Shown one piece after another: positions 1-64,000 of a DNA stretch of 64,000 nt (position 1 is its first letter; the number at the start of each line of letters is the position of its first letter). The notes beneath the pieces were generated by a model. It did no database searches and had not been told where the DNA came from. It saw only the letters and a list, made by a program, of their open reading frames with translations. Source of the DNA: Natrinema amylolyticum (GTDB taxonomy: Archaea; Halobacteriota; Halobacteria; Halobacteriales; Natrialbaceae); assembly GCF_020515625.1 (NCBI RefSeq), contig NZ_JAIWPJ010000001.1:1178001-1242000 (forward strand), written 5' to 3'. A program made the position numbers and the translations under genes.

Positions 1-6
1 ATTCAC

Positions 7-1497
7 ATGAGCGGAAATACCAGTCCGAACGTCGTCGTCCTCTGTCTGGACACCGTCAGGAAAGACGTCTACGACCGATACGCCACTCGCCTCCGAGAGA
101 TGGCGACCGTCCGCTTCGAGGGAATGCGGGCGCTCGGCGGCTGGAGCGTCCCGAGCCACGCCGGAATGCTGACGGGTTCGGTTCCGTCGGAAACGGGCGT
201 CCACGCACACCAGCGGCGGTTCGACCCGATCGACGCCGAGGACACGTGGATCGCGCCCCTCGAGCGACAGGGGTACGAGTCGGTCTGCGTCACGTCGAAC
301 ATCTACGCTAGCCCCGTCTTCGGGTTCGATCGCTTCTTCGATCGGACGGTTCCCATCTCGCCGAGCCGCAGACTCCCGGCGGGGATGGACGTTCAAGAAC
401 ACATCTCCGATCGATCGACCGACGGCGCGGAAGCCTACGCTGATTTCGTCCGCGAAGCCCTCGCGCACGACCACCCGCTGCGCTCGCTGGCCAACGGCGT
501 CCTGCTCAAACTGGACGACGTGAGCCGGAAGCTGCCGCTCGAGAAGCCGACCGACTTCGGCGGCCGCGCGATCGCTCGAGCCCTCGAGCGGGAGGTCACC
601 GAGCCCGACGGACCGGTGGTCGCCTTCGCCAACCTCATGGACGCCCACGGCCCGCATACGCCGTTTCGCGGGTTGGACGACTCGATCCACGGCGTCTCGG
701 CCGACTTCCACTCGAGTTCGTTCCGCGATTCGGACGTGAACGCCGCAGACGGCCTCGGCGAGTTCGAATCTGACGTCGAGCGCGTTCGCGGGCTGTACGC
801 GGCGACGGTCGACTACCTCGACCGGATCGTCGCTGACCTCGTGACCGCGCTGGCCGCCGGTGACGACCGCGAATCCATCGTGATCGTGACGGCGGACCAC
901 GGCGAGAACCTCGGCTACGAGTCGGACGGCTACCTCATGAATCACATGAGCAGCCTCTCGGAGGCGCTGTTGCACGTTCCGTTCGACGTCATCGCGACCG
1001 GTGATCGCGACCTCGATCTCGCGGTCGATGATACTCGTTCTGACGAGCGGGGCGCAGTCGCCAGCGGCACTGCCCGCCCCGTCGACGTGGACGGACTCAG
1101 TTCCCACGCCGATCTCGGGGACGTAATCCGATCGCTCGCGGACGAGGAGCCGTTCGATCCGTTCGCCTTCGAGCGCGAGCGCGCTCGCGCCGAGATCGTC
1201 GGCTCCGGCTCCGGCATCCCGGAGGGCGAGGACGAGTCGTACTGGGACCGCGGCCAGCGGGTCGTCTACGAGGACGAGCGGAAGTACTATCGCGACCAGC
1301 TCGGTACCGAGGCGGTGTACGACGTCTCCGGGCCGCCGTCGAAGCAGGTCGAACTGCCCGACGAGACGGTGCCGGACGGGCTCTTCGAGTCCGCCTTCGG
1401 CGACTGGGTCACTGACGACGAGCACGATGAGGCGGCGTTCGCCGAGGAGGTAGACGCGGCGAGTCGCGCACGACTGGAGGACTTGGGATACCTATGA
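7..1497 (+). CDS. Sulfatase-like alkaline-phosphatase-superfamily protein
   Basis: A 496-residue hydrolase or transferase of the sulfatase/alkaline phosphatase fold. The N-terminal metal-binding strand VVVLCLDTVR carries Asp15. The nucleophile region reads S47-V-P-S-H51 followed by A-G-M-L-T-G, where a classical sulfatase has C/S-x-P-x-R, so formylglycine chemistry is doubtful. A second metal site, VTADHGEN, lies in the middle of the protein, and the protein ends in LEDLGYL. There is no signal peptide or membrane segment, so it is probably cytoplasmic. It is the first of three adjacent family members and lies in a glycan locus, so modification or hydrolysis of a phospho- or sulfo-glycan intermediate is a reasonable inference. 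The substrate is unknown. Confidence 0.85.
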   Translation: MSGNTSPNVVVLCLDTVRKDVYDRYATRLREMATVRFEGMRALGGWSVPSHAGMLTGSVPSETGVHAHQRRFDPIDAEDTWIAPLERQGYESVCVTSNIYASPVFGFDRFFDRTVPISPSRRLPAGMDVQEHISDRSTDGAEAYADFVREALAHDHPLRSLANGVLLKLDDVSRKLPLEKPTDFGGRAIARALEREVTEPDGPVVAFANLMDAHGPHTPFRGLDDSIHGVSADFHSSSFRDSDVNAADGLGEFESDVERVRGLYAATVDYLDRIVADLVTALAAGDDRESIVIVTADHGENLGYESDGYLMNHMSSLSEALLHVPFDVIATGDRDLDLAVDDTRSDERGAVASGTARPVDVDGLSSHADLGDVIRSLADEEPFDPFAFERERARAEIVGSGSGIPEGEDESYWDRGQRVVYEDERKYYRDQLGTEAVYDVSGPPSKQVELPDETVPDGLFESAFGDWVTDDEHDEAAFAEEVDAASRARLEDLGYL

Positions 1498-1525
1498 GAA
1501 CGAATTCGCTTCGAACGGTGAACGC

Positions 1526-2635
1526 ATGACGGAGACAACCCTGCTAGTCACGGTCGACTCGCTCAGGACCGATCACGTCCAGTACATGCCCCGAACTCTG
1601 GAGTATCTGGACGATACCCACGACGCCGCCTTCGCCACGAGCACCGCGACGCCCGGCAGCTTCCCGGCGATTATCGGCGGGGAGTACCCGGCCGGGAACG
1701 GCCTCGAGTCCGAGGCCAGCGTCGCCCACGAGTTCGACGCCCACGGCGTCGGGATCACGACGAACCACCTGCTGTCCGCGGAGTACGGCTACGCGGCCGG
1801 TTTCGACTCGTTCACGTCGCCGAAAGGCGGCGGCGAGTCACTGAAGGACAAGGGCGCGATCCTGCTCGAGCGGGGCTCGCTCCCCTACAAGGTCGCCAGC
1901 TGGGGCTACAACCGATACCAGCAGCTCCGGAGTTACGTCGAGGAGACTGAGAAGTCGTTCCGACCCGCCGACGCTGTCGTCGACCAGTTCCTGACCGAGA
2001 CCGACGGCCGCGAGGAGTGGTTCGGCTGGCTGCACTTCATGGAACCGCACCACCCCTACGACCCCGACGGTGCGACCATCGGTCGGGCGAAAGCCCAGCG
2101 GGTCACCCGCCGCGTGCTCTCGGGTCGCGGCTCCGACGAAGACGAAGCCCTCGTTCGGGACCTCTACCGACGGGAGGTGAGCGAACTCGACGCGGCCCTC
2201 GAGTCCCTCTGGGACGCGATCCCCGACGGGACGCGCGTCGTCTTCTGTGGCGACCACGGCGAACTGCTCGGCGAGGACGGGCTGTGGGGCCACCCCGGCG
2301 AGATGCGCCCCGAACTGCTGAACGTTCCGTTCGGCACGCGGAACGCCCCCGATCTCGGGGACGTCGTCTCGCTGGTCGACGTTCCGACGATCCTGACGGG
2401 GACCGAACACGGCGTCGGCACGCTCGATCGCGAGGTCGCTTTCGCCGCCTACGGGGACCGGAAGGCCGCCATGACAGCCGACCACATCGCGACGGCGGAC
2501 GGTACGTACCGACTCGACGACGGCGAACCGGTCGACGATCCCGGCCTCGAGCGGGAACTCGAGCGGTTCGATCCCGCCTACGTCGTCAAGGAAGACGCCC
2601 TGCAGGAGGATCTGGAGGATCTGGGATACGCATGA
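1526..2635 (+). CDS. Sulfatase-like alkaline-phosphatase-superfamily protein
   Basis: 369 residues, shorter than the preceding paralogue. It starts with the metal strand LLVTVDSLRTDH (Asp11). The likely nucleophile is Thr42 in the segment TATPGSF, which cannot be converted to formylglycine. The distal metal-binding motif is VVFCGDHGELLG, and the C-terminus is LEDLGYA. The start lies 28 bp after the previous stop, and the stop overlaps the next start as ATGA, so the three genes are very likely co-transcribed. It probably acts on an anionic glycan or phosphodiester. No close functional assignment is possible from sequence alone. Confidence 0.83.
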   Translation: MTETTLLVTVDSLRTDHVQYMPRTLEYLDDTHDAAFATSTATPGSFPAIIGGEYPAGNGLESEASVAHEFDAHGVGITTNHLLSAEYGYAAGFDSFTSPKGGGESLKDKGAILLERGSLPYKVASWGYNRYQQLRSYVEETEKSFRPADAVVDQFLTETDGREEWFGWLHFMEPHHPYDPDGATIGRAKAQRVTRRVLSGRGSDEDEALVRDLYRREVSELDAALESLWDAIPDGTRVVFCGDHGELLGEDGLWGHPGEMRPELLNVPFGTRNAPDLGDVVSLVDVPTILTGTEHGVGTLDREVAFAAYGDRKAAMTADHIATADGTYRLDDGEPVDDPGLERELERFDPAYVVKEDALQEDLEDLGYA

Positions 2636-3549
2636 CGGTCGTCGTCCTCGCGCTCGACGCGCTCGATGCCGGATTGGTCGACCACTTCGATCTCGACGCC
2701 GTCCGCCTCCAGTCGGGTGGCGAGATCGAGACGTTCGCGAACACGCAGGCGGTTCCGTACACGCCGGAGGTCTGGGCGACCGTCGCGACCGGGCTCGAGC
2801 CGGCCGAGCACGGGATCACGGGCGGCGGTACCAGCGAGTGGGAAAACCCCGCGCTCGACCTCGCGTCGACGGTCACCGGTCGCCTCGACGAGTCGACTCG
2901 GGGGACGCTCGGCAAACTCGTTCGGTCGCGGACCGGCACGCGCGAGCGCATCGGCGAGACGGACCGCGAGTCGATGTTCGACAAAGACGACGCGGTCGTT
3001 CACAACTGGCCGGGCGTCCACGACGGGCAGCCGCTTCAGCGGGCCTGGGACCTGATGAACGCCGTCGCGGAGGGGATGCCCCGCAGCGAGTTCGAGCGCG
3101 AACTGTTCGGGCTCTGCGCCCAGCAGTTCGGCTGGGCCCGCGAGATGCTCGCACACCCGGTCTCGATCGCCGGCGTCCACGTCCACACGCTGGACGCGGC
3201 GGGCCACGCCTATGCCGACGACGAGGCCGCGCTGGACCGCGCCTACGAGCGCGTCGGCGAGTTCGTACAGGAGGTCACCGCCGCTCTCGGCGAGGAGGAC
3301 GAACTCCTCGTCGTCAGCGATCACGGCATGCGAACCGAGTTCTATCCGCCCGACGCGGGCGAGAAGCCGGCGAGTCACTCCTGGCGCGCGTACGCGAGTT
3401 CCACGGCGGACACATATCCGAAATCGGTCTACGACGTGCGACGCTGGGTGGAGGAACGCGCAGCGGAATCCGGCGCGGGCGCGACCGACGGCGACGAGGG
3501 AATCGACATGCCGACCGAGCGCCTGCGCGAACTCGGCTATCTCGACTGA
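2632..3549 (+). CDS. Type I phosphodiesterase/nucleotide pyrophosphatase-like protein
   Basis: A 305-residue protein of the nucleotide pyrophosphatase branch of the alkaline phosphatase superfamily. Motifs seen are VVVLALDALD (metal Asp9), PYTPEVWATVATG with Thr44 as the expected nucleophile, VHTLDAAGHAY (metal Asp/His) and LLVVSDHGMR (metal Asp-His). It ends in LRELGYLD. The start is the ATG overlapping the preceding stop (ATGA). A longer upstream extension of this frame overlaps the preceding gene and is arginine-rich non-coding frame. It probably cleaves a phosphodiester or sugar nucleotide in the glycan pathway, with the substrate unknown. Confidence 0.85.
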   Translation: MTVVVLALDALDAGLVDHFDLDAVRLQSGGEIETFANTQAVPYTPEVWATVATGLEPAEHGITGGGTSEWENPALDLASTVTGRLDESTRGTLGKLVRSRTGTRERIGETDRESMFDKDDAVVHNWPGVHDGQPLQRAWDLMNAVAEGMPRSEFERELFGLCAQQFGWAREMLAHPVSIAGVHVHTLDAAGHAYADDEAALDRAYERVGEFVQEVTAALGEEDELLVVSDHGMRTEFYPPDAGEKPASHSWRAYASSTADTYPKSVYDVRRWVEERAAESGAGATDGDEGIDMPTERLRELGYLD

Positions 3550-4138
3550 TTACTAGCACCGACCCGCTCGGCCGTCAGTCGGTGTCTCGATCAGTATCAA
3601 TGACTTCCATTTCGTTCCTGCTGACCGACGATATGCAGTGGCGCGCGCTGTCCGCTGGCCGAACGTCGCGAGGCGCGAACACAGTGAGCGCCTCGGAAAG
3701 CGAGCGGTGACCGCAGGGAACCGTGAGCACAGTGAGGCCACGGACGATACTGCGCGAGGGATGAGCGAACGAGCATCGCGAGTGAGCGAATCGGCTGGGG
3801 TGGGTGTGGCGATTCACTGCCGCCACGATAGCAGGCTTCGACTCGTCGCGTTTCTACGGTACCGCTTCGCTGTCATCTTTCCACGTCTGCGTAGCAGTTG
3901 CCTCCCGTTTGCAGACGGGATGGTCGCATTCGACCCGCTGATGTCCGGCTTCAGAGCGTTCTGACCTCGAGTCCGGAATTTCCGAACAGCCACAGGAGTT
4001 CGTGACCGCCTCGAGAAGAAGGTTGGCGCAATTTGACGATTTGAACCACGCCGTCACCCTCGCGATGCTCGGGTGCCGTCTGGTTCAAATTTACCACCGT
4101 GCTATACTGCCGCTCGCGAATTTGCTCGCGGCAAAATA
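3550..4138. other. Gene-free spacer with inverted repeats
   Basis: About 590 bases between the phosphodiesterase gene and the tRNA. No open frame has haloarchaeal codon character. It contains the imperfectly repeated strings GAACACAGTGAGCGCC and GTGAGCACAGTGAGGCC, of a type often seen in haloarchaeal spacers. It also has an 8-bp stem at 3669-3695 and a perfect 10-bp inverted repeat at 4039-4090. Confidence 0.6.
4039..4090. repeat. Inverted repeat resembling tRNA T-arm sequence
   Basis: ATTTGAACCA at 4039-4048 and TGGTTCAAAT at 4081-4090 are perfect reverse complements separated by 32 bases. Each resembles the T-arm of the adjacent initiator tRNA (GTTCAAAT core). They may be degraded tRNA 3'-end fragments or attachment-site remnants, and no integrase gene is nearby. 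Confidence 0.45.
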
Positions 4139-4140
4139 TA
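4131..4140 (-). terminator. T-rich end of tRNA transcript
   Basis: Read on the minus strand, the bases directly after the tRNA discriminator are T-rich (TATATTTTGC), matching the oligo-T type of archaeal terminator. A GC-rich hairpin (CGCGA/TCGCG arms) lies just beyond it. Confidence 0.4.
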
Positions 4141-4213
4141 GCGGGAGGTAGATTTGAACTACCGGTCTGCGGGTTATGAGCCCGCCGGAATCTCCTGGCT
4201 ATCCCATCCCGCT
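4139..4213 (-). tRNA. Initiator tRNA-Met (CAT)
   Basis: Read on the minus strand, the sequence folds as a cloverleaf. The acceptor stem is AGCGGGA paired with TCCCGCT plus discriminator A. The D arm contains GGATAGCC, the anticodon loop CTCATAA sits on a GGG/CCC-closed stem, and the T arm is GGTAGTTCAAATCTACC. The A1:U72 pair and the three consecutive G:C pairs on the anticodon stem mark it as initiator rather than elongator tRNA-Met. No intron is seen, and CCA is not encoded. Confidence 0.93.
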
Positions 4214-4235
4214 ACATAGCTCTCTCTGCCGGCCA

Positions 4236-4246
4236 CGATTAAGGGT
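4236..4246 (-). promoter_or_regulatory. Putative TATA-like element of the tRNA gene
   Basis: CCTTAATCG on the minus strand is centred about 28 bp upstream of the tRNA 5' end, the usual distance for an archaeal box A. The match is weak. Confidence 0.35.
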
Positions 4247-4404
4247 TGGTATTCGCTCGCCGTCTCCGAAAGACCGGTGGCCCGCCGATACGCTCGCAGA
4301 ACCAGTTCCGGGCGACAGTTTCCTCGAGGCGATTCGACTCGCGAGCGTCGTCTGCGAACCACCAGTCCGGTGTCGAACCGGTCGCGTGCGGGCTGTAGCC
4401 CCCG

Positions 4405-4414
4405 CATAATTATG
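4405..4414 (+). promoter_or_regulatory. TATA box of the pyruvyl transferase gene
   Basis: The palindromic AT element CATAATTATG lies 26-35 bp before the ATG at 4440 in otherwise GC-rich DNA. It fits a promoter giving a leaderless or nearly leaderless transcript, and it supports choosing the 4440 start. Confidence 0.55.
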
Positions 4415-4439
4415 CCCCGGTCCGGTGGAGAGGGCCGCA

Positions 4440-5453
4440 ATGCGAATCCTGCTTCTGCGAACGTGGACGACGAACATCGGGAACGGCTTCATCGACTACG
4501 GGGCGAGGGCGATGCTCGAGCGGGCGTTCCCCGACGCGGAGATCGTCGAAACGGGCGGGTATCCCAACCACGCGGCGGACACGGCGGCGCTGTGGCGGGG
4601 CACTCGAAAGTTCGAACGGATGACGGGGTACGGGGGGTCCGACTACGAGTCGCCGACCCACCGAATTCGGCGGAACACGGTGAACGTCAGTGAACTGATC
4701 GACGCCGATCTGGCGGTCCTGCCGGGCTGTGTGCTCTCCCGGCCGACGTTCCGGAAGTACTTCGACACGCTCACCCGACTCAGGGAGCGAGATATTCCGA
4801 TCATTATCATCGGCGGGGGCGGCGAGGAGTACGACGAGGCCGAGCGAAAGGACGTCGAGGCCGTCTTCGACGCGCTCGACATCGAGGTCCTGCTCACGCG
4901 GGATCGGACCGCTTACGAGGAGTACGGCGACCTCGTCGAGTACCTGTACGACGGCATCGACTGTTCGCTATTCTTGGGCGATCGAGACCGGCCGCCCGAA
5001 GCGAACCGGGAGTTCGACGTCCACACGTTCGACAAGCAGGCGGAGCCCGATATCGACGGCGCGTCGTCGACGATCATCAGGCCCGATCACGCCCCCTTCG
5101 ACGAACCGTACCACTTCCCGGTCGGCGAGCGGGCGCGGGAACTGGTCGGCCTCGAGACGCCGCTGTTCGAGGCCGAGAACGTCTTCGTCTCCGATCTCGT
5201 GACCGATTACCTCTTCCTCTACGCCAACGCGGACGTGGTGCGCTCGGACCGGATCCACGCCTGTCTCCCCGCCCTGACCTACGGCAACAGGGCCCAGTTC
5301 TACTTCGACACGCCGCGAGCGAACCTGTTCGATCGGGTCCCGATCGACGGCGACGTCACGAGCGAGCCGGTCCGATTCGATATGGACGAACTCGAGCGCG
5401 AGAAGGACGCGCAGGTCGAGGCGCTCGAGGAGGGGGTCACGACGGTCCTGTGA
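4440..5453 (+). CDS. Polysaccharide pyruvyl transferase family protein
   Basis: 337 residues from the ATG at 4440. An in-frame start at 4425 exists but lies inside the expected leader. The N-terminus MRILLLRTW..NIGNGFIDYGA is the nucleotide-sugar-enzyme-like opening seen in CsaB/WcaK-type pyruvyl transferases. The middle has the glycine-rich strand IPIIIIGGGGEEYD, and near the C-terminus the segment VVRSDRIHACLPALTYG carries the family's D-R-x-H signature. Members ketalise pyruvate onto a sugar of a surface polymer using phosphoenolpyruvate, adding negative charge. It stands between sulfatase-like genes and a flippase, which fits a surface-glycan role. The acceptor sugar is unknown. Confidence 0.82.
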   Translation: MRILLLRTWTTNIGNGFIDYGARAMLERAFPDAEIVETGGYPNHAADTAALWRGTRKFERMTGYGGSDYESPTHRIRRNTVNVSELIDADLAVLPGCVLSRPTFRKYFDTLTRLRERDIPIIIIGGGGEEYDEAERKDVEAVFDALDIEVLLTRDRTAYEEYGDLVEYLYDGIDCSLFLGDRDRPPEANREFDVHTFDKQAEPDIDGASSTIIRPDHAPFDEPYHFPVGERARELVGLETPLFEAENVFVSDLVTDYLFLYANADVVRSDRIHACLPALTYGNRAQFYFDTPRANLFDRVPIDGDVTSEPVRFDMDELEREKDAQVEALEEGVTTVL

Positions 5454-5555
5454 TCGTGAGTATGACCGTCCCGCTGACCGGAGAGCGACGGCGACTCGCA
5501 GCCCCGCAGGCGGTTCCATTGCCGGGGATAGGTTCTTTTGAGGGGGGCTGGTAGG

Positions 5556-6968
5556 ATGAGCGGACACGCGACCATGGGAGACGAGCCATCTATCGCCCTC
5601 GTCGTGCTCGATACCCTTCGAGCGGATTCCTTCGACGAGCACTTCGACTGGCTGCCGGGCGTGCAGTTTACGAACGCGTGGAGCACGAGCCACTGGACGG
5701 CCCCGGCCCACGCCTCGCTGTTCACCGGTCGCTACGCGAGCGAGGCCGGCGTGACGATCAAATCGCAGGACTTCGACCGACACACGACTCGCCTCCCCGA
5801 ACTGCTCCGAGATCGGGGCTATCGGACGCGGGCGTTCAGCTGTAACGTCAACATCTCCGAGCAGTTAGGCTGGCACCACGGGTTCGACGAGTTCGACGGC
5901 GGCTGGCGACTCAGCGGCCTCGGCGAGGACGTCTTCGACTGGGACGCGTTCATCGCCGAACACCAGTCCGACGGCCCCGAACGGTACCTCCGGGCGCTCT
6001 GGCGCTGCGTCGAGGGCGACTGCGACACGACCCAATCGCTGAAACAGGGGGCCCTGATGAAGCTCCGGGACATGGGGCTCGAAAGACGCCATCCCGACGA
6101 CGGCGCGGCGGAGTTCCTGGAGTACGTCCGAGATAGCTCGTGGAATCAGAACGACGAGTTCCTCTTCGCGAACCTCATGGAGGCCCACCTGCCGTACGAC
6201 CCGCCCGACGAGTACAGAACCCACCCGGACGAGGACTCGCCGCACTTCGACAGCGTGAAGGCCACGCTCCGGGAGCCGTCGGCCGATCCGGACCGGATCA
6301 GGACCGCGTACGACGACGCCGTGCGGTACCTGTCTGACATCTACCGCGACATCTACGGGGAACTCGCCGCCGAGTTCGACTACGTCGTAACCCTCGCCGA
6401 CCACGGCGAAGCGCTCGGGGAGTACAGCGCGTGGCAGCACGGCGGCGGCCTCCATCCCCCCGTAACGAAGGTCCCGCTCGTCGTCTCCGCGCCCGGCCCG
6501 AACGCCGACGACCGAACCCCCGACGCGGACGGCACAGAGCGACCGACGCGAGAGGCCCTCGTGAACCTGCTGGACGTCTACGCGACGGTGCTCGACCTCG
6601 CCGGAATCGAGTCGACCCACCGTCGCGGCGAGTCGTTCCGCCCACTGTGCTCGAGCGACCCGCCCGCGGCGGAACCGCGGTCGAGCGCGCTGCTGGAGTT
6701 TCACGGAATCTCGAAGCGACGCGCGCTCGCGCTCGAGGAGGACAGCTACGAGGCCGCCTCGATCGACACCGAACGCCACGGGCTCGCGACGGCCGACTGT
6801 TACTACTTCGAAGACCTGACCGGGAACCGGATGATCGGCGACTGTGACCCGGCCGCTCTCGAGTCGGAACTCGATCGGCAGGTCGCCGACCTCGAGCGCC
6901 GCGAGGGACTCTCCGAAGCAGATATGGACGGTCTGGAATCCCAGCTCGAGGAGCTGGGGTATCTGTGA
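5556..6968 (+). CDS. Sulfatase-like alkaline-phosphatase-superfamily protein
   Basis: 470 residues from ATG 5556; a TTG at 5538 and an ATG at 5574 are in-frame alternatives. The metal strand is ALVVLDTLRADSF (Asp19). The nucleophile region is WT48-A-P-A-H52-ASLFTG, with Thr where sulfatases have Cys or Ser, so it is unlikely to be a formylglycine sulfatase. The distal metal motif is VTLADHGEALGEY and the C-terminus is LEELGYL. No signal or membrane segment is present. It is followed by a flippase gene about 100 bp downstream, so a role in modifying lipid-linked glycan precursors is inferred. Confidence 0.85.
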   Translation: MSGHATMGDEPSIALVVLDTLRADSFDEHFDWLPGVQFTNAWSTSHWTAPAHASLFTGRYASEAGVTIKSQDFDRHTTRLPELLRDRGYRTRAFSCNVNISEQLGWHHGFDEFDGGWRLSGLGEDVFDWDAFIAEHQSDGPERYLRALWRCVEGDCDTTQSLKQGALMKLRDMGLERRHPDDGAAEFLEYVRDSSWNQNDEFLFANLMEAHLPYDPPDEYRTHPDEDSPHFDSVKATLREPSADPDRIRTAYDDAVRYLSDIYRDIYGELAAEFDYVVTLADHGEALGEYSAWQHGGGLHPPVTKVPLVVSAPGPNADDRTPDADGTERPTREALVNLLDVYATVLDLAGIESTHRRGESFRPLCSSDPPAAEPRSSALLEFHGISKRRALALEEDSYEAASIDTERHGLATADCYYFEDLTGNRMIGDCDPAALESELDRQVADLERREGLSEADMDGLESQLEELGYL

Positions 6969-7071
6969 TCCTGGTCCCGATACGTGCGAGCGACCGGGGT
7001 AGCCACAGCTCCGTTCGGACATCGTCAGTCGATCGATCAACCGAGCGACGGCAACCGAGTCACCGGCAGCG

Positions 7072-8514
7072 ATGAGTGACGCGACGTCGGTCAGCCTCGG
7101 CGGCGAGACGATCAAGGCGACGGCCGCGAAGTTCACGATGGCCGCGATCGGGTTCCTCGGCACGATCGTCTTCGCGCGAGTGCTCGGCCCGACTGGGTTT
7201 GGCGGCTACTACCTCCTCTTTTCGCTGGTGAAGATCGCCGACCGGGCGGTCAACGGATGGGGAACGGCGGTGAAAAAGCGATACTCGGAGGCCGACGCCC
7301 CGTCGGGGGAGCTGATCGGCAGTCAGGGCCTGTTCACGCTGGTATGGATGGCACTCGCCATCGCCGCGGCGATCGTCACCTCGAGCTGGCTCGTCTCCTA
7401 CACGGGGCTCCCCGAGGCACCGGTGCTGTTCGTCCTCTTGCTGTTCGCGGTCACGCTCTTCGAGCCGCTGGATCTGATCGTCCAGGCCCGCGGGCGCGTC
7501 GGTGCCTCGATGTGGACCGATACGCTTCGATCGGTACTCACCTTCCCGATCCAACTGGGCCTGATCGTCCTCGGGTTCGGCGCGGCGGGAATGGCGTACG
7601 GACTCGCCGCCGCGACGTTCCTGACGGTTCCGATTCTCTGGTACTTCATCCGAACGCCGCCGGCCGCTCCGACGCGGGAGACCGTCGCGAATCTCTGGTC
7701 GTACGCCAGATACAGCATTCCGAACTCGTTTCTCGGGCAGGCCTACGATCGGTTCGACATCATCCTGCTGGGCTACCTGCTCGCGCCCGCGGCCGCCGGC
7801 CACTACGAGGTCGCGCTCAAGCTCACGGTGCCCGCGACGTTCGTGACGATGGCCGCCTCGAGCGGGCTGATGGCCCGCGTGAGCCACCGACACAGCGAGG
7901 GCGAGACGCTCGGAACCGACATCTCGAACACCCTCTCCTTTACGAGCATCATCGCGATCCCGATGTTCTTCGGTGCCGTCGCGATGCCGGAGCGACTCGT
8001 CGTGACGCTGTTCGGGGCCGAGTACGCCGCGGCCGCGGCGCTCCTCGTCGGACTCGCGGCCTACCAGATCGCGAAGACCCAGGCCGGCGTGCTCACGAGC
8101 GTGCTCTACGGGATCGATCGGCCGGACATCAACACTCGGATCTCGGCCGTGACGCTCGCGATCAACGTCGTCCTCGGCATCGCACTGACGCTCGCCTACG
8201 GTGCGATCGGCGTCGTCGTCGCGACGGCCATCGCGGAAACGCTCCGCTATGCACTCTCTGCGATCGTGATCAAACGCGAGCTCTCGACGGTCGTCCTGTT
8301 CCCGCGGACGCTCGGCGAACAGCTCGCGGCCGGCCTCGTGATGTTCGCCGTGATCGTCCCCGTCGAGCGCGCCGCCACCGTCGATCACTGGTACCAGCTC
8401 CTCGCGATCGTCGCGCTGGGCGCGGCGGTCTACGGCGTCACGCTGGCGGCCATCAGCAGAAAGCTCCGCGTCACGATCAGGGGCGTCGTCCGCAGTTCGC
8501 GACTCGAGTTCTAG
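7072..8514 (+). CDS. Polysaccharide/oligosaccharide flippase (Wzx/RfbX type)
   Basis: A 480-residue integral membrane protein with about 12-14 hydrophobic segments, the normal size for the MATE-like polysaccharide biosynthesis family. The N-terminal segment with FARVLGPTGFGGYYLLFSLVKI is typical of haloarchaeal flippases. Members move lipid-linked oligosaccharides across the cytoplasmic membrane. It closes the first glycan module, after the sulfatase-like and pyruvyl transferase genes. Its stop overlaps the stop of the convergent DICT gene by 4 bp. A second, AT-richer flippase occurs at 35971-37419, so the window encodes two. Confidence 0.9.
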   Translation: MSDATSVSLGGETIKATAAKFTMAAIGFLGTIVFARVLGPTGFGGYYLLFSLVKIADRAVNGWGTAVKKRYSEADAPSGELIGSQGLFTLVWMALAIAAAIVTSSWLVSYTGLPEAPVLFVLLLFAVTLFEPLDLIVQARGRVGASMWTDTLRSVLTFPIQLGLIVLGFGAAGMAYGLAAATFLTVPILWYFIRTPPAAPTRETVANLWSYARYSIPNSFLGQAYDRFDIILLGYLLAPAAAGHYEVALKLTVPATFVTMAASSGLMARVSHRHSEGETLGTDISNTLSFTSIIAIPMFFGAVAMPERLVVTLFGAEYAAAAALLVGLAAYQIAKTQAGVLTSVLYGIDRPDINTRISAVTLAINVVLGIALTLAYGAIGVVVATAIAETLRYALSAIVIKRELSTVVLFPRTLGEQLAAGLVMFAVIVPVERAATVDHWYQLLAIVALGAAVYGVTLAAISRKLRVTIRGVVRSSRLEF

Positions 8515-9326
8515 AGTTCCCGCGCGACGTACTCGCCGATCGCCGCGACCCGCTCCGGGTCGTACGTCCAGAACCCGTCCCAGGTCCGGGGCTCGGTCTC
8601 GAGACAGACGAGTGCGACGGGACCGCTCGTCGGATCGGCGGCGTCCGCCGGCCGCTCGTCCGGTTCGTAGACGACGAACCAGGCGTCCCGGTACTCGCTG
8701 CCCGTTCCGGTGTGGACGGTGACGTCGATATCGACCGTCGCGCCGTCGTCGATCCCGTACACGTGCGTCTCGACGTCGGTCGCCGCGAGCGTGGCGTAGA
8801 CCTCGCGCGTCCCGATCTCGTCGTCGATACGCGAGAGGCGCTGGAACGCCGAGCGAAGCGTCCCGCCGTCGGCCGCCCAGGCGCGCTGTTCGATGTATCG
8901 GGAGACGACGATCAGGAGGAGCTTTTCCTTGTCCGAGAGCGGATAGCCGCGGAGTCGCAGTCGCGTCTCATCGAGGTTCGCGAGGACGACCGGCAGGTCG
9001 ATCTCGCCGATGTCGCGTGCGCCCGTGACGAACAGGTCGGAGTTGATCGCGAGGATCGAATCGTATAGCTCGAGCATCGGCGAGGCGGCGACCGGCCGCC
9101 CGTCCTCGAAGAGCACGGCCGTATCGCCCGCCGCATCGAGCGCGTCCTCAATCTGGGGACCGACAGCGGGATCGGTCGGGATCGTCGCGCCCGATTCGAC
9201 GCCGACCGGTTGCTCCGCGAACGTCTCTTCGAGCATTCGCTCGAGGGGGCCCGTCGTGTCATCGCTGACGACGGCGATCGTCCGGTCGGGAACGCCGGTC
9301 TCGTCGATGAACGATCGGAGGCTCAC
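8511..9326 (-). CDS. DICT sensory domain protein
   Basis: 271 residues from a GTG start at 9326 (VSLRSFIDETGVPDRT). The open frame continues upstream into the neighbouring taw1 gene, but that extension is arginine-rich and spurious. The sequence resembles the haloarchaeal DICT family: an N-terminal FIDETG segment, AVLFEDGRPVAASP in the middle, and a C-terminal VYEPDERP..CLETEPRTWDGFWTYD region. DICT domains are predicted sensory modules linked to signalling proteins. No DNA-binding or kinase domain is visible here. It lies 98 bp downstream of taw1 on the same strand and converges with the flippase. Confidence 0.7.
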   Translation of the reverse strand: MSLRSFIDETGVPDRTIAVVSDDTTGPLERMLEETFAEQPVGVESGATIPTDPAVGPQIEDALDAAGDTAVLFEDGRPVAASPMLELYDSILAINSDLFVTGARDIGEIDLPVVLANLDETRLRLRGYPLSDKEKLLLIVVSRYIEQRAWAADGGTLRSAFQRLSRIDDEIGTREVYATLAATDVETHVYGIDDGATVDIDVTVHTGTGSEYRDAWFVVYEPDERPADAADPTSGPVALVCLETEPRTWDGFWTYDPERVAAIGEYVAREL

Positions 9327-9424
9327 TGGCGGACGTTTTTCGGTGGAGTACGTAAACCTTCCCGCCGCCGAACTGCGGTCTCCGTCGACGTCTCGCCCGC
9401 TGTCCCGGTTCGGTTCCCTCCCGA

Positions 9425-10462
9425 TCAGTCGCCCGTGACCGGATCGCGCTCCCAGAACTCGCTTCCCTTCTGCAGCTTCGGGACCCACGTGTCTTTGGTC
9501 TTCGAGAGCAGGGCGACGCGGGAGGCCGGAACTCCCATTACTTCGTCGAATCCGGGCATGTACTCCCGGATCTCCTCGGCGAACTCGATGACCTCCTCGT
9601 GTTCGGGCATCGCGGTCCGGTCGAGACGGCCCCGCGAGTGGCCGACGTGCATGTAGGCCTTCAGTTCGATGAAGTCGGGATCGGCCTGCTGGTAGAACCC
9701 CGCGTACCAGTCCGGGTTCCGCATGTTTTCGCCCTTGACGAGCGTCGTTCGAAGGACGGTACGGGTCTCGTCCTTCTCCGCGAGGACGTCCATCGTCTCG
9801 AGGAGCTTCTCCCAGGCGTCGTCCTCCATCGCGCCGACGACCTGATCGAAGGTGTGGCGTTCGGGGGCGTCGACGCTGACGTAGAGCTGGGTCGGGTCGC
9901 AGTCCCGGAGCATCTCCGGCCGGGTGCCGTTCGAGACGAGGAAGGTAGTGATATCGCGGTCGTGGAAGGCCTCGATGAGTTCGGGGAGGTAGGGGTACAG
10001 CGTCGGCTCGCCGTCCAGCGAAATGGCGACGTGGCGGGGCTCCATCGCCTGCTCGAACACCTCGCGGGGGACCTCCTCGTTGCCGCCGAAGCCCGAGAGC
10101 AGCTTCTTCTGCAGTTTGATCGAGGCGTCGACGACTTCCTCGGGGTCGTCCCACTGGACGTCGTCCATCTCGTAGGAGTGGCCCTTGTGGTCGCGCCAAC
10201 AGAAGACGCACCGCTCGTTACACCGGACGACCGGCGTCATCTGGATGCAGCGGTGGGACTCGATGCCGTAGAAGATGTTCTTGTAACACTTCCCCTCGCC
10301 GCGCATGGCGTTCGCCGTCCAGCCGCAGGTCTGGGCGGCCGTGTGATTCTCGCTGTGGTAGTCCGGGCTCGAGACCTGTGCCGGCCCACCGTCGTCGCCG
10401 TCGCCGTCGACCTCGGCGTCGCGGCTCGCTCCGTCGGCCCCCGGATTCGCGGAGTCGCTCAT
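9425..10462 (-). CDS. taw1: 4-demethylwyosine synthase Taw1 (TYW1)
   Basis: A 345-residue radical-SAM enzyme that condenses N1-methylguanosine-37 of tRNA-Phe with pyruvate to form 4-demethylwyosine. The SAM-cluster cysteines are C81-NER-C85-VF-C88, followed by W-R-D-H. Cys46, Cys59 and Cys72, spaced by 13 residues, match the known TYW1 second-cluster pattern. The conserved AISLDGEPTLYPYLPEL follows. The N-terminal 30 residues are an acidic tail. The flavodoxin domain of eukaryotic TYW1 is absent, as in other archaea. Its substrate is made by Trm5, whose gene begins at 63581. Confidence 0.95.
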   Translation of the reverse strand: MSDSANPGADGASRDAEVDGDGDDGGPAQVSSPDYHSENHTAAQTCGWTANAMRGEGKCYKNIFYGIESHRCIQMTPVVRCNERCVFCWRDHKGHSYEMDDVQWDDPEEVVDASIKLQKKLLSGFGGNEEVPREVFEQAMEPRHVAISLDGEPTLYPYLPELIEAFHDRDITTFLVSNGTRPEMLRDCDPTQLYVSVDAPERHTFDQVVGAMEDDAWEKLLETMDVLAEKDETRTVLRTTLVKGENMRNPDWYAGFYQQADPDFIELKAYMHVGHSRGRLDRTAMPEHEEVIEFAEEIREYMPGFDEVMGVPASRVALLSKTKDTWVPKLQKGSEFWERDPVTGD

Positions 10463-10514
10463 GTTGTCAGTCGTTGGACCGGGCCGGTCAAAAGGCGTGT
10501 GGTGTCCGGGCCGG

Positions 10515-10850
10515 CTACTCTTCGTTTCGGCGCTCGCTCGCGGCGTCGCCGCCGGGCCCGTCCGGTAGCGCGTGCGGATCGGCGGGCTCGTCGCCGTGTC
10601 TCGCGTCGTCGCGCTCGAAGAGGTAGAGCGCCGGACCCGCGATCACCATCACGAGCAGCCCGGGAATCGGCACGTCCGGGGGCCCCAGATACGTGGCCAG
10701 CCCGCCACCGCAGGTGACGATCACGAGCCCCGCCCACAGCACCGGCCGCGAGATCTCGAGCCGGGTCGCGTCCCGGTAGACGGCGGCAGCGGAGCCGAGG
10801 ATAATCGCGAACCCGACGACGGCGACGGCGATCCCCTGCAGCGAAACCAT
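10515..10850 (-). CDS. Small membrane protein, unknown function
   Basis: 111 residues. Two or three hydrophobic segments run from the N-terminus (LQGIAVAVVGFAIILGSAAAVY, then VLWAGLVIVTCGGGLATYL and GLLVMVIAGPALYLF). A charged, probably cytoplasmic tail rich in Asp, Glu and Pro follows. It lies 52 bp upstream of taw1 on the same strand and may share its promoter. It looks like a conserved haloarchaeal membrane protein, but no function is recognised. Confidence 0.7.
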   Translation of the reverse strand: MVSLQGIAVAVVGFAIILGSAAAVYRDATRLEISRPVLWAGLVIVTCGGGLATYLGPPDVPIPGLLVMVIAGPALYLFERDDARHGDEPADPHALPDGPGGDAASERRNEE

Positions 10851-11054
10851 ACCTCGAGTTAGACTGCCGCCTGTAAGTCAGTGTCGCGATCCGGCGGCCC
10901 GTTCGCGGCGGATTCCGCGAGTCGTTCCGACGGCGTGAGCGCGCCGCGGCCCGGATCGAAACGAGTGCGGCCTCGAGCAGTCCTGCGATTACCCGATCAT
11001 CCGCTTCCGTACGAAAGCCTCGCGCTCTTCCGCGCTCCGGTCCAACGCTCGTCC

Positions 11055-11417
11055 ATGATTGGAGCCTACACGATCGGCAAGAAGGCAGTCACGTTCGGCT
11101 ACAAACGCTACGGCGTTCCGGGCGCGGTCGCGTCGGGCGGTGCGGCGCTGGTCGGATACCTGATCGTCCGACGGGCGCTGAAGTCGTCGACGAGCGACGG
11201 GAACGTCGACTCGGCGATCGACGCGGGTGAGATCCAGTCCGCGGTCGAGGAGAAGGGACTGGGCGCGGTGACCGACAAGGGGACCCTCGATCGGGCGATC
11301 AACGAGGAGGAAGTCGGCTCGACGTTCGACATGAACGACGTCCAGTCGTCCGCCGAGGAGGAAACCGACGAGTTCGCCGACAGCGCGGGCGAGGGCGACT
11401 CGAGCGCCGAGAGCTAA
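11055..11417 (+). CDS. Small acidic protein with N-terminal hydrophobic segment
   Basis: 120 residues from the ATG at 11055 (MIGAYTIGKKAVTFGYKRYG). A more upstream in-frame start would add an arginine-rich stretch unlike coding sequence. There is one hydrophobic stretch at about residues 23-40 (GAVASGGAALVGYLIVRRAL). After it comes a hydrophilic tail dense in Asp, Glu and Ser, with imperfect heptad-like spacing of AID/AIN elements. It could be a membrane-anchored protein. No known family is recognised. It is followed at 11493 by another protein with a short membrane region and acidic tail. Confidence 0.62.
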   Translation: MIGAYTIGKKAVTFGYKRYGVPGAVASGGAALVGYLIVRRALKSSTSDGNVDSAIDAGEIQSAVEEKGLGAVTDKGTLDRAINEEEVGSTFDMNDVQSSAEEETDEFADSAGEGDSSAES

Positions 11418-11492
11418 CTGCCGACGCAGTCGACTATCGCGAGACGGCGACTCCCTCGGACGGACTCGAGCCGCGTTCCTGACCCAGACAAT

Positions 11493-12503
11493 ATGAGCCA
11501 GACAGCGACTTCCGAGACCGACGACGGCGGCGGGACCGAGCGGAACAGCGCGGGAATCGGCCGCGAGCACGCCTCGCGGACGCTACGGTACGTCCGCAGC
11601 GGCCTCGAATCGGGTATCCCGGTCGGCGTCGTCGGCGGCGTGAACCTGTTCCAGGGCGTCCGCGCGGTCCGCCGGGGCGATCCCGAGCGCGGTTTCGGCC
11701 GACTCGCCCTGGGCGGCGTGCTCGTCGCGATTGCCCTCGCCCAACGCCGATCGGGGGGCGAGCGCGGCGACGACCGAACCGGGATCGACCAGACCGATGT
11801 CGTCAGCACCGGTCCCGACATCGACGATCTCGAGGGGCGAGCCGGCGGCGGGAGCCAGCGCGCCAGCGGCGACGAGGCTCGAGAGATCGCCGGGACCGCC
11901 ATCGACATCGAGGACGCGGTGGACTCCGAGGACGCGGACGCGAGCCCCGACCTCGAGAGCGACGTCGACACCGCGGGGGTCGACCAGACTAACGTCGCGG
12001 GGAGCGGTCCCGACGAGGAGCGACTCGCCGACGCGGCCGGCGAGTCCGCTGATTCCGAGCGCGCGTCCGAGGCGGCCGATCGCGAGTCTGCGACGGCCGA
12101 GCCGGAATCGTACGAGCGATTGGGCGGAGCGGCCTTCGACGAACACAGCAGCGAGATTCCGGTTCCCCAGCGCGCGTTCAACCGGAACGTCCTGTCGCTT
12201 CGCTCCGAAGTGTTCTGGGGGATTCGCGACGGCGATGACGCCGTCTTCGTCTCACAGCAGTTCGATCCGATTCAGGACGCGGCGGGGATCCGATACGTCG
12301 CGAGCACCGAGATCGACGGCGACCGGAGCCTGACGATTCCCGACGCCGTATTGAACCACTGGGACGCGGTCGCGGGCGGCGGGATGGCCGTCGCCTCGGG
12401 CGACGACATCGAGTTCGTCACCGCCGACTCGCTGCAAGCCGACGGGCAGATACGGCTCGTCCCCGAGCAGTGGCTCGACGACGTGCTCGCGGAGGAGGAC
12501 TAA
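11493..12503 (+). CDS. Acidic protein with internal repeat, unknown function
   Basis: 336 residues in three parts. Residues about 25-85 contain glycine-rich hydrophobic stretches (IPVGVVGGVNLFQGVRAVRRG, RLALGGVLVAIAL) that could be membrane-associated. A long disordered acidic linker holds two near-copies of one motif, GIDQTDVVSTGPD and GVDQTNVAGSGPD, about 65 residues apart. A more ordered C-terminal domain of about 130 residues begins near YERLGGAAFDEHS and contains NVLSLRSEVFWGIRDGDDAVF. No catalytic motif is recognised. It is likely a haloarchaea-specific protein, with function unknown. Confidence 0.72.
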   Translation: MSQTATSETDDGGGTERNSAGIGREHASRTLRYVRSGLESGIPVGVVGGVNLFQGVRAVRRGDPERGFGRLALGGVLVAIALAQRRSGGERGDDRTGIDQTDVVSTGPDIDDLEGRAGGGSQRASGDEAREIAGTAIDIEDAVDSEDADASPDLESDVDTAGVDQTNVAGSGPDEERLADAAGESADSERASEAADRESATAEPESYERLGGAAFDEHSSEIPVPQRAFNRNVLSLRSEVFWGIRDGDDAVFVSQQFDPIQDAAGIRYVASTEIDGDRSLTIPDAVLNHWDAVAGGGMAVASGDDIEFVTADSLQADGQIRLVPEQWLDDVLAEED

Positions 12504-12539
12504 CGACGAGTCGTCGTCCAGCGACGCGTCGTCATGCCG

Positions 12540-13226
12540 TTACGGTCCGTCGCCTCGAACTCGTTCGAGGACCGCGAGCGTCCCGTCGGCGTGCACGTCG
12601 TCGAGCACCTCGTCGGCGGCCGCCTTCGCCGCTTCGTCTGCGTTTCCGACGGCGAACCCGCGACCGACGGCCTCGAAGGTCGAGACGTCGTTGATCGAGT
12701 CGCCGACGGCGACGCAGTCCGCGAGGTCGAACCCGACGTGATCGGCGATCGTCGCGATCCCCTCGCCCTTGTTCGGATCGGCGTCCTTGACGTGGTAGGC
12801 GTAGCCGGTGTCGATCACCTCGAGGCCGTACTCGGCGGCGATCTCGCGCAGGGGCTCGAGCGGTTGCTCCAGGTTGACGGCGATCTCGGTCTCCCGCCAG
12901 CGGTTGACGGTGTCTTCCGCGCCCCAGCCGAGCTCGTAGCCGGCGGCCCGGTACTCCTCGGCGACGGCTCGAGCGGCCTCGCGGTCGGCGGTGAAGAAGA
13001 CGTCGTCGCCGGTGTAGACGACCCCGCCGTTCTCGGCGACGACGAGTTCGGGGATCCCGACGAAGTGACAGAGGGCGACGGGGTAGGGGAAAGCCTTCCC
13101 GGTCGCGACCACGACGGGCGCGTCCCACTTGCGCAGCGGATCGAAGACGCGGGGATCGATCCCCCAGCCTTCGGGGCGGGTCAGCGTGCCGTCGATATCG
13201 AGAACGAGCGGCGGATCGGCTGTCAT
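12540..13226 (-). CDS. pgp: Phosphoglycolate phosphatase, archaeal HAD type
   Basis: 228 residues from ATG 13226; eight upstream residues in frame are not expected. The HAD nucleophile loop is D10-I-D12-G-T-L-T close to the N-terminus. It is followed by the VVATGKAFPYPVALCHFVGIPELVVAENGGVV segment characteristic of archaeal TA0175-like phosphoglycolate phosphatases, and by a C-terminal GEGIATIADHVGFDLADCVAVGDSINDVSTFE loop holding the metal aspartates. Members hydrolyse 2-phosphoglycolate to glycolate. It converges with the preceding plus-strand gene. Confidence 0.88.
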   Translation of the reverse strand: MTADPPLVLDIDGTLTRPEGWGIDPRVFDPLRKWDAPVVVATGKAFPYPVALCHFVGIPELVVAENGGVVYTGDDVFFTADREAARAVAEEYRAAGYELGWGAEDTVNRWRETEIAVNLEQPLEPLREIAAEYGLEVIDTGYAYHVKDADPNKGEGIATIADHVGFDLADCVAVGDSINDVSTFEAVGRGFAVGNADEAAKAAADEVLDDVHADGTLAVLERVRGDGP

Positions 13227-13321
13227 ATCGGCAGGTGAGCGGTCCGGCACCTAAAACGGTCGGGTCGGTGAATCGGCGTCTCCACCGGACTCGCGGCAGC
13301 GACGGGAGGCCGCCGCGTCGA

Positions 13322-14569
13322 TCAGTCCCGCTTCTTTTCGGGCTTGGTCGCTTTGAGCGCGACGGGATTGACCGGACCGCCCGTGGCCCGTTCGACGTGC
13401 AGCGGTGCCGACGCGAAGAGGAAGTCGTAGACCCCGTCGTCGGCACACTGCGCCGCGAGTTCCTCGAGGCGCATGACCTCGTTGAGCGAGACGCCCAGAT
13501 CGCGAAGGAGCGCGCCGTGCAGCGGGATGACGTACTGATCGCCGTCGATGGTCTGGGTGACCTTCTCGACGGCGACGTTGTCCGCGCCGATCATCGGGAT
13601 CTCCATCTCGTGTGCCCAGCGGACGAGCTCCTCGCTGAAGGCCAGTCCGGGCTCGTTCAGCGGGTCCCACTCCGCTTTGGGGTCGGTGACGCGCTCGATC
13701 GCGCCGGTCCGGAACAGGATAATGTCACGCTTCCGGAGGTCGACCCCCTGGGCGTCGGCCGTCGCCCGGAGGTCCTCGAGCGTCACTTCCGCGCCGAGCT
13801 CGAGCCAGCCGCGGTCGTCGCCCTGCACGCGACCGACGTCGAGGAGGACGCCCCGACCCGCGACGCCGGCCTCGGCCAGCGGGGAGATGTCGGCGGCCGA
13901 GTGGCCCCGCGTTTCAGTCACCTCACCGGGTTCGCCGTCCACACAGCCGGGGACCGCGCGATCGAACTCCTTCGTCTGGGCCGTGACGGACTCGTCGTAA
14001 CCGTTGTAGACCTCGTCGCCGTACCAGGCGTGGCCCAGCGCGTCCATATGGGTCGCGCCGTGGAGGAACAGCTCGGTGACGAACCGGTCGTCGGAGTACT
14101 TGATGCCGCCGGGATCGGGCGTGGCCTCGCCCTCGGCGTAGGTCCTCGCGTCCTGCGTGTTGTCGCGACGCCCCGGTGTCCGACCCGGGAACAGCGGATC
14201 GCCGGTCTCCGTCGTCGGCGCGTCGCCGTCGCCGGTGAGAACGTCGATCGTGTCGCCGGTCATCGGCAACTGGAGCGTGAACCGCTCGATCCCCTTCGGG
14301 CCGCGCCGCATCGCCGCCTCCATCCCCCTGTACGCCTGTTCGCTTCCCAAGAAGTTGAGCGCGCCGAGTTCGTCGTCCTCTCCCCACCGCCCCCAGTTGT
14401 CCGGCAGGTCCGCGAGCACCGCCCGGAGATCGGCACCCGTCGCCGCGACGGAATCGACGCTCAGTCCGGCCGCCGCCATCGCCGCGACCGCACCGCACCC
14501 CCGCATGAAGTTTCGTCGATCGACGTTCGCGTCACCGCTCGGACCGGTCTCGTGATCGTGTCCAGTCAT
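13322..14569 (-). CDS. Tat-exported cyclase-family (kynurenine formamidase-like) hydrolase
   Basis: 415 residues from ATG 14569. An ATG six codons upstream falls inside the operator-like dyad and is less likely. A twin-arginine leader (D-RRNFMRGCGAVAAMAAAGLS) is followed by a mature enzyme with the cyclase-family metal motif FLHGATHMDALGHAWYGD, the counterpart of H-x-G-T-H-x-D-x-P-x-H. LRKRDIILFRTGA and a C-terminal HGALLRDLGVSLNEVM segment also fit. Members are metal-dependent hydrolases acting on amides or cyclic compounds, and this one should act outside the membrane. The substrate is unknown. A perfect dyad in its promoter suggests dedicated repression. Confidence 0.8.
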   Translation of the reverse strand: MTGHDHETGPSGDANVDRRNFMRGCGAVAAMAAAGLSVDSVAATGADLRAVLADLPDNWGRWGEDDELGALNFLGSEQAYRGMEAAMRRGPKGIERFTLQLPMTGDTIDVLTGDGDAPTTETGDPLFPGRTPGRRDNTQDARTYAEGEATPDPGGIKYSDDRFVTELFLHGATHMDALGHAWYGDEVYNGYDESVTAQTKEFDRAVPGCVDGEPGEVTETRGHSAADISPLAEAGVAGRGVLLDVGRVQGDDRGWLELGAEVTLEDLRATADAQGVDLRKRDIILFRTGAIERVTDPKAEWDPLNEPGLAFSEELVRWAHEMEIPMIGADNVAVEKVTQTIDGDQYVIPLHGALLRDLGVSLNEVMRLEELAAQCADDGVYDFLFASAPLHVERATGGPVNPVALKATKPEKKRD

Positions 14570-14570
14570 C

Positions 14571-14587
14571 GTGGTATGTGATACCAC
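14571..14587. promoter_or_regulatory. Operator-like perfect dyad of the cyclase gene
   Basis: GTGGTAT-GTG-ATACCAC is a perfect 7-bp inverted repeat with a 3-bp centre. It lies immediately upstream of the ATG at 14569 and just downstream of an AATATA element at 14595-14600. It therefore covers the predicted transcription start, where a bound repressor would block initiation. Confidence 0.6.
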
Positions 14588-14594
14588 TAGTCTG

Positions 14595-14600
14595 TATATT
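14595..14600 (-). promoter_or_regulatory. TATA-like element of the cyclase gene
   Basis: AATATA on the minus strand lies 26-31 bp before ATG 14569, so the transcript is probably leaderless. This spacing is why 14569 is preferred to 14587. Confidence 0.5.
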
Positions 14601-14819
14601 GGTGGATAAACTGTCCCATCAGTTCCACGAGGTGAATCGACACCGTACGTTTATTACGATCTAGTGCTCGAGGCCGTCGTCAAGACACGATCAAAACGGT
14701 AGCGGTGAACTACTCCTCTAGTAACGAGAGTGTATAGATATGTAAGGTGCCGTGATAGTGACTGTCGGAGAGAGGTGCGAAATCGCGGATCGATATCCGG
14801 ACCGAATCGATGTATCCGT

Positions 14820-15896
14820 TCAGAGACCCAGGTAGCCCGCGTTGGGGAGGAGCCCGGCCAGATAGAGGACGCCCAGAACCAACATGAACGCCGCGATGGC
14901 CATCGCGGGCGGGTCGACGTGCGTCCCGGAGTGGGAGTAGAACACGCGCTGACTCACTTCGCCGATGAGACCGCTGATCGCGCCGAACGCACCGGCTGCG
15001 AGCAGGGCAGCCGGTTCGCTTCCGATGGCCGGCATTGCGATCACCGCGCCCACGGCTCCCAGGAGCGTGATGTGGTGGGTGACCGGAATCTTCTCGACGC
15101 CGAGGTTGAGAAAGAGGAGGCTCATCGCGGAGATGGCGTAGCCCAGGAAGATGCTCCCGGTCCTGAGCCAGATGAAGCCGCCGAGGATTCCGCCGACGAT
15201 ACCGATTGCGGTGACGCCGGACCACTCGTACTGGTGGGGCAGCCAGGGCTCGGTCGCCAACCGATCGGTCGCGGTGCCGCCGTCGGCCACCATGCGCTTC
15301 TCCTCTCGCTCGAACGGCGACATATCGAACAGGCTCGAGCCGCCGACCTTGCCGACCAGCGGGTAGCCGAACACGACGCGGGCCAGGAACGCCGTCGCGA
15401 CGACCGAGAGCGCGATGTTGTCGGTCGGGAATCCGAGCCCGCCCATCACGCGGGTGATGAGCATGCCGAGCGCGCCGAAGATCGCCCCGACTGCGAGGAT
15501 GTCGGGTTTGGTCCCGAACGCGTACAGGATGTTCTTCCCGAAGTGGTAGTCCCAGTCGTCGGGCTCCATCTCGGGGTACTTCCGGCCGGCGTACGCCGTC
15601 GCGGCGACGCCGCCGGCGAAGGCGATGTGGGGACCGGTCACCGCACCGAAGCCGATCGTCCCGGTGATGCCGGTCGCGATATCGCCTGCCCCGGCGACGC
15701 CGATCTCGCTACCGATTTCGTCCTGGAGAATGGCGATCCCTTCCCCGAGGAAGACGACGAAGCCCGTGAAGACGAACGAGGGCAGCGCACCGAGCGCCGC
15801 GCCGAACGCACCCCCGGCGAGCGCGGCGATTAGCAGGACGGCGAACGCCTCGAACTCCATGCCGATGACGGGAACCTGCAGTAGCACCTGTATCAT
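14820..15896 (-). CDS. Multi-pass membrane protein linked to glycerol kinase
   Basis: 358 residues, nearly all hydrophobic, with roughly 8-10 membrane segments rich in Gly and Ala. One hydrophilic loop near the middle (FDMSPFEREEKRMVADGG) should be cytoplasmic. It starts 3 bases after the glpK stop, so it is surely in the glpK operon. Haloarchaea have a membrane-protein gene in this place that has been proposed as a glycerol facilitator. It lacks the NPA motifs of aquaglyceroporins, so any transport role rests on gene context. Confidence is high for the gene and moderate for the role. Confidence 0.78.
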   Translation of the reverse strand: MIQVLLQVPVIGMEFEAFAVLLIAALAGGAFGAALGALPSFVFTGFVVFLGEGIAILQDEIGSEIGVAGAGDIATGITGTIGFGAVTGPHIAFAGGVAATAYAGRKYPEMEPDDWDYHFGKNILYAFGTKPDILAVGAIFGALGMLITRVMGGLGFPTDNIALSVVATAFLARVVFGYPLVGKVGGSSLFDMSPFEREEKRMVADGGTATDRLATEPWLPHQYEWSGVTAIGIVGGILGGFIWLRTGSIFLGYAISAMSLLFLNLGVEKIPVTHHITLLGAVGAVIAMPAIGSEPAALLAAGAFGAISGLIGEVSQRVFYSHSGTHVDPPAMAIAAFMLVLGVLYLAGLLPNAGYLGL

Positions 15897-15899
15897 GGG

Positions 15900-17441
<1,542 letters not shown>

Positions 17442-17460
17442 AGGTGGAATCCCATACTCC

Positions 17461-17489
17461 CACGCACCGTCTTTACTGACGGAAGCGTG
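17461..17489 (-). promoter_or_regulatory. Hairpin/dyad in the glpK leader
   Basis: CACGC-a-CCGTC-TTTACT-GACGG-aa-GCGTG forms two stacked 5-bp stems with a 6-base loop. It sits between the predicted glpK transcription start and the start codon. It could be a repressor operator or an RNA hairpin controlling translation or stability. Confidence 0.5.
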
Positions 17490-17514
17490 CTACTGGTAAA
17501 CAATTCCTACGATC

Positions 17515-17522
17515 ATTATAAA
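17515..17522 (-). promoter_or_regulatory. TATA box of glpK
   Basis: TTTATAAT on the minus strand, in an AT-rich stretch, is about 75 bp before the glpK ATG. It implies a leader of about 50 nucleotides, unusual in a window where most transcripts look leaderless. Confidence 0.55.
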
Positions 17523-17699
17523 TGTTTTCAAAGCCATAAGTTGCGTTTCATAAGAGGGTCTGAATACCGGACCGTATATCTGCTATAGACATTATTTTCG
17601 GCAGAATCGCAGTATTGGCTGCAGCGCTGGTCGGTATTCGAAGCTGCGATCGAGATGCGAATCGTCCCCGATCGATCAATTGGTATGGCCGTTCCGGTA

Positions 17700-17720
17700 C
17701 CGCCGATAAAATAAAGGCGG
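17700..17720 (+). promoter_or_regulatory. TATA box of glpA flanked by a dyad
   Basis: The AT element GATAAAATAAA (17705-17715) is enclosed by the inverted repeat CCGCC/GGCGG. The glpA ATG is 27 bp further on. A protein bound to the dyad would compete with TATA-binding protein. Confidence 0.5.
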
Positions 17721-17746
17721 AGGTGTCCGTAGAGAGCAGTGACAGA

Positions 17747-19456
17747 ATGGCACGGGATACCGAGGTCCTCGTTCTCGGCGGCGGCTCGACCGGCTGTGGC
17801 ATCGCCCGCGACCTGGCAATGCGCGGCCTCACGGTCACGCTCGTCGAGCGGGGGAACCTCACGGACGGAACGACCGGGCGGATGCACGGCCTGTTACACA
17901 GCGGGGGGCGGTACGCCGTTTCCGACCGGGCCAGCGCGACGGAGTGTATCGAGGAAAACGAGATCCTTCGGGAGATCGCCGGTCACTGCGTCGAGGAGAC
18001 CGGCGGCCTGTTCGTCCAGCGACCCGAGGACTCGGACGACTACTTCCGGGAGAAACTCGAGGGCTGCCGGGAGTGTGGGATTCCCGCCCGCGTCCTCTCG
18101 GGGCGGGAGGCCCGCGAGGTCGAACCGTATCTCGCGGACGACGTCGAGCGAGCGATCGAGGTCCCCGACGGCGCGGTCGACCCGTTCCGGCTCTGCGTTG
18201 CGAACGCACTCGACGCCGAAAATCACGGTGCGCGGGTCGAGACCCACGCCGAAGTGGTGGACCTCTTACGCGACGGCGACAGCATCTACGGCGTCGAGGT
18301 CCGCCACGACTCCGGGCCGGGCAAGCGCACGCACGCTACCCCAGGCACCACGGAGGAGATCACCGCCGACTACGTCGTCAACGCGACCGGCGCGTGGGCG
18401 GGCCAGATCGGCGCGATGGCGGACCTCGAGATCGAGGTCCGGCCCTCCAAGGGCGTCATGACGATCATGAACGTCCGGCAGGTCGACACCGTGATCAACC
18501 GCTGCCGGCCGAAGGGCGACGCGGACATCGTCGTCCCCCACGAGACGACGGCCATCCTCGGGACGACTGACGAGGAGGTCGCCGATCCGGACGACTACCC
18601 CGAGGAGGGATGGGAGGTCGATCGGATGATCGACACCCTCTCGGAACTGATCCCGATCCTCTCCGAGGCCCGAACGATCCGCTCGTTCTGGGGCGTGCGC
18701 CCGCTGTACGAGCCGCCGGGGACCGGCACGCAGGACCCGACGGACATCACGCGGGACTTCTTCCTGCTCGATCACGCCGACCGCGACGGCGTCTCGGGGA
18801 TGTCCAGCATCGTCGGCGGCAAGTTCACCACCTACCGGGCGATGGCCGAGGAGATCGCCGACCACGTCTGCGAGAAGTTGGGCGTGAACGCGTCCTGTTC
18901 GACCGCGGACGAGCCCTTGCCGGGCAGCGAAACCATCGAAACCCTCGAGGCGGGGATGGACGACTTCGGCCTCCGATCGCCGGTGGCTCGTCGGAGCAAA
19001 CAACGACTGGGGAGCCGGGCGAGCGAGGTCCTCGAGACCGAGAAGCCGAATCCGGTCGTCTGCCAGTGCGAGGGCGTGACCCGCGCGGAGATCCGGGACG
19101 CGATCTCACAGTCCGGCTCGGACCTGAACGCGGTCCGCATCCGGACGCGGGCCTCGATGGGGAACTGCCAGGGCGGCTTCTGCTGCCAGAATATGGCGAA
19201 CGAACTCCACCCCACGCACGACGAGGAGACGGTCCGCGAGGCGCTGGACGAACTCTTTCAGGAGCGCTGGAAGGGCGAGCGCCACGCCCTGTGGGGCGAA
19301 CAGCTCTCGCAGGCGATGCTCAACTACGCGCTCCACGCGACGACGATGAACCGTGATCGCGATCCCGCGAACGAGAACGGCGACGTCGACTTCGCGGCGT
19401 TCGACGGCGGCCGGAGCGGGCGGACTCGCGTCGACGGCTCTCGGAGGGCCGACTGA
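17747..19456 (+). CDS. glpA: Anaerobic-type glycerol-3-phosphate dehydrogenase subunit A
   Basis: 569 residues from ATG 17747; the frame is open further upstream but that part is promoter. An FAD-binding Rossmann start ([28 protein letters not shown] at 11-16) precedes the DAO-type catalytic domain. A C-terminal BFD-like [2Fe-2S] site has Cys439, Cys441, Cys474 and Cys479. The enzyme oxidises glycerol-3-phosphate to dihydroxyacetone phosphate and passes electrons through GlpB and GlpC to the membrane quinone pool. It is the first gene of the glpABC operon and diverges from glpK. Confidence 0.96.
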
Positions 19457-20773
19457 ATGGCGATCGAGGACGACGTGCTCGTCATCGGCGGCGGCATCGC
19501 CGGGGCAACCGCCGCGCTCGCCGCTGCAGAGCGGGACGTGCAAGTGCGAATCGTCTCGTATAAGCAGAGCACGCTCCGCAACGCCAGTGGACTGATCGAC
19601 GTGCTGGGCTACACGCCGGCGGGCGACGGGCCGCTCGCGGACCCCTTCGAGGCGCTCGCGGCCCTCCCCGAGGGCCACCCCTACGAGCGCGTGGGGAGCG
19701 AGGCGGTCCGCGAGGCCCTCGCCTTCTTCGACGAGATCGCGGGCGACGCGTACCAAGGCTCGCACACGGACGCCAACGCGCTCGTCCCGACCCACGGCGG
19801 GACGGTCAAGCCAACGGCGCGGTATCCGACGTCGACCGCGGCCGGGCTGGCAAGCGACGACCGCGACGCCCTGCTCGTCGGCTTCGAGACGCTGCCGGAC
19901 TTCGAGGCTCCGCTGGCGGCGTCGCACCTCGAGGCGACCGGTGCCCCCTTCGCGGCCCGCGGCGTGACGGTTCGGTTCCCCGGTATCGTCCGGGACGACG
20001 CGAAGATCACGCGGTACGCGCACCTGCTCGATCACGATGAGGCCGTCGAGACGGCAGACGAAACGCGAGCGGGCGAGCCCACCGCTCGCGAGGCCCTCGC
20101 CGAGACCGTCCGGAGCCACCTCGCGGACGAGGCCCGCGTCGGCTTCCCCGCGATCCTCGGTGACGACCGCGCCGACGCGGTCAGGGCCGACCTCGCGGAC
20201 CGGCTCGGCGTCGACGTCTTCGAGGTCCCGATGGGGCCGCCGAGCCTGCCCGGAATGCGACTCGAGGACCTGCTCTACGAGGCGCTCGAGGCGGCGGGTG
20301 TTCGCGTGACGACGGGCGTCCCCGTGGTCGAGTACGAGACCGACGACGCGGAGGCGAGCGCGACCGGCCCGGAACGGATCGATCGCGTCATCGTCGACCG
20401 CAACGGGGCCGAGATTCCCCACCGCGCCGATCAGTACGTGCTCGCGACGGGCGGACTGGTCGGCAAGGGCGTCCGGTCCGAGCGCGAACGGGTATTCGAA
20501 CCGATCTTCGACTGTCACGTCCCCCACGCCGCGGACCGCTACGACTGGTTCGTCGACGACGTCTTCGGCGACCAGCCCTACGCGCGGTTCGGCCTGCCGG
20601 TCGACCGCGACCTCAGACCGCTCGACGCCGTCGACGACCCGGAGTTTTCGAATCTGCGCGCGGCGGGTGCGGTACTCGGCGGCTACGACTTCGCCGCGGA
20701 GAAGTCCGGGAGCGGCGTCTCGCTGGCGACGGGCTACGTCGCCGGCCGGCGCGCCGCGGAGGGCTGCCGATGA
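19457..20773 (+). CDS. glpB: Glycerol-3-phosphate dehydrogenase subunit B
   Basis: 438 residues, starting directly after the glpA stop with no spacer. It begins with an FAD/NAD-binding fold (DVLVIGGGIAGATAALAAAE) and contains the GlpB-typical PMGPPSLPGMRLEDLLYEALEAAGV and a C-terminal GAVLGGYDFAAEKSGSGVSLATGY. GlpB is the second flavoprotein subunit of the anaerobic-type complex and relays electrons to GlpC. Its stop overlaps an ATG (ATGA) in the glpC frame, suggesting translational coupling. Confidence 0.95.
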   Translation: MAIEDDVLVIGGGIAGATAALAAAERDVQVRIVSYKQSTLRNASGLIDVLGYTPAGDGPLADPFEALAALPEGHPYERVGSEAVREALAFFDEIAGDAYQGSHTDANALVPTHGGTVKPTARYPTSTAAGLASDDRDALLVGFETLPDFEAPLAASHLEATGAPFAARGVTVRFPGIVRDDAKITRYAHLLDHDEAVETADETRAGEPTAREALAETVRSHLADEARVGFPAILGDDRADAVRADLADRLGVDVFEVPMGPPSLPGMRLEDLLYEALEAAGVRVTTGVPVVEYETDDAEASATGPERIDRVIVDRNGAEIPHRADQYVLATGGLVGKGVRSERERVFEPIFDCHVPHAADRYDWFVDDVFGDQPYARFGLPVDRDLRPLDAVDDPEFSNLRAAGAVLGGYDFAAEKSGSGVSLATGYVAGRRAAEGCR

Positions 20774-20874
20774 CGGCCGGATCAGCCCGCTCGAGGAGCG
20801 GAATCGACGGACGACCGACGAACAACGAACGACCGACCGACCGACGCGAGCGACGAACCGACCCACGTGATCCC

Positions 20875-22260
20875 ATGAGCGACGCAGAACAGCCGACCGA
20901 CGATGGCGTATCGGGCGACGACGAATTCGAGCCGATCCAGGTGTTCCCCGAGGCAGAGGAGATGGATCTCCGGCCGGGAGCCGATAACTGCTACAAGTGC
21001 TCGACCTGCGACACCAACTGTCCCGTCGCCGAGGTCGACGACGAGTTCCCCGGGCCGAAGTTCCAGGGGCCCGAGCAGTGGCGGCTCAAACGCCAGGACG
21101 ACCAGGACGTCGACGACTCGGTGATGAAATGCTCGAACTGCATGCGCTGTGATAGCGCCTGTCCCTCCGACGTCCCCCTCTCGCAGATGCACAACACCGC
21201 TCGAGGCGAGTACGTCGAAGAACAGATGGAGAAGCTCTCGCGGGAGTACATTCGCAACCGAATCCTGGCGAACTACCGGCGACTCGCCCCGCTCGGATCG
21301 ATGTTCCCGCGGACGACGAACTTCGTGATGGGGCTCTCGGCGACGCAGTGGCTCGGCGAAAAAGTGCTCGGCATTACGGGCGAGCGGGACTTTCCCGAGT
21401 TCGCGACGGAGACCTTTCGTGAATGGTGGACGAAACGAGGTGGCAACGCCACCTCGAAAAAGCGAGCGCAGAAGGCGCGAGCAAAGCGCGGCGACGCACA
21501 GGTCCGGAGCGACGAGAAGCGCATCGCGTACTTCCACGGCTGCTACGCGAATTACAACACCCCCGAGGTCGCGAAGGCGCTGGTCCGCGTCTACGAGCAC
21601 TTCGGCTACGAGATCATGGTCCCCGACCAGCACTGCTCGGGGACGCCGATGTTCGCCAACGGGATGCTCGAGGACGCGCGCCGGTCGGCCGAGACGAACG
21701 TCCGCGAACTCCGCGCGGCCATCGCGGACGGCGCTGACGTCGTCGCCTCCTGTAGCTCCTGCTCGATGTCGCTGCGCCAGGAGTACCCCGAACTGTTCGA
21801 CTTCGAGGGCACCGAGGACGTCGCGGAAAACACCTGGGACGCCGTCGAGTACCTCCGGGTTCACGAGGATCTCGAGGGCGAACTCGAGGACACCTCGGTC
21901 GGCGACGAGTTCGACGACTTCGCCTACCACGCGCCGTGTCACGCCCGGAACCAGGGGCTCGACGGCCAGACGACCGACGTACTTGCCGCCATCGACGGCG
22001 TCGATGCCCACGACGTCGGCGACTCCTGCTCGGGGATTTCCGGCACCTATGGCTGGAAGGCGGAGAATTACGAAACCTCCATGAAAATCGGGGCAGAAAT
22101 GTTCGACCACATGGAGGAGTCAGAGGCGAAAACGGGACTCACGGAGTGTCCGACCTGTTCGATGCAGATGGAACACGGAACCGGGTACGAGATCACCCAC
22201 ACCCTCGAGGTGCTCGAGGCAGCGCTCGTCGGGGACGCGACGGAGGCGACCGCGCAGTAA
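20875..22260 (+). CDS. glpC: Glycerol-3-phosphate dehydrogenase subunit C (iron-sulfur, membrane-linked)
   Basis: 461 residues from ATG 20875. An in-frame ATG at 20770 overlaps the glpB stop as ATGA but would add 35 arginine-rich residues not typical of GlpC. Two 4Fe-4S motifs (NCYKCSTCDTNCP, CSNCMRCDSACP) are followed by two CCG-type cysteine domains: CHGCYANY is replaced by FHGCYANY, then CSGTPMF, CSSCSMS, HAPCHARNQG, CSGISGTYGWK and CPTCSMQ. It carries electrons from GlpAB to the quinone pool. The stop overlaps the next gene by one base. Confidence 0.94.
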   Translation: MSDAEQPTDDGVSGDDEFEPIQVFPEAEEMDLRPGADNCYKCSTCDTNCPVAEVDDEFPGPKFQGPEQWRLKRQDDQDVDDSVMKCSNCMRCDSACPSDVPLSQMHNTARGEYVEEQMEKLSREYIRNRILANYRRLAPLGSMFPRTTNFVMGLSATQWLGEKVLGITGERDFPEFATETFREWWTKRGGNATSKKRAQKARAKRGDAQVRSDEKRIAYFHGCYANYNTPEVAKALVRVYEHFGYEIMVPDQHCSGTPMFANGMLEDARRSAETNVRELRAAIADGADVVASCSSCSMSLRQEYPELFDFEGTEDVAENTWDAVEYLRVHEDLEGELEDTSVGDEFDDFAYHAPCHARNQGLDGQTTDVLAAIDGVDAHDVGDSCSGISGTYGWKAENYETSMKIGAEMFDHMEESEAKTGLTECPTCSMQMEHGTGYEITHTLEVLEAALVGDATEATAQ

Positions 22261-23444
22261 TGGATCTCCAGGAGCGCATCGCTCGCCGCCGATCGGCGCG
22301 GACGGGGCCGCACGTCGTCGTCGACCGCGAGCAGCTCAGCCCGGTCGTCCACCGGCCGGAACCGGTCGGGCGCGGCCCCGTCTTAGAGCAACTGCTCGAC
22401 GCGCTCGAGCCGGTCTTCGATGGCGAGCTACCGCCGCCGGTCGCGGTGGTCGGGCCGGCGGGATCGGGAACGTCCGCGATCGTGACGGCCCTGTTCGACG
22501 CACTGAACGAGCAGTTCGGCGACTCGAACCGAACGATCGCCACGACGACGCGGGGCGGGAGCACCGGTCCGGTGACGTGGTTCGTCACCGTCGACGGCCG
22601 CCGCGTCGAGAGCCCGTTCGCGTTCTACCGGGCCGTGCTGTCCGGCATCTCCACCGAGCGGGTCCCCGAGAGCGGCGTCGGTACCGACGACCTGCGCGAG
22701 CGCTTGTCCGACAGACTCGCTCGCTCCGACCGCCGCGCGATCGTCGCGATCGACCACCACGACGAACCGGAGACGCTCAGTGCCGAGCGCGTCCGCGAAC
22801 TGCTGGCCCCGGTCGCGGACCGCGTCGCCACCGTCGCGGTCGGACAGCGAACGCCCGACGGTCACCGGGGACCCACCGTCACCGTTCCGGCCTACCGAGA
22901 TCACGAACTCGTTGACGTCGTGACCGACCGCGCCTCGACGGGCCTCGCCGCCGGCGCGCTCGACCACGACGCCGTTCGCGATCTCGCCGGCTGGGCCGAC
23001 GGAAACGCACACGACGCGCTCGCGACCCTGTTCGGTGCGGCCGTCCTCGCGAGCGAGGCCGACGCGGATCGGATCGAACCGGCCCACCTCGAGCGGGCGC
23101 GGGACGACGTACCCGAGGACGGCGTTCACGTGAGCCGAGCGCTCGCGCTCTCGGAGACCCGCCAGCGGGTGTTGCTGGCACTGGCCGATATCGAGTCGAG
23201 CGAGCGGCCGATTCGCGAGATCGCGGCGGCGATCGCCGATCGATCGTCGCTGACCGCCGGGACGGTCAAGCGATTCCTGTACGAGCTCGCGGATCGCGGC
23301 GTCATCGCCAGAGTTCCATTGCCGACCACCGACAATGGTAGCGGACGACGGCCGAGTACGGTCGAGCTCCGGTTTCCGACGATCGCGTTTCGCTCGCTGA
23401 CGACGTCCACGATTCCAACCCGCGGCGACGATACCGACGCGTAG
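22260..23444 (+). CDS. Orc1/Cdc6-like AAA+ family protein with degenerate P-loop
   Basis: 394 residues. Its layout resembles archaeal Orc1/Cdc6: an N-terminal arm with PVGRGPVLEQLLDALE, a P-loop region at residues 65-72, an AAA lid, and a C-terminal winged helix (ALSETRQRVLLALADIE through GTVKRFLYELADRGVI). The P-loop reads GPAGSGTS: the Walker A lysine is Thr71. Walker B is AIVAIDHHDE, with His-His between the two acidic positions. ATP hydrolysis is therefore doubtful. The start codon overlaps the glpC stop, and the CHAT-protease gene follows after 63 bp. It is unlikely to be a replication initiator and may be a regulator or scaffold. Confidence 0.75.
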   Translation: MDLQERIARRRSARTGPHVVVDREQLSPVVHRPEPVGRGPVLEQLLDALEPVFDGELPPPVAVVGPAGSGTSAIVTALFDALNEQFGDSNRTIATTTRGGSTGPVTWFVTVDGRRVESPFAFYRAVLSGISTERVPESGVGTDDLRERLSDRLARSDRRAIVAIDHHDEPETLSAERVRELLAPVADRVATVAVGQRTPDGHRGPTVTVPAYRDHELVDVVTDRASTGLAAGALDHDAVRDLAGWADGNAHDALATLFGAAVLASEADADRIEPAHLERARDDVPEDGVHVSRALALSETRQRVLLALADIESSERPIREIAAAIADRSSLTAGTVKRFLYELADRGVIARVPLPTTDNGSGRRPSTVELRFPTIAFRSLTTSTIPTRGDDTDA

Positions 23445-23507
23445 TTTCGACCGTCCGACTCCTTTTTGACTGTGGGAAGAGTGGGTGCAGTCAATAACGG
23501 GTGAGCA

Positions 23508-25586
23508 ATGACGATTAATATCGAGGAAACGACCGACCCGTGCGGGCTCACGGTGTCCGATTCGATCGAGCAACGCCGTCTGCAGGTCGAAACGTCGAGT
23601 CCGGTTCGGCCCGCCGCGATCGATCCCGACGACTTTCCGCTTCCGGTCGATACCGTCTGTGCCATCGACGCGGACGAACTCCGCTTGAACCAACTGTATT
23701 CGATCACGATCCACGACCGGACCGGCCAGACCGAAGCGAGTTTCGACGCGGGCGAAACGGCCCGGCTCGAGGACAGACCGCAGTTCGTCGGCGTGAGCGG
23801 TCCCATCAAACTCTACTGTCGAATCGACGTCCCGGGCACGATCGACATCGGGCTCGCATCGATCCGGATCGGCCTCGATCGCGAGAGCGAGATCGAACTC
23901 GGCGGCAGATCGCTTCACGAGCGACCCGCCGCGACCATCACGACGCCGCCCGATCCCGAGTCGATGATGGAGGCGATCTCCGCGTTCCCGTCGGCACTGA
24001 AGACGACCACGGCCGAGCGAACGTGGCCGACCCTGCGCGGCCATCCGCCGTTGGTCGAACTGGGCGACCGACTCGAGATACCGGAGACGCTCGACGGGCC
24101 CGACGGCGACGTGACGCTCACCGTTCCGCCGGAGTATCTATCGCTGTATCGGGCCGCACCGTTAGCGTTCTTTCTCGGCGCGACCGTTCGGCCGGGGTCC
24201 GAACCGGTACTCGAAACGAGCCGGTTCGAACGACCCTTACCAACCGGTGACGGATTCGAGGACGCAGTCGCACGGCTGCTGAAGCGCTTTTTCTTCCTCG
24301 AATGCCTGACTCGAACGGAGGGGATCTTCCAGTACGAACTCCACGGACGGCGGGCGCTCGAGGACAAGCTGCCGTACGATCTCGCGGAGATCTACGAGGC
24401 CGCCCCGTCGGAACGACTCGAACGCTATCTCGAAGTCCCGTACGAACGACTCGAACCGTACATTCCCCGCTGGCCGGTGACTGCGCACGTCCCGGCCGAT
24501 CCGGACACCGTCGAGCTGTTACCGTTCATTATCAACGAACTCGGCATCGTTCGCGATTCGCGCGGCGGACCGCCCGAAACGGTTCCCGGTTCGGGAGACA
24601 TCTCGGGAATGACCCGGTCGACGAGCCGAACCGGCGGGACGTCGCCGTCGCCGAGTGCGGACCGATCGTCGTTCGTCGTCCCCCACGTCACCGACGAGTC
24701 CGTCGAACACGCCTGGTTCGCCGACGACATTCCGCACGGGGCCTCGAAAGCGACGCTCGAGGCGTACCGAAACCAACTCGACCGCGACGCCAGAAGCGAG
24801 TCGATCGAGATCCTGCTCGTCTGTAACGACGCGCGGATGATCGGGGAACACGACCTCCTCGATAACGTCTACGGGAACCGAGAACTCCTCCCCTTCGAGG
24901 TTCACTCGGAGTTCGGCGTCGATACGGACCGACTGGCGACCCTGCTCACCGAGGGGGGCTACGACTTCTTCCACTATATCGGTCACGCGACCGCGGACGG
25001 TATCCGCTGTCCCGACGGGGAACTCGACGTCCGATCGCTCTCGTCGGTCGATCTGGGCGTCTTTTTCCTGAACGCCTGTCAGTCGTACGAACAGGGGCTC
25101 GCACTCACTCGACGCGGTGCGTTCGGCGGCGTCAGCACGTACGCCGATGTCGTGAACGATCGGGCCGTCGAGGCCGGAGAGACCATGGCTCGGTTGCTCA
25201 ACTGGGGATTCCCGCTCCGGGCCGCGCTCGAAATCGCCAGGACGAACTCGTCACTGGGCGAGCAGTATCTCATCGTCGGTGACGGGTCGGCGGATATCGC
25301 TCAGTCGGACGGCGGGGCGCCCTCAGTCGTCGAACTGGAACGATGTGGGAACGACCAGTTCGATTTCGCTATCCAGTCGTACTCCACCAAGGAGTTCAAA
25401 CTGGGAACGGCCACTGAATCGACGCTGCCGTCCGTCGCGGATCGCCACCTCAGTCCCGGGAAGACCGCCTTCTCGACGGTCGATAGAGCGGCTGTTCGGG
25501 AGTTACTCACGTGGAACGAAGCAGCGGTTCGAGTCGGCGACACGTTAGAGTGGGACGACGGATTCGGCTCTACCGTCTCCGAGTAA
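23508..25586 (+). CDS. CHAT-domain (caspase-like) protein
   Basis: 692 residues. Roughly the first 340 form a beta-rich and then helical region with no recognised family, followed by a Gly/Ser/Thr linker near residues 350-380. The C-terminal third has the CHAT signature. The catalytic His is 493 in FFHYIGHATADG, and the catalytic Cys is 524 in VFFLNACQS, followed by RRGAFGGVSTYADVVNDRAV. CHAT proteins are clan-CD cysteine peptidases, several of which are CRISPR- or gasdermin-linked effectors, while others are regulatory. No signal peptide or membrane segment is seen. The gene lies 63 bp after the Orc-like gene on the same strand and is probably co-expressed. Its target is unknown. Confidence 0.82.
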   Translation: MTINIEETTDPCGLTVSDSIEQRRLQVETSSPVRPAAIDPDDFPLPVDTVCAIDADELRLNQLYSITIHDRTGQTEASFDAGETARLEDRPQFVGVSGPIKLYCRIDVPGTIDIGLASIRIGLDRESEIELGGRSLHERPAATITTPPDPESMMEAISAFPSALKTTTAERTWPTLRGHPPLVELGDRLEIPETLDGPDGDVTLTVPPEYLSLYRAAPLAFFLGATVRPGSEPVLETSRFERPLPTGDGFEDAVARLLKRFFFLECLTRTEGIFQYELHGRRALEDKLPYDLAEIYEAAPSERLERYLEVPYERLEPYIPRWPVTAHVPADPDTVELLPFIINELGIVRDSRGGPPETVPGSGDISGMTRSTSRTGGTSPSPSADRSSFVVPHVTDESVEHAWFADDIPHGASKATLEAYRNQLDRDARSESIEILLVCNDARMIGEHDLLDNVYGNRELLPFEVHSEFGVDTDRLATLLTEGGYDFFHYIGHATADGIRCPDGELDVRSLSSVDLGVFFLNACQSYEQGLALTRRGAFGGVSTYADVVNDRAVEAGETMARLLNWGFPLRAALEIARTNSSLGEQYLIVGDGSADIAQSDGGAPSVVELERCGNDQFDFAIQSYSTKEFKLGTATESTLPSVADRHLSPGKTAFSTVDRAAVRELLTWNEAAVRVGDTLEWDDGFGSTVSE

Positions 25587-25675
25587 CGCACGCTAATAGC
25601 GAAACCGTTCGTTGACGCACACTGTTTCTTCCGCCCGTCTTTCGAAAGAGTCCGACTACGCTTCGATATCGCTAT

Positions 25676-25810
25676 TCAGGGGCCGACCTGCGACGAGCTC
25701 ACTGCCACGGCCGATCCGGCCTGACTGAGCAGGACGAACAGGGTGAACAGTGCGCCGATCATTCGTGGGTGCTGTGCGAGGTAATCCGTCATGCTGTCTT
25801 TCACGGACAT
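25676..25810 (-). CDS. Very small haloarchaeal membrane protein
   Basis: 44 residues: a short polar start, then the characteristic YLAQHPRMIGALFTLFVLL, a single hydrophobic helix ending in SQAGSAVAVSSS. The H-P-R-M-I-G-x-L-F-T pattern followed by an L-rich helix and QAG recurs in small haloarchaeal proteins annotated only as hypothetical. The ATG at 25810 is chosen because an AT-rich TATA stretch lies about 28-37 bp ahead; an internal ATG at 25792 is possible. Function unknown, and location probably the membrane. Confidence 0.65.
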   Translation of the reverse strand: MSVKDSMTDYLAQHPRMIGALFTLFVLLSQAGSAVAVSSSQVGP

Positions 25811-26198
25811 TACATTCCAATGGTTGTCACCAACCGCAATAAAATTATCTTATACTTACAAATAGTAGTAATTATAAAACAACGAGGGTCCGAAGCGATC
25901 GGGCGAAACCGATGTCCTCCGACAATCCGGTGCTATCGACCGAATCTACCGATGTACGGTCAGCGTATCGGTCGAATAAGACGTGCCTAGAGACCAACGA
26001 TGCAACTCTGCAGTCGTCGGACGCTCTACCACTGGCGCTCTTCGCTCGTCGCGACTGCGACGACGTACCGAAACACCCCAGATCGAAGTCACGAGAACGA
26101 CGAGCGTCAGCGCTCGAGACGTGGGCAATGTCAAAAAGACGGCTCACTTCTCACAGCAACCGAACCGCGAGTATCGTCGAGAGGCAGTCCTCGGCCGC
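25811..26198. other. Spacer between small membrane protein and aglB
   Basis: The first 70 bases are the AT-rich promoter of the minus-strand small gene (TATA-like stretch 25838-25847). A GGTTG-TCAC-CAACC stem lies at 25822-25835, between TATA and start. The remaining 300 bases have no frame with convincing codon character and form the tail beyond the aglB stop. Confidence 0.5.
25838..25847 (-). promoter_or_regulatory. TATA-like element of the 44-residue gene
   Basis: TAATTTTATT on the minus strand lies 28-37 bp ahead of ATG 25810. With a small inverted repeat (25822-25835) in between, it could form a regulated promoter. Confidence 0.5.
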
Positions 26199-29123
26199 TC
26201 AGTGGGCCGGCTGGGCCGCAACCGGCGTGATCGACGCGGCCGTTTCGTTGTCGGCCGTTCCGTCCGTCGATCCGGAGTCACTCGAGTCCGCGCTTCCGTC
26301 GTCGGCAGTGCTTTCGTTGCCGGTCGTCTCGTCGCTCTCGTTACCGGTCGTCTCGTTGCCGTCGGTCTGCTCCTGACTCTCGGTTTCCTCGAGACTGACG
26401 TCGACCGTCTCACCGTCGATGACGGCGGTCTCGGAGACGGTCGTCTCGCCGGTGTACTGCGTCATGCCGTCGTCACCCGGCACCACTGCACCGACGGTGT
26501 AGTTGCCGGTCGCTTCGACGCTGCTGTCGGTGTAGCCGTCGTCGACACCCAGCTCGTCGTCGGTCGCGTACGGAACCGTCAGTTCGAAGCTGCCGTCCTC
26601 GGCGAGATCGGCCTGTTGCGTGTAGGTGAACGTCCGGCCGGTGTCGGTCTCGAGTTCGACCGAGGTCCCGACCGTCGCGTTAGCGGCGTCGATCCCGCTC
26701 GCGTCGATGCTTCCAGCAATCGTCGCGCCCTCGACGCGCTCGAACGTCTTCACCGACGAGACGACGTGGGCGTCCCAGACCGGCCGCCCGAGCCCGCTAT
26801 AGATCTGATCGTTGCTTCGAGCCGTCGCGAGTTGGCTCTGGATCGCTCGCGTTTGATTGGTCCATCCGGACTCGCGGAGCGAGACGGAACTCCGCGGAGT
26901 CAGACCGCCGCGCGTTCGCATCCCACCGACGATCGAGTACTCGTCACTCTCGTGGACGAGCCGGTACTGTTCCATTCCCGCAGCGTCCTGAAGGTACAGC
27001 GACGCCATCGTCGTGTTCTCGTAGTTGTCGTTGACGGTCGGCACCTCTCCCGTCTCGTTGCCCATCTGGAACTGTCGATTCTCGACGTACGAGCTGTAGC
27101 TGGGGCCCGACCACTGCGTGATCGCCCCGAACTTCCCGCCGGCCATCTGATCGTCGATCATGACGTACCGGATCTCCTCGTCGGTCTCGTTGCCCTGCGC
27201 GATCGCCTCGAGTTCCTCGTTGGACTTATCCGCGACGGAGCCGCCGGCGGCGATCCCGTCAAGGATCAGTTCCGCTCGCTCCTCGGACTGCGCGGTCAGA
27301 TACGCCGACGACGACCGCGCGTTCTGCTGGAACGGGTTCGAGTGCGGGATCCGTTCGGCCTGAGTCGTTATCAGGTGGCCGTAGTCCCACCAGGACATGA
27401 CTCCATACGATCCCTCCGGATAGTCGTAATCACCGTCTCCGGGGTTGTACGTGCCGTAGTAGTCGAGTTGACTGGCACTGTCTGCATCACCGTAGTTTCC
27501 GACCGCGGGCGTGTTCTCCTGGAGCCACTCGTTGGACCCCTCCCACTTCGTCGAACTCGACTGCGGATAGGTCTGTTCGGCCTGCCCCCAGGCCGTCGCA
27601 GTGGCCAACGGCGGCAACAGCGGTGCGAACAGGAGTAAGACGACGAGCGCGACGACGATGACCTGATAGGTCTCGATCGACCGCAGCGACTCGAGACTTC
27701 CCGTCAGGTCCAGACTGAAGAGTTGCACGAGTTCCGCGATGAACGCGGCGTTGACGATCGCGACCGCGAGCAGGAGGTAGTACGAGAAGCGGATCTGCGT
27801 CGCCGCCATACTGATCAGGAACACCGACCAGACGAGGACGAGCGCGTGTTCCGCACGGAACTTGCGACCCAGGAGCGGCCGGATCGCGAGGAAGGCTAAC
27901 CCAGCGAGCATCGTGTAGAACGCAGTTCCGAACTCGCTGAAGACGTGATTCAGGAAGTTATCCGGCGCAGACGCCTCCTGAATGGTAACGTCGGTACCCT
28001 GCCCGCCGAAGGGGATCATCCGACGCGTCGCGTTGCCGATGATCGTATCGAACAGATCGGGCACGGCAAGCCACATCAGCAGGAACGTCGCGGCGATGAG
28101 CCCACCGACCGCGGCGGGGTAATACTGGCGCTCGAGGTCCCGGTTGTTCCACTGCCGGGCGAGCCAGGCCATGAAGACACAGCCGGCGGCCACGAGGAAG
28201 GCGGCGAGGGGCTGGAGCAGTCCGAAACTCGTCGATCCAGTGCTGCCCGGATCCTCTATCAACAGTGCCGTTAGCACCGCAGTCACGCCGAGACTCACCG
28301 CGCCCACGAAGGCGACGTGGTCCGGTGAGATCCCTCGCAGATAATCGAGCGAGAGCTGCACGGTAAAGAAGACCGCGAGGATACCGATCAGCAGGACCGC
28401 CGACGGCCAGATCCAGATGTACAGTGTGAGCGCGAGCCCCGCCAGCCCGCTGTAGATCGCGGGCGTTCGGAGCGCGTCCCAGTCTCGGTCGACGACGAGT
28501 TCGTAGACCGGTTTTTCGCGTTCGGCGACGGTGAGCGCGACCATCATCGCGAGGATCGCGAGTCCCATGAACAGCACCTCGGCGACGTGGTGGTCGAGCT
28601 GGCCTACCGTCGACCGGCTCAGGAACTGTCCCCGCGAGAGGGCGAGAACCAGCACGGCAACGATCCCGCCGAGCGTTCCACCGAGCCGTCGACCGGCGTA
28701 GAAGACCGGAATCGCCACGAGCGCGGCCATGACCGGAATCGAGAGCAGAGAGACCGCGTACAGCGTTTCACCGGACGGGTTACCGAGTCCGACGATCATC
28801 GCCGCGGTGACGATGAGCTGGTCGAACAGCGTCCCGAACTGGCCGACGTAGGTCCCGGTCGGGAACCCCGTCCAGACCTCGTAGGGCATCGTCCGCGGAT
28901 AGTTCTCTGCCGTCCAGTTGATCGTCCGCCAGTGATACCACGAGTCGATCCCGGCCAGCGCGGGCGTTCCGTCCTCGGTGACGAACCGGTCGTACGACTG
29001 GGTTCGCAACCAGACCATAAACAGCATCACGACCCCCAGAACGGGGAGGTGATACCATTCCCGCCACGTCTCGAGGACGGACGTATCGGTCCCTTCCTCG
29101 ACGTGTTCTGTGTCGGTACTCAT
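26199..29123 (-). CDS. aglB: Oligosaccharyltransferase AglB (STT3 family)
   Basis: 974 residues from ATG 29123. The N-terminal half has about 12-13 membrane helices, with the first external-loop signature GIDSWYHWRTINWTAENYP supplying the metal-binding Asp. The large extracellular C-terminal domain has the catalytic W-W-D-Y-G motif at 578-582. The last 150 residues are an acidic, Thr/Gly/Asn-rich tail. AglB transfers the lipid-linked glycan to Asn in N-x-S/T sequons of S-layer and other surface proteins. It heads the minus side of the agl cluster and diverges from aglG. A TATA box lies 37 bp upstream. Confidence 0.97.
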   Translation of the reverse strand: MSTDTEHVEEGTDTSVLETWREWYHLPVLGVVMLFMVWLRTQSYDRFVTEDGTPALAGIDSWYHWRTINWTAENYPRTMPYEVWTGFPTGTYVGQFGTLFDQLIVTAAMIVGLGNPSGETLYAVSLLSIPVMAALVAIPVFYAGRRLGGTLGGIVAVLVLALSRGQFLSRSTVGQLDHHVAEVLFMGLAILAMMVALTVAEREKPVYELVVDRDWDALRTPAIYSGLAGLALTLYIWIWPSAVLLIGILAVFFTVQLSLDYLRGISPDHVAFVGAVSLGVTAVLTALLIEDPGSTGSTSFGLLQPLAAFLVAAGCVFMAWLARQWNNRDLERQYYPAAVGGLIAATFLLMWLAVPDLFDTIIGNATRRMIPFGGQGTDVTIQEASAPDNFLNHVFSEFGTAFYTMLAGLAFLAIRPLLGRKFRAEHALVLVWSVFLISMAATQIRFSYYLLLAVAIVNAAFIAELVQLFSLDLTGSLESLRSIETYQVIVVALVVLLLFAPLLPPLATATAWGQAEQTYPQSSSTKWEGSNEWLQENTPAVGNYGDADSASQLDYYGTYNPGDGDYDYPEGSYGVMSWWDYGHLITTQAERIPHSNPFQQNARSSSAYLTAQSEERAELILDGIAAGGSVADKSNEELEAIAQGNETDEEIRYVMIDDQMAGGKFGAITQWSGPSYSSYVENRQFQMGNETGEVPTVNDNYENTTMASLYLQDAAGMEQYRLVHESDEYSIVGGMRTRGGLTPRSSVSLRESGWTNQTRAIQSQLATARSNDQIYSGLGRPVWDAHVVSSVKTFERVEGATIAGSIDASGIDAANATVGTSVELETDTGRTFTYTQQADLAEDGSFELTVPYATDDELGVDDGYTDSSVEATGNYTVGAVVPGDDGMTQYTGETTVSETAVIDGETVDVSLEETESQEQTDGNETTGNESDETTGNESTADDGSADSSDSGSTDGTADNETAASITPVAAQPAH

Positions 29124-29159
29124 TAGCTTGCACCAGACCCAACCCAAGAATAAGTCTTG

Positions 29160-29167
29160 TTATATAC
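29160..29167 (-). promoter_or_regulatory. TATA box of aglB
   Basis: GTATATAA on the minus strand lies 37 bp before the aglB ATG, giving an inferred leader of about ten bases. Confidence 0.55.
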
Positions 29168-29292
29168 TCGTGGTCGTTTGATACCCGGTCTCGCATCGGT
29201 GCCGATTCCCTGACCCTCGCCTCGTCGTGAGCGTTACCGCGAGTCCGTTCGAACGAAAAAGCTTATTCGGGACTCACCGAAATCCGACGGCA

Positions 29293-30252
29293 ATGAAGGT
29301 CTCCGTCGTCGTCTGTACCTACGCGATGGATCGCTACGACGTCTTTTCGGAGTGCGTCGACAGCGTCCTCGCACAGAGCTACGAGCCGCTCGAGGTCGTC
29401 CTCGTCGTCGACGGTAACGAGCCGGTTTTCGAGCGCGTCCAAGAGGACTACGGCGGTCTCGACGATGTCGTGCTCCACTGTAACGACGAGAATCAAGGTA
29501 TTTCCTACAGCCGAACGCGAGGCGCGAAGATCGCGACCGGAGACGTCGTTGCGTTCATTGACGACGACGCCGTCGCCGAGGACGACTGGGTAGCGGAACT
29601 GGCTCGTGTCTACGACGAGACTGACGCGATCGCAGTCGGCGGCCACGTCGCCGCGGACTGGGTGACCGAAAAGCCCGATTTCTTCCCCGAGGAGTTCTAC
29701 TGGCTCGTCGGCTGTGACGAGCGCGGGATGGGCGAGCACATGGACGAGTTGCGGAACACGTACGGCTCGAACATCTCGTTCCGGCGAGACGTATTCTTAA
29801 ATGTCGGCGGCTACGACGAGAATACGGGTCGGCACGGTGATCGGCACATACAGGCCCACGAAGCGCCTGTCTGTATTCGGATGGCGAACACGTACGGGAA
29901 GGGCGTGATTTATAATACTGATGCGGTGGTTCACCACAAACTGTTCGACTACCGCGGAGACTTCCAGTGGCTCGTGTTCCGTTCGTTCTGGCAGGGGTAC
30001 TCGAAGCGGATCATGGATATTCTCCTACCTGAAGCGAAGGACGACAAGAACGAGTACTTAGGACAGTTGATGCTCGAGTTCGTGCCGAATCGGCTGTCGG
30101 ATCTCGTACAGCGGCCCTCGAGTGCGAAGGCGCAACAGCTCATGACGATCTTTATCTTTACCGCTGCAGTCGGCTTCGGCTATCTGTATGGGCTGGCCGA
30201 CGTCAATCGGTCGGAACTGACCCTCGATCGCGATACGGCGGTCGAGGCCTGA
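29293..30252 (+). CDS. aglG: Glycosyltransferase family 2, AglG-like hexuronosyltransferase
   Basis: 319 residues from ATG 29293. The GT-A fold opens with KVSVVVCTYAMDRYD, followed by VVLVVDGNEPVFERV and the metal-binding D-D-D in VVAFIDDDAVAEDDW. NTYGSNISFRRDVFLNVGGYDE forms the acceptor-side motif, and one hydrophobic segment near the C-terminus (MTIFIFTAAVGFGYLYGLA) is a likely membrane anchor. It closely resembles haloarchaeal AglG, which adds a glucuronic acid to dolichyl-phosphate-linked glucose. UDP-glucuronate would come from AglF and AglM encoded 8-10 kb away. Donor specificity is inferred. Confidence 0.87.
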   Translation: MKVSVVVCTYAMDRYDVFSECVDSVLAQSYEPLEVVLVVDGNEPVFERVQEDYGGLDDVVLHCNDENQGISYSRTRGAKIATGDVVAFIDDDAVAEDDWVAELARVYDETDAIAVGGHVAADWVTEKPDFFPEEFYWLVGCDERGMGEHMDELRNTYGSNISFRRDVFLNVGGYDENTGRHGDRHIQAHEAPVCIRMANTYGKGVIYNTDAVVHHKLFDYRGDFQWLVFRSFWQGYSKRIMDILLPEAKDDKNEYLGQLMLEFVPNRLSDLVQRPSSAKAQQLMTIFIFTAAVGFGYLYGLADVNRSELTLDRDTAVEA

Positions 30253-30355
30253 CAGAGACGCAGTTCTGTTCTGTACTCGAGACGATCCTCGGGTATCTTT
30301 TTACGACTTGACGTATTTCACCGCCGATTTCGATCGAATATCCGCTCGAGAACCG

Positions 30356-31285
30356 TTACTGCTCGAGTTCCGGGATTCCGCCGAGGTCATTGAGCCGATC
30401 GCCCATGAGGTACTCTTGGTAGTAGCCCAGTCCGCGGACGCCGGTGAGGAATCTCGAGAGCGCTCCGAACGCGAGTCGGTCGCGCGTCTCGAGGTCAGGA
30501 TCAGGGGATTTGACACCACTCGGCCGCAGCGGGATACCGGGTGTGCCGTAACGATCGGGGTAATAGCGCTGGAGTTGACAGAGCCCGCGGCCAACGCGGC
30601 GGTCTTTGTTGATGAGTTCGGGGATAGAGTTACGCGTTGGATGGTACATAGTGACGTTTTCGGCGTAGTGCATGTCGTAGCCCGCCTCGTGAACGCGATT
30701 TCCGAACTCTTTGTCGCCGCCGGAAACGAGTCGATGGTCGAAGAGGCCTACGTTTTTGAAAACGGCTCTACGGGTCACGAGACAGCAGGTCGGCGTAAAT
30801 TGGTGGTGCTCAAGGTATTGTTCGACCGGGAAACCAGTGTGATGATCGTAGCGGGCCGCTAGTGTCGGGTCGTCAGGGAGAATCAGTTCGACGCTGCAGC
30901 CCATGTAGTCCGTATTCGTTGATTGGAACGTTCGAAGTGCTGATTTGAGCCAGCCGTCAGGGACAGTCATATCGGCGTCGATAAACACAATAACATCACC
31001 GTTCGACTCCTTTATTCCCTCATTTCGGGCAGCGTACGATCCAGATATTTCGTCTTCGATGGCTAATCTGACTCGTTCGTTTCTTCGTTCGATTTCTTCG
31101 AGTACCGCCCGAGTACGATCAGTCGATCCATTATCTACCGGAAGAATTTCGAATCGTCCGCTGGAAAACGTTTGGTCAGTCAACGATGAAAGCGTTGCTC
31201 GAATCCCCTCTGGATCGTTATAGACAGGAATGATTATCGAGACGTCCGGGCGGGATCTATCGGTCGACTGCTTTTCACTCAGCAT
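30356..31285 (-). CDS. Glycosyltransferase family 2 (agl cluster)
   Basis: 309 residues from ATG 31285, which overlaps the end of the upstream sulfatase-like gene by 11 bp; longer in-frame starts overlap more. The GT-A features are VSIIIPVYNDPEGIRATLSSL, FEILPVDNGSTDRT, the metal site VIVFIDADMTVPDGW, and TCCLVTRRAVFKNVGLFDHRLVSGGDKEFG. No membrane helix is visible. It adds a sugar to the growing lipid-linked glycan, but the donor and position cannot be told from sequence. It resembles AglE/AglI-type transferases in general form. Confidence 0.85.
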   Translation of the reverse strand: MLSEKQSTDRSRPDVSIIIPVYNDPEGIRATLSSLTDQTFSSGRFEILPVDNGSTDRTRAVLEEIERRNERVRLAIEDEISGSYAARNEGIKESNGDVIVFIDADMTVPDGWLKSALRTFQSTNTDYMGCSVELILPDDPTLAARYDHHTGFPVEQYLEHHQFTPTCCLVTRRAVFKNVGLFDHRLVSGGDKEFGNRVHEAGYDMHYAENVTMYHPTRNSIPELINKDRRVGRGLCQLQRYYPDRYGTPGIPLRPSGVKSPDPDLETRDRLAFGALSRFLTGVRGLGYYQEYLMGDRLNDLGGIPELEQ

Positions 31286-32213
31286 AACCCAAGGCCGTGA
31301 GTCGGTCCTCGACAATGGAATCGTCTATAGATTCGTAGCCGTTCGGTTCTTCCGCAGTTACTTTCTTCCGCTCACCATCGATGATCAGCCACGGCACTTC
31401 GACGAGTTCTCGACTCCGGAGCCCTGACGGGTGCCCGTATGCTCTCACTGGTATTGGATTCATTCGTTCCCCGAGCAGGTTCCCGTGGTCCGAACTAATA
31501 ACTGTTTGACCGGGCAATTTAGGTATTAGTTCTGATACGTACTCCAATACGATATCCAGGTTCTCTTCGTAGGCTTCAACCACGTCTTCGAGTTCATAGT
31601 TTGCAACTCCATACTGTAATTCGTCCCAGACTGAGAATGAAAGACCATCTTTCTCACTTGTCGGCTGGTAGCCACGATGGTCAAGCGACTGACCTTTCGG
31701 TCCGATAAAGGGATAGTGTGGCTGCATGAAATGTACGAGTAACCGCTTGTTTGGGTACTCCGAGATCGCTCTTTCAGTCGCCTTAACGACTGTTTCTGGC
31801 ATCACCGTCTGGTGTTCTTCATTCCACTCGGGAAGCAAATTTATTATATCGTGAAACGTTCCACTTTTTATTTGAGGAGAGAACGGATTTGCTGTGATAT
31901 ACACAGTATCCGTTAATTCGTTCCCATAAAAGTTTTCTTTAATAAATTCGAGACTCTGTGATCCGGCAGAAATTCTCTTCTCCAATTGACCATCGATCGT
32001 ACTTTGTCGGGAAAACAGATCGTACCGACAGCCGTCGAGAAGGATCAGGTTATCCCAATCTTCCTCCATTATATGTGACACATCCGCATCAGAATCCGGC
32101 TTCTGCAGTACCTTATTGATGCTAATGAGAGATTTGGTAGCCTCTCCGCGAAGGATACTAGGGTTTTCTAATACGCGAAAAAAATTCCGTAGAGAAAACT
32201 TCTCTAACGACAT
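31275..32213 (-). CDS. Sulfatase-like alkaline-phosphatase-superfamily protein (agl cluster)
   Basis: 312 residues, one of the smaller members. The metal strand NLILLDGCRYDLF (Asp60) is followed by S-A-G-S-Q-S (83-88), likely holding a Ser nucleophile. VHFMQPHYPFIG and the distal metal motif TVISSDHGNLLGERM come next. The C-terminus is LTALGYAE. It has no Cys-x-Pro-x-Arg formylglycine motif. Base composition is more AT-rich than flanking DNA. It lies between an acyltransferase and a GT2 gene and overlaps the latter, so it probably modifies the same glycan, possibly by phospho- or sulfo-transfer or hydrolysis. Confidence 0.82.
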   Translation of the reverse strand: MSLEKFSLRNFFRVLENPSILRGEATKSLISINKVLQKPDSDADVSHIMEEDWDNLILLDGCRYDLFSRQSTIDGQLEKRISAGSQSLEFIKENFYGNELTDTVYITANPFSPQIKSGTFHDIINLLPEWNEEHQTVMPETVVKATERAISEYPNKRLLVHFMQPHYPFIGPKGQSLDHRGYQPTSEKDGLSFSVWDELQYGVANYELEDVVEAYEENLDIVLEYVSELIPKLPGQTVISSDHGNLLGERMNPIPVRAYGHPSGLRSRELVEVPWLIIDGERKKVTAEEPNGYESIDDSIVEDRLTALGYAE

Positions 32214-32257
32214 ATCTGTTGAATAATCGATGACGTATATATACTTTTCGCCCTATC

Positions 32258-32989
32258 TTAATCAGATATCAACCGATAAATATCATCGAGACCTTCGAGG
32301 TCACTTTCGAAGAAGTCCTTATTTCGAGAAATCTTTTTATCGCTCCATTCCCACCATTGAACGTCGAGAAGCTGATCCCGAACCGTCTCGGGAAATCGCC
32401 AACTTTTCCGTTTAGCAGGAACGCCAGCGACGACAGCGTACGGATCGACATCTCGAGTTACAATAGATCCTGCCCCGATAATTGCACCGTGGCCGATCTC
32501 AACTCCAGAGAGGATTACGGCACCCGTTCCTATCCACACATCACTCCCAATCCGTGTCGGGCCTTTTGTTACATGTGGGAGCTCCGAGTCGAGATACTTA
32601 TCGTAGAAACGCATTTGGATGCTTGGACGGGTCATTAGATGGTCTCTTGCCTGAACAGTTACGTCACGGGCAACCGCACAGAAGTTTCCAACAGATATCT
32701 CTCCTATAAGCTCATCGTTGCGTACGAGGTACGTCCCTCGTCCGACCCGAACATCTCCCTCGAGATGGCTTCCAGTACCGACTGTTACGTCACGATCGAG
32801 GGAAATGTCTCCGATAAACTTGCAACCTCGTTCGATCGTGACTGAATTATCGAAATCGAGAGTAGTGTCGACTGGGGCACGGTTTACTATCGTTACGAGC
32901 GGCTTCGAATAGCGAGTTCGACGTAAAACACCCATTCCAGCCCTTCGAAGAGCATCTCCGACCATTTCCTTGTATCTCTTGGAGAACAA
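32258..32989 (-). CDS. Hexapeptide-repeat acyltransferase (CatB/serine acetyltransferase-like)
   Basis: 243 residues with the left-handed beta-helix repeat pattern: [40 protein letters not shown], then [54 protein letters not shown]. The end of that run is the usual xenobiotic/colanic-type acetyltransferase tail. Members O-acetylate sugars with acetyl-CoA. It is 44 bp upstream of the sulfatase-like gene in an AT-rich minus-strand trio with the GT2 gene. The acceptor sugar is unknown. Confidence 0.85.
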
Positions 32990-33079
32990 GTATGGTCCTT
33001 TCGATCATCTATTTGTTAGAACTGAGATGCGTGAGGTAGAAGTAATCGACGGCCTGTAAGTAAGGATAGTTACACCGTA

Positions 33080-34282
33080 ATGACCCTCTTCCGACAAGGA
33101 CTCCGAAAAATACGACGAGACGGTATCTACCAATTTTGCAAACAGGCAAAAAAAGAAGCAATCCAAGATAAGATATTACGATCCTATGTGAACGAAAGAA
33201 TTGACGAACAAAGAGACATTACTACTGTAAATGAAATTGCAAGCTCCGGACAGCTATTATCTTGCGATCGTATCGAGCCACGGTTACATGAGATTCCTCG
33301 TAAAGAGTCTGTCAGAAGTGACGAACCGATCGCGAATATTCAAGCACATAAACCCTGCCCACAAGTATGTGGAATCGTTAACGGGGCAACTGTTCTGACT
33401 TCGTCCGGGATTGTTTCTCTGCCTGACGGAAGATTTGTTGCGGACTCCGTCGGACCTGTTCATCTTGCGTCGCGCAGGGTCAGTGTTGCTCTTTCTATGT
33501 TCGGATATCAGCACGGATTCACCAAACTTCAAGAGGTATTACCTACGACAGAGAGAGATATTCAACCGGATAGAACGATTGACATGGCAATTATTCTCAT
33601 TCCTCTTTGGCCGAATTATTTCCATTGGACTATTGAATGCTTACTTAAGATTCATTGGCTGGAGAGATACAAGGAATCATCGGCCGATGATGTAAAAATT
33701 ATCGTTCCAGAAACGTTGTCATCGTGGATGCGTGAATCCTTGTCTTTACTCGGTTACGATGATACTGACTATATATCTGTTCCCTCTCGAAAAGTATTTG
33801 TAAACGAACTCTTGATTCCGTCGCAAATAGAGCCAATTCCCGCACACGTGAACTGGCTGCGCGACCGAATGTCGAATTCGGTTGAAATGAGCGAGGAGAG
33901 AAATAATCGCATTTATATTTCTCGACGCGGAGCCACGAAAAGACGAGTGAGAAACGAAGGAGAAGTCGTCGCTTCGCTCCAGGCGAGAGGTTTCGAATCG
34001 TATGTACTCGAAAACCTCTCTGTTTCCGAACAAATAAAACTATTTTCAAACTCAAGCGCTGTAGTTGGGCCGCATGGTGCTGGATTTGCGAATATTATCT
34101 ATTCGAATGATGCTAATGTTATCGAGTTATTCGGCCAAAAACGGCTCAATACCTACCAGAGACTTTCGATGGCGCTTGGACTTGAATACGAACCAGTATA
34201 CTGTGAGGGTGACGGTTCAGATTTGGTCGTTGACACCGATGAACTCCTTCACACAGTTGACGATCAACTCGGCACTATCTAG
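33080..34282 (+). CDS. Glycosyltransferase family 61 (DUF563) protein
   Basis: 400 residues of markedly AT-rich DNA. The family signature is PLWPNYFHWTIECLLKIHWLERY in the middle, then a GT-B-like second half ending in VGPHGAGFANIIYSNDANVIELFG, with the H-G-A-G-F/L motif diagnostic of GT61. The first 110 residues are poorly conserved and basic. It has no membrane helix. It diverges from the acyltransferase gene and precedes a sulfatase-like gene. It would transfer a sugar, often a pentose or N-acetylhexosamine in this family, to the lipid-linked glycan. The codon and base use points to horizontal acquisition. Confidence 0.82.
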   Translation: MTLFRQGLRKIRRDGIYQFCKQAKKEAIQDKILRSYVNERIDEQRDITTVNEIASSGQLLSCDRIEPRLHEIPRKESVRSDEPIANIQAHKPCPQVCGIVNGATVLTSSGIVSLPDGRFVADSVGPVHLASRRVSVALSMFGYQHGFTKLQEVLPTTERDIQPDRTIDMAIILIPLWPNYFHWTIECLLKIHWLERYKESSADDVKIIVPETLSSWMRESLSLLGYDDTDYISVPSRKVFVNELLIPSQIEPIPAHVNWLRDRMSNSVEMSEERNNRIYISRRGATKRRVRNEGEVVASLQARGFESYVLENLSVSEQIKLFSNSSAVVGPHGAGFANIIYSNDANVIELFGQKRLNTYQRLSMALGLEYEPVYCEGDGSDLVVDTDELLHTVDDQLGTI

Positions 34283-34426
34283 GCAGAAAATTCGAACGGA
34301 AAACGGATCCTGTCAAATATATTTATTTCTGTCGGGACTCAGTTGAGTACTACACGAGAAGATTTTCGGTTAGACGCCGATTTGGCGTTCCGTATTACAT
34401 CGGTCCCGGTCAGGTGATTTATCGAA

Positions 34427-34435
34427 GTATACAAA
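34427..34435 (+). promoter_or_regulatory. TATA box of sulfatase-like gene
   Basis: GTATACAAA lies 24-32 bp before ATG 34459, consistent with a leaderless transcript and with that start choice. Confidence 0.45.
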
Positions 34436-34458
34436 TACACTGATTGGGACCCCTACGT

Positions 34459-35880
34459 ATGGATCAGCCGAACGTTCTTCTGGTAATTCTCGACAGTGTC
34501 CGTGCCCAGAACGTAGGCCACCTTGGCTATCCACGGAACACGACACCACGGCTGGACGAGTTCGCGAACCAAGCGACGAGCTATACGACTGCGAAGGCGC
34601 CTGGTATTCACAGTATCTCGAGCCACGTCAGCATCTTCACTGGCCATCATGTGTCTCAACACCGTGCAACCACACATACGGCAACCTTGACTTCTGGACA
34701 CACTATCTGGGAAGAATTAAACGATAAGGGATACCAAACCGGGCTTTTTACGTCGAACGCTGTCGTTTCTGAATCCTCAAACCTTTCGTCATTTTTCGAT
34801 CACGTGGAGGGTCCGAAACGTCAAGAGCTGATATTTCCGAATGCGCTCGGTCCCGAAAACGTATCCGGTAACCCAAGTTATGGAGAGTACCTCCGAGCAT
34901 GTCTCCAGAGTGATTCGCCAGCGAAATCTATTGTAAACGGACTGGGGCGAGAGTTTGGCAGTTCGACCGCAACACACGACCCCGAAAAGGAACACGGCGG
35001 TGAATACGTACAGGATTTCCTAGAATGGCGAGAATCGGGCTCTGGTCCCTGGGCGGCATGCGTTAATCTCATGGATGCACACTATCCATATCTGCCACAA
35101 GATTCGTACAATCTGTGGGGAGACGAGCGCCTAGAAAACCTCCATCGAGAGGCGATGGGAGGGCCGCTTACGACGCAATATCTCGGCGAGCGACCGCTCT
35201 GGGAACTTAAATCTTCGGAAAACCTATATGACGGCTGCATTAGGCAGGCTGACGCTTACGTCGCTGAGTTACTCAAGCGACTAGATGCAGCAAACGAACT
35301 CGAGGAGACGTTAGTCGTCATAACGAGCGATCACGGAGAGGGATTCGGCGAGTATAGCGTCGTGAACGACGCAGTACGTCTAATCGATCACAGTTGGGGT
35401 ATCGGTGATGAACTCTCGCACGTTCCATTGGTTGTCAAGTACCCCGAACAGTCGACAGCGAAAACCGTGACCGAACCCGCGTCGCTGACTCGATTTCCGT
35501 CAGTCGTCAGAAGCCTCATCGAGGGTGAAAGGGAAAGCTTCGTTCCGGAGGAGGGACATGTGATCACGAGCTCGTATCGAATCGAGGAACCCGGTGACGG
35601 GTTACCGTTACCGGAGGCCGATCGAGAACCATATTTCGGTCCGTGGCACGCGGTCTGTCGCAAACAGGATGATACCGTGATCGTTGACGCCGTCCGTCGT
35701 GACGATCAAGTTCGGTATGAGACCTTGACACCAGACCGGCAAGCAATGAGAGATCGCGGGGACCGCGAGTTCGTCGAAGTGACCGTTGACGACCTAGCTA
35801 GGGTCGATGTGACTGGCACCGAGGAAGATATTGGGCCTGAAATCGAGCAACGATTACACGAACTCGGCTACAGGGCATAG
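34459..35880 (+). CDS. Sulfatase-like alkaline-phosphatase-superfamily protein (agl cluster)
   Basis: 473 residues from ATG 34459; a TTG five codons upstream is less likely. The metal strand VLLVILDSVRAQNVG carries Asp12. The nucleophile region is IHS52-I-S-S-H56-VSIFTG, lacking both the Pro and the Arg of the sulfatase consensus. VNLMDAHYPYLP and the distal metal motif VVITSDHGEGFGEY follow, and the protein ends HELGYRA. It resembles the products at 7-1497 and 5556-6968. It is upstream of the AglR-like flippase, which repeats the sulfatase-then-flippase order of the first glycan module. Confidence 0.84.
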   Translation: MDQPNVLLVILDSVRAQNVGHLGYPRNTTPRLDEFANQATSYTTAKAPGIHSISSHVSIFTGHHVSQHRATTHTATLTSGHTIWEELNDKGYQTGLFTSNAVVSESSNLSSFFDHVEGPKRQELIFPNALGPENVSGNPSYGEYLRACLQSDSPAKSIVNGLGREFGSSTATHDPEKEHGGEYVQDFLEWRESGSGPWAACVNLMDAHYPYLPQDSYNLWGDERLENLHREAMGGPLTTQYLGERPLWELKSSENLYDGCIRQADAYVAELLKRLDAANELEETLVVITSDHGEGFGEYSVVNDAVRLIDHSWGIGDELSHVPLVVKYPEQSTAKTVTEPASLTRFPSVVRSLIEGERESFVPEEGHVITSSYRIEEPGDGLPLPEADREPYFGPWHAVCRKQDDTVIVDAVRRDDQVRYETLTPDRQAMRDRGDREFVEVTVDDLARVDVTGTEEDIGPEIEQRLHELGYRA

Positions 35881-35970
35881 GACGAACTAATGCTGTACAA
35901 CGACATATCTAGCGTCTCGTCGTGGTAGTGAAAAGGAGGTCTTATTGTCTTCGCACTCACCGATAGGCGT

Positions 35971-37419
35971 ATGCGGCTGGGCCAGACGTCAATAGTACAT
36001 TTCGCCTCTCGGTTTTCGGCCTCTCTACTGGGTTTTATCGCGACGATATTTATTGCGCGATTTCTCGGCTCCGAAACCCTCGGAATCTATTATCTTGTCC
36101 TCTCGACGGTAGCTTGGCTGAGTATCGCTGTGAAAATGGGTGTTCCGAGCGCTATCACCAAACGAGTCAGCGAAGGAAACGACGAAGCCGCCTATCTGAT
36201 TGCCGGCGGGACGATCGTCCTCGGTCTCTTCTTCGTTATATCCTTTCTCGTCATAATTTCACAAAATAGAATAAATGATTATCTTGGCTATCCAGCTGCA
36301 GAAGTCGTAGTGTTGTTTCTGTTCGTTACTCTCACACAGGCGGTCGTCAATTCGGTACTAAAGGGACAGCATCTCGTTCATGTATCGGGCGTCTTGACGC
36401 CAATTCGTACCGGAACACGGAGCCTAATTCAGATCGGTGCTATCCTCGCTGGGTTCAAAATTGCGGGCCTATTCGTAGGATATACTGTCGGTTACGTACT
36501 CGTCTCCGTACTCGGTCTCTGGATAGTCGTACGTCAGTTCGATGCTATTACCACACCGACAGTATCGCACTATCGTCGAATCATCTCCTATGCAGAGTAC
36601 TCCTGGCTCAGCGAAATTCGTACGCGCGCGTTCAATTGGGTTGACGTAGCTGTACTTGGGTTCTTCGTGTCGTCGTCTCTCGTTGGAATCTACACGGCCG
36701 CTTGGAATATCTCGGTCTTCCTGATACTGTTCGGTGGATCATTGAGTCAGACGCTGTTCCCCGAGATGAGTTCACTATCAGCCGACGAAAACCCACAATC
36801 GGTAGCGGATCTATTCGAAACTGCGCTCTCCTACGGCGGATTGGTTCTTATCCCAGGGCTGGTTGGTGGCGTACTGCTTGGAGAACACTTGCTCCGAGTG
36901 TATGGTGAAGAATTCACGCAGGGCTCAGTCGTTCTTATAGTTCTCATCGTCGCGACGCTGATTCAAGGATATCAACGACAGTTCACGACGACGCTCGACG
37001 CCATCGACAGGCCAGATATGTCGTTCCGAGTCAACGCTGTGTTCATCGTCACGAACGTGGTTTTCAACGTCATTCTGATACCCTACTTCGGGATTCGAGG
37101 CGCAGCTGTGGCAACTGCGTCCTCGGTTTTCGTTAGCCTTCTCGTCGCCTACGGATCTCTCTCGGCGCTGATCGACTTCTCTATTCCCATCGGAGAAATC
37201 GGAAGACAGTGGATTGCAGCCGGTGTCATGGGAATGACGGTCTATGCTGGGCTTTACCTCGAATCGACGTACGGCAACGTCCGCAATATCGTTCTTGTAT
37301 TGGTACTCGTCTCTTTCGGTGCGATCGTGTACTTTAGTACCTTGCTACTGATATCAAGACGCTTTCGGACTACCGTCGACCAGAACCTTCCCGTGGATCT
37401 TCCGATTGTTCAGGCATGA
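35971..37419 (+). CDS. Polysaccharide flippase (AglR-like)
   Basis: 482 residues with about 14 hydrophobic segments. The N-terminus has ARFLGSETLGIYYLVLSTVAWLSIAVKMG, typical of the MATE-like oligosaccharide flippase family. Other haloarchaeal agl clusters encode such a protein (AglR), implicated in turning over dolichyl-phosphate-linked sugar, so it is the likely N-glycan flippase here. Its base composition is AT-richer than the paralogue at 7072-8514, and the two are clearly different lineages. It is followed by a 158-bp AT-rich gap before aglF. Confidence 0.88.
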   Translation: MRLGQTSIVHFASRFSASLLGFIATIFIARFLGSETLGIYYLVLSTVAWLSIAVKMGVPSAITKRVSEGNDEAAYLIAGGTIVLGLFFVISFLVIISQNRINDYLGYPAAEVVVLFLFVTLTQAVVNSVLKGQHLVHVSGVLTPIRTGTRSLIQIGAILAGFKIAGLFVGYTVGYVLVSVLGLWIVVRQFDAITTPTVSHYRRIISYAEYSWLSEIRTRAFNWVDVAVLGFFVSSSLVGIYTAAWNISVFLILFGGSLSQTLFPEMSSLSADENPQSVADLFETALSYGGLVLIPGLVGGVLLGEHLLRVYGEEFTQGSVVLIVLIVATLIQGYQRQFTTTLDAIDRPDMSFRVNAVFIVTNVVFNVILIPYFGIRGAAVATASSVFVSLLVAYGSLSALIDFSIPIGEIGRQWIAAGVMGMTVYAGLYLESTYGNVRNIVLVLVLVSFGAIVYFSTLLLISRRFRTTVDQNLPVDLPIVQA

Positions 37420-37546
37420 ACTCCGAAAGTACACATGATCTTATATAATATGGATATATGATGGTTGATTTATCGTTCTAACACGGTCTCGAACCATATC
37501 GACGTCAAACTTCCGTCGGTGTTTCGTGACCGACCATCCCCGAAGA

Positions 37547-37554
37547 CATATAAC
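37547..37554 (+). promoter_or_regulatory. TATA box of aglF
   Basis: CATATAAC lies 24-31 bp before ATG 37578, consistent with a leaderless transcript. Confidence 0.6.
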
Positions 37555-37577
37555 ACTCAAGTAGAATCAGTGTGCAC

Positions 37578-38312
37578 ATGCAAGCAGTCGTTTTAGCAGC
37601 CGGCAAGGGCACCCGCCTCCGGCCGCTCACCGAAGACAAGCCGAAGGTCCTCGTCGAGGTCGACGGGAAACCCCTCATCGAGGACGTCATGGACAACCTC
37701 ATCGAGGTCGGCGCGACCGAGTTCGTCCTCGTCGTCGGCTACATGAAAGAGAAGATCATCGAGCGCTACGGCGACGAGTACGAGGGCGTCCCGATCACCT
37801 ACGCCCACCAGCGCGAACAGCTCGGGCTCGCTCACGCCATCCTCCAGGCGGAACCCCACATCGACGACGACTTCATGCTCATGCTGGGCGACAACGTCTT
37901 TCGGGCGAACCTCGGCGACGTGATCAACCGCCAGCAGGAGGAACGAGCCGACGCCGCGTTCCTGGTCGAGGAAGTCCCCTACGAGGAGGCCTCGAGGTAC
38001 GGCGTCCTCGACACCAACGAGTACGGAGAGATCGTCGAGGTGACGGAGAAACCCGAGGACCCGCCGTCGAACCTCGTCATGACCGGGTTCTACACGTTCA
38101 CACCCGAAATTTTCCACGCGTGTCACCTCGTCCAGCCCTCGGATCGCGGCGAGTACGAACTGCCGGACGCGATCGATCTGCTCATCCAGTCAGGCCGGAC
38201 CATCGACGCGATCCGGATGGACGGCTGGCGCACCGACGTCGGCTACCCCGAGGATCGGGACCGCGCCGAAGAACGGATCTCGGAGCAAGAAGCCGAACCG
38301 GTCGAACAGTAG
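37578..38312 (+). CDS. aglF: Sugar-1-phosphate nucleotidyltransferase (UTP-glucose-1-phosphate uridylyltransferase type)
   Basis: 244 residues from ATG 37578; a GTG two codons earlier is not needed. The nucleotide-binding loop LAAGKGTRLRPLTEDKPKVL occupies residues 6-25. LMLGDNVF supplies the metal-binding Asp, and VTEKPEDPPSNLVMTGFY is the sugar-binding segment. It makes NDP-sugar from sugar-1-phosphate, and by analogy with Haloferax AglF this is UDP-glucose for AglM and AglJ. GC content returns to the genomic level from this gene onward. Confidence 0.9.
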   Translation: MQAVVLAAGKGTRLRPLTEDKPKVLVEVDGKPLIEDVMDNLIEVGATEFVLVVGYMKEKIIERYGDEYEGVPITYAHQREQLGLAHAILQAEPHIDDDFMLMLGDNVFRANLGDVINRQQEERADAAFLVEEVPYEEASRYGVLDTNEYGEIVEVTEKPEDPPSNLVMTGFYTFTPEIFHACHLVQPSDRGEYELPDAIDLLIQSGRTIDAIRMDGWRTDVGYPEDRDRAEERISEQEAEPVEQ

Positions 38313-38406
38313 CGCTCGTCGCTCGATCGACGAGCCGTTCTCGAGTCGGTCGTCGACTCGAGGACGACCCAAAAGCGACTAATCACTGCCCTTCCTCTCA
38401 CACGCC

Positions 38407-39696
38407 ATGAACGTCTCCATCATCGGGAGCGGCTACGTCGGCACGACCGTCGCCGCCTGCCTCGCAGATCTCGGTCACGACGTTGTCAACGTCGAGATCG
38501 ACGAGGAGATCGTCGAGACGATAAACGCCGGCGACGCCCCGATCCACGAGTTGGGACTCGCGGAACGGATCGCCGACCACGCGGGGACAAGCCTCCGTGC
38601 GACGACCGAGTACGACGCGGTTCGCGAGACGGACGTCACGTTCCTCTGTCTGCCCACGCCGCAGACGGACGACGGCGGTCTGGATCTCGCGATCATGCAG
38701 GCCGGCTCGGAGTCGCTCGGTCGCGCCCTCGCAGAGAAAGATGACGATCACCTCGTCGTCGTCAAGAGCACGGTCCTCCCCGGTACGACCGAGGACGTCG
38801 TCGGTCCGATCCTCGAGCGCGAGTCCGGAACCGAGATCGGCGACGGCCTCGAGCTCGCGATGAACCCCGAGTTTCTCCGGATGGGGACCGCAGTTCGAGA
38901 CTTCCTCGAGCCGGACAAGATCGTCTTCGGCACTGCGAGCGAGGAGGCAGCCGCCACCCTCCGCGAACTCTACGCACCGATCCTCGAACGCGAGGAGACG
39001 GACCTCGTCGAGACGGACGTCCGCGAGGCCGAACTCATCAAGTACGCGAACAACGCCTTCCTCGCGTCGAAGGTCTCGCTGGTCAACGAACTGGGCAACA
39101 TCGCCAGGGAGTACGACGCGGACGCCTACGAGGTGCTCGAGGCGGTTGGACTCGACGATCGGATCTCGGAGCGGTTCATGCGGTCGGGGCTGGGCTGGGG
39201 GGGTTCCTGTTTCCCCAAGGACGTCAACGCCCTGCGGGCCGGCGCTTGCGAGCAGGGGTACGACCCCGAACTCCTCGATGCGGTAGTCGCTGTCAACGAC
39301 GAGCAACCGCGGCGACTCGTCGGCCTGCTCGCTGACCACGTCCCCCTCGAGGGGGCCAGGATCGCGGTGCTGGGCCTGTCGTTCAAGCCCGGGACCGACG
39401 ACGTCCGTAAGTCGCGCGCGCTCGACGTGATCGAGTACCTGACGGAGCGCGGCGCGGACGTCGTCGCCTACGATCCGGTGGCGATCGAGAACGTCCGGCC
39501 CGACTATCCCGACATCGAGTACGCCGACTCGGCCGAGAGCGCGCTCGCGGGCGCGGATGGAGCCGTCGTCGCGACCGACTGGCCGGAGTTCGACGACCTC
39601 TCGTTCGAGGACATGGCCCGCTCGGTCGTGGTCGACGGACGGCGGATCGACGTCGACGAGGACGCTCTCGACGTTTACGAGGGGCTGACCTGGTAG
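38407..39696 (+). CDS. aglM: UDP-glucose 6-dehydrogenase
   Basis: 429 residues. The N-terminal Rossmann fold is NVSIIGSGYVGTTVAACLADLGHDVVNVEID. The dehydrogenase nucleophile is Cys268 in LGWGGSCFPKDVNAL. The C-terminal domain begins near ARIAVLGLSFKPGTDDVRKSRALDVIEYL. It oxidises UDP-glucose to UDP-glucuronate with two NAD+, supplying the hexuronosyltransferase AglG. It lies downstream of aglF with a 94-bp gap, and the pair forms the nucleotide-sugar supply unit of the cluster. Confidence 0.94.
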   Translation: MNVSIIGSGYVGTTVAACLADLGHDVVNVEIDEEIVETINAGDAPIHELGLAERIADHAGTSLRATTEYDAVRETDVTFLCLPTPQTDDGGLDLAIMQAGSESLGRALAEKDDDHLVVVKSTVLPGTTEDVVGPILERESGTEIGDGLELAMNPEFLRMGTAVRDFLEPDKIVFGTASEEAAATLRELYAPILEREETDLVETDVREAELIKYANNAFLASKVSLVNELGNIAREYDADAYEVLEAVGLDDRISERFMRSGLGWGGSCFPKDVNALRAGACEQGYDPELLDAVVAVNDEQPRRLVGLLADHVPLEGARIAVLGLSFKPGTDDVRKSRALDVIEYLTERGADVVAYDPVAIENVRPDYPDIEYADSAESALAGADGAVVATDWPEFDDLSFEDMARSVVVDGRRIDVDEDALDVYEGLTW

Positions 39697-39794
39697 CCAT
39701 CGGGTTCTCGCGGCTGCAGTGAGGCCCCCGCTCGTAAAAGCCCGACACTGATCAATCAGTAGTCTTTTGCAGTTCGGTAGGGGAGTACTGCCCG

Positions 39795-40802
39795 ATGGAA
39801 GACGATGCGGTCCACACGGGCTCAAGCGTCCTCTCGGACGGCGGCGAGACGATCGCCGCCACGGAGGAGGCGAGCGAGATTTCGCCCGACGAGGTGTGCG
39901 TTCTCATTCCGACGCTCAACGAGGCCGCCACGATCGCGGACGTGATCGAGGGCTTCTACGAGCAGGGGTACACGAACGTCGTCGTCGTCGACGGCGACTC
40001 GACCGACGATACCCGTGAGATCGCTCGCGAGCACGGCGCGGAGGTGCTGGTTCAGTCCGGCGACGGAAAGGGCCAGGCCGTCCGCGAGGCCCTCGAGTAC
40101 GTCACGGTGCCGTACGTGTTGATGCTCGACGGCGACGGGACGTACGACCCGGCCGACGCCGACAGGATGATCGAACCCCTCTCTCGAGGGTACGAGCACG
40201 TCATCGGGAACCGCTTCGCCGATATGGACGACGACGCGATGCGCGCGTTGAACGGGTTCGGAAATCGGATGATAAATCGCACGTTCGGATTCGTCCACGG
40301 CGCGAACTACGAGGACATCCTCTCGGGCTATCGGGCGTTTACCGTCGACTCGTTCAGGCGGCTCTCGCTCGATTCCGACGGGTTCACGATCGAAACCGAA
40401 CTCGCCGTCGAGTGCGTCAAACACGGCGTCGAGACGACGGTCGTCCCGATCAGTTACAGCGCCCGACCCGACGAGTCCGAGACCAACCTGCACCCGGTCA
40501 AAGACGGGGGGACGATCATGCTGGCGCTGTACTCGCTGGCCAAGACCAACAACCCCCTGTTTTACTTCGGGAGTCTCGGCATCGGTGGCATCCTCTCCGG
40601 CGCGCTCATCGCGACGTACGTCCTCTGGGAGTGGGTTCAGTACCACCAGAGCCACGAAGTCATGGCTCTGGCCTCGGCGGCCGCGATCCTGCTGGGCGTC
40701 CAACTGCTCATGTTCGGCGTCCTCTCGGACATGCTCGTGACCTTACACCGCGAACAGCGCCGGCGGCTCGAGCGGATCGCTCGAAACGAGCGCGACGAGT
40801 GA
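39795..40802 (+). CDS. aglJ: Dolichyl-phosphate hexosyltransferase AglJ
   Basis: 335 residues. After a 35-residue acidic N-terminal tail comes a DPM1-like GT2 domain: VCVLIPTLNEAATIADVIEGFYEQGY, VVVVDGDSTDDTREIA, and the metal site VLMLDGDGTYDPADADRM. Two C-terminal membrane helices follow (LFYFGSLGIGGILSGALIATYVLWEWV and the VMALASAAAILLGVQLLMFGVLSDM segment). AglJ places the first hexose on dolichyl phosphate and so starts N-glycan assembly at the cytoplasmic face. It marks the end of the agl cluster. Confidence 0.9.
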   Translation: MEDDAVHTGSSVLSDGGETIAATEEASEISPDEVCVLIPTLNEAATIADVIEGFYEQGYTNVVVVDGDSTDDTREIAREHGAEVLVQSGDGKGQAVREALEYVTVPYVLMLDGDGTYDPADADRMIEPLSRGYEHVIGNRFADMDDDAMRALNGFGNRMINRTFGFVHGANYEDILSGYRAFTVDSFRRLSLDSDGFTIETELAVECVKHGVETTVVPISYSARPDESETNLHPVKDGGTIMLALYSLAKTNNPLFYFGSLGIGGILSGALIATYVLWEWVQYHQSHEVMALASAAAILLGVQLLMFGVLSDMLVTLHREQRRRLERIARNERDE

Positions 40803-40863
40803 CTGCGAGTGCGACGGTGACCGGACGACAGCGTGACCGACCGCACCACTGGTGAAATCGGCC

Positions 40864-41193
40864 TCAGAAGGGTAGAAGCGAGCGGACCTGTGCGACGACG
40901 CCGCCCGAGTTGTTGTGGCGGTACGCCTCGAACGGCTTATGCAGTTGGTTCAACAGCTCCTGACGGGAGTCGAACTGTTCCGTCGGCACTTCGGCGAGCA
41001 TTTCGCTCAGCGCCACGTCGTTTCCGTGAACGTCATAGGGGATGCGCTCGTGTCCGATTTCGGCCTCGACCTCGTCTTTCGTGGCCGGGAAGGACAGATC
41101 TGCGTCCCTGAGATGAGCGTCGACGGCAGCGATGCCGAACTCGATACTGTCGGGTTCCTCGTCGTCTCCGCTCGATGGTGGCCGGACTCCCAT
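40864..41193 (-). CDS. DUF5789-type haloarchaeal protein
   Basis: 109 residues, acidic, all-helical in appearance, with VDAHLRDADLSFPATKDEVEAEIGHERIPYDVHGN and a C-terminal EAYRHNNSGGVVAQVRSLLPF segment. The pattern matches a conserved haloarchaeal family of unknown function. A TATA box at 41219-41226 lies 26 bp ahead of the ATG, so the transcript is probably leaderless. It converges with aglJ and has no evident functional link with glycosylation. Confidence 0.75.
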   Translation of the reverse strand: MGVRPPSSGDDEEPDSIEFGIAAVDAHLRDADLSFPATKDEVEAEIGHERIPYDVHGNDVALSEMLAEVPTEQFDSRQELLNQLHKPFEAYRHNNSGGVVAQVRSLLPF

Positions 41194-41218
41194 GCCTGTA
41201 CATCTCGCTACGGAGCCG

Positions 41219-41226
41219 ATTATAAA
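41219..41226 (-). promoter_or_regulatory. TATA box of the DUF5789-type gene
   Basis: TTTATAAT on the minus strand lies 26-33 bp before the ATG at 41193. Confidence 0.6.
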
Positions 41227-41300
41227 AATGGCTGCGGAGACGACCGGCGACCGCCGGTCCCCGTCGACACTCCTTTGGGGACCGCGCCGGAGTATGGCAT

Positions 41301-41510
41301 ATGACCGAGTACACCACGGTGTCGATCCCGAAGGACCTCGCGGACCGGGTCGACGAGACCATCGAGGGAACGAGCTTCCAGAGCACGAGCGATCTCGTCC
41401 GGTTCCTGCTTCGAAGCATCGTCATTCAACATCAGAAGGAAGGCGAACTCACCGAAGCGGAGTTCGAAGAGATCACCGAACAGCTCCGCGGGCTGGGCTA
41501 CCTCGAGTAG
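41301..41510 (+). CDS. Ribbon-helix-helix (CopG/MetJ-Arc) protein
   Basis: 69 residues. The N-terminal beta strand TEYTTVSIPKDLADRVDETI and helix-helix TSDLVRFLLRSIVIQHQ match the ribbon-helix-helix DNA-binding fold, which acts as a dimer. The remainder is an acidic tail, ELTEAEFEEITEQLRGLGYLE, whose L-R-G-L-G-Y-L-E end is like the C-terminal motif of the window's sulfatase-like proteins. No toxin partner gene is adjacent, so it is more likely a transcription regulator than an antitoxin. It diverges from the DUF5789-type gene and may control it. Confidence 0.8.
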   Translation: MTEYTTVSIPKDLADRVDETIEGTSFQSTSDLVRFLLRSIVIQHQKEGELTEAEFEEITEQLRGLGYLE

Positions 41511-41637
41511 GCGCGCCGACGGACGAGGCTACCTCGAGTAGGGAGGCTCCGCGGTCGATCGCCGACGGAGGACGGCCATTCGTCGCGGACGGCCACCGGG
41601 ACAGCGCTTTTCAGAGTCGAAGCGAGTAGTACCGAAT

Positions 41638-41643
41638 GGAGGT
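41638..41643 (+). promoter_or_regulatory. Strong Shine-Dalgarno of a 43-residue ORF
   Basis: GGAGGT sits 8 bases before ATG 41652. Such a full anti-16S match is unusual in this mostly leaderless window and is the main evidence that the short ORF is translated. Confidence 0.55.
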
Positions 41644-41651
41644 CCAAACAG

Positions 41652-41783
41652 ATGCCGCATATTCCGGACTTCCCGTCTCGGGACTCCGACGAGTCCGACG
41701 ACGATCGAGGCGAACGGGCACCTAATAGCATCATCGATCGCATCATCGGTAACGGCGAGTTGCCGGTGACCGCCGGGATCTGA
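41652..41783 (+). CDS. Small acidic protein, 43 residues
   Basis: The frame reads MPHIPDFPSRDSDESDDDRG, then ERAPNSIIDRIIGNGELPVT and AGI. It has a disordered acidic first half and a short hydrophobic helix (SIIDRIIGN) in the second. It carries the acidic bias of real haloarchaeal proteins, a strong ribosome-binding site and an ATG. It stands alone between the ribbon-helix-helix gene and a minus-strand gene. No known family is recognised, and function is unknown. Confidence 0.5.
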   Translation: MPHIPDFPSRDSDESDDDRGERAPNSIIDRIIGNGELPVTAGI

Positions 41784-41872
41784 CTCCCGGCCCCTCTCGT
41801 CTCGTTTTTTCGTCACTGACGGAGCTATCGATCACTGACCGTTCCTCGCCGCCTCGAGTGGCGACCGTCGTC

Positions 41873-42295
41873 TCAGTCGGTCAACGATTGCCCCGGCGGC
41901 GAGGCGTCGATGATCTCGAGCGGCTGGCGCTCGCCGCTCCGGTCGAATGCGCCGAACGACCGTTCGTCGACTTCCCACGGCGGAACGGCCACGAAGATGA
42001 CCTGTGCCAGATCGTCCCGCCGCGTCACCTGGAGTTCGCCGACGGGATGGGACACGAACCGACCCTGTGCCTGTCGAGCGGGCGTCGAGAGATCGACCCC
42101 GAAGACGGCGTTGACCGGATTGCCGGGATCGGGGAGGAAGAAATCGGTAAAGACTGGCGCGTCCGGCGGGAGCCCGTCCGCGCCCTCGAGTTCGCTCGCG
42201 GGAACGACCGAGACGCCGGTCGTCACGTCGTCGGGATCGGCGTCGCTGGCCAGGTCCAACAGGACGTCGACGAGCCCGCGGGTTACGTAGACCAC
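41873..42295 (-). CDS. Conserved haloarchaeal protein, unknown function
   Basis: 140 residues from a GTG start at 42295, the first start after an upstream stop. The sequence VVYVTRGLVDVLLDLASDADPDDV is followed by an acidic Pro-rich middle (PDAPVFTDFFLPDPGNPVNAVFGVDLSTPARQAQGRF). DLAQVIFVAVPPWEVDERSFGAFD comes near the C-terminus. The hydrophobic pattern suggests a compact alpha/beta domain. No catalytic motif is seen. It may share a promoter region with the plus-strand genes before it, but the neighbours do not suggest a role. Confidence 0.68.
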   Translation of the reverse strand: MVYVTRGLVDVLLDLASDADPDDVTTGVSVVPASELEGADGLPPDAPVFTDFFLPDPGNPVNAVFGVDLSTPARQAQGRFVSHPVGELQVTRRDDLAQVIFVAVPPWEVDERSFGAFDRSGERQPLEIIDASPPGQSLTD

Positions 42296-42363
42296 AGGCG
42301 TGCTATGGGTGGACGGTAGTTAGATGTATGCCCAACGGCAGTCGGGCGGCCGACATCGCGTCC

Positions 42364-43047
42364 TCAGACGGGAAGCATCTCCCAGGCCGTCTCCGCGTAC
42401 AGCCGGGGCGCTCGCTTGCGGGAGCGGGAGAGCGCGTCCTCGAGGACGCGCGCGGCACCGTCCATCACGCCGGCTCCGTGACCGACGAGCACGCGTTCGG
42501 GCGCGACGCCGCGGAGGGCCGTCCGGGGCGGTTTCAGTCGCAACATCGGGTGGACGCCGAGTCGCTCGTCGCCGGCCAGGAAGAAGTCGGCGGTCCCGAC
42601 CGTCTCGGGGACGACGAGGGTGCCGTCGGCCGGATTGTACAGTGCGATCTCCTGCCAGAACCGGCTATCGACGACCGTGATCGCCCGAATCCCGGTATCG
42701 GAGAGTTCGTCGTCGAATCGAGCGACCGCGGCGTCGATCTCCTCGGTGACGCCCGTGAACCAGTCGGGAAGGTAGACGGGAACGTCGTGGCGGTCCGCGA
42801 TCGCGGCGGCGTCGCGTTTGTGCCGGTCGAGCCCGACGACGACCCCGGCCACGTCGCCAAACTCGGCGAAGAGGTCGTCAATCCCCTCGGCGTCGACGGG
42901 ATCGACGACCCAGACCTCGCCGTCCACCTCGAGAGCGTGGCTGGCGCGTTGCATCTGTTCCTCCGGATGGGCGATCCAGCCGACGCCCCCGTCGAAGCGG
43001 TCGATCTCGCGGTAGTCGGTGGCGCGCTCGTCGACGCGAAAGCTCAT
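42364..43047 (-). CDS. Metallo-beta-lactamase-fold-like protein lacking metal ligands
   Basis: 227 residues from ATG 43047 (MSFRVDERATDYREIDRFDGG); a longer frame start is arginine-rich and unlikely. The order of strands, with WVVDPVDAEGIDDLFAEFGDVAGVVVGLDRHKRDAAAIADRHDVPVYLPDWF, VVDSRFWQEIALYNPADGTLVVPETVG, and a late GVAPERVLVGHGAGV, resembles an MBL-fold hydrolase. However, the H-x-H-x-D-H site is reduced to LDRHKRDA, so metal catalysis is doubtful. It is a conserved haloarchaeal hypothetical with unknown substrate. Confidence 0.7.
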   Translation of the reverse strand: MSFRVDERATDYREIDRFDGGVGWIAHPEEQMQRASHALEVDGEVWVVDPVDAEGIDDLFAEFGDVAGVVVGLDRHKRDAAAIADRHDVPVYLPDWFTGVTEEIDAAVARFDDELSDTGIRAITVVDSRFWQEIALYNPADGTLVVPETVGTADFFLAGDERLGVHPMLRLKPPRTALRGVAPERVLVGHGAGVMDGAARVLEDALSRSRKRAPRLYAETAWEMLPV

Positions 43048-43212
43048 ACGCGTGGTACGGCCTCTCAGTCCATAAACGTGGGTAAACGGTGCGTCGCGCA
43101 GTCGCCGTTGTCTCCGGTCGCCGATGACCGCCACTGCGAGCGGCCGCTCGCAGCGCCCGCTCCGCCGGACCTCGGCGACGCTTCTAAACGCGCGCTCCGC
43201 GTACGGTCGCGT

Positions 43213-43899
43213 ATGCTATCCGGGCTGGCCTGGCTGGCGCTCGAGGCGAAGTACCTCGAGCCGGCGAGGGAGTTCTACGAGGAGCGGTTGGGACTGACCG
43301 TCCGCGAGCGCGGACCGGACGAGGTCGTCTTCGCGGCCGGGGAGACCGACCTCGTGTGTCGCCGCCCCGACGCGCTCCCGCGGGGCGGGCTACACACCCA
43401 CTACGCGTTCTCGATCCCCGCGAGCGAGTACGACGACTGGTGGGAGCGACTGGCCGCGGAGTACGATCTCGAGGAGGCCCAGTTCGGCTCCGCGCGGTCG
43501 CTGTACCTGTACGATCCCGACGGGAACTGCGTCGAACTCGGCCAGCAGGACGTGGCCGGCCCGGGGATCGACGGAATCTTCGAAGTCGTCCTCGAGGTCG
43601 AGAGCCTCGACCGCGCGCGCGACTTCTACGAAGATCTGGGCTTCGAGACGGTCGACGAGGGCGACGACCGCAAGCGCTTGCGGCTGCACGGGCCGATGGC
43701 GCTCGAGCTCTGGGAGCCCCATCTGGGCATCGCCGACGCCCGCGGCGGCGTCCACGTCGACCTCGGGTTCGAGACGGACGATCCCGAGGCGGCGCTCGAG
43801 GCGGTAGCCGATCGCGTCCGATCGGTCGAGCGAGCGGCCGACGACGAAGTCGTCGTTCGCGATCCGGACGGCCACTTTCTGACGTTTACGTCGGCGTGA
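43213..43899 (+). CDS. Two-domain VOC (glyoxalase/dioxygenase-like) protein
   Basis: 228 residues made of two vicinal-oxygen-chelate modules. The first, residues about 1-115, has ALEAKYLEPAREFYEERLGLTV and YLYDPDGNCVEL. The second, about 118-228, has VLEVESLDRARDFYEDLGFETV and VRDPDGHFLTF. Paired beta-alpha-beta-beta-beta units form a metal-binding cup in this family, used by glyoxalases, ring-cleaving dioxygenases and resistance proteins. The substrate cannot be deduced, and no linked pathway gene is nearby. Confidence 0.85.
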   Translation: MLSGLAWLALEAKYLEPAREFYEERLGLTVRERGPDEVVFAAGETDLVCRRPDALPRGGLHTHYAFSIPASEYDDWWERLAAEYDLEEAQFGSARSLYLYDPDGNCVELGQQDVAGPGIDGIFEVVLEVESLDRARDFYEDLGFETVDEGDDRKRLRLHGPMALELWEPHLGIADARGGVHVDLGFETDDPEAALEAVADRVRSVERAADDEVVVRDPDGHFLTFTSA

Positions 43900-43985
43900 T
43901 CATCGAGAGCTCGAGTGGACGGCCGCCTCGCGTGAATGGGTTCCAACTCGGGCACGATTTCACGCCCAGAAACTCTCGGGGAAGT

Positions 43986-43995
43986 GATTTAAATC
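43986..43995 (+). promoter_or_regulatory. Palindromic TATA element of the DUF5518-type gene
   Basis: GATTTAAATC, a perfect 10-bp palindrome, lies 21-30 bp before ATG 44016, consistent with a leaderless transcript. Confidence 0.5.
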
Positions 43996-44015
43996 AACGG
44001 CCACTTGTGACGAAT

Positions 44016-44432
44016 ATGTCGTTTCCTATTCGCCGCGCGGATGTCGTGTCCGGCAGTATCGTCGCCCTGCTCACTGCACCCACCGGTATCGGAGCCGCGG
44101 TCGGCGGCTGGATCGCTGCTCGTCGAACGAGTCATCCGAGGACGGGCGCGGTCGCGGGCGGGACGGTCGGCCTGCTCAGTGCGATCCCGTGGGCGGCCGT
44201 GGTGTACGCGGCGAGTGCCGGTATGATCGGACGAATCGGGTATCACGGCGAGTGGTTCCACATCGGTCTCACCCCGGTCGCGCCCGACGCGCTCGTTCCG
44301 TGGCAGGAGATCGGCATCGCCGTTCTCGTTGCGCTCGGTCTCGTTGCCGCCGCCGCTCTGGGCGGACTCGTCGCCGGACGCTCGTCGAACGAAACTGGCG
44401 AGGTTCGGCGGGAACCGGGACGAGCCGACTAG
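44016..44432 (+). CDS. DUF5518-type membrane protein
   Basis: 138 residues with three or four hydrophobic segments. The first is SGSIVALLTAPTGIGAAVGGWIAAR, then GAVAGGTVGLLSAIPWAAVVYAASAGMIG, and last IGIAVLVALGLVAAAALGGLVAGR. The glycine-rich repeated G-A-V-x-G-G pattern fits a haloarchaeal DUF5518-like membrane family. A short hydrophilic loop contains YHGEWFHIGLTPVAPDALVPWQ. Function unknown. Confidence 0.75.
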   Translation: MSFPIRRADVVSGSIVALLTAPTGIGAAVGGWIAARRTSHPRTGAVAGGTVGLLSAIPWAAVVYAASAGMIGRIGYHGEWFHIGLTPVAPDALVPWQEIGIAVLVALGLVAAAALGGLVAGRSSNETGEVRREPGRAD

Positions 44433-44468
44433 GTGCCATCGACCCGTCGCAACGCTCTCGGAACCCGG

Positions 44469-44759
44469 CTAGAGTCGCTCCGTATTCACGTCGACGCCTG
44501 GCGGCAGCACGAGCAGAAAGCCTCGGAAGTGGACGAGTTCGCCGCCCGATTCCTTGACGTCCCGCGCGAACCCGGCGGCCAGTTCGTTGACGTTGCCCTC
44601 GACGCTCAGAATGAGGACGTTCCCCTTCGAGATCGCCTCGAGCCACTCGTCGGCCGGTGTCTCTCCGTCGAGGACGCCGAGAACGAGGCTGCCCTCGAGA
44701 TCGAGTTCGTCGTCGATGTGCTCCTCGACGGCCCGAAGGTCGAGGTCGAAATCGCTCAT
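44469..44759 (-). CDS. DUF5779-type small protein
   Basis: 96 residues from ATG 44759; the upstream in-frame extension is arginine-rich and falls in the hairpin array. An acidic N-terminus (DLDLRAVEEHIDDELDLEGSLVLGVLDGETP) is followed by an alpha/beta core: WLEAISKGNVLILSVEGNVNELAAGFARDVKESGGELVHFRGFLLVLPPGVDV. The family appears widespread in haloarchaea, and function is unknown. Confidence 0.75.
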   Translation of the reverse strand: MSDFDLDLRAVEEHIDDELDLEGSLVLGVLDGETPADEWLEAISKGNVLILSVEGNVNELAAGFARDVKESGGELVHFRGFLLVLPPGVDVNTERL

Positions 44760-44815
44760 ACCGGGTGGGTCGAACCGGGACGAGAAAAACGTTCGCCTCC
44801 GAACTTTTGCTCTGC

Positions 44816-44952
44816 GGGCGCGCCGGAGGCGCGCCCTCGGTAAAATCTCGAGAGAGCGCACAGCGCTCTCTCGGACCTCGCGGGAGCGAAGCTCCCGCTT
44901 AGCTTCGATGAAAAGCCTACGTCACCCCCTCAGCCGCGCCGGTGGCGCGGCT
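44816..44952. repeat. Array of four perfect stem-loops with 3-base loops
   Basis: Four back-to-back inverted repeats are each perfect with a 3-base loop. They are 44816-44836 (9-bp stem, loop GGA), 44849-44873 (11 bp, loop ACA), 44880-44898 (8 bp, loop GAA) and 44932-44952 (9 bp, loop GGT). They lie between two minus-strand genes. As RNA they would be very stable. As DNA they could be cruciform or nucleoid-protein sites. Confidence 0.7.
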
Positions 44953-45015
44953 TCGAGGGCTCCTCGGCCCGCTCGCTCACTCCGTTCGCTCACGGATGCT
45001 GTCGAATACGGATAA

Positions 45016-45471
45016 TCAGTCCATCGGGAACTCCTTCTGGAACCCACGGAACTCGGTGCGGTGGGCCTCCTCGTCCGCGAGGATCGTCACCGCGACATCC
45101 TCGGTGACCGGGTCGTTCGCCTCGGACGCGGCCTCGTGGAGCGACTGGTAGGTCTCGATCGCGTCGTTCTCGGCCTCGAGGACTCCCTCGATGACCGACT
45201 GAACGTCAGTCGTGTCTTCGGGCGGCTGGAGGCTGTGCTGGTTGGCCTCGAACGACTCCGACCCCGGCGGCGACTCGTCGAGTTGCTTCAGGCGCTCGCC
45301 GAGCATCCGCGCGTGGTCGAGTTCCTCCTGAATGTCCTCCTCGAGACTCGTCTTGACCTCCTCGGCGTGGATACCGTCGAGGACGATCGCGTTCGTCTGG
45401 TAGTTCATCACGGTCTCGAGTTCGTCGATGTACGCTCCCGTCAGTAGATCGGTGATTTCGTCGGTCGTCAT
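45016..45471 (-). CDS. Ferritin-like diiron protein
   Basis: 151 residues from ATG 45471. It is a four-helix bundle of rubrerythrin/ferritin-like type. DELETVMNYQTNAIVLDGIHAEEVKTSLEEDIQEELDHARMLGERLKQL carries the E-x-x-H site of the first helix pair. VLEAENDAIETYQSLHEAA and ILADEEAHRTEFRGFQKEF carry the second pair. It probably binds two irons for oxygen or peroxide reduction or iron handling, and partners are not evident. A TATA box 25 bp ahead points to a leaderless transcript. Confidence 0.85.
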   Translation of the reverse strand: MTTDEITDLLTGAYIDELETVMNYQTNAIVLDGIHAEEVKTSLEEDIQEELDHARMLGERLKQLDESPPGSESFEANQHSLQPPEDTTDVQSVIEGVLEAENDAIETYQSLHEAASEANDPVTEDVAVTILADEEAHRTEFRGFQKEFPMD

Positions 45472-45495
45472 GCGCGCCGACCTACCACGACCGAG

Positions 45496-45503
45496 CATAA
45501 AAC
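45496..45503 (-). promoter_or_regulatory. TATA box of the ferritin-like gene
   Basis: GTTTTATG on the minus strand lies 25-32 bp before ATG 45471. Confidence 0.55.
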
Positions 45504-45936
45504 ACCCACACGCGCGTTTGCTCCATTCGGGTCCGTGATTCGGGCGTCGCTCCCGGGACCCGTCGTCGCTCGTGGCGACGCGATCGCGGACGGTCGTGAC
45601 CACCCGAGCGCGGAGCCGGCCGACAGCCGAGTATGGACGTTCGTCCATTCTGTTCGCCCACAATTAGATGTGAGAATCATTCGGCCGGCTCGAGATCGGA
45701 TCAGCTGACCGAACGTCTATCGACGATCGCGCGCCAGCGCTCGAGCGGCTCGATTAAGACGGAATCGAGTATAATTCAGGGAGCGTTCTCGGGAATTGAC
45801 TCGAACGCCCGGTTCCATCTAAACAGTACTAGGAGATACGATCTGATAATAGGCCGCCGCAGTCGTGCGGTTTTCTAACTACTATGATCGATAGTGAACT
45901 TCTCGGCCACCGAACATCGTCGGCTACAGCGATAGT

Positions 45937-45944
45937 TTTATATA
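45937..45944 (+). promoter_or_regulatory. TATA box of leuA
   Basis: TTTATATA lies 28-35 bp before ATG 45972. It predicts a transcript starting at or a few bases before that ATG, which strongly supports 45972 as the native start and so the reality of the frame disruption downstream. Confidence 0.7.
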
Positions 45945-45971
45945 CTTCGTCGCACCTCGGATTCAGATACA

Positions 45972-47208
45972 ATGTCTTCACAAGACAGCCCATCCTCTGA
46001 CAACAGTCAGGGGGGTCGAGTTCTTCCAGGGCACGTTAGATTCCACTGACGAAATAGAGTCAGCACGTGTCTTCGATACGACCCTCCGGGACGGCGAACA
46101 GTCGCCCGGCACTTCGTTCTCCTACGACGATAAACGGCAGATCGCGTCCATCTTGGACGAGATGGGAACCCACGTCATCGAGGCCGGGTTCCCCGTCAAC
46201 TCCGACGCGGAGTTCGAAGCCGTTCGTGATATCGCTTCGGCGACCAGCTCGACGACCTGCGGCTTAGCCCGCGTCGTCGACGGTGACATCGAAGCGGCCC
46301 TCGATTCCGGCGTCGAGATGGTGCACACGTTCGTCAGCACCAGCGACGTCCAGATCGAGGACTCGATGCACGCCACCCGGGAGGAAGTCGTACAGCGCGC
46401 AGTCGAATCGGTCGAACGCATCACGGAGGCGGGCGCGACCTGCATGTTCTCGCCGATGGATGCGACTCGAACCGACGAGGAGTTCCTGATCGACGTGATC
46501 GAAGCGGTCACCGAGGCGGGAACCGACTGGATCAACATTCCCGACACCTGCGGCGTCGCCACGCCGACCCGATTCCGGGCCATGATCGAGAAGGTCTGTG
46601 CCCACACCGACGCGCGGGTCGACGTCCACGCCCACGACGACTTCGGGCTGGCCACCGCGAACGCCCTGGCCGGCATCGAAGCGGGCGCGGCACAGGCGCA
46701 GGTGTCGGTCAACTCGATCGGCGAGCGGGCCGGTAACGCCGCCTACGAGGAGTACGTGATGGCCGTCGAGTCGCTCTACCAGTGCGATACCGGTATCGAC
46801 ACGACGCGCATCACCGAACTCTCGGAGATCGTCGAGGAGAAGAGCGGCATGGATACGCCCGGCAACAAGCCGATCGTCGGCGACAACGCCTTCTCCCACG
46901 AGAGCGGCATCCACGCCGCCGGCGTCATCGAGAACTCCGACACCTTCGAACCCGGCGTCATGACCCCCGAGATGGTCGGTGCCGAGCGCCGACTGGTCAT
47001 GGGGAAACACACCGGGACTCACTCGGTCCGCGAGCGACTCGTCGAACGCGGCTTCGAGCCCACCGACGACCAGGTCCGAGCGGTCACCCGCCGCGTCAAG
47101 GACTACGGGGCCGAGAAGCGCCGAGTCACGGTCGACGATCTCGAGCGCTTCGCCGAAGAGGCTGGCATCGAGCGCCAGTCCGAGGAGGAGGAGGAGGTGC
47201 GCGTCTGA
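45972..47208 (+). CDS. leuA: 2-isopropylmalate synthase/citramalate synthase, frame-disrupted near the N-terminus
   Basis: About 411 residues if read through. From ATG 45972 the frame gives MSSQDSPSSDNSQGG and then stops at 46049. The conserved protein (EFFQGTLDSTDEIESARV, then the catalytic FDTTLRDGEQSPG at 46072-46110, HAHDDFGLATANALAG, and GIHAAGV) lies in another frame. That frame has no ATG, GTG or TTG before 46153, which is past the catalytic motif. Removing one G from the six-G run at 46010-46015 restores one continuous frame. This may be an assembly error or a true frameshift. The enzyme condenses acetyl-CoA with 2-oxoisovalerate or pyruvate. It lacks the C-terminal LeuA regulatory domain. 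It is the first gene of the ilv-leu cluster. Confidence 0.85.
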
Positions 47209-47530
47209 GGGATGTCTTCCTCGTTTGCCACCGTCCGCGAGCACCCGCTGTCGCACTCGAGCGGCCGGACCCGCGCGACTCGTAAGGATTATGACCCTCG
47301 AGAGAGCTACCTATGCAGTAATGACGGTCCGCGCTCCACTGTCGGCTCGCGTTCGCACGGTCGGCAGCAGCGCGCTCGCTCCGATTCGTATTGTAGGGGC
47401 GTTCTAGCCCCACTTCCAGTACCTCGTAGCCTCAGACCCGAATTGCATCGTTCTCCGAGCGATCAGCTATCCAGCAGATGACACACTACCGCACACAACT
47501 CGATCGCCAGACAACGGCGGGAGACAACCG
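47209..47530. other. leuA-ilvB spacer with possible leader peptide
   Basis: 322 bases between leuA and ilvB. It contains a TATA-like TAAGGATTA at 47283-47291, a 28-codon ORF at 47321-47407, and a GGGGC/GCCCC stem at 47396-47411 whose loop and second arm hold the ORF's stop codon. The remaining 120 bases before ilvB show no further structure. Confidence 0.5.
47321..47407 (+). CDS. Candidate leader peptide upstream of ilvB
   Basis: 28 codons, MTVRAPLSARVRTVGSSALA then PIRIVGAF; an in-frame ATG at 47291 would extend it to 38. A TATA-like element 30 bp upstream would make the 47321 ATG nearly leaderless. About one third of its residues are Val, Leu or Ile, the end products of the operon. Its stop codon lies at the loop and second arm of a small GC-rich hairpin. 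This resembles an attenuator peptide, but ribosome-mediated attenuation is not established for haloarchaea, so the call is tentative. Confidence 0.3.
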   Translation: MTVRAPLSARVRTVGSSALAPIRIVGAF

Positions 47531-49348
47531 ATGAGCGAACGCGCAGCAGAGATTTCGCCAGCGGACGACGAACAGGACGACGACCAGATCACCGACAGCG
47601 CCGCGCCCGACGCGGTCACCGAGGACGGGACGGCGAGCGACGCCGAGACCGCGACCGACCCCGTCACGACGGGTGCCGAGTCGGTCGTTCGCGCACTCGA
47701 GAACGCAGGCGTCGAGTGCGCCTTCGGCGTGCAGGGCGGGGCGATTATGCCCGTCTACGACGCCCTCTACGATTCGGACATTCGCCACGTGACGATGGCC
47801 CACGAGCAGGGCGCGGCCCACGCGGCCGACGCCTACGGCATCGTCTCGGGCGAGCCCGGCGTCTGTCTCGCGACGTCGGGGCCGGGCGCGACCAACCTGG
47901 TCACCGGGATCGCGGACGCCGACATGGACTCGGATCCGCTGCTCGCGCTGACCGGTCAGGTCCCGACGGAGTTCGTCGGCAACGACGCCTTCCAGGAGAC
48001 CGACACCACCGGCGTCACGACGCCGATCACGAAAGACAACTCCTTCGCGAGCGACTCGGATCGCGTCGGCAGCGACGTCAGCGAGGCGTTCGCCCTCGCC
48101 GGCGCGGGCCGACCGGGGCCGACCCTAGTCGACCTGCCGAAAGACATCACGAAGGGCGAAACCGATCAGGAGCCCGACGATCCGAAAGTTCCCGACACCT
48201 ATCAGGTGCAGGAGCGAGCGGATACGGAAATCGTCGAGGCCGCGGCCGAGCGCATCGAGAACGCCGCTCGTCCGGTCATGCTGCTCGGCGGCGGCGTCAT
48301 CAAGGGCGAGGCCAGCGAGGCCTGTCGGGAGTTCGCCATCGAACACGAGATTCCGGTCATCACCACGATGCCCGGCATCGGTGCGTTCCCCGAAGATCAC
48401 GAGCTCTCCCTCGAGATGGCGGGGATGCACGGCACGGGGTACGCTAACATGGCGATCACCCACTGCGACACGCTGATCGGGATCGGCACCCGATTCGACG
48501 ACCGGCTGACCGGCGGGATCGAGACCTTCGCGCCCGATGCGGAGCTCATCCACGTCGACATCGACCCCGCGGAAATTTCGAAGAACATCCACGCGGACTA
48601 CCCGCTGGTCGGCGACGCCGAAACGGTCGTCGAACAGTTGGCCGACGCGGTCGACGAATCGCCGGACGCGACGAAGTGGCGTGCCCAGTGCCAGCAGTGG
48701 AAGTCCGACTACTCGATGGCCTACGACGCGCCGAAGGACGAACCGGTCCAGCCGGAGTTCGTCGTCGAGGCCTTGGACGAGGCCACGAGCGACCGAGCCA
48801 TCGTCACGACCGGCGTCGGCCAACACCAGATGTGGGCCTGCCAGTACTGGACCTACACCGAGCCCCGCACCTGGGTCTCGAGTCACGGACTCGGAACGAT
48901 GGGGTACGGTCTGCCGTCGGCGATCGGCGCGCGAATCGCGGCCGACGACGATCAGGAGGTCGTCTGTATCGACGGCGACGGCTCGTTCCTAATGACCTTA
49001 CAGGGCCTGTCGGTCGCCGTCCGCGAGGAACTCGACATCACCGTCGCCGTGCTCAACAACGAGTACATCGGCATGGTCAGACAGTGGCAGGACGCCTTCT
49101 TCGACGGCCGTCACTCCGCGTCGGACTACGGCTGGATGCCCGAATTCGACAAGCTCGCCGAGGCGTTCGGTGCCGAGGGCTTCCGGATCGACGACTACGA
49201 CGACGTCGCCGAGACGATCGACGCCGCGATCGCGTACGACGGTCCCTCGGTGATCGACGTTCACATCGATCCCGACGCCAACGTCTATCCGATGGTTCCG
49301 AGCGGCGGCGATAACGGCCAGTTCGCACTGGCGGAGGACCAGCTATGA
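47531..49348 (+). CDS. ilvB: Acetolactate synthase large (catalytic) subunit
   Basis: 605 residues. After a 45-residue acidic N-terminal tail come the ThDP-enzyme domains. The pyrimidine-binding domain has GVECAFGVQGGAIMPVYDAL, the catalytic Glu in TMAHEQGAAHAADAYG, and ATSGPGATNLVTGIADA. The central domain has PVMLLGGGVIKGEA. The ThDP-binding motif is CIDGDGSFLMTLQGLSVAVREELDITVAVLNNEYIGM. It condenses two pyruvates, or pyruvate with 2-oxobutyrate, for valine/leucine and isoleucine synthesis. The stop overlaps the ilvN start (ATGA). Confidence 0.96.
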   Translation: MSERAAEISPADDEQDDDQITDSAAPDAVTEDGTASDAETATDPVTTGAESVVRALENAGVECAFGVQGGAIMPVYDALYDSDIRHVTMAHEQGAAHAADAYGIVSGEPGVCLATSGPGATNLVTGIADADMDSDPLLALTGQVPTEFVGNDAFQETDTTGVTTPITKDNSFASDSDRVGSDVSEAFALAGAGRPGPTLVDLPKDITKGETDQEPDDPKVPDTYQVQERADTEIVEAAAERIENAARPVMLLGGGVIKGEASEACREFAIEHEIPVITTMPGIGAFPEDHELSLEMAGMHGTGYANMAITHCDTLIGIGTRFDDRLTGGIETFAPDAELIHVDIDPAEISKNIHADYPLVGDAETVVEQLADAVDESPDATKWRAQCQQWKSDYSMAYDAPKDEPVQPEFVVEALDEATSDRAIVTTGVGQHQMWACQYWTYTEPRTWVSSHGLGTMGYGLPSAIGARIAADDDQEVVCIDGDGSFLMTLQGLSVAVREELDITVAVLNNEYIGMVRQWQDAFFDGRHSASDYGWMPEFDKLAEAFGAEGFRIDDYDDVAETIDAAIAYDGPSVIDVHIDPDANVYPMVPSGGDNGQFALAEDQL

Positions 49349-50007
49349 AACGAGGACTCGAGGGCCCCGAACCGGAGGAACGACCGACCCCGTCGGGACG
49401 GCGCAACAAGCAGGGCATTCGCATCGACCCCGAGGTCGAAGCGACTCACGAGCCCCGTCGGACCGTGATCTCGGCGCTGGTCGAACACGAACCCGGCGTG
49501 CTCTCCGACGTCTCGGGACTGTTCTCGAGACGACAGTTCAACATCGAGAGCCTGACCGTCGGCCCGACCGAAGACGACGACCGCGCCCGAATCACGATCG
49601 TCGTCGAGGAGCCCGATCCAGGGATCGATCAGGTCGAGAAACAACTGCGCAAGCTCGTGCCGGTCATCTCCGTGCGCGAACTCGAGCCCGACGCGATGCG
49701 ACGGGAACTCGCGCTCATCAAGGTCGACGCCACGGATCCGGCACAGGTCAACGCCGTCGCAGAGATGTACGACGCCGAGACGGTCGACTCGAGCCCGGAG
49801 ACGGCGACGATCGAAGTGACCGGCGCGCGCCCGAAGATCGAGGCCGCGGTCGAGACGTTCAGCCAGTTCGGTATCCGGGAGATTTCCCGGACAGGGACGA
49901 CGGCACTGGCCCGCGGAACGGACCGAACCGCGGCGGCCGAATCGACAGCACAGCCCGCCGACGAGGCGAACCACGGCGACAACTACCAGACAGCAGACGA
50001 TGACTGA
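49345..50007 (+). CDS. ilvN: Acetolactate synthase small (regulatory) subunit
   Basis: 220 residues. An ACT domain starts near residue 34 ([41 protein letters not shown]), where valine is bound in this family. A second ACT-like C-terminal domain includes [27 protein letters not shown] and [20 protein letters not shown]. It activates IlvB and confers feedback control. Both ends overlap neighbours (ATGA with ilvB, 8 bp with ilvC), indicating tight co-translation. Confidence 0.95.
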
Positions 50008-51058
50008 CGAATTCACCACCGACATTTACTACGACGACGACGCAGACGTATCGACGCTCGACGACGACACCGTGGCCGTGCTCGGCTACGGGAGCCAGGG
50101 CCACGCCCACGCGCTGAATCTCCACGAGAGCGGGGTCGACGTGATCGTCGGCCTGCGTGAGGGATCGGCCTCGCGATCGGCCGCCGAAGCCGACGGGCTG
50201 ACGGTCGAGACCCCCGATGACGCGGTCGCAGCGGCCTCATACGTCTCCGTGCTGGTGCCCGACACCGTGCAGTCGGACGTCTACGACGCCGTCATCGAGC
50301 CGAACCTCGAGGCGGGCGACACGCTGCAGTTCGCTCACGGGCTGAACATCCACTACAACCAGATCGAGCCGCCGGAAGACGTCGACGTGACGATGGTCGC
50401 GCCCAAGAGCCCGGGCCACCTCGTCCGACGAAACTACGAGAACGACGAGGGGACCCCTGGTCTGCTGGCGATCTACCAGGATACGACGGGCGATGCCGAG
50501 GAGCGCGCCCTCGCGTACGCAAAGGGTATCGGCTGTACCCGTGCCGGCGTCATCGAGACGACGTTCCAGGAGGAAGTCGAGTCCGACCTCTTCGGCGAGC
50601 AGGCCGTCCTCTGTGGCGGCGTCACCGCGCTGGTCAAACACGGCTACGAGACGCTGGTCGACGCGGGCTACTCGCCGGAGATCGCCTACTTCGAGTGCCT
50701 CAACGAGCTCAAGCTGATCGTCGACCTGATGTACGAGGGCGGCCACTCCGAGATGTGGGATTCGGTCTCCGACACCGCCGAGTACGGCGGCCTCTCCCGT
50801 GGCGACCGGATCGTCGACGAGAACGTTCGCGAGAACATGGAGGAGACGCTCGAAGAGATCCAGAACGGCGAGTTCACGCGCGAGTGGATCCTCGAGAATC
50901 AGGCCGGTCGCCCGAGCTACACCCAACTTCGGCAGGCCGAGAAGAACCACGAGATCGAGGAAGTCGGCGAGCGACTGCGCGACCTGTTCGCGTGGGCCGA
51001 GGAAGGAGACGAGAGCGAAACCGAAGACGAGTCCGTCCAGGTGCAGGCGGACGACTGA
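50000..51058 (+). CDS. ilvC: Ketol-acid reductoisomerase
   Basis: 352 residues. The NADPH-binding Rossmann motif is [25 protein letters not shown]. It is followed by [24 protein letters not shown] and the knotted C-terminal domain with [21 protein letters not shown] and [24 protein letters not shown], which supply metal ligands. This is the short class I form, with an acidic C-terminal extension of about 20 residues. It converts acetolactate to 2,3-dihydroxyisovalerate. Confidence 0.96.
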
Positions 51059-51068
51059 GAGCGAACCC

Positions 51069-51353
51069 ATGACAGAGAACGATAACACGGACACGATGGC
51101 TGACGTCAGCCACACGAACCCTTACACGGGGGAGACGGCTGGCCGACTGTTCAGCCGCGGGCCGATCGTCGCGGCCGACGGCGGGACGTCAGACGTGACG
51201 GAGGCCGACGAAGACGAGAGTACCGATACAGGCGGAACGATGCGCGACGTCGATCACACGCCACCGAGGGAGGCCGACGACGCGAACCGCGTCTTCGAAC
51301 GCGGGACCGAACATGGACGACGAACAGAGAGCGACACGGTAGTAGAGGAATGA
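51069..51353 (+). CDS. Small acidic protein with duplicated motif, in ilv-leu operon
   Basis: 94 residues of hydrophilic, probably disordered sequence. One motif appears twice: [23 protein letters not shown] and [23 protein letters not shown], sharing M-x-D-V-x-H-T-x-P and R-x-F-x-R-G. It is 10 bp after ilvC, and its end overlaps the leuC start by 4 bp (ATGA), so it is translated within the operon. No enzyme motif is visible. A structural or regulatory link to the branched-chain enzymes is inferred only from position. Confidence 0.75.
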
Positions 51354-52771
51354 GTAAGGGCACACTGTACGACAAGGTCTGGGATCGACACAAAGTCACC
51401 ACGCTGCCGACGGGACAGGATCAGCTGTTCATCGGGCTCCACCTCATTCACGAGGTGACCAGTCCGCAGGCGTTCGGGATGCTCCGCGAGCGCGACCTCG
51501 AGGTCGCCTTTCCCGAACTGACCCACGCGACGGTCGACCACATCGTCCCGACGGCCGACCAGTCCCGCCCCTACAAGGAGGACGCGGCCGAGGAGATGAT
51601 GGCCGAACTCGAGGAGAACGTCCGCGACGCGGGCATCGAGTTCTCGGACCCGACGACGGGCGATCAGGGGATCGTCCACGTCATCGGTCCGGAGCAGGGC
51701 ATCACCCAGCCCGGCAAGACGATCGTCTGTGGCGACAGTCACACCTCGACTCACGGTGCCTTCGGCGCGCTCGCGTTCGGCATCGGCACCTCCCAGATCC
51801 GCGACGTGCTCGCGACGGGAACCGTCGCCATGGAGAAACAGAAGGTCCGCAAGATCCAGGTCGACGGCGAACTCGGCGAGGGCGTCGAGGCCAAGGACAT
51901 CATCCTCGAGATCATCCGCCGACTCGGCACCGAGGGCGGCGTCGGCTACGTCTACGAGTACGCCGGCGAGGCCATCGAGAGCCTCGGCATGGAAGGTCGG
52001 ATGTCGATCTGTAACATGTCCATCGAGGGCGGCGCTCGCGCGGGCTACGTCAACCCCGACGAGACCACCTACGAGTGGATGAAAGAGACGGACTACTTCC
52101 AAGAGAACCCGGCGAAGTTCGACGAGCTAAAGCCGTACTGGGAGTCAATTAGATCTGACGAGGACGCTGACTACGACGATATTGTCCACATCGACGCGAA
52201 CGAACTCGAGCCGGTCGTCACCTGGGGGACCACGCCCGGTCAGGGGATCGGTATCTCCGATCCGATCCCGGAGCCGGAGTCCCTTCCAGCAGAGAAGCAG
52301 GACACTGCCCGGCGCGCCCAAGAACACATGCGCGTCGAACCCGGCGACACGATGGAGGGCTACAACATCGACGTGGCCTTCCTCGGCTCCTGTACGAACG
52401 CTCGCCTGCCGGACCTGCGACGCGCCGCCCGGATCGTCGAGGGACGGGAGGTCGCCGACGACGTCCGCGCGATGGTCGTCCCCGGCAGCCAGCGCGTCCA
52501 GAAGGCCGCCGAGGAGGAAGGGCTCAAGGACACCTTCGAGGAAGCCGGTTTCGAGTGGCGTAACGCCGGCTGTTCGATGTGTCTGGGCATGAACGAGGAC
52601 CAACTCGAGGGCGACGAGGCCTGTGCCTCCTCCTCGAACCGGAACTTCGTGGGCCGCCAGGGATCGAAGGACGGGCGGACCGTCCTCATGAACCCGCGGA
52701 TGGTCGCGGCGGCAGCGATTACCGGCGAAGTCTCTGACGTGCGCGATCTGAAGGAGGTGAATCTGGCGTGA
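51350..52771 (+). CDS. leuC: 3-isopropylmalate dehydratase large subunit
   Basis: 473 residues, the usual aconitase-family length. It begins [42 protein letters not shown]. The 4Fe-4S cluster cysteines lie in [19 protein letters not shown] and in the pair [15 protein letters not shown], and [16 protein letters not shown] appears here as [14 protein letters not shown]. With LeuD it isomerises 2-isopropylmalate to 3-isopropylmalate. A 70-bp gap containing a perfect hairpin separates it from leuD. Confidence 0.95.
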
Positions 52772-52775
52772 CTCG

Positions 52776-52794
52776 CGAGATGCTACGCATCTCG
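52776..52794 (+). repeat. Intercistronic hairpin between leuC and leuD
   Basis: CGAGATGC-TAC-GCATCTCG is a perfect 8-bp stem with a 3-base loop, located 4 bases after the leuC stop. There is no T-run after it, so it is more likely an RNA-stability or processing element than a terminator. Confidence 0.5.
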
Positions 52795-52841
52795 GATATG
52801 CGAATGCGTCCGGAAACGAGCGGAGCGAGTGAGGTGGACGC

Positions 52842-53477
52842 ATGAGCGACGAAGTCGAAATTCCGGAAGTCAACTACGTTGCCGGCTCGGGCATCCCGAT
52901 TCGGGGCAACGACATCGACACCGACCAGATCATCCCCGCGCGGTTCATGAAGGTCGTCACCTTCGACGGGCTGGGCGAGTTCGCGTTCTTCGATCTGCGG
53001 TTCGACGACGACGACAATCAGAAGGAGCATCCGTTCAACGAGGACCGATTTCAGGATTCCTCGGTGATGGTCGTCAACAGCAACTTCGGCTGTGGCTCCT
53101 CCCGCGAGCACGCGCCCCAGGCACTGATGCGCTGGGGCATCGACGCGATCATCGGCGAGAGCTTCGCCGAGATCTTCGCGGGGAACTGTCTGGCGCTCGG
53201 CATTCCGACCGTGACCGCCGATAGCGAGACGATCGAGGACCTCCAGGACTGGGTCGACGCGAACCCCGACGCCGAGATCGACATCGATATCGAGGCCGAG
53301 GAAGTGACCTACGGCGACGAAACGATCGACGTCACCGTCGACGACGCCCAGCGCAAGGCCCTCGTCGAGGGCGTCTGGGACACGACGGCGCTGATGAAAT
53401 CGAACGCCGGTGCGGTCCGCGAGAAGGCTCGAGAACTGCCGTACGTCGACGACGCGGCGATCCCCGAAGCCGAGTAG
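52842..53477 (+). CDS. leuD: 3-isopropylmalate dehydratase small subunit
   Basis: 211 residues. The swivelling domain has GIPIRGNDIDTDQIIPARFMK near the start, the substrate-binding NSNFGCGSSREHAPQAL, and IIGESFAEIFAGNCLALGIPTV. It forms the complete dehydratase with LeuC. The ATG at 52842 is preceded by GAGGTGG. It is the last gene before the transporter that interrupts the leucine set; leuB lies about 4 kb downstream. Confidence 0.94.
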   Translation: MSDEVEIPEVNYVAGSGIPIRGNDIDTDQIIPARFMKVVTFDGLGEFAFFDLRFDDDDNQKEHPFNEDRFQDSSVMVVNSNFGCGSSREHAPQALMRWGIDAIIGESFAEIFAGNCLALGIPTVTADSETIEDLQDWVDANPDAEIDIDIEAEEVTYGDETIDVTVDDAQRKALVEGVWDTTALMKSNAGAVREKARELPYVDDAAIPEAE

Positions 53478-53607
53478 GCAGCGCTCGTTTTCGCGACTCG
53501 TTTTCACCGTTTACCGCGTTCGATCGATTCGTCTGAGTCACGTCTCATCCAATCGGCCTCGAGCGACGGATTTGCACCGTGGTACCACACCGGAACCGGC
53601 AGGAGAC

Positions 53608-53633
53608 CGCCGAAATCGCGAGATATTTCGGCG
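53608..53633. promoter_or_regulatory. Operator-like dyad before the EamA gene
   Basis: CGCCGAAAT and ATTTCGGCG (53608-53616, 53625-53633) are perfect 9-bp arms around an 8-base centre, 20 bp before ATG 53654. A 10-bp palindrome, GTGGTACCAC, lies at 53579-53588. They are likely sites for a dimeric regulator. Confidence 0.5.
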
Positions 53634-53653
53634 ACAGTCCGATACCGTTCAGT

Positions 53654-54568
53654 ATGTCTCGTTCCCTCGACGTGGGGCTCTTCCTGTTGCTCGCCGTCCT
53701 CTGGGGGCTCTCCTTTCCGGCGATTTCGATCGGTCTCGAGTACCTCCCGCCGCTGCTGTTCGCGGCCGCTCGCTACGATATCGCGGCGGTCCTGTTACTG
53801 ATCGCGGCCGTCGTTCGAGTCGACGAGTGGCGGCCGACCGCACGGAACGACCTGCTGGCGGTCGCGGGCGGCGGCGTCTTCCTCATCGCCGGGAACGGCC
53901 TCCTCTTTCTCGGCCAGCAGACGGTGCCGAGCGGCGTCGCCGCGATCCTGCAGGGACTGGTGCCGATCGTGACCGCACTGTGGGCGATCCCGCTCCTGGG
54001 CGAGCGGCTCTCGCTGCTCGGGGCCGTCGGCGCGGCTATCGGCTTTCTGGGCGTCGGCCTCGTCATCCAGCCCGATCCCGGGAACCTGCTGGCGGGCGAC
54101 ACCGCCTCGCGACTGCTCATCGTCGGGCAGGTCTGCAGCGTCGCGCTCGGCGGCGTCCTGATCCAGCGGGCCGGCCCGACGCTCGAGCGACTGCCGCTGG
54201 TCGGCTGGTCGATGCTCGTCGGCGGACTCGTGTTGCACGGCGTCAGCCTCGGTTCCGGCGAGTTACCGAGTGCCGACGTCCTCGGTCCCGTCTCCGTGAG
54301 TGCCCTGCTCTACCTCGGGGTGTTCGCGACCGCCATCGCGTTCATGATCTACTTCGCCATCCTCGAGGAACACGGCGCGTTCGAGGCGGCATTGATCGGC
54401 TATCTGGTCCCGATCGTCGCGACAGTCGCGAGCGTCTTCCTGCTCGGCGAGGAGATCAGCGCGCTGACGGTCGCCGGCTTCGGCTTGGTCGCCGTCGGCT
54501 TCGCCCTGCTCAAGCGGCGCGCGATCGCCGACGCGGTGGGGTTCTCGACGGGCGTCGGCAGTCCGTGA
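53654..54568 (+). CDS. EamA/DMT-family transporter
   Basis: 304 residues with 10 predicted membrane helices in two repeated EamA halves. The first opens LDVGLFLLLAVLWGLSFPAISIGLEYLPPLLFAAARYDIAAVLLL with ILQGLVPIVTALWAIPLLGERLSLLG. The second has LLIVGQVCSVALGGVLIQRAG and ALIGYLVPIVATVASVFLLGEEISAL. The ATG at 53654 is chosen because upstream codons are arginine-rich and cover the dyad. Drug/metabolite transporters often export amino acids or other small solutes. Its place inside the leu gene set is suggestive of amino-acid export but not proof. Confidence 0.88.
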   Translation: MSRSLDVGLFLLLAVLWGLSFPAISIGLEYLPPLLFAAARYDIAAVLLLIAAVVRVDEWRPTARNDLLAVAGGGVFLIAGNGLLFLGQQTVPSGVAAILQGLVPIVTALWAIPLLGERLSLLGAVGAAIGFLGVGLVIQPDPGNLLAGDTASRLLIVGQVCSVALGGVLIQRAGPTLERLPLVGWSMLVGGLVLHGVSLGSGELPSADVLGPVSVSALLYLGVFATAIAFMIYFAILEEHGAFEAALIGYLVPIVATVASVFLLGEEISALTVAGFGLVAVGFALLKRRAIADAVGFSTGVGSP

Positions 54569-54604
54569 CGAACCGTCTGCGACGGTCCGCACGGTGATCT
54601 CCGA

Positions 54605-57343
54605 TTACTCTTCGGCGGCCTCGTCTCCGGTCGAGCCGGCCCGCTTGGCGGCCAGTAGCCCGCCGACCAGTCCCGTGATTCCGGCCGGGACGCCGAACCC
54701 AGGGGTGCCGTCGTCTGCACCGGTGTCGTCGCCGGTTTCGTCCGTGTCGTTCGTTTCGTCCGAGCCGTCCTCGTCCTCCTCTCCATCATCGTCGCCCGTT
54801 CCGTCCGGTTCGTCGGATTCCTCCTCGAGGACGATCGACAGCTCGTCGTCGACCTCGAAGGTACCCTCGAGGCGGAGATCGCGGGACGATCGGCCGACGG
54901 CGACGTCGAAGGCGCCGGGTTCGACGACCCACTCGCCGCCGTCCGCGTCGTAGAACGCGAGATCGTCGTGGTCGACGCGGAGCGTCACTCGCTCGCTCTC
55001 GCCGGCAGTTACGGAGACCTTCTCGATCGCGGCGAGCTCTCGCTTCGGGCGGTCGACGCTCGCGTCGACGTCACTGACGTAGAGCTGGACGGCCTCCTTC
55101 CCGTCGTAGTCGCCGTCGTTCGCGACGGTGAGGGAGACGTCGAGGCCGTCGTCGTTCGCCTCTAACTCGAGGTCCGAATACGCGAACTCGGCGTACGACT
55201 CGCCGTGGCCGAAGGGGAACACCGGCTCGATATCGCGTTCGTCGAAGTGACGGTAGCCGACGAAGACGCCCTCGTCGTAGTGCACCGTCCCGTCGACGCC
55301 GGGGTACGCCCGCGCGTCGTTGGGGACGACGTCGATCTCGCCCGGGAGGTAGTCCTCGAGGTCACGCGCGAACGTCACGGGTGACTTCCCGGACGGCGTC
55401 GTGCGTCCGAACAGGAGGTTCGCGACGGCGGTGCCGGCCTCCTGTCCGGGGAACCAGAGTTGGAAGATCGACGAGACCGAATCGATCCACGGCATCGCGA
55501 CCGGCGATTCGGTATTGAGGAGGACGACCGTCTCGTCGTTCGCGTCGGCGACGCGCTCGACGAGCGCGTTCTGATTGCTCGGAAGCCCAAACTGGATGCG
55601 ATCGTCGCCGTAGGTGGTGTTCGACTGCGCGAGAACGACGGCCGCGTCCGCGTCGCCGGCGGCCGCGACCGCGTCGTCAAGGGCGGCGGGCGGGTTCCAC
55701 TCGAACCGAACGGGCGAGCCACCGACCGCTTCGACGCGGAGGTCGTACTCGACCCCTTCCTCGAGGTTGACTGCGGTCTTGACGGTGTTCGGTCCGGCGA
55801 ATCCGCCACCCAGGTTCTCCGCCACGACGTCGCCGTCGACGTACAGGGTGCTCTCTCCCTGACTGGTGAGTGCGAGTCCGAACGATCCCGATTCGGGCGC
55901 GGTCACCGTTCCCTCCCAGACGGCCGCCGCAGCGTCGTCGTCAAAGTCGACGGCGGAGACCGATCCGGTTTCAGTCGGTTCGCCGTCGAAGTTCTCCCCG
56001 TCGTAGTACTCGTACGCGAACCCGTCGTCGGCTTCGACGAGCTCTCGACGGTCCGTCTCGACGGCCGTCACGTCGACCGCCTTTCCGACGACCGCTTTGA
56101 TACCGTCGACTGGACCGCGGCGACGGATGGCCGGGACGGCGTCGCTCCCGCCGACGCTGTTCTTGAACTCCTCCGGGGACGGCCCGACGAGCGCGACCTC
56201 TTCGATCTCGCTCTCGTCGAGCGGAAGAACGTCGTCCTCGTTTTTCAGGAGTACCGTCCCCTCCTCGGTCATCCGTTCGGCGAGTTCGAAGTGTTCGTCA
56301 GTTCCGTGAGCGGGCTCGCTCCCGATCCGGTCGCCCTCGAGCGCGCCGATTTCGGCTTGCGACGTCAGTGTCCGGCGAACCATCTCGTCGACGACGGACT
56401 CGTCGATGTCGCCGGCCTCCACGGCCTCGGCCAGCGTCTCCCCGAAGTACTCCTCGCTCGGCATCTCCACGTCCAGTCCGGCCTCGGCGGCGTCGACCGT
56501 GCTGTGAGTTCCGCCCCAGTCCGAAACGACGAACCCGTCGAAACCCCACTCGTCTCTGAGCACGTCGGTCAGCAGTTCGGGGTGTTCCGAGGAGAACGTC
56601 CCGTTGATCCGGTTGTACGCCGGCATGACCGCACCGGCGTCCCCCTCCCTCACACCGGCCTCGAACGGCGGGAGGTAGAGCTCGCGGAGCGCCCGCTCGC
56701 CGACGCGCACGTCGTGTTCCGACGTCGAATAGTAGTCGTAGACGTCGCCCGTCGCCCGCGTCTGGTTGTACGCGACGAAGTGTTTCAGCGTCGCGATGAC
56801 TCCCTCGGACTGAACGGCGCCGGTGAACGCCGCGGCCATCCTCGAGGCGAGGTACGGGTCCTCGCCGTAGGTCTCGCCGGCGCGGCTGTGCAGCGGGACC
56901 CTGAACGTGTCCATCGACGGCCCGAGGAGCACCGAGACGTCGAGGGCTTTCGCCTCGCGGGCGATCGCTCTCCCCTCGGATTCGATCAGCGTCGGATTGA
57001 ACGTCGCCGCCGCCGCGATCGGATGCGGAAAGTCCGTCGCGGGATCGGCGGCGACGACCCCGGTCGGCGAGTCCGCCATCCCCATTCCCGAGACGTCGAG
57101 CCGTTCGACGCCCTGCAGATAGCCGGCGATCCCCTCCGGGCCGCCGTCGGCGCCGTGGGTCCGGCTCACCTTCTCTTCCAGCGTCATCTCCTCGACGATC
57201 GATGCCGGGTCGTCCTCGTCGGCCGCGGCGCTACCGGCACCGATCGTTCCGAGGAACAGGCTCGTCGATGTCAGGGCGCCGGTTTTCAGTGCGGTTCGTC
57301 GGGTGAGTCCCGCGTCCGAGCGAGACCGATCATCCTTCCTCAT
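54605..57343 (-). CDS. Secreted glycoside hydrolase family 3 with PA14 domain
   Basis: 912 residues. A twin-arginine leader (TRRTALKTGALTSTSLFLGTIGAGSAAA) is followed by the GH3 barrel with RVPLHSRAGETYGEDPYLASRMAAAFTGAVQSEGV. The nucleophile is Asp275 in GFDGFVVSDWGG. A PA14 insert lies near residues 450-565 (VEADDGFAYEYYDGENF, STLYVDGDVVAENLGGG). Then come the GH3-C domain and a fibronectin-III-like end. An acidic Glu/Asp/Thr linker and a short C-terminal hydrophobic helix (GVPAGITGLVGGLLAAKRAG) suggest surface anchoring. It is probably a beta-glucosidase or beta-xylosidase acting outside the cell. It converges with the EamA gene. Confidence 0.9.
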   Translation of the reverse strand: MRKDDRSRSDAGLTRRTALKTGALTSTSLFLGTIGAGSAAADEDDPASIVEEMTLEEKVSRTHGADGGPEGIAGYLQGVERLDVSGMGMADSPTGVVAADPATDFPHPIAAAATFNPTLIESEGRAIAREAKALDVSVLLGPSMDTFRVPLHSRAGETYGEDPYLASRMAAAFTGAVQSEGVIATLKHFVAYNQTRATGDVYDYYSTSEHDVRVGERALRELYLPPFEAGVREGDAGAVMPAYNRINGTFSSEHPELLTDVLRDEWGFDGFVVSDWGGTHSTVDAAEAGLDVEMPSEEYFGETLAEAVEAGDIDESVVDEMVRRTLTSQAEIGALEGDRIGSEPAHGTDEHFELAERMTEEGTVLLKNEDDVLPLDESEIEEVALVGPSPEEFKNSVGGSDAVPAIRRRGPVDGIKAVVGKAVDVTAVETDRRELVEADDGFAYEYYDGENFDGEPTETGSVSAVDFDDDAAAAVWEGTVTAPESGSFGLALTSQGESTLYVDGDVVAENLGGGFAGPNTVKTAVNLEEGVEYDLRVEAVGGSPVRFEWNPPAALDDAVAAAGDADAAVVLAQSNTTYGDDRIQFGLPSNQNALVERVADANDETVVLLNTESPVAMPWIDSVSSIFQLWFPGQEAGTAVANLLFGRTTPSGKSPVTFARDLEDYLPGEIDVVPNDARAYPGVDGTVHYDEGVFVGYRHFDERDIEPVFPFGHGESYAEFAYSDLELEANDDGLDVSLTVANDGDYDGKEAVQLYVSDVDASVDRPKRELAAIEKVSVTAGESERVTLRVDHDDLAFYDADGGEWVVEPGAFDVAVGRSSRDLRLEGTFEVDDELSIVLEEESDEPDGTGDDDGEEDEDGSDETNDTDETGDDTGADDGTPGFGVPAGITGLVGGLLAAKRAGSTGDEAAEE

Positions 57344-57370
57344 AGTTCAGCTACAATCATTTACAAGGAT

Positions 57371-57382
57371 GATAATAAAAAT
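57371..57382 (-). promoter_or_regulatory. TATA region of the GH3 gene
   Basis: TTTTTATTATC on the minus strand lies about 28-39 bp before ATG 57343, consistent with a short or absent leader. Confidence 0.5.
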
Positions 57383-57592
57383 TCATGGCATGTTGCGCGC
57401 AGTTGACAGTATATGTGGAAATACCGATCCCCCGTCGATATTATTTAAGATCGGAGAGCTGTTATTTGACGGAAATCGGGGGTGCTGTTGGCGACCGGGC
57501 GGCCGACATTCCGTGGGCCGCGGGTCGAACGCACAGCGGTCGGTTCGCGGGACACCATCCGGAGACCGATCGGCGGTGGCACCCCGGGTCGC

Positions 57593-57604
57593 GGTATCGA
57601 TACC
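57593..57604. promoter_or_regulatory. 12-bp palindrome before leuB
   Basis: GGTATCGATACC is a perfect palindrome about 31 bp upstream of the leuB ATG, in the region where a transcription start would be expected. It is a possible operator. Confidence 0.35.
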
Positions 57605-57634
57605 CTCTTTTCGGCCGGCCAGAGAGTATCCGGC

Positions 57635-58615
57635 ATGACTCACGAGATCGCCGTCATCCCGGGCGACGGAATCGGACAGGAAGTGACACCCGCAGCGGTC
57701 GAGGTGCTCGAGGCCCTCGAGATCGACTTCGAGTTCGTCGAGGCCGACGCCGGCGACGCGGTAAAGGCGGAGACGGGCGAGGCGCTGCCCCAGGAGACCT
57801 ACGACCTCGCGGCGTCGGCGGACGCGACGCTGTTCGGTGCGGCCGGCGAGACGGCCGCGGACGTCATCCTACCGCTCCGGACGGCGGTCGACTCGTTCGT
57901 CAACGTCCGCCCCGCGAAGGCGTATCCGGGCGTCGACGCCGTCCGCCCCGAAACGGACCTGATCTTCCTCCGCGAAAACACCGAGGGCGTCTACGCGGGT
58001 CACGAGGATCGACTGACCCAGGACGTCTCGACGCTCACCCGGGTCGTCACGGAGTCGGCCTCCGAACGGCTCGCCGAGTTCGCCTGTGAGTACGTCTCCG
58101 GGGACGAGCACGACGGCTTCTCGATCGTCCACAAGGCGAACGTCATGCGCGAGACGGACGGTCTCTTCCGCGACACGGTCAAATCGGTCGCCGACGAGCA
58201 CGGCGTCGAGACCGATCAGGTCCTGATGGACGCCTTCGCGACGCGGGTCTGTCTCGACCCCGAACAGTTCGACGTCGTCGTCTGTCCGAACCTCGCGGGC
58301 GACGTGCTCTCGGATCTGGCCGCCGGACTCGTCGGCGGTCTCGGCCTGCTCCCCTCGGCCAACATCGGTCCCGACCGCGCCCTGTTCGAACCCGTCCACG
58401 GCACCGCGCCCGACATCGCCGGCGAGGGCGTCGCGAACCCCGCCGCGACGATCGTCTCCGCCGCCATGCTGCTCGAGTATCTGGGCTACGACGAGGAGAG
58501 CGCGGCCGTCCACGAGGCCGTCGAGGCCACGCTCGAGGACGGGCCGCGGACGCCCGATCTGGGCGGTGACGCCTCGACCGAAGACGTGACCGCAGCGATC
58601 ATCGACCGGCTGTAA
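57635..58615 (+). CDS. leuB: 3-isopropylmalate dehydrogenase
   Basis: 326 residues from ATG 57635; the open frame extends upstream into promoter DNA. It starts [25 protein letters not shown]. The substrate segment is [19 protein letters not shown], then [18 protein letters not shown], the metal site [22 protein letters not shown], and [29 protein letters not shown], which sets NAD specificity. It oxidatively decarboxylates 3-isopropylmalate. It is separated from leuCD by the EamA and GH3 genes and so must have its own promoter. Confidence 0.95.
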
Positions 58616-58664
58616 GCGACGGAGCGCTCGCCGTTTTTTAGTAGCGTGCGGTCGCCGAACGAGT

Positions 58665-59924
58665 ATGGATCGGAACGACAGGGCCGTGACCGCCTTCGCC
58701 ATGCTCGGCCACGCCACGTTCCACACCTACGAACTCGTCATTCCGATCTTCGTCGTCAGCTGGCTCGAGGCGTTTTCGACGACGACCGCATTTCTGGGCG
58801 GAATCGTCGGCGCGAGCTACGCCCTGATCGGCGTCGGCGCGCTCCCGACGGGGCTGCTCGCCGACAGATTCAGTTCCAAGCGGCTCATTCTCGCCTGTCT
58901 ACTCGGGATGGGTGGTGCCTTCGCGATCGTCGCCGTCGCGCCGAATATTGCCGTTCTGACGGTCGGATTGTTCCTGTGGGGGGCCGCGGCGAGCCTCTAT
59001 CACCCGGCCGGCCTGGCGCTGCTCAGCCGCGGGGCGAAAGAGCGGGGCACCGCCTTCGCGTACCACGGCGCTGCGGGCAACGTCGGCGTCGCGACCGGTC
59101 CGCTGCTCGCGGCGGTCCTGCTGGCGTTCGTCGGCTGGCGAACCGTCGCCGCCCTGCTCCTGGTTCCGGTCCTCCTCGCGGCGGTCGTCGGAACCCGCCT
59201 GGAGTTCGACGAGACCGCCGGCAGTTCGGCTCGCGGGACGGACGACGATACCGCGGACCGCGAGCGACCGCGCAGCCTCGCGGCGTTCGTCGCCAGTTCG
59301 CGGCGGCTGTTCACCGTCGGCTTCGCCCTCGTCTTCGCGACGGGAATCCTCTACGGCGTCTACTACCGGGCGACGTTTACCTTCCTGCCGGACATCCTCG
59401 CGGACCTGCCGCTGTTCGATCCGGTCTCGCTCGTCGGCCGCTTGTTCGACCCCAGTCAATACGTCTACTCCGGGCTCTTGTTGGTGGGCGGGGTCGGCCA
59501 GTACGTCGGGGGCAAGCTCGTCGACCGCGCACGACTCGAGACCGTCCTCCTGGGCGGCTACGCCGCGCTGTCGGTCGTCGCGCTCGCGTTCGTTCCGTCG
59601 ACGAACGCGGGCCTCGTCCCGCTGTTGGTCGTCGCCGGGGCCCTCGGATTCCTCACCTTCATGATCGCGCCGGTCAATCAAGAGGCGATTTCGGCGTACA
59701 CTCCGGTCGGCGCGCGAGGCCTCTCCTTTGGCTACTCGTACGCGGCGATCTTCGGCGTCGGTGCGGTCGGATCGTCGCTCGCGGGTCTCATCCTGACGCG
59801 GTCGACGCCGGCGGCGCTGTTCGCCGTCGTCGCCGCCTGCGCCGCGATCGCCGCCCTCATCGGCGGGACGCTCCGCCGCCGCTCCGGGCGGCGAACTCGA
59901 GACGGCGTCACCGCGGACGACTGA
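58665..59924 (+). CDS. Major facilitator superfamily transporter
   Basis: 419 residues with 12 membrane helices. The first loop carries GLLADRFSSKRLILACLLGMGG, a version of the MFS G-x-x-x-D-R/K motif, and GLFLWGAAASLYHPAGLALLSRGAKERGTAFAYHGAAGNVGVATGP resembles fosmidomycin-resistance-type (Fsr) transporters. The central cytoplasmic loop is acidic (ARGTDDDTADRERPRS). A short 49-bp gap follows leuB. Substrate unknown; it may be a drug or metabolite exporter. Confidence 0.85.
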   Translation: MDRNDRAVTAFAMLGHATFHTYELVIPIFVVSWLEAFSTTTAFLGGIVGASYALIGVGALPTGLLADRFSSKRLILACLLGMGGAFAIVAVAPNIAVLTVGLFLWGAAASLYHPAGLALLSRGAKERGTAFAYHGAAGNVGVATGPLLAAVLLAFVGWRTVAALLLVPVLLAAVVGTRLEFDETAGSSARGTDDDTADRERPRSLAAFVASSRRLFTVGFALVFATGILYGVYYRATFTFLPDILADLPLFDPVSLVGRLFDPSQYVYSGLLLVGGVGQYVGGKLVDRARLETVLLGGYAALSVVALAFVPSTNAGLVPLLVVAGALGFLTFMIAPVNQEAISAYTPVGARGLSFGYSYAAIFGVGAVGSSLAGLILTRSTPAALFAVVAACAAIAALIGGTLRRRSGRRTRDGVTADD

Positions 59925-60013
59925 CTCGCGACTCGCGGCGGTCGTTTCTCCCGCGGACTCAGCGATCGGGTTTCGGCCCGAGAGTTATCAAGGGGGCCGT
60001 AGTACCGGCGGCC

Positions 60014-61099
60014 ATGACTCGAGACGACACCCTCGTCGGGGTCGACTCGCGAACCGTCGACACTGATCGCCTCGAGACCCACTACCTCGAGTCGGGCGGC
60101 AACGATCGAGCCACAGACGAGGGCCGGACTATCGTCTTTCTCCACGGAAACGTCTCGTCCTCGCGGTTCTTCGAGGACGTGATGGCCGACCTGCCGGGTC
60201 GCCACCACGCGATCGCGCCCGATCTGCGGGGGTACGGCGATTCGGAGACGAAACCGATCGACGCGACGAACGGCCTCGGCGACTTCGAGGGGGACGTTCG
60301 CGCGCTAGTCGACGAACTCGACCTCGAGCGGCCGTTCGTCCTCGTCGGCTGGTCGAACGGCGGCGGGGCCGCGATGCGATACGCGATCGACCACCCCGAC
60401 GACGTCGCCGACCTCGTCCTCGTCAATCCGCTCTCGCCGTACGGCTTCGGGGGGACGAAAGACGTCGAGGGGACGCCGTGTTTCGACGACTACGCCGGCT
60501 CCGGCGGCGGGATCGGCAACGACGGCTTCGTGGCAGGCCTCGAGAACCGCGACCGGAGCGAGGAGGGCCAGACCTCCCCGCGAAAGGTGCTGCGAACCTA
60601 CTACGTCGATCCGACCCACGAGTTCGACGACGACCGGGAGGAGTCGTATCTGACCGGCATGCTCGATACGGTGACCGGCGACGAGCACTATCCTGGCTCC
60701 TCGAAACCGAGCGATAACTGGCCGGGTATCGCTCCGGGAGAAACAGGCGTGAACAACGCGATCTCGCCGAAGTACTGCGACCTCGAGAGGATCACCGAGA
60801 TCGACCCCGACGAGAAACCGCCCGTGTTGTGGATCCGCGGCGATTCCGACCAGATCGTCTCGAACGCCTCCCTCTTCGATCTGGGAACGCTCGGTCGGAT
60901 GGGCGAACTGCCGGACTGGCCCGGCGAGGACGTCTTCCCGCCCCAGCCGATGGTCGACCAGACCCGCGCCGTCCTCGAGACCTATGCCGACCGCGGCGGT
61001 GAGTTCGAGGAGGTCGTCTTCGGCAATACGGGGCATACGCCGCATCTCGAGGTCCCCGGCGACTTCTTGGACCGACTCGAATCCGTTCTGGACGGCTGA
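60014..61099 (+). CDS. Alpha/beta hydrolase
   Basis: 361 residues from ATG 60014. The alpha/beta hydrolase core has the oxyanion segment TIVFLHGNVSSSRFFEDVM, the nucleophile elbow LVGWSNGGGAAMRY (Ser in G-W-S-N-G), DLRGYGDSETKP, and the late VLWIRGDSDQIVSNASLF (acidic residue) with GNTGHTPHLEVPGDFL giving the catalytic His. The cap domain is enlarged, with a Gly- and Asp-rich loop. The family covers esterases, haloalkane dehalogenases and epoxide hydrolases, and which activity applies is not clear. No linked pathway genes. Confidence 0.87.
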   Translation: MTRDDTLVGVDSRTVDTDRLETHYLESGGNDRATDEGRTIVFLHGNVSSSRFFEDVMADLPGRHHAIAPDLRGYGDSETKPIDATNGLGDFEGDVRALVDELDLERPFVLVGWSNGGGAAMRYAIDHPDDVADLVLVNPLSPYGFGGTKDVEGTPCFDDYAGSGGGIGNDGFVAGLENRDRSEEGQTSPRKVLRTYYVDPTHEFDDDREESYLTGMLDTVTGDEHYPGSSKPSDNWPGIAPGETGVNNAISPKYCDLERITEIDPDEKPPVLWIRGDSDQIVSNASLFDLGTLGRMGELPDWPGEDVFPPQPMVDQTRAVLETYADRGGEFEEVVFGNTGHTPHLEVPGDFLDRLESVLDG

Positions 61100-61127
61100 G
61101 TGGCTGAAGTGCGAGCACAGTGCGGTT

Positions 61128-61964
61128 TCAGGGCTTCGGGTTCCGCTCGGGGACGCCCTCCTCGGCCGCCGCTTCCTCCCGTTCGTCGGTCGCGCCCTCG
61201 CTGCGCATCGTCCGGAGCGTCGACAGCCCTCGCTTTCGAGTGACGCCCTTCGAGATCCTGACGCCGTCGAACGTGCCTGCCCAGTGCTCGTCGCTCGCGC
61301 CGAGGTGGTCCATGTAGTACGCGAAGGACCCGACCCACAGCAGCGCGGCGGTGAGCGCGAGGAAGGCGACCGCCGAGACGAGCGTGGACGGGCCGAGCGC
61401 GCCGACCGCGATCCCCGCGACCACGTAGACGAACGCGGCGATCACCATGAGGACGGTGATCGTCGCGAACATGTCGTTGACGGCGGTCACCCGGGCGTTG
61501 TACTCGATCCACCGGCCGTAGCTGCGAAGCAGCCGCACCTCGAACCGGTCGGCGTCGGCCTGGGGATCGGCTCGCGCCGTCGCGAGCGCGGCCTCGACCG
61601 CGTCGCCGTCGACGCCGCCCCGGAGGTTCGAAGCCGTGTACGTCACGCCGGCGAGTCCCGTCGAGACTAGCAGGAGCAACGCGCTGGCGATCGTAAAGAG
61701 GTTGACGAAGGGCGCGACGTCGATCGTGGTCTGGACGACGATCGAGCCGCCGGTGACGACCAGCCCGATCAACAGGAGGTTCGCCTTCAGGATCTCGATC
61801 GCCTTCTCGTCGATCTCCTGGACGCGCTCGACCTGATACTCGAACGTCGCACGGAGCTCTTCCCGGGCCAGTTCGAGGGTCTCCCGATCGAGGCCGTCCC
61901 GATCGCCGTTCCCCGTCGACCCCTCGGGACGAGCCCCGTCGTCCGTGACCTCCGGACCGCTCAT
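61128..61964 (-). CDS. Four-TM membrane protein, unknown function
   Basis: 278 residues. An acidic N-terminal tail leads to a helix, TFEYQVERVQEIDEKAIEILKANLLLIGLVVTGGS, that runs into the first membrane segment. A second follows (PFVNLFTIASALLLLVSTGLAG). After a soluble stretch of about 60 residues comes a second pair (MFATITVLMVIAAFVYVVAGIAVGAL and LVSAVAFLALTAALLWVGSFAYYM). The tail is charged. The D-x-K-A near the first membrane helix recalls some signal-linked TM proteins, but no nucleotide-binding or catalytic domain is present. It converges with the hydrolase gene. Confidence 0.72.
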   Translation of the reverse strand: MSGPEVTDDGARPEGSTGNGDRDGLDRETLELAREELRATFEYQVERVQEIDEKAIEILKANLLLIGLVVTGGSIVVQTTIDVAPFVNLFTIASALLLLVSTGLAGVTYTASNLRGGVDGDAVEAALATARADPQADADRFEVRLLRSYGRWIEYNARVTAVNDMFATITVLMVIAAFVYVVAGIAVGALGPSTLVSAVAFLALTAALLWVGSFAYYMDHLGASDEHWAGTFDGVRISKGVTRKRGLSTLRTMRSEGATDEREEAAAEEGVPERNPKP

Positions 61965-62071
61965 GGCCCATCCTTACCCGCACCCACCGTAAATCCCTCG
62001 GCGTCCGTTTCCGATCGAAACACCGTTAGTCGCTGGGGACGGTCACGACCCTCGAACCGCTATCGCCGCCG

Positions 62072-62845
62072 TCAGGCGATCTCGAGGGCGTCACGGTCGG
62101 CCCCCGCCAGTTCGACCAGCGCGTCGGCCTCGAGCAGGTGACACTCCCCGGGAACGACGAGCAGATGCAGCGGGTCGCCGAACTCCCGGTCGGCCAGCTC
62201 GGTCATCGTCCCGGCCTCGACGAGCGGATCGGGGCTGCCCGCGCGAGCGACGACGACGCCCACGAGGTCGGGGTACGCCTCGGCGAGCAACTCGGCACCG
62301 ACGTCGGCGGTCATGTACTCCTCCCGCTCCGCTTTGATGTCCAGATAGACGACCGTGTGCAGGCCGTCGGCCCGGTTGTCGTCGATCGTCTCCGTCACGC
62401 TCGCGGGGAGGCCTTCGGCCCCGTGGGCGTAGGGAAACGGCAGCGTCGTCGCCTTCCCGAACCGGTAGTTCTGCAGCCCGGTGAGCGCGCTGGTGGCCGT
62501 CTGGGCAGTGACGCCGTGGATCACTCGCGTCTCGATCCCGCGATCGTGGGCCCGCAGCCGGAGGTCGACGTGGGTCGTCGAGATCATCGTGTCGCCCGCC
62601 GTCAGGAACGCGACGTCCTCGCTCTCGGCCGCCTCGAGCATGTCCTCGGGATGCTGTTCGACACCGGCGCGGTCCCGGACCTCGATCTCTGTCTCGTGGT
62701 AAGACTCGAGGTCCTCGATCGTCGTTCCGATCAACCGGCTGGTATAGAACTCGGCGTAGACGCGGTCGGCCGCCTGCAGGGCGTCGCGCCCCTCGACGGT
62801 GATCGAGCGCTCGTCGTAGAGACCGAGGCCGATGAAGGTGAGCAT
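62072..62845 (-). CDS. dph5: Diphthine synthase
   Basis: 257 residues of a SAM-dependent methyltransferase of the tetrapyrrole-methylase fold. It begins MLTFIGLGLYDERSITVEGRDALQAADRVYAEFYTSRL, then VAFLTAGDTMISTTHVDLRLRA and IHGVTAQTATSALTGLQNYRFGKATTLPFP, all characteristic of archaeal Dph5. It methylates the modified histidine of elongation factor 2 on the way to diphthamide. No other diphthamide gene is in this window. It stands alone between the 4-TM gene and the Rieske gene, all on the minus strand. Confidence 0.94.
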   Translation of the reverse strand: MLTFIGLGLYDERSITVEGRDALQAADRVYAEFYTSRLIGTTIEDLESYHETEIEVRDRAGVEQHPEDMLEAAESEDVAFLTAGDTMISTTHVDLRLRAHDRGIETRVIHGVTAQTATSALTGLQNYRFGKATTLPFPYAHGAEGLPASVTETIDDNRADGLHTVVYLDIKAEREEYMTADVGAELLAEAYPDLVGVVVARAGSPDPLVEAGTMTELADREFGDPLHLLVVPGECHLLEADALVELAGADRDALEIA

Positions 62846-62914
62846 AGGCGGTCGTACTGCCAGCGCCCGGAATACCCTTTCGAGACGACGGCCGAGCCGT
62901 CGGTACCGACGCGG

Positions 62915-63433
62915 TCAGAAGCCGATGTGAGAGGTCGACGCCGGGCCGTCGTCATCGCCTCCGTCGTCGATGCCGCCCTCGTGGGCGAAGGTCACGTCGT
63001 CGTCGGTCAGATAGACGACGCCGTCCTCGACCGTGACGTCGACGGACGGCAGCGTCGTGTCGGCCGCCTCGCCGTTGTCGCAGTAGCCCGAGCAGGCGTC
63101 GAACATCGACCCGTGTTTCGGACAGATGATCTGGCCGTCGCGCATCGCGACCCCGCGGCCCGTATCGAGCCGCTGTGCTTCGTGCGTGCAGCGGTTGATC
63201 CACGCTTCGACCCCGTCGTCGGGAGCGTCAGCGACCGAGGGCTCGGAAGACGCGGAGCGCCTTCCGGTGTCGTCGTCCCCGGACCGACTGCCTGTCGAAC
63301 CGTGCTCGACACCGTCTTCGCAGGGAACGAGGACCACTTCGTCGGGCTCTCCGTACTGATCTCGAACCGTGAACAGCCACGAGCGATTCTCGTAGACCGT
63401 CTCGACGGTCGTGAGTCGTGTTCGCACGCTCAT
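62915..63433 (-). CDS. Rieske [2Fe-2S] protein
   Basis: 172 residues from ATG 63433; in-frame ATGs further upstream add a basic stretch. Cluster ligands are C82-T-H84 and C104-P-K-H107, the Rieske C-x-H...C-x-x-H pattern. An acidic, Ser-rich disordered insert of about 30 residues precedes the first pair. The rest (VAMRDGQIICPKHGSMFDACSGYCDNGEAADTTLPSVDVTVEDGVVYL) is close to ferredoxin-type Rieske subunits and NirD-like proteins. It lacks a signal peptide, so it is a cytoplasmic electron carrier. No oxygenase partner is adjacent. Confidence 0.85.
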   Translation of the reverse strand: MSVRTRLTTVETVYENRSWLFTVRDQYGEPDEVVLVPCEDGVEHGSTGSRSGDDDTGRRSASSEPSVADAPDDGVEAWINRCTHEAQRLDTGRGVAMRDGQIICPKHGSMFDACSGYCDNGEAADTTLPSVDVTVEDGVVYLTDDDVTFAHEGGIDDGGDDDGPASTSHIGF

Positions 63434-63580
63434 CTCGAGCGGACGGTACGTGCGTCGCATGGAAATACGCTCGGCATCCCCCGACATTTCGTATAGCGGT
63501 TATCGGTTCATGTCTGATTTTGACGGGGACACTGTCGGCGAAAACGTCAGCGTTACGGCGGGCCGACGGCCAGTTCGCGT

Positions 63581-64000
63581 ATGGAAGTCCCGTGCGTTCG
63601 CGTCGCGCCCGAGAACGGAGAAGCCACGCGCACGGCGCTCGCCGACGCGGACCTGATCGACGACGAGTACGAAATCGCCGTCGAGGACGGCTGGCTCTAC
63701 ATTCCGGTCATCGATCCCGATTCCGTTCGGGACGTACTCGAGGACGCCGACGTCGTCTCGCGCACGGTCGCCGAGCGCGAGAGTCAGACGACGCCCGCCG
63801 ATCTCCTCGCGTTCGACCCGACTTACGAGCGCCTCGGCGAGGCCGCGCTCATCGACGAGGACGATTCAGAACGCGCGCGCGCAATCGCGGACGCCGTTCT
63901 CGAGTCCGATCTCCCCGCGGAGACGGTTCTGAACAAGGCCTCGAAGGTCAAAGGCGAGACGCGAGTCCGAGACTGGGAGCTGCTCGCGGGCGAGAACACG
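63581..64000 (+). CDS. trm5: tRNA (guanine-37-N1)-methyltransferase Trm5, 5' part
   Basis: The first 140 codons of a gene that runs off the window. MEVPCVRVAPENGEATRTAL begins the N-terminal domain. LLAFDPTYERLGEAALIDEDDSERARAIADAVLESDLPAETVLNKASKVKGETRVRDWELLAGENT is the characteristic G/D-x-A-I-L and S-K-V/I-x-G-x-x-R-x-R motif leading into the SAM domain of archaeal Trm5. It methylates N1 of G37 in tRNA. The product on tRNA-Phe is the substrate of Taw1, encoded at 9425-10462. It diverges from the Rieske gene. Confidence 0.85.
   Translation, partial: MEVPCVRVAPENGEATRTALADADLIDDEYEIAVEDGWLYIPVIDPDSVRDVLEDADVVSRTVAERESQTTPADLLAFDPTYERLGEAALIDEDDSERARAIADAVLESDLPAETVLNKASKVKGETRVRDWELLAGENT

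Follow-up and report, generated by a model that had tools for sequence, protein, structure and literature searches.

What kind of sequence places four perfect stem-loops side by side in the short interval that separates a ferritin-like gene from a DUF5779 gene? The window, the whole 64-kb stretch of DNA that was analysed, belongs to a haloarchaeal genome of 4.71 Mb in 11 contigs. The four hairpins occupy 137 nt of it and are exactly those reported in the preliminary description: hairpin 1 (44816-44836, 9-bp stem, loop GGA), hairpin 2 (44849-44873, 11 bp, loop ACA), hairpin 3 (44880-44898, 8 bp, loop GAA), and hairpin 4 (44932-44952, 9 bp, loop GGT). Both neighbouring genes lie on the minus strand. 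The ferritin-like gene (45016-45471, stop codon 45016-45018; Pfam PF00210, E 7e-22) has orthologues in 29 of 29 genomes of the genus, and the DUF5779 gene (44469-44759; PF19091, E 2.7e-44) turns its 5' side towards the hairpins.

Perfect hairpins with a 3-nt loop and a stem of at least 8 bp were observed nine times in the window, against 2.6 expected from 30 second-order Markov sequences, and four of the nine fall inside the same 137 nt. The chance of four hairpins per 137 nt, as estimated from the window background rate, is negligible, in agreement with the earlier claim that the cluster is not fortuitous. Another of the nine, located at 52776-52794 in the short spacer between a leuC-like and a leuD-like gene (named by eye), had been put forward as a second example of the same form; it is a real 8-bp hairpin, but it gave no match to the element model described below at E up to 5. 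Other loop sizes are also in excess, as seen for 2-nt loops with stems of at least 8 bp in the window (10 observed versus 3.1 expected) and, over 200 kb of genome G068, for most loop sizes (loop 3, 37 versus 14.0; loop 0, 36 versus 11.6; loop 6, 31 versus 9.4); 200 kb of genome G036 gave 22 hairpins with 3-nt loops versus 11.8 expected. The anomaly is therefore the local cluster and not the 3-nt loop size.

Hairpin 3 was found in three exact copies in the genome, including that of the window, and the flanks of these copies are conserved too. The linker TTCGATGAAAAGCACTCCTCC, searched with up to three mismatches, occurs at 15 sites of the genome. The sites share a common core, CGAANTTTTGC-NCTGC-hairpin A-TCGGCAAAANTTCGAT-NAAAAGCACTCCTCC, and behind it a right part, and the linkers are better conserved among copies than the stems. 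With E up to 1 as the limit, a covariance model built from nine copies gave at least 30 matches in the genome, some of them being several per site. At the family level it matched 53 of 61 genomes, and at the order level 87 of 146, distributed over eight families (19 of the 87 belong to the window's own family); copy numbers are lower bounds, as 150 of 1917 candidates were scored in the genome and 33 per genome, with strict filters, in the order. The same kind of core and linkers was present in 20 copies inspected from other families. Among the matches to the core pattern that were listed (at least 120 stretches), all 80 rows from named genomes belong to Natrinema, Haloterrigena, Natronococcus, Halovivax, and other genera of the Natrialbaceae. 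Parsing of 59 loci, some of which are several matches of one site, left 11 without a parsed core (L034, L040, L043, L045, L052, L054, L068, L071, L075, L079, and L082). Parts of the element also match six plasmids of Natrinema and related genera, over 24-52% of the query and with no annotated feature beneath, and the core pattern had no match in viral contigs. No description of the core element was found in the open-access literature, subscription papers lying outside this search, and the available part of a paper on seven haloarchaeal genomes contains no such element (PMC3404096).

One copy of this element, made of the core, one module, and the right part, accounts for the whole cluster (44800-44995 on the plus strand, right end approximate). 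It was matched by the covariance model at 44796-44867 (E 1.3e-8), the next best match in the window having an E of 0.14. The palindromic core extends from 44800 to 44916. Its outer stem opens with the 5' arm CGAACTTTTGC (44800-44810, plus strand), an arm that covaries in alignment A2, which consists of 40 gap-free cores. The linker TCTGC (44811-44815, plus strand), with CTG invariant in the 40 rows of A2, leads to hairpin 1, which is the apical hairpin A and thus the tip of the core. It is followed by the linker TCGG, invariant in 40 of 40 rows, and by TAAAA, the first part of the 3' arm (together 44837-44845, plus strand). A 57-bp two-hairpin module, M1 (44846-44902), then separates this part from the second one, CTTCG followed by ATGAAAAGC (44903-44916, plus strand). 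M1 reads TCT-hairpin-GACCTC-hairpin-TTAG, its two hairpins being hairpins 2 and 3, and is absent from the same place in locus L207 of a close relative (genome G083). Hairpin 4 belongs to the right part, and its stem recurs with other loops in L207, L208, L219, L220, and L223. The right part also contains the block GGCCCGCTCGCTCACTCCGTTCGCTCACGG (44966-44995, plus strand), which is overlapped by the block GTCGTCGGCCCG in other copies; 20 nt separate the right end from the ferritin-like gene. In the copies of other genomes, compared over 25 of 29 loci, GTCGTCGGCCCG was present in 23 of 25 and CCTGCCCTYCCCC in 12 of 25, and the block was seen in other families as well.

Hairpins 2 and 3 thus form a single module; the tip of the core is hairpin 1, and the right part contributes hairpin 4. 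The preliminary description had suggested multiplied short palindromic elements, and this idea holds in that many sites of the genome carry the same linkers around different stems, and loci that otherwise match can differ in having or lacking a two-hairpin unit; it does not hold for the four hairpins as equals, as they are of three kinds. That the cluster is not a simple repeat was also found: tandem copies of one unit were rejected, the stems being different. A search of the window against Rfam at gathering score returned no family at the site, only a tRNA being found elsewhere in the window.

The ferritin locus was compared in the 29 genomes of the genus. Four loci were left unparsed. Among the 25 others, a core can be recognised in 15 and is missing from 10, of which two look decayed by eye; at locus L218, the element is absent and the spacer measures only 61 bp. 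The window copy (L204) and L207 differ by exactly the 57 nt of the two-hairpin unit, with matching flanks. In genomes G036 and G068, which are 93-97% identical in aligned blocks, the ferritin loci differ by a 57-nt unit, TCT-hairpin-GACCTC-hairpin-TTAG, and by a 62-nt unit, TCGTT-hairpin-TGATGA-hairpin-AACCA. Over 200 kb, these two genomes show 43 length differences of at least 12 nt, among which two are clean two-hairpin gains, both at the ferritin locus, and one is a complex hairpin change elsewhere.

A set of 594 matching-locus pairs, which is redundant, yielded 119 clean indels with a minimum length of 15 nt, each longer allele being counted once; the rows come from overlapping pairs and are not all independent. 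Sixty-seven gained no hairpin, 1 lost one, 32 gained one, and 19 gained at least two. The sizes of these 19 (49, 51, 51, 53, 56, 57, 57, 58, 60, 62, 62, 72, 83, 105, 106, 106, 107, 126, and 209 nt) place 11 at 49-62 nt and four at 105-107 nt, or nine and three distinct inserts when merged by eye, and leave four rows (72, 83, 126, and 209 nt) outside these classes. Fifteen further indel rows of roughly these sizes contain a single perfect hairpin with a stem of 7 bp or more. The largest hairpin array among the clean indels lies within one core at L045 (G000:C3, ~296 kb), which is 209 nt longer than L393.

The same size classes were observed at the insertion site in the core arm, where 164 of 175 copies have 0-1 nt, seven have 54-57 nt, four have 107-108 nt, and none has a length in between. 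A pattern allowing 0-1 nt at this site had served to fetch 119 of the 175 cores, two of which still carry a 57-nt insert, and inserts were found in nine of the 56 cores fetched otherwise. Because the fetch pattern favours copies with 0-1 nt, the predominance of copies lacking a module argues only weakly for gain, but the size classes are unaffected. Modules can also be nested: the module spacer of L386 is interrupted in L373 by a twin hairpin of 49 nt, and at a place where other loci have an insert of 45-49 nt, those of L214 and L231 measure 101-108 nt. In a set of 86 distinct twin hairpins, the spacers GACCTC and TCATCA each occur 13 times with varying stems, and a module with the TCATCA spacer was found in another family too (L309). 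The inserts lie in palindromic parts of the element. No target duplication was seen by eye when occupied and empty alleles were compared for M1 and for a second module, M2; the latter has GTSGTT...AACGAC, and M1 (TCT...TTAG) has, by eye, no terminal inverted repeats. A loose search with the M1 pattern gave 587 matches against 153 in the reversed control and was useless. Three viral contigs (IMG/VR L402, L403, and L404) matched the M1 hairpin pattern, which could be chance.

The size classes, the nesting, the preference for palindromes, and the lack of visible target duplication resemble transposition of folded single-stranded DNA. We favour, with a probability of about 0.6, the reading that small mobile palindromic modules accrete in a palindrome resembling a two-way terminator at gene 3' ends, and that the site in the window is one copy of this dispersed element. 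The core palindrome, CGAANTTTTGC-hairpin A-GCAAAANTTCG, mostly placed right after the stop codon of the preceding gene, offers a T-tract on both strands and would act as a compact two-way 3'-end or terminator element. Non-coding modules of ~50-60 bp, each made of two perfect hairpins with a short spacer and mostly 3-nt loops, would insert into the core and the right part and leave no visible target duplication. Spacers and hairpin feet would often be the sites, and some modules would lie within others. One such insertion would be the pair formed by hairpins 2 and 3. The changes would be gains by transposition rather than precise losses, and an enzyme that recognises structure, of HUH type or another, may act in trans on an intermediate of folded single-stranded DNA. 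Against mobile modules count, among other observations, the 67 of 119 clean indels without hairpin gain, the loci being indel-rich in general, the indel rows that fall outside the size classes or have a single hairpin, and a variation of the stems that an ordinary sequence-specific transposase should hardly tolerate.

This variation was analysed in alignment A2, in which covariation was scored on 840 cells. Pairing reached 98.7% of paired cells, compared with 92.6% after shuffling; eight pairs were changed on both sides (shuffled mean 3.7), as were 55 cells (shuffled mean 16.7), while one cell of the 840 had a one-sided change and 11 were unpaired. Stems thus differ between copies yet stay paired. 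Hairpin A, scored in 159 of the 175 cores, is perfect in 130 and has a 3-nt loop in 128. Columns 7, 49, and 56 of A2 define three linked subtypes, C/C/G (21), G/A/T (10), and A/T/C (6), with three others (n = 40); these subtypes coexist across genomes, and hairpin A stems are common to different subtypes, as if a cassette had been exchanged.

Selection on the fold of a structured RNA, the other suggestion of the preliminary description, here transcribed opposite the strand of the preceding gene, would also keep the stems paired, and we regard this as possible, though doubtful. In the window, the RNA would be the minus-strand 3' UTR of the ferritin-like mRNA, the extra hairpins being tolerated expansions. 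The excess of paired cells and the double changes are compatible with it, as is the conservation of linkers above that of stems. Mismatches in 93 distinct hairpins A, read on the gene-sense strand, comprise 14 A.C and two G.T with 18 others, and a second count over the core and right part gave 13 A.C and three G.T, against 7:7 and 4:2 in flank controls; an A.C mismatch corresponds to G.U on the opposite strand. The count at outer position 2, where a variable-length group had put 50 rows out of register (C-C 31, C-T 19), was left out. The 14:2 asymmetry hints at a transcribed structured RNA rather than mobile modules, and it is a hint only, because the copies are related and the test was picked with the data already in view. 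One-sided changes are usually frequent in RNA helices, whereas a single one was found here in 840 cells. In addition, the commonest loops of hairpin A have no strand preference (GAA 25 and TTC 25; GGA 10 and TCC 11), although others are biased (AGA 9 and TCT 1, TGC 7 and GCA 1, GTA 7 and TAC 1). The quantised two-hairpin insertions and the lack of an Rfam match at the site argue further against selection on an RNA fold.

The position of the core relative to genes was analysed in 119 named copies, with gene calls made by a simple in-house scorer. The core starts between -9 and +5 nt of a same-strand stop codon in 66 of the 119, compared with 107 of 5950 noncoding positions drawn at random from the same loci; a first test had found 67 of 119 starting within 15 nt after such a stop. 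Behind the TFS gene, the core directly follows the stop codon in 15 of 30 loci, and none was found within 160 nt in the other 15 (protein names, such as TFS, L10e, thermosome, EngB, and GyrB, were given by eye from translated ends without family search). The window copy is one of the exceptions, being in reverse sense and 20 nt behind the ferritin-like gene. Many copies have TTTT, sometimes TTTTT, a few nucleotides past the stop codon, and the palindromic core provides a T-tract of the same kind on both strands. At L066, L069, and L074, the core lies between a gyrB-like and a gyrA-like gene (by eye), in an apparent operon.

According to the available part of a study in Haloferax volcanii, RNA 3' ends carry T stretches and some hairpins, and one tested hairpin terminates 59% of transcripts (PMC7237163). 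A two-way terminator role of the core is thus plausible; the T-tracts, mostly only four T long, count against it. It could be proposed that the element is a bidirectional terminator and nothing more, with no mobile DNA, its hairpins changing by local mutation and by gene conversion between copies. The starts right after stop codons, the T4 tracts on both strands, and the Haloferax hairpins near RNA 3' ends speak for such a terminator, and the finding of the same hairpin A sequences with different outer-arm subtypes suggests exchange between copies. We nevertheless consider this explanation rather unlikely, as the whole element is present or absent at the ferritin locus and behind the TFS gene, and the inserted two-hairpin units bring foreign spacers.

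No enzyme that would move the modules was identified. The genome has two Y1 transposase genes, each beside a TnpB-type gene, and no module-like hairpins were detected in the flanking stretches inspected; no REP-associated transposase was found near modules. The core could be the end of a transposon derived from IS200/IS605, as in PATE-like elements, and the part of PMC3119063 available describes palindromic ends common to haloarchaeal PATEs and IS605-type transposons, as well as small mobile repeats that insert into PATEs. An M1-like hairpin also occurs near a sub-cut-off tnpB-like fragment (L004 and L332). However, the core model had no match in 18 Y1 and TnpB-type loci of this genome, and the 3' ends of 12 of 16 TnpB-type loci (260 nt each) showed by eye no likeness to the core. 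IS605 ends as the origin of the core are thus disfavoured, and we judge this derivation improbable. The weak tnpB-like fragment adjoined by M1-like hairpins at L004 and L332 (G000:C4, ~201.7-201.9 kb) perhaps represents a second kind of target. Finally, compositional chance in a GC-rich genome, in which other loop sizes are in excess too, can be dismissed, given four hairpins in 137 nt against a background of 2.6 per 64 kb and, above all, their recurrence elsewhere with conserved linkers.

Dispersal, position, covarying pairing, presence/absence, quantised insert size, and nesting are established, and the element is a genuine repeat that spans the order and carries apparently mobile two-hairpin inserts. 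A more specific version of the mobile-module reading, which we advance tentatively and think unlikely to be right in full, is a structure-directed system in which twin hairpins would be recognised by shape (a perfect stem, a 3-nt loop, and a short spacer) and not by sequence. Such hairpins would insert into palindromes, nest, and collect in 3'-end elements behind stop codons, and they would keep perfect arms while the stem sequence drifts if hairpin-templated copying rewrites both arms. The element, spread over eight families, provides a countable natural presence/absence set in which very small two-hairpin modules can be compared with the corresponding empty sites. What moves the SMRs of Haloquadratum, and why they enter palindromes, can thus be put to a direct test. 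The findings likewise indicate that many genes of haloarchaea are followed by a compact 3'-end element, for which the six matched plasmid places have no annotation.

The nearest known kinds are the PATE and SMR elements of Haloquadratum, bacterial REP dimers, and mitochondrial double-hairpin elements. The last of these, reported in the mitochondrial DNA of Allomyces and cited in PMC7218506, from the available part of which they are compared by description only, have two hairpins per unit, as their name says, and are inferred to be mobile; they differ in being mitochondrial. REP sequences and BIMEs likewise consist of paired palindromes, with most stems of 6-9 bp and loops of 2-3 nt in many families, and REP dimers are inserted within longer palindromes in some bacteria, as stated in the part of PMC3733652 at hand. 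In contrast to them, GTAG at the hairpin foot was found in none of our 86 twin hairpins and CGTC in one, the two Y1 genes have no module-like hairpins in the flanks inspected, and the modules are spread over an archaeal order with varying stems. In the accessible text of a REP survey covering archaea as well, words that start with Halo or Natri do not occur (PMC12306157).

The haloarchaeal elements described by Dyall-Smith and colleagues were compared through the part of their paper available (PMC3119063). PATEs are, like the present element, short and transposase-free, with palindromes near their termini that are targets of smaller inserts. Their ends resemble IS605 ends, whereas our core matched none of the 18 transposase loci, these being of its own genome only, and it lies mostly right after stop codons. 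SMR-A of Haloquadratum walsbyi measures ~110 bp, has prominent terminal inverted repeats, and inserts into the palindromes of PATE and IS605 elements by an unknown mechanism. The present modules mostly fall within 49-62 bp, contain two separate hairpins, and vary in stem sequence; single modules (49-62 nt) do not have the length of SMR-A, the double, four-hairpin inserts measuring 105-107 nt, and they lie in palindromic parts of a host element with 0 of 18 matches at IS605-type loci. Both kinds are nevertheless haloarchaeal and non-coding, have no mobiliser assigned, and are found without target duplication inside the palindromes of other elements.
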